A stretch of 9,450 nt of DNA from Candidatus Omnitrophota bacterium. GTDB lineage: Bacteria > Omnitrophota > Koll11 > Aquiviventales > Aquiviventaceae. Below the pieces are notes generated by a model. That model searched no databases. It had not been told where the DNA came from and saw only the letters and a program-made list of their open reading frames with translations. Position 1 is the first letter of the stretch, and each line of letters starts with the position of its first letter. The position numbers and the translations under genes are program-made. Shown one piece after another: positions 1 through 9,450 of this stretch. Location of the stretch: positions 1 to 9,450 of the forward strand of contig JACPXS010000058.1 in the NCBI GenBank assembly GCA_016196415.1. Direction: 5' to 3'.

Positions 1-165
1 CGGCATTTCGCGTCCACCCTGATGGTGGACGCTACAGGAGTGCCGCACGCCGCAGGCGGAGGCCCGCTGCCTGCCTGCCGAAGCCTCGGCGCATGCAGGC
101 GCCACCCCACGTCCGTCCTCGCCCAGCGACTATCGCGCTGGTTCTGCGGGCGGACATGGGGACCC
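1..165. other. Hairpin-rich non-coding segment, possible structured RNA
   Basis: No recognisable protein is encoded here, although two + frames stay open by composition. Several strong inverted repeats follow one another. CGGCA (1-5) pairs with TGCCG (41-45) around a perfect 9-bp stem (10-18 with 24-32). GCCGA (77-81) pairs with TCGGC (86-90), and GGCGC (88-92) with GCGCC (99-103). A long interrupted stem pairs CCCCA-GTCCG (105-109, 111-115) with CGGAC-TGGGG (151-155, 157-161), with an inner CCAGCG/CGCTGG helix (123-128 with 136-141). I compared it by memory with RNase P RNA, tmRNA, SRP RNA, 6S RNA and common riboswitches and found no convincing match. It may be a non-coding RNA, the end of an upstream transcript, or decayed repeat DNA. 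Confidence 0.3.
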
Positions 166-215
166 TGGCTCCGCGTCACCCGCCACACATGACCAGTACT
201 TTTTGCTGAACACGC

Positions 216-244
216 TTGACGCGTGTCCCCGCCTTGGTTAAGCT
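216..244 (+). promoter_or_regulatory. Sigma70-like promoter of the DJ-1/PfpI gene, probably leaderless
   Basis: A -35 box TTGACG (216-221) is followed after 17 bp by a -10-like TAAGCT (239-244). Transcription would be expected to start about 6-8 nt further on, which coincides with the ATG at 251. No Shine-Dalgarno sequence lies before that ATG. The geometry therefore predicts a leaderless mRNA. The -10 match is only partial. Confidence 0.42.
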
Positions 245-250
245 ACCTCT

Positions 251-850
251 ATGACCCTCCACGGCATGCGTGTCGCGATTCTCGTTGAAGACCTCTATCA
301 AGACCAAGAAGTTTGGTATCCGTACTATCGTCTGAAGGAAGCCGGAGCCGAGGCGGTGTTTATCGGCACCGGCAAGCCGGAGTATCGGAGTAAGTTCGGC
401 TATCCCCTGACGCCCGACGCGCAGGCCGAGCGGGTCTCGGCTGCCGAGTTTGATGCGATCATTATCCCGGGCGGCTACGCGCCGGATCTGCTGCGCCGGT
501 TCCCGGCGGTCATTCAGTTGGCGCGCGAGGCGAACCGTCAGGGCAAACTCATCGGGGCCATCTGTCATGCAGGCTGGGTGCTGTGTTCCGCCGATGTCTT
601 GCGCGGGAAGACCGCCACGTGTTTCTCGGCGATCAAAGACGACGTCGTGAATGCCGGAGCGACCTACGTGGATCGCGAGGTCGTGCGTGACGGCCACCTC
701 ATCACGGCGCGCAAGCCCGACGATCTCCCTGCGTTCATGCGCACGATGATCGAGGCCCTGCAAGAGTCCCAAGTCCACCAGAAGCAGGAGCGATCAGGGG
801 ATGCTTCCCGCAGGCGTGCGCCGACCGCGGCGCGTCCAGCTCGCCGATAA
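251..850 (+). CDS. DJ-1/PfpI family protein (class I glutamine amidotransferase-like)
   Basis: The 199-residue product has the DJ-1/PfpI flavodoxin-like fold signature. An N-terminal beta strand ends in VEDLYQDQE with acidic E13, a PGGYAPD loop lies at 73-79, and the nucleophile elbow AICHAG holds C105-H106. PfpI-type enzymes use this Glu-Cys-His arrangement; family members act as intracellular proteases, protein or aldehyde deglycases, or stress chaperones. The sequence alone does not decide which. The core ends near residue 175, and the last 25 residues are basic and low-complexity (RRR, ARPARR), probably a disordered tail or a stop shifted by drift. The ATG at 251 fits the promoter geometry; an internal ATG at 266 (MRVAIL) would also give a complete domain. 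The neighbours on both sides are non-coding or decayed, so the gene looks monocistronic. Family assignment is firm, substrate unknown. Confidence 0.9.
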   Translation: MTLHGMRVAILVEDLYQDQEVWYPYYRLKEAGAEAVFIGTGKPEYRSKFGYPLTPDAQAERVSAAEFDAIIIPGGYAPDLLRRFPAVIQLAREANRQGKLIGAICHAGWVLCSADVLRGKTATCFSAIKDDVVNAGATYVDREVVRDGHLITARKPDDLPAFMRTMIEALQESQVHQKQERSGDASRRRAPTAARPARR

Positions 851-867
851 GCGCGTATCGACGACTT

Positions 868-902
868 ATCGAGCGCTCGATGCGGGCCACAGATTCGGCC
901 CG
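868..902. repeat. Palindrome and small hairpin downstream of the DJ-1/PfpI gene
   Basis: A perfect 14-bp palindrome ATCGAGCGCTCGAT (868-881) is followed directly by a 6-bp stem, CGGGCC (883-888) with GGCCCG (897-902), with an 8-nt loop. These lie 18-52 nt after the stop codon, where a terminator might sit. No T-run follows, so an intrinsic terminator is not supported. They could be a processing or protein-binding site, or chance in GC-rich DNA. Confidence 0.3.
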
Positions 903-950
903 TGGAATTCTCCCACAGACCCCCGCCAGGAGCGAACCCACCCCCGCTCA

Positions 951-1070
951 GGCACCCTGTTTGATCTGACCGGCCGTGTGGCGCTCGTGACCGGCGCCAG
1001 CCGAGGTCTTGGCGCCGCGATGGCTCGCGCGCTGGCCTGTGCCGAGGCGGATCTCATGACGTGTTCCCGT
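951..1070 (+). pseudogene. N-terminal remnant of a short-chain dehydrogenase/reductase (SDR)
   Basis: One + frame reads GTLFDLTGRVALVTGASRGL and continues through LGAAMARALA into a CSR-like end of the second strand. This is the first beta-alpha-beta unit of a classical SDR, with the NAD(P)-binding TGxxxGxG glycine motif (TGASRGLG, codons 990-1013). A complete SDR has about 250 residues with a Ser-Tyr-Lys catalytic set. Here similarity stops after about 40 residues at base 1070, exactly where a palindromic repeat begins. The frame then runs through repeat-derived codons to a stop just before 1173. No start codon with a ribosome binding site is evident. I infer a 3'-truncated pseudogene left after repeat insertion or deletion. 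The surviving piece is well conserved, so the event may be fairly recent. Confidence 0.75.
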
Positions 1071-1071
1071 T

Positions 1072-1112
1072 GGCGGGTTGGCGCGTTCAACGCGCCAACC
1101 CGCGAACGCGCT
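1072..1112. repeat. Inverted array of 8-nt units (AACGCGCC type)
   Basis: The two arms GCGGGTTGGCGCGTT (1073-1087) and AACGCGCCAACCCGC (1089-1103) form a perfect 15-bp inverted repeat around a single central C. Each arm is built from 8-nt units: GGCGGGTT and GGCGCGTT on the left; AACGCGCC, AACCCGCG and AACGCGCT on the right. The same unit recurs at 4071-4102. The element abuts the broken end of the SDR remnant. It encodes nothing recognisable. Confidence 0.85.
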
Positions 1113-1136
1113 ACCGCGCAAACAAGACTTTCTATC

Positions 1137-1165
1137 TTGACAGAATTGGTAGGATATCCTACACT
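1137..1165 (+). promoter_or_regulatory. Strong sigma70-type promoter of the Rrf2 gene
   Basis: A consensus -35 TTGACA (1137-1142) is separated by 17 bp from TACACT (1160-1165), a good -10 box. The predicted start point is near 1171-1173, only about 4-6 nt before the ATG at 1177. The purine-rich AGGAG at 1171-1175 ends one base before the ATG, too close to act as a normal Shine-Dalgarno site. The message is therefore predicted to be leaderless or nearly so. Confidence 0.7.
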
Positions 1166-1174
1166 ACAGTAGGA
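1149..1174. promoter_or_regulatory. Operator-like half-site cluster, probable Rrf2 autoregulation
   Basis: A perfect 14-bp palindrome GTAGGATATCCTAC (1149-1162) lies in the promoter spacer and overlaps the -10 box. A third half-site GTAGGA (1169-1174) covers the predicted start point, making TCCTAC-N6-GTAGGA with the second. Three copies of one hexamer in the core promoter of a regulator gene are typical of an autorepressor site. Binding of the adjacent Rrf2 protein here is inference. Confidence 0.6.
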
Positions 1175-1176
1175 GC

Positions 1177-1695
1177 ATGAAACTTTCCACGCGATCTACC
1201 TATGGGATGCGGGCGCTGGTGGAACTCGCCCTGAGTTCAGGGCGAGGGCCGGTGTCAGCCTCCTCGATCGCCAAGCGCCAGGATCTTTCGGTAGCATACC
1301 TCGAGCAGCTCCTCCACCGCCTCAAGAAACACGGATTGATCAACAGCGTTCGGGGCCCGCGCGGGGGCTACGTCCTGGCGCGCGATTCACACACGATGAC
1401 GATGGCGGAAGTCGTCGCGGTGCTTGAGGGGAACCATGGAACGCATCACAACGGCACGCGGCGATCGATGGGCAGCGGGAAAGGCCGCGCGCCGAACCGG
1501 GTGTCGCCCAAATCGTCCAGGGTGCCGGCGGAGGAATCCCATCGGCACGCCCAGCGCATTGCGCAGGCCGTGTGGCGCTGCGTCCACGAGCGACTCACGG
1601 AATCGCTCGGAACGGTGACGCTTCAGGATCTGTGTGATGAAGTGCGAACGGAAGCGGGGGAGCCGCTGGATCATCGGTATGTGTTCCATATCTGA
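1177..1695 (+). CDS. Rrf2-family transcriptional regulator lacking the Fe-S cysteine cluster
   Basis: The 172-residue protein starts MKLSTRSTYGMRALVELAL, the usual N-terminus of the family, which fixes the start. A winged helix-turn-helix occupies about 1-85: recognition-helix region near 39-52 (VAYLEQLLHRLKKH) and wing SVRGPRGGYVLAR at 57-69, then the helix MTMAEVVAVLEG. IscR-type members then have three closely spaced cysteines that ligate an Fe-S cluster. Here that region (86-130) is a long, basic, low-complexity linker with no cysteine but several histidines (H87, H90, H91, H122, H124). The dimerisation helix region VWRCVHERLTESLGTVTLQDL (132-152) is kept and holds C135; C153 follows directly. 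The protein probably binds DNA as a dimer but senses something other than a classical Fe-S cluster. Its targets are unknown apart from its own likely operator. The spacing and the repeat array downstream suggest it is not co-transcribed with the cyclo-ligase gene. Confidence 0.88.
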   Translation: MKLSTRSTYGMRALVELALSSGRGPVSASSIAKRQDLSVAYLEQLLHRLKKHGLINSVRGPRGGYVLARDSHTMTMAEVVAVLEGNHGTHHNGTRRSMGSGKGRAPNRVSPKSSRVPAEESHRHAQRIAQAVWRCVHERLTESLGTVTLQDLCDEVRTEAGEPLDHRYVFHI

Positions 1696-1707
1696 GGAAG
1701 AGCACGG

Positions 1708-1791
1708 AGTCACAAGGCCACCAGGTCACCACGTGACAAGGGAACGCTTCCGACCAACGTAGTGACGCGGTGACCTGGTAACGGGGTAACG
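1708..1791. repeat. Inverted array of 8-nt units (GGTCACCA type)
   Basis: The left arm reads as four consecutive octamers (1708-1739): AGTCACAA, GGCCACCA, GGTCACCA, CGTGACAA. The right arm (1760-1791) reads TAGTGACG, CGGTGACC, TGGTAACG, GGGTAACG. The cores CCAGGTCACC (1721-1730) and GGTGACCTGG (1769-1778) are perfect inverted repeats. A further GTGACC lies at 1800-1805. The array fills the gap between the Rrf2 and cyclo-ligase genes and encodes nothing recognisable. It has the same design as the repeats at 1072-1112 and 4023-4105 but a different unit sequence. Confidence 0.75.
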
Positions 1792-1811
1792 TTCTTGTTG
1801 TGACCTGGGGC

Positions 1812-2363
1812 ATGACGAAGGATCAGTTACGGCACGTGTTTCTACGTCGGTTGAAACAACAGAAGGAGAACGATCGACGTCGAAGGAGTGAAGCGATTCG
1901 GCGGAAGGTGTTTCGCCTGAACGCGTTTCGGCGGGCCAACGTCGTATGCTGCTACGTGGCGCTGCCGTATGAGGTGCAGACCTGGCGGATGATTGAAGGC
2001 ATGCTGTCCCGAGGAAAGCGAGTCGCCGTTCCGGTGACCCGGCCACGCACGAAACGGCTGTGGTTGTCCGAGGTGCGCGCTCCAGCGACCGAACTCGCTC
2101 GCAGCACGTTCGGCGTGTGGGAGCCGATCCCATCGGCAAGACGGCCGGTTCGGTTGGAGGAGATCGATCTCGTGCTGGTGCCGGGACTCGCGTTTGATCG
2201 GCGCGGGCACCGGTTAGGGCACGGCTCCGGGTACTTCGACCGCTTCCTTGCGTGCGTGCCGAAGGGCACGCCAACCGTGGGATTGGCATTTCGGTTTCAG
2301 CTGCTCAATTGCCTGCCAGTTGCTGCGCACGACCACGCCGTTCAGACGATCCTCACCGCCTAA
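1812..2363 (+). CDS. 5-formyltetrahydrofolate cyclo-ligase (MTHF synthetase)
   Basis: This cytosolic enzyme uses ATP to convert 5-formyl-THF to 5,10-methenyl-THF, returning the storage or inhibitory folate to the one-carbon pool. The 183-residue product is of normal family length. It begins MTKDQLR, followed by a basic helix (RRRRSEAIRRKVF, 22-34). The strand CCYVALPYEVQTWRMI (46-61) corresponds to the family's substrate-binding EV(D)T segment, and GVWEP lies at 101-105. The signature VPGLAFDRRGHRLGHGSGYF (123-142) carries the ATP-binding glycine-rich loop and continues DRFL. The C-terminal GLAFRFQLL and HDHAVQTILT match the family ending. A GTG at 1800 would add MTWG, but the family N-terminus favours ATG 1812. 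Neither has a convincing ribosome binding site. In other bacteria this gene is often next to rny, which agrees with its place here. Confidence 0.93.
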   Translation: MTKDQLRHVFLRRLKQQKENDRRRRSEAIRRKVFRLNAFRRANVVCCYVALPYEVQTWRMIEGMLSRGKRVAVPVTRPRTKRLWLSEVRAPATELARSTFGVWEPIPSARRPVRLEEIDLVLVPGLAFDRRGHRLGHGSGYFDRFLACVPKGTPTVGLAFRFQLLNCLPVAAHDHAVQTILTA

Positions 2364-2377
2364 CCCGCCCTTCATCG

Positions 2378-2419
2378 CCGAGTGACAGGCACGCTGTTGA
2401 AACCGTGCCTGTCACTCGG
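2378..2419. repeat. Perfect 16-bp hairpin between the cyclo-ligase gene and rny
   Basis: CCGAGTGACAGGCACG (2378-2393) pairs perfectly with CGTGCCTGTCACTCGG (2404-2419) around a 10-nt loop. It begins 15 nt after the cyclo-ligase stop. The stem is followed by AAAAG on the + strand and by no T-run on either strand, so it is not a standard intrinsic terminator. It could stabilise or separate mRNA segments. The GTGACAGGCAC core resembles dispersed REP-like palindromes of other bacterial genomes, but that link is from memory only. Confidence 0.8.
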
Positions 2420-2445
2420 AAAAGAATGGTGGCTGACGATTGAAT

Positions 2446-2452
2446 GAGGTGA
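2446..2452 (+). promoter_or_regulatory. Ribosome binding site of rny
   Basis: GAGGTGA lies 7 nt before the ATG at 2460. It is one of only two clear Shine-Dalgarno sites in the window and fixes the start just before the membrane anchor. Confidence 0.8.
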
Positions 2453-2459
2453 CACGGCG

Positions 2460-4016
2460 ATGGGATGGATTCTCCTAGCGTTCATGGCGATTGTCGCGGC
2501 GGCGTTTGGCGGCGGCTATTGGTTGCGCGTCCTGCTCAGCCGCAAGCTGTTGAGCAGCGCTGAGCTCAAATCCAAAGAGCTCTTGGAGGGGGCTGGGCGG
2601 CAAGCCGAAACCATTACCAAGCAGGCCGAGCTTGAAGCCAAGGAGCACCTGCACGCGCTCCGGCAGGAATTTGAGGAGCGGACGAAAGAGCGCCGCAATG
2701 AGCTGACACAGCTCGAAAAGCGGCTCCACCAGCGAGAGGAGCTGCTGGACCGGAAGTTGGACCAGCTTGATCGCAAGGAAAAAGATCTGGCCGATCGCGA
2801 CCGACAGCTCACCGCGCGTGAACAAGGGCTGAAAACCAAAGATGACCAGCTAGGGCAGCTCATCGAGGACGAAAAGGGCAAGCTCAAAACCATCTCAGGG
2901 TTGGGCGCGGAGGAAGCCACGCAGTTACTGCTTTCCCGCTTAGAGCAGGATTGCCGGACGGAAGCCGGCATGATGATCAAGCAGGTCGAGGAGCAGGCGA
3001 AGCGCGACGCCCAACTGCTCGCCAAGCGCATCCTCGTGGAGACGATGCAGCGGTGCGCGGCCGAGTTCACGGTAGAGACAACGACGGCGGTCATTCAGCT
3101 CCCCAACGAGGACATGAAGGGCCGCATCATCGGCCGTGAGGGCCGTAACATCCGAGCCTTTGAGCTCGCCACCGGCGTGGACCTCATCGTGGACGATACG
3201 CCGGACGTGGTGACGCTTTCCTCATTTGATGTGGTCCGCCGGGAAATCGCGAAGCAAGCGCTGGAACGGTTGATGTCCGATGGCCGCATCCATCCCGCCA
3301 GGATCGAAGAGATGGTGGAGAAGGTGAAGCGGGAATTTGCCCAGCACATCGTCCAGGAAGGGGAGAGGACGATCAACGAGCTGGGAGCGCTCGGCGTGAA
3401 CCACGAGCTGGTCAAGCTGCTCGGGCGGCTGCGATACCGGACGAGCTATGGGCAGAACGTGTTGCTGCACGTCAAGGAGACCGGCTACCTCTGCGGCATG
3501 ATCGCCGCGGAACTCGGGTTGGATCAGCGGTTGGCCCGTCGCTGCGGCTTGCTGCACGACATCGGCAAGGCGGTGAGCCATGAAGTCGAAGGGCCGCACG
3601 CCATCATCGGGGCTGAGCTGGCGAAGAAGTACGGAGAGTCCCCGGACGTCGTCCACGCCATCGAAGCGCACCATGAAGATGTGCCGCCGAACTCCCTGAT
3701 GGCGGTGTTGACCATCATCGCCGATTCCATCAGCGGCTCGCGTCCCGGGGCGCGCGGCGACACGCTGGAGAACTACGTCAAGCGGCTCCAGGCGCTGGAA
3801 GCGATTTGCGATGCCTTCAGCGGGGTGGAGAAGGCCTACGCCATCCAAGCCGGCCGCGAGGTGCGGGTCATCGTCCAGCCGGAGCGGGTCACCGACTTGG
3901 AAGCGATCGCGCTCTCGCGGGAGATCAAGAAAAAGGTGGAGACCTCCGTCGAGTTTCCCGGGCAGATTAAGATCATCGTCATCCGCGAAACCCGTTCGAT
4001 CGAATATGCCCGGTAA
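2460..4016 (+). CDS. rny: Ribonuclease Y (membrane-anchored endoribonuclease)
   Basis: RNase Y starts bulk mRNA decay by single-strand endonucleolytic cleavage at the inner face of the membrane and is a core of degradosome-like assemblies in bacteria without RNase E. The 518 residues match the usual length of about 520. A single N-terminal membrane helix (about 3-26) is followed by a long charged coiled coil (about 32-145, rich in K, E, R and Q). A KH RNA-binding domain (about 208-275) carries the loop GRIIGREGRNIR (221-232). The HD phosphohydrolase domain has candidate metal ligands H337, H366-D367 in LLHDIGKA, H404/H405 in EAHHED and D422 in ADSIS. The C-terminus SIEYAR is typical. The gene is preceded by a strong ribosome binding site and followed by ymdB, its common partner, here separated by a repeat array. 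All expected key residues are present. Confidence 0.98.
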   Translation: MGWILLAFMAIVAAAFGGGYWLRVLLSRKLLSSAELKSKELLEGAGRQAETITKQAELEAKEHLHALRQEFEERTKERRNELTQLEKRLHQREELLDRKLDQLDRKEKDLADRDRQLTAREQGLKTKDDQLGQLIEDEKGKLKTISGLGAEEATQLLLSRLEQDCRTEAGMMIKQVEEQAKRDAQLLAKRILVETMQRCAAEFTVETTTAVIQLPNEDMKGRIIGREGRNIRAFELATGVDLIVDDTPDVVTLSSFDVVRREIAKQALERLMSDGRIHPARIEEMVEKVKREFAQHIVQEGERTINELGALGVNHELVKLLGRLRYRTSYGQNVLLHVKETGYLCGMIAAELGLDQRLARRCGLLHDIGKAVSHEVEGPHAIIGAELAKKYGESPDVVHAIEAHHEDVPPNSLMAVLTIIADSISGSRPGARGDTLENYVKRLQALEAICDAFSGVEKAYAIQAGREVRVIVQPERVTDLEAIALSREIKKKVETSVEFPGQIKIIVIRETRSIEYAR

Positions 4017-4022
4017 CCGGTT

Positions 4023-4105
4023 AACGCGTTGGCGCGTTTTCGGGGTTGCGCGTTCTGCCGGTCAAGGCGTAACGCGCCAACGCGCCAACGCGCCAACGCG
4101 CCAAC
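4023..4105. repeat. Inverted array with four tandem AACGCGCC units between rny and ymdB
   Basis: The right arm is four exact tandem copies of the octamer AACGCGCC (4071-4102), with a partial AAC after them. The left arm (4023-4054) carries complementary units AACGCGTT, GGCGCGTT, a divergent one and GCGCGTT. Aligned as a 32-nt inverted repeat, about 25 positions pair across a 16-nt spacer (4055-4070). The array begins 7 nt after the rny stop and ends 10 nt before the ymdB ATG, filling the whole gap. It uses the same unit as the element at 1072-1112. Copy-number change would alter the ymdB leader but not its protein. Confidence 0.88.
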
Positions 4106-4115
4106 CGACGTCCTC

Positions 4116-4922
4116 ATGAAGATCCTCCTGATTGGCGATATCGTGGGGCGCCCAGGCCGGGCGATTGTCGAAGGCGACGTGATTCGCCTCCGGCAGGAGC
4201 GCGCAATTGACTTCGTCATCGCAAACTGTGAAAATGCTGCCGGGGGCGCCGGGATCACGCCACACATCGCCGATGACCTCTTCCGCGCAGGGGTGGATGT
4301 CTTGACGTCGGGCAACCACGTCTGGAAGAAGCGGGAAGCGTTCGAGCTCCTTAATCTCGACCACCGCATCATCCGGCCGGCAAACTATCCCACCGGCGCG
4401 CCCGGGACAGGGTCGACCATCATTGAAGCGCTCTCCGGTCAGAAAGTCGGCGTGCTGAACGTCATGGGCCGGGTGTTCATGGAACCGCTGGACTGCCCCT
4501 TTCGGACCGCGGAGCGGGAGCTCGAGCGCCTGAAGCTGGTGACGCCGGTCATCATTGTCGATATGCACGCCGAAGCGACGAGCGAAAAAGTGGCGATGGG
4601 CTGGTTCCTCGATGGGAAGGTCTCCTGCGTGTTCGGCACGCACACGCATATCCCCACGGCCGATGAGCGCATCCTGCCGCGCGGGACGGCGTTCATCACG
4701 GATGTGGGGATGACCGGCCCCTATGATTCCGTCATCGGGCGCCGCGTGGACCAGATCCTTCAGCGGTTCCTCTCCAATATCCCGAACAAATCCGAAGTGG
4801 CGGAAGACAACATCCAGCTCCGGGGGTTGCTCGTTGAGGTCAACCCCGTCACCGGCAAGGCGGTCGCCGTGGAGCGCATCACCCGCACCCTGCAAGGAGC
4901 GATTCGTGAGCGCGGTGACTGA
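4116..4922 (+). CDS. ymdB: YmdB-type metallophosphoesterase (TIGR00282 family, 2',3'-cyclic nucleotide phosphodiesterase)
   Basis: The 268-residue protein is a full-length member of the calcineurin-like family whose Bacillus subtilis member YmdB hydrolyses 2',3'-cAMP and influences mRNA levels, motility and biofilm choice. The dinuclear metal site is visible in order: D8 in GDIVG, E39 in NCENA, N67-H68 in SGNHVW, H151 in DMHAE, and H176 and H178 in FGTHTHIPTAD. The ATG at 4116 gives the family N-terminus MKILLIGDIVGRPGR. The upstream in-frame extension from 4029 only translates the octamer repeat and is rejected. No ribosome binding site is visible, as the repeat array occupies the leader. 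2',3'-cyclic nucleotides are products of RNA breakdown, which fits the pairing with rny. The 3' end overlaps xseA by 17 nt. Confidence 0.95.
   Translation: MKILLIGDIVGRPGRAIVEGDVIRLRQERAIDFVIANCENAAGGAGITPHIADDLFRAGVDVLTSGNHVWKKREAFELLNLDHRIIRPANYPTGAPGTGSTIIEALSGQKVGVLNVMGRVFMEPLDCPFRTAERELERLKLVTPVIIVDMHAEATSEKVAMGWFLDGKVSCVFGTHTHIPTADERILPRGTAFITDVGMTGPYDSVIGRRVDQILQRFLSNIPNKSEVAEDNIQLRGLLVEVNPVTGKAVAVERITRTLQGAIRERGD
4894..4899 (+). promoter_or_regulatory. Ribosome binding site that fixes the GTG start of xseA
   Basis: AAGGAG lies inside the 3' end of ymdB, 6 nt before GTG 4906. The xseA frame stays open further upstream to 4723, but that part is the out-of-frame ymdB sequence. This site decides for the GTG. 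Confidence 0.8.
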
Positions 4923-6228
4923 TCGGCTTGCCGCTCGACCCGCCGCGTGGGAGAACGGCCGCGGGCCCGTCGCAGAAGGCGCGGCGATCCTCTCCGTGGC
5001 GGAGGTGGTCTCGCGCATCCGCTGGGTCATCGAGCGGCAGTTTCCCGCGCCGATCTGGGTGGAGGGGGAGCTCTCCAACTGCAGCTACCCGACGTCGGGG
5101 CATATCTACTTCAGTCTCGTCGATGACCAGGTGACCGATCGGGTTGGCCAGCGGGTGCTGCTTCCCTGCGCGTTTTTCCGCGGCGCGAACCAGCATCTCA
5201 AGTTTCAGTTGACCGACGGATTGAAAGTGCTCTGCCTTGGTGACGTGACCACCTATGAGGGACGCGGGCAGTATCAGCTCCGGGTGCTTCGGGTCGAACC
5301 GCGGGGGATCGGCGCGCTTCAACTGGCGTTTGAACAGCTCAAGAAACGGTTGCAAGCGGAAGGGTTATTCAGCGAGGCCCGCAAGCGCCCGATGCCACGG
5401 ATCGTGCATCGGGTGGGGGTGATCACGTCGCCCTCGGGCTCGGCGATCCATGACATGGTGAGCAAGCTCCGCGGCCACTTCCGCGTCGTCATCCTGCCGG
5501 CGAAAGTGCAGGGCGAAGGGGCGTCCGCAGAGATCGTCGAGGCGCTCGGCGCGGCCAACCGGCTTGCGATCGCCGACGTCCTCATTGTCGGACGCGGGGG
5601 CGGGGGGATTGAAGATTTGTGGGCCTTCAATGAAGAAGCGGTGGCGCGGGCCATCGCCCGTTCGCGCATTCCGGTCATCTCGGCGGTCGGGCATCACGAT
5701 GACTGGACGATCGCGGACTACGTGGCCGATCTGAGGGCCTCCACGCCGACGGATGCCGCCAAGCTCCTCGTCCATGAGCGGCAGACGGTGCTCGAAGCAT
5801 TCCGGCGGCGCATCGAGCAGCTCCTCGACACCATGCAGGCGTTTCTGGATGCGCAGTCATCCCGCGTCAACGAGTTGCGTCTGCGTCTGCGGGCGGTGCA
5901 TCCCGTCAATCAACTGAACCACTCTGTGGATCGCGCGCGCCAGTTGCAGGATCAAGCCATCCAATCCATGCGCCACCGGCTCGAGAGCGAGGACCGCCGC
6001 CTCCAGGGGTTGGCGGGACGGCTGCAAGCGCTCAGCCCGTTGGCGGTGCTGGCGCGCGGCTACAGCATCACGCTGAAGCTCCCGGACCGCCATGTCGTCA
6101 CCTCGGCCGGCGCGCTCCAAACCGGAGATGAGATGGAAACCTTGCTGGCTCGCGGGCGGGTGGTGAGCGCCGTGACGCGCGTCAGCGCGCAGATGCCTCC
6201 ATCGGACAGCCATGGCTCAAGCGCCTGA
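4906..6228 (+). CDS. xseA: Exodeoxyribonuclease VII large subunit
   Basis: XseA is the catalytic subunit of exonuclease VII, which degrades single-stranded DNA from both ends to oligonucleotides in repair; several small XseB chains wrap its coiled coil. The 440-residue product has the N-terminal OB fold (about 27-132, with VEGELSNCS and GHIYFSLVDD), the catalytic domain (about 165-290), a long coiled coil (about 290-375) and the C-terminal SPLAVLARGYSI motif (377-389). Catalytic positions reported for the E. coli enzyme are present: D183 (AIHD), R230 (RGGG), H263 and D266. The last two lie in GHHDD instead of the usual GHETD, so the two intervening residues are unusual. GTG start with a good ribosome binding site; 17-nt overlaps with both ymdB and xseB suggest translational coupling. 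The start is some 25 residues upstream of the conserved core. Confidence 0.97.
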   Translation: MSAVTDRLAARPAAWENGRGPVAEGAAILSVAEVVSRIRWVIERQFPAPIWVEGELSNCSYPTSGHIYFSLVDDQVTDRVGQRVLLPCAFFRGANQHLKFQLTDGLKVLCLGDVTTYEGRGQYQLRVLRVEPRGIGALQLAFEQLKKRLQAEGLFSEARKRPMPRIVHRVGVITSPSGSAIHDMVSKLRGHFRVVILPAKVQGEGASAEIVEALGAANRLAIADVLIVGRGGGGIEDLWAFNEEAVARAIARSRIPVISAVGHHDDWTIADYVADLRASTPTDAAKLLVHERQTVLEAFRRRIEQLLDTMQAFLDAQSSRVNELRLRLRAVHPVNQLNHSVDRARQLQDQAIQSMRHRLESEDRRLQGLAGRLQALSPLAVLARGYSITLKLPDRHVVTSAGALQTGDEMETLLARGRVVSAVTRVSAQMPPSDSHGSSA

Positions 6229-6484
6229 GATCAAATACGAAGACGCGCTCAAGCGGTTGGAAAAGCTGGTCGCTGAGCTGGACCGCGCCGAGCTCGATCT
6301 CGAAGCCCGGTTGAAGAAGTTTGAAGAGGGCACGAAACTCGCCCGGCTGCTCCTCAAAAAGCTCGACCAGGCCAAGAAGAAAGTCGAAGTACTGGTGAAG
6401 ACGCATGTCGGAGAGCCCGAGCTGGTGCCGTTCGACGATGAGGGAGCGGATGCGGAGGGGGAAATGGAAGAGCCCAAGGCCTGA
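6212..6484 (+). CDS. xseB: Exodeoxyribonuclease VII small subunit
   Basis: This is the non-catalytic partner that binds the XseA coiled coil and controls the nuclease. The 90-residue protein has the two-helix family signature: YEDALKRLEKLVAELDRAEL (9-28), then DLEARLKKFEEGTKLARLLL and KKLDQAKKKVEVL. The acidic tail after residue 66 (FDDEGADAEGEMEEPKA) is longer than the core needs and probably disordered. The ATG lies within the end of xseA (17-nt overlap) and no clear Shine-Dalgarno site is seen, so translation probably depends on termination of xseA. Confidence 0.95.
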   Translation: MAQAPEIKYEDALKRLEKLVAELDRAELDLEARLKKFEEGTKLARLLLKKLDQAKKKVEVLVKTHVGEPELVPFDDEGADAEGEMEEPKA

Positions 6485-6487
6485 GCG

Positions 6488-7396
6488 ATGATCGCGCCTT
6501 CCGATCTTGCGGAGCGCACCAGTCGCGCACAAGCCGTTGGGCACGAGCCGCAACCGACCGCTTGCCGGCGCCTTGAGCGGTTGCGCGCCCTGGTCAACCA
6601 GGCGTTGGCTAGGACGTTGCCCCAGGTCGCCCGCGTGCCGCGGGTGATCCATGAGGCCATGCGCTACTGCGTGTTTTCCGGCGGGAAGCGTTTTCGGCCG
6701 CTGTTGTGCTTGGGCGGATGCGAGGCGGTGGGGGCCCCGGCGCGCCGGGCGCTGTCGGTGGCCTGTGCGGTGGAGTTGCTGCACACCTACTCGCTCGTCC
6801 ATGATGATCTGCCCGCGATGGACAACGCCGATCAGCGTCGAGGACAGCCGACCTGCCACCGCAAGTTTGGCGAGGGAAACGCCATCTTGGTCGGCGACGG
6901 GCTGTTGACGCTGTCCTTTGCCTTGCTCAGCCGCAACGGCCTTCCAAACGTCCTTCCCATCATCCGCACGCTGGGCGAGTCGTGTGGGACCGCCGGCCTG
7001 ATTGGCGGCCAGGTGTTGGACCTGCAAGTGATCAGCCAGCCTCGGACGGCGACCGAGCAAGCCCTGAGAGACATCGCCCAGCGCAAGACGGCTGCGTTGA
7101 TCACCGCGAGCATCGTTGCGGGGGGGCTGGCGGGGAACGCCCAGGCCCAGCAGCTTGCGTGGCTGCGGCGCTACGGGCAGGCCATCGGGCTCGCGTTTCA
7201 GCTGATTGATGACGTGCATGATGACGAGGGCTTGGCGCGGGTCATGGGGGCCGACCAGGCGCGAGCCGAGGCGCGCCGGCTCATCGGACGCGCCCTGAAC
7301 GCCGTGCGCCCATGCGGCGCGCGGGCCGCCACGCTTCGACACCTGGCTGAGTGGTTGGCGGACACGGCGTCGCTCCCGGCAGCGCCTGGATTATGA
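6488..7396 (+). CDS. ispA: Short-chain polyprenyl diphosphate synthase (IspA-like, probably FPP or GGPP)
   Basis: The enzyme condenses isopentenyl diphosphate with allylic diphosphates. The 302-residue product carries GGKRFRP (65-71), the first aspartate-rich motif D106-D107 to D112 (DDLPAMD) with RRGQPT after it, the GQVLDL helix (174-179), K200 in RKTAAL and a second aspartate-rich motif D241-D242-x-x-D245 in FQLIDDVHDD. The preceding HTYSLVHDD resembles bacterial type II FPP synthases. Unusual: after the second motif the stretch that in E. coli IspA has the GK...GKSTYP lysine loop is absent, and the chain passes directly from DDEGLARVMGADQ to the next helix. The N-terminal 25 residues are extra and variable. 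Start ATG lies 3 nt after xseB; dxs follows after 1 nt, so product and precursor supply are encoded together. Chain length is not decided by the sequence. Confidence 0.9.
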   Translation: MIAPSDLAERTSRAQAVGHEPQPTACRRLERLRALVNQALARTLPQVARVPRVIHEAMRYCVFSGGKRFRPLLCLGGCEAVGAPARRALSVACAVELLHTYSLVHDDLPAMDNADQRRGQPTCHRKFGEGNAILVGDGLLTLSFALLSRNGLPNVLPIIRTLGESCGTAGLIGGQVLDLQVISQPRTATEQALRDIAQRKTAALITASIVAGGLAGNAQAQQLAWLRRYGQAIGLAFQLIDDVHDDEGLARVMGADQARAEARRLIGRALNAVRPCGARAATLRHLAEWLADTASLPAAPGL

Positions 7397-7397
7397 C

Positions 7398-9353
7398 ATG
7401 ACGACGGCCCTCCTTGAGCGCATCCATCGTCCCGCGGATCTCAAAGCGTTGACGGTCGCGCAGCTCTCGCTGCTGGCCCAGGAGATTCGCGAGGAGCTGG
7501 TGCAGACGATCGCCGGGCTGGGCGGCCATCTCGCCTCCAGCCTGGGGGCGGTGGAACTCTGCCTGGCCGTGCACGACGTCTTCGAGGCGCCTGATGACCA
7601 GCTGGTGTGGGATATGGGCTATCAGGCCTTCGCGCATAAGCTCATCACGGGACGGCGAGATCGATTTCAGACGCTCAAGCAGTTTGGCGGCCTCTCAGGG
7701 TTCAACCACAAAGACGAAAGCCCGTACGATCTCTTCACGACGGGCCACGGGGGGACGGCCCTCTCGACGGCGTTAGGGCTGGCGCTCGCGCGCGATCAGG
7801 TGAAGGGGTCCCGCCATGTCGTCGCGATCATCGGGGATGCGAGCCTCGGCGAGGGCATGGCGCTCGAAGCGCTGAACCACATCGGCCATCTCAAGTCCAA
7901 CATCCTCGTGATCCTGAACGACAACAAGATGTCCATCGCCAAGCCGGTGGGGGGCTTGAGCCGCTATCTGAACCGGATCATCACCAACCCGACGTACAAC
8001 CGCATCCGGCGGGACATCGAGCAGCTCATGGAGCGGCTCCCGCACGGCTCCCAGCTCGTCCGCTTGGGGCGAAAAGTTGAGGAGTCGCTCAAAGGCCTCC
8101 TCATTCCTGGGCTGGTCTTTGAAGAGCTGGGATTCCGCTATGTGGGTCCCATCGACGGCCACAACTTCCGCGAGCTCATCACGACGCTCAACAACGTCAA
8201 GCGCCTGAACGGACCGATCCTCTTGCACGTCTCCACGGTGAAGGGCAAAGGCTATCGGTTCGCGGAAGCGGATCCGGAACGGTTCCACAAGATCGACCCG
8301 TTCGACATCGCGACCGGCCAGCTCAAGGTTCAAGGTTCAAAGTTGAAGGCGAAACCTCGAACCTCGAACCTCGAACCTTCAGCGACGTTCACGGAGGCGT
8401 TCAGCGATGAGCTCCTCCATCTCGGGGAGGGAAATAAGCGGGTTGTGGTGATCACGGCCGCGATGCCTGAGGGGACGGGGGTGAGCGCCTTCGCCAAGCG
8501 CTACCCGGCCCGGTGCCTCGACGTCGGGATGGCGGAGCAGCATGCCGTGGGCTTGGCCGCCGGCCTGGCGCGCGGCGGGGCGCGCCCGATCGTGGCGATC
8601 TACTCCACCTTCCTCCAGCGCGCGTATGACCAGATCATGCACGAGGTGTGCTTGCAGGAGCTGCCGGTGATCTTGGCGATCGACCGCGCCAGCCTCGTCG
8701 GTGAGGACGGGCCCACCCATCACGGGGTGTTTGATATCGCCTACCTGCGGGTGTTTCCGCGCCTGATCATTGGCTCGCCCAAAGATCCGGCGGAGCTTCG
8801 GGCGATGCTGCAATGGGCTATCGAGCAGGAGCATCCGGTTGCCCTGCGCTATCCAAGAGGCGGGATTATTTGCGGGGAGCCGCTTGGCAAATCGGCGAAG
8901 ATCGTCGCCGGGAAGTCTGAGACGCTGCGCTCAGGGAAAGACCTGGCGCTGCTTGCGCTGGGGAGCATGGTCTATCCTGCGCTCAAGGTGGCCGAGGAGC
9001 TTGCCCGAGAAGGGGTTGACGCCCACGTCGTGAACGCGCGATTCGTCAAACCCCTGGACGAGGAGATGGTGAAGCACGCAGCTCGCCTGGGAGCGGTGGT
9101 GACGCTGGAAGAAGCGCAACTCGCCGGCGGGTTCGGCAGCGCCGTCTCAGAAACGCTCAGCGCGTTGGAGCTGCCCGGCATCCCGCATCTGCGCATTGGG
9201 CTCCCTGACCAATTTGTGGAGCACGGCAAGCGCGAGGAGCTGCTGACGCTCTGCCGACTGGACCCCGACAGCCTCACGAAGCGCATCACCGCATGGCATC
9301 ACGCCCTCAACCTTCCGACAGCGTTTCGCCTCCTCGCCGAATCTTCCGCGTAA
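7398..9353 (+). CDS. dxs: 1-deoxy-D-xylulose-5-phosphate synthase
   Basis: Dxs makes DXP from pyruvate and glyceraldehyde-3-phosphate with thiamine diphosphate, the entry step of the MEP isoprenoid pathway. The 651-residue product has all three domains. The TPP/Mg site has D147 (IGDAS) and N176 (NDNK), 29 residues apart as in E. coli. H44 (GGHLAS), H255 (DGH), the pyrimidine-activating E380 (AEQHAV), the segment IYSTFLQRAYDQ (401-412) and the C-terminal IGLPDQFVEHG (600-610) are present. Departures from the usual family are WDMGYQ for WDVGHQ (Y75 replaces His), GHGGTALS for GHSSTSIS, and GDASLGEG for GDGALTGG. Residues 310-325 are encoded by an in-frame inverted repeat in the linker between domains I and II. 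The gene begins 1 nt after ispA and ends the housekeeping cluster. Confidence 0.97.
   Translation: MTTALLERIHRPADLKALTVAQLSLLAQEIREELVQTIAGLGGHLASSLGAVELCLAVHDVFEAPDDQLVWDMGYQAFAHKLITGRRDRFQTLKQFGGLSGFNHKDESPYDLFTTGHGGTALSTALGLALARDQVKGSRHVVAIIGDASLGEGMALEALNHIGHLKSNILVILNDNKMSIAKPVGGLSRYLNRIITNPTYNRIRRDIEQLMERLPHGSQLVRLGRKVEESLKGLLIPGLVFEELGFRYVGPIDGHNFRELITTLNNVKRLNGPILLHVSTVKGKGYRFAEADPERFHKIDPFDIATGQLKVQGSKLKAKPRTSNLEPSATFTEAFSDELLHLGEGNKRVVVITAAMPEGTGVSAFAKRYPARCLDVGMAEQHAVGLAAGLARGGARPIVAIYSTFLQRAYDQIMHEVCLQELPVILAIDRASLVGEDGPTHHGVFDIAYLRVFPRLIIGSPKDPAELRAMLQWAIEQEHPVALRYPRGGIICGEPLGKSAKIVAGKSETLRSGKDLALLALGSMVYPALKVAEELAREGVDAHVVNARFVKPLDEEMVKHAARLGAVVTLEEAQLAGGFGSAVSETLSALELPGIPHLRIGLPDQFVEHGKREELLTLCRLDPDSLTKRITAWHHALNLPTAFRLLAESSA
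8324..8373. repeat. In-frame inverted array of 7-nt units inside dxs
   Basis: The left arm has CAAGGTT twice and CAAAGTT (8324-8344). The right arm has AACCTCG twice and AACCTTC (8353-8373), around an 8-nt loop. As a 20-nt inverted repeat (8325-8344 with 8353-8372), 17 of 20 positions pair. It encodes residues KVQGSKLKAKPRTSNL of Dxs and keeps the frame. The E. coli linker at this place is shorter by about 11 residues. Confidence 0.82.
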
Positions 9354-9450
9354 GCCTGCGGCCGGTTCGGAGCCCGGAGTTCGGAGCGGGGCTCGAGACC
9401 TACCTGATGCACGAATTGCTGGCCTGGCGGGACTACGTCTCCGGCGAGCC
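9350..9450 (+). pseudogene. C-terminal fragment resembling DUF4143 / AAA_14-type ATPase, runs off the window
   Basis: The frame overlapping the end of dxs reads VSLRPVRSPEFGAGLETYLM and continues HELLAWRDYVSGEP to the window edge. The pattern FGxxLExxLxxELLAWRDY resembles the start of the DUF4143 C-terminal domain found behind AAA_14 ATPase domains, where an (F)G-x-x-(L/F)E segment precedes an E-L-x-A-x-x-x-Y helix. A full protein of this type has about 400 residues, with a P-loop ATPase in front. Here the upstream DNA is dxs, so the ATPase half is missing. The frame does have an ATG at 9293, but residues before about 9350 are only dxs sequence read out of frame. I infer a 5'-truncated gene fragment joined directly to the end of dxs. 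A short bona fide gene start cannot be excluded, because only about 34 residues are visible. Confidence 0.45.

Follow-up and report, generated by a model that had tools for sequence, protein, structure and literature searches.

The four small arrays that we analyzed in a 9,450-nucleotide stretch of DNA (the window) probably belong to a class present genome-wide in sampled Omnitrophota, in which pairs of inverted arms are built of tandem 7- or 8-nt units, typically four per arm with two or three further bases. A typical arm has five evenly spaced cores. We demonstrated the period, the excess of inverted pairs, the mode of arm length, the several unit families per genome, their fixed polarity, gain and loss at sites and one change of a whole unit. 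The window comes from the genome of an uncultured Omnitrophota, and the statements that reach beyond the window rest on relatives.

Four inverted arrays in the window

The four loci of the original prediction were real and above chance in window shuffles, with bounds shifted slightly to those given here; no strand was assigned to the arrays. Array A (1068..1108) has the unit CGTTGGCG / CAACGCGC (also given as CGTTGGCG/AACGCGCC), a period of 8 and a 3-nt loop. Its 5' arm holds 2.5 copies and its tandem stretch extends to approximately 1123. It lies where a truncated SDR gene ends, upstream of an Rrf2 regulator. Array B (1720..1779), between the Rrf2 gene and 5-FCL, has a GGTCACCA-like unit of period 8 and a loop of 24 nt. 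It was the weakest array; a tandem stretch was detected at 1762-1791, and TRF did not list the array. Array C (4018..4107, unit AACGCGCC, period 8) occupies most of the spacer between rny (RNase Y; 2460..4016, + strand; Pfam PF12072, PF00013, PF01966) and ymdB (4116..4922, + strand; Pfam PF13277), which form the left and right borders of the orthologous spacer. Its 3' arm (4071-4105, 35 nt, 4.4 copies) is perfect and its 5' arm degenerate. Array D (8321..8383, period 7) has the units AAGGTTC in the 5' arm and AACCTCG in the 3' arm, with 3.9 and 3.7 copies. It is placed in frame within dxs (1-deoxy-D-xylulose-5-phosphate synthase; 7398..9353, + strand; identified by Pfam), in the linker between the N-terminal and pyrimidine-binding domains. 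One arm of an array often looked cleaner than its partner (judged by eye, uncounted).

We compared the hairpins of the window with those of 300 second-order Markov shuffles. There were 5 hairpins scoring at least 13, while the shuffles gave a mean of 0.38 (maximum 3), and 3 scoring at least 16 (shuffle mean 0.017). At a score of at least 11 the excess was small (5 versus 3.1). The best arm lag was 7 or 8 in four of the five hairpins scoring at least 13, and no hairpin of that score with 7- or 8-periodic arms was found in the 300 window shuffles. Together with the period counts in relatives given below, these shuffles ruled out a chance origin of the arrays. A known RNA family was rejected as well, with no Rfam match at gathering score. 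A fifth hairpin (2365-2432, z = -8.2), absent from the original prediction, is of a different kind from the four arrays, because its arms are aperiodic.

The arrays folded strongly as single-stranded DNA in comparison with dinucleotide shuffles (z = -5.7, -2.5, -4.8 and -3.5 for A to D, respectively). Such folds, and the fact that in the examined spacer the array directly follows the stop codon of rny, would be expected of terminators or RNA-stabilising hairpins in spacers. However, none of the 7 terminator-like matches in 900-8500 (loops 3-8 nt; a number close to the shuffle mean of 5.4) fell within an array, stem pairing was kept no further than the unit level, and array D lies within a coding sequence. 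We consider this explanation very improbable, and intrinsic terminators were rejected, as no GC hairpin with a T-run was present within the four arrays (loops up to 8 nt).

A Pfam scan of ten ORFs of the window showed no mobiliser, as had been predicted. The view that the loci share one architecture with changing units, rather than forming a single REP or MITE family, also held: a single dispersed element for all four window arrays was rejected, since their units and loops differ.

Period, pairing and arm length in related genomes

We surveyed seven sampled genomes (1.74 Mb called, runs of N left out). Contigs 1-20 of G001-G004 were taken unseen, while the stretches of G007, G008 and G072 were picked partly for pattern matches and their densities are biased upwards. 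There were 276 tandem arrays, of which 195 had a period of 7 or 8 (162 and 33, respectively); the shuffles gave totals of approximately 0.7 and 2.0, or 2.7 together. Six genomes contained 15, 39, 16, 22, 49 and 16 period-7 arrays (shuffles 0-0.33), and G003 had few, namely 5 in 0.24 Mb versus 0 in shuffles. Counts equal to those of shuffled sequence, which would have spoken against the original prediction, were thus found in none of the seven samples, and the excess was clear in six. Periods 9 (16 arrays), 12 (18) and 14 (28, partly at least doubled heptamers) were also above shuffles. In 63 more distant loci we found few periodic hairpins, several of those A/T-rich. Almost only N was present in 11 of the 138 loci, from five genomes, and most lag-4 counts and the very long arm-size bins are an artefact of this. 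The pair analyses used a stricter pair list, and some lag-7 rows of G008 are other palindromes.

An inverse partner within 150 nt was detected for 102 of 200 arrays in six genomes, a count that takes in both arms of some pairs, while 7 had a direct partner and the shuffled-unit control gave 2.2. At this threshold the remaining 98 arrays were without an inverse partner. Four units with two or three further bases (4k+2 or 4k+3) was the modal arm length for both periods (41 of the 116 arms with period 7 and 13 of the 24 with period 8), and the median arm size in relatives was 4.3-4.6 units.

G-quadruplexes have been put forward to explain why Xanthomonas GGGAATC arrays prefer four units; in the passages concerned, this bias matches the four G-tracts that a quadruplex requires (PMC4692102). 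As an account of our arrays this is extremely improbable. Arms without any GG or CC (41 of 140) had a median of 4.29 units, close to the 4.43 of arms in which GGG or CCC tracts occurred three or more times. Such repeated tracts were confined to 15 of 140 arms. Arm size was thus independent of G-tracts, and this speaks against a general role of quadruplexes in setting it, though the explanation may still hold for G-rich families.

Unit families, loops and unit order

Each genome contained several unit families, and the larger ones were present at many loci. Ten same-genome families had at least three pairs, and their arms were alike. Among informative comparisons, arm polarity was the same in 89 and opposite in 0 within genomes, and the same in 50 and opposite in 5 between genomes, which have part of the families in common. 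The original prediction of locus-specific units, grown from a different seed at each locus, was therefore not borne out in the relatives, where the larger families recur with fixed polarity (89 of 89).

Units within a family had fixed and wobble positions. A contiguous layout of four fixed plus three variable positions was rejected, as it did no better than permuted columns (period 7, 0.829 versus 0.807; period 8, 0.769 versus 0.791), and therefore we limit the claim to fixed and wobble positions. Unit constraint and unit homogenisation are indistinguishable as sources of this pattern in these data.

The true order of units matched from arm to arm no better than a permuted one; in the 44 pairs of 70 that could be tested, the mean percentile was 0.415. 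Likeness was higher within arms (0.82 and 0.845) than between them (0.795, 68 pairs). These results do not support the hairpin-templated copying that had been proposed. They also bear on the explanation that local slippage makes a tandem array out of local sequence and strand switching copies the inverted arm. It would account for the greater likeness within arms and for a whole-unit difference between two close loci (L030 and L035, see below), but not for the unmirrored unit order, the recurrence of families and polarities across loci and the mostly unrelated loops and flanks of same-family copies. We regard it as improbable.

When both loops were at least 15 nt, 4 of 60 same-family comparisons scored at least 12 (in three of the 4, both copies came from the same contig), and the different-family control gave 1 of 178. 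These values speak against a MITE- or REP-like element, of which a transposase would mobilise the whole hairpin and the loops would diverge quickly. REP/REPIN and Rickettsia palindromic elements are dispersed palindromes with a sequence conserved per family and without 7- or 8-nt periodic arms, which sets them apart from our arrays; the Rickettsia elements resemble array D in being placed in frame inside genes. REP elements with a RAYT (TnpA-REP) carry a GTAG tetranucleotide. We did not find one conserved palindrome per family, as arms were periodic and loops mostly unrelated, nor a conserved interior in the pooled families. The interior was conserved in the L257 family, which has dozens more matches in G039 and G100, some spanning the whole 156-nt interior. 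Only this family offered one clean empty site (versus G100), where 4 nt (AAGG) may represent a target duplication. Y1_Tnp genes were present in 12 of 17 relatives but were not found in the array-bearing G010, G015 and G017 (incomplete genomes), and a genome with so many families would require as many different specificities. Mobility of the whole hairpin is further favored by the clean filled and empty pairs described below; overall we judge it possible, though rather unlikely.

Turnover at orthologous sites

We compared the rny-ymdB spacer among 17 close relatives. Nine of them had an array there, the units of which mostly differed, and the spacer was empty in 7; the presence and absence expected at orthologous sites were thus both observed. 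In our reading of the whole table, 15 of 62 rows had a hairpin of at least 11.5 and a lag of 7 or 8 at 0.6 or more. On the RNase Y tree the array label changed 10 times (shuffled mean 10.9), and well-supported branches forced at least 6 changes; here L023, L027 and L030 (no hairpin of at least 9) were labelled as arrays by eye, and L006, with a different palindrome, as none.

Clean pairs of filled and empty spacers were L011 versus L008, L021 versus L219 and L222 versus L016. The spacers of L030 and L035, whose loci are 98% identical, differed by one exact 7-nt unit and one base (the inverted part of this array was judged by eye), which is one case of the unit slippage that had been suggested. 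L018 and L019 kept both arms mostly, with a loop that could not be aligned. Comparing L260, L261 and L254 with G100 (sister genomes), one arm was largely kept and the remainder changed; therefore the two arms do not always persist together. G100, with its two RNase Y loci (L018 and L035), probably represents a mixed bin.

The dxs coding sequence contained a period-7 array, in frame, in 7 of 15 linkers, and 4 of these 7 arrays had a hairpin of at least 11. The linkers of L008, L009, L014 and L016 were counted as array-free (mononucleotide-shuffle p = 0.03-0.07). One spacer and one protein linker serve as natural replicates across species, being empty or filled with different words at a similar arm size, which argues against a general quadruplex cause and against hairpin copying. 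The arrays add an in-frame peptide to a core metabolic enzyme.

The arrays may alternatively be selected protein- or RNA-binding sites (e.g. nucleoid-protein or single-strand binding sites), which arise, are kept through binding of the arms and are dispersed by recombination. The fixed and wobble positions, the preferred arm size in units and the location of pairs are in line with this: of 70 pairs, 48 fell between crudely called ORFs, 5 at ORF edges and 17 within ORFs, although such ORFs covered 89% of bases. Similar pairs of Geobacter have been interpreted in this manner in the passages cited (PMC2700814). However, turnover was fast, as 8 of 17 close relatives were array-free at rny-ymdB, and the in-frame location in dxs is odd for a regulator. 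We treat this explanation as possible but on the unlikely side.

Under the genome-wide class that we favor, some factor or process would read the unit of each family as a motif of fixed and wobble positions; its target would be the arms, and neither the loop nor the exact stem. Paired arms would settle where they are tolerated, in spacers and protein linkers, and slippage may afterwards homogenise each arm separately. The class may be mixed, with the L257 family (AATAACC-like) resembling an ordinary MITE. As a generator we can also imagine template-directed end extension, by a telomerase-like enzyme or short-template reverse transcriptase, putting the same array on both 3' ends of a break before rejoining. 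This is highly speculative; if true, it would yield inverted arms of one polarity with a set unit number, separated by unrelated filler. Each template would then specify its own unit word, hence several families per genome. Array turnover makes the generator testable by comparison of strains.

Comparison with known systems

Our literature search found no paper on tandem plus inverted repeats in Omnitrophota and none on Nostoc classes with slipped strand. Costa et al. 2002 is reportedly the original work on heptanucleotide repeats in Nostoc tRNA-Leu introns. There, as described in part of a later paper, degenerate heptanucleotide repeats of varying copy number form the P6b hairpin (PMC3488679). 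Our arrays likewise consist of degenerate heptamers pairing into a hairpin and vary in copy number, but they are dispersed, while the P6b repeats occupy one intron site (PMC3488679). The Beggiatoaceae TAACTGA repeats are, in the passages cited, mostly intergenic and dispersed, with a mechanism not evident to their author (MacGregor 2015, PMC4679880). They resemble ours as short heptamer arrays, but differ in being direct (one inverted of 170 sets), of one word and mostly just upstream of start codons (PMC4679880).

An excess of heptamer repeats in bacteria has already been reported, and slippage, quadruplexes and regulator sites were proposed from individual genomes in the passages concerned. 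The features typical of the Xanthomonas and Geobacter kinds, tandem 7- or 8-nt units, opposite-strand pairs close together and approximately four units, were all found here. In the relevant parts of the Xanthomonas report, the GGGAATC heptamers have fixed and variable positions, prefer four units and are mostly intergenic (Rehm et al. 2015, PMC4692102); the convergent inverted pairs numbered 70 in Xcc and 75 in Xac, and length varies between related species. Our arrays share these positions, the approximately four units, the inverted pairs, the mostly intergenic location and the variation in length. They differ from that single G-rich, quadruplex-linked unit type in having many families, most arms without G-tracts, a period of 7 or 8 by family and different units per species at one orthologous site. 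The multicopy pairs that were termed 'global regulator binding site' in Geobacter metallireducens (classes 1-3; PMC2700814, 2009) have, in the passages cited, three to five tandem repeats of mostly 7 or 8 nt and were read as IHF/HU sites. Like these, our arrays form opposite-strand pairs at variable distance, with several families in one genome. The comparison of orthologous sites, the mode of arm length across families and, as far as the paired classes are concerned, the in-frame case go beyond those passages (PMC2700814).

Inverted arrays in the window

The window, 9.45 kb from an uncultured Omnitrophota genome, contains DJ-1/PfpI, a short-chain dehydrogenase remnant, an Rrf2 regulator, 5-FCL, rny, ymdB, xseA, xseB, polyprenyl synthetase and dxs, in this order. 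Its RNase Y was 70-91% identical to those of 17 loci from related genomes (L numbers), 16 of which carry Omnitrophota or Omnitrophica in their titles and one Planctomycetales. The latter, L013, was yet placed among Omnitrophota on the RNase Y tree.

We observed five hairpins scoring at least 13, while 300 second-order Markov shuffles of the window gave a mean of 0.38 (maximum 3). Four of the five had 7/8-periodic arms, and none of the shuffled hairpins at this score did. The four inverted arrays of the original prediction were thus above shuffle level, with bounds now at 1068-1108 (A), 1720-1779 (B), 4018-4107 (C, rny-ymdB spacer) and 8321-8383 (D, within the dxs linker). As an independent check, Tandem Repeats Finder reported three stretches of period 8 (1068-1087, 1088-1123, 4071-4105) and two of period 7 (8323-8349, 8353-8378); array B, the weakest of the four, was missing from its list. 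The fifth hairpin (2365-2432, arms GAGTGACAGGCACG / CGTGCCTGTCACTC, z -8.2), directly 3' of 5-FCL, is a different element, its arms lacking periodicity; it had no match among the compared loci of related genomes.

Several other features were recorded. A GC-rich stretch of approximately 100 nt (75-195), mostly 75-91% similar to copies in stretches of genome G002, had 29 matches in the compared loci (L193, L199, L200 and L205 included) and is a dispersed element. The short-chain dehydrogenase remnant (975-1070) terminates at array A, covers profile positions 1-32 only (24 bits, under the curated cut-off) and had matches in L010 and L012. Right after dxs, a weak 7-nt tandem stretch of GTTCGGA (9365-9386, 3.1 copies) may be an arm of another array, with no partner noticed up to the window end. 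The xseA gene has probably been replaced in L001 (6354-7328) and L012 (10449-11429), where it was just 28-32% identical to that of the window and where no xseB match was found; identity in the remaining relatives with xseA was 59-71%.

Abundance and size of arrays in Omnitrophota genomes

The survey covered 138 loci, taken from seven Omnitrophota genomes and totalling 1.74 Mb of called bases; 11 of these loci consisted almost entirely of N. There were 276 tandem arrays with periods 4-14, and those of period 7 (162) and period 8 (33) were far above the approximately 0.7 and 2.0 expected from shuffled sequence. Periods 9 (16 arrays), 12 (18) and 14 (28) also exceeded the shuffles. Pairing was assessed for 200 period-7/8 arrays from the first six samples, in which period-14 arrays that showed a heptamer signal were scored as 7. 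An inverse-oriented partner within 150 nt was detected for 102 arrays and a direct partner for 7, compared with 2.2 in the shuffled-unit control. We distinguished 70 inverted pairs, 58 with period 7 and 12 with period 8; their median span was 87 nt and their median gap 21 nt.

Arm length peaked at 30-31 nt for period 7 (41 of 116 arms) and at 34-35 nt for period 8 (13 of 24). Both peaks lie two or three bases beyond four units, so the arms scale with unit length; this mode was higher than the detection limit. Quadruplexes have been proposed as the cause of a four-unit preference in Xanthomonas (PMC4692102). Since arms without GG or CC (41 of 140; median 4.29 units) were nearly equal in size to G-tract-rich arms (n = 15; 4.43), quadruplexes are unlikely to be the general cause here.

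Relation of the two arms

Hairpin-templated copying of the partner arm, as suggested by the original prediction, or upkeep of an exact stem, should give a matching order of unit variants. We ranked the true order among permuted orders in the 44 of 70 pairs that were testable. Its mean percentile of 0.415 lay below the expected 0.5 (Wilcoxon p = 0.02), a shift towards worse matching, and templated copying was not supported. The arms of a pair are not copies of each other. Unit likeness was 0.82 and 0.845 within arms and 0.795 between arms (68 pairs). As the order was unmatched and likeness was higher within arms, each arm seems to be homogenised separately.

Unit slippage, also proposed originally, found one example: the rny-ymdB spacers of L030 and L035 (98% identical, 8 kb) differed by a single base and exactly one 7-nt unit. 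Between L018 and L019 (92.5%) both arms were mostly kept, one with a different length, and the loop was unalignable. In L260, L261 and L254 (the last from match coordinates only), compared with genome G100, one arm was largely preserved and the remainder changed. The G100 assembly contains two RNase Y loci, L018 and L035, which suggests that it is a mixed bin.

Unit families, polarity and loops

Unit words had been thought locus-specific; in the relatives we found recurring families instead. Each sampled genome held several families and singletons, the largest family ranging from 2 arrays in G003 to 18 in G002, and ten same-genome families had three or more pairs. With at most one mismatch allowed, dimers of AACGCGCC gave 22 overlapping matches in G007, 10 in G008 and a single one in G013; the remaining 14 of the 17 relatives had none. 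Within units some positions were nearly fixed and others variable, the variable ones not clearly contiguous.

Arm polarity was the same in 89 of 89 informative same-family comparisons within genomes; between genomes 50 agreed and 5 disagreed. The purine-richer arm was the 5' arm in 51 of 70 pairs. By sequence comparison, loops and flanks of same-family copies were mostly unrelated. Loops reached at least 12 in 4 of 60 same-family comparisons, three of these between copies on one contig, and in 1 of 178 between-family controls; flanks reached at least 14 in 0 of 177 and 1 of 854, respectively.

Arrays at orthologous sites

Of 94 rows, 62 had a readable rny-ymdB spacer; in 22 more ymdB was not adjacent, and the remainder gave no match. 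Orthologous loci with and without an array, whose alignment had been proposed, were both seen: among 17 close relatives, nine had an array (L001, L002, L004, L007, L009, L010, L011, L015, L021), seven had none and a spacer of -4 to 30 nt (L003, L005, L008, L012, L013, L014, L016), and L006 had another palindrome instead. L016 and L222 (86% DNA identity, 3.6 kb) also differed in presence or absence of the array. The units mostly differed between relatives, with one common to L002 and L004 and another to L007 and L015. A hairpin of at least 11.5 with best lag (periodicity) 7 or 8 at 0.6 or more was detected in 15 of all 62 rows, one a Methylomirabilota locus (L061); spacers of L023, L027, L030, L035 and L066 were array-like by eye but missed these thresholds. 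On the RNase Y tree (35 rows, 32 labelled array or none, three array labels set by eye) the array label requires 10 changes, close to the number for shuffled labels (mean 10.9; 10 or fewer in 198 of 500 shuffles). On the well-supported branches alone, at least 6 changes are unavoidable.

The rny-ymdB spacers of L047, L054, L055, L020 and L037 contained short palindromes of other kinds, such as GTAGGGGCGGTTCGCGAACCGCCCCTAC or GGGACTGTCCCC, so this spacer tolerates several element types. The L006 palindrome resembled the window hairpin at 2365-2432 in appearance.

The dxs linker DNA could be cut out in 15 of 18 loci. Seven (window, L001, L006, L007, L010, L015, L021) carried a period-7 array with lag-7 scores of 10.8-30.8; lag-7 and lag-8 scores of the others were at most 8.6. 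Of these seven, four also had a hairpin of at least 11, namely the window, L007, L015 and L021. Among the 120 homologues listed of 7998 scored, the region aligned to window residues 290-345 was 48 to 87 residues long. The 7-nt DNA period inside coding sequence argues against a protein-repeat origin. The dxs gene of L006 also had a 69-nt (23-codon) in-frame insertion (10207-10275), another palindrome-like element, absent from L008.

Mobility and comparison with known arrays

A scan of ten window ORFs showed no mobiliser, as originally noted. Of 17 relatives, 12 had a Y1 transposase. None was detected in G010, G015 and G017, which have spacer arrays but may be incomplete genomes, so this absence is weak evidence. 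In L257 (18341-18549) we observed a different, dispersed element with a conserved interior and weaker 7-periodicity (0.63). The site in G100 is clean and lacks this element, with a possible 4-nt duplication (AAGG); dozens of additional matches were found in G039 and G100. This family is MITE-like in behaviour, so the array class may be mixed.

From the well-supported description of the arrays we infer the process behind them: most likely a process, protein or enzyme that reads the arms would disperse or keep paired arms, and slippage would afterwards homogenise each arm.

A literature search naming Omnitrophota found no publication. As a kind, the class is already known, since inverted pairs of heptamer or octamer arrays have been published for Xanthomonas (PMC4692102) and Geobacter metallireducens (PMC2700814). 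To these accounts our results add an arm-size mode that holds across families and periods, and a polarity that stays fixed although most loops are unrelated. They also add an orthologous site occupied by different units, arrays lying in frame within dxs, and evidence that speaks against two of the suggested causes. The Geobacter arrays resemble those of Omnitrophota in forming inverted heptamer/octamer pairs of several families. The Xanthomonas arrays share the inverted pairs, but the quadruplex cause proposed for them is unlikely to hold in general for Omnitrophota.
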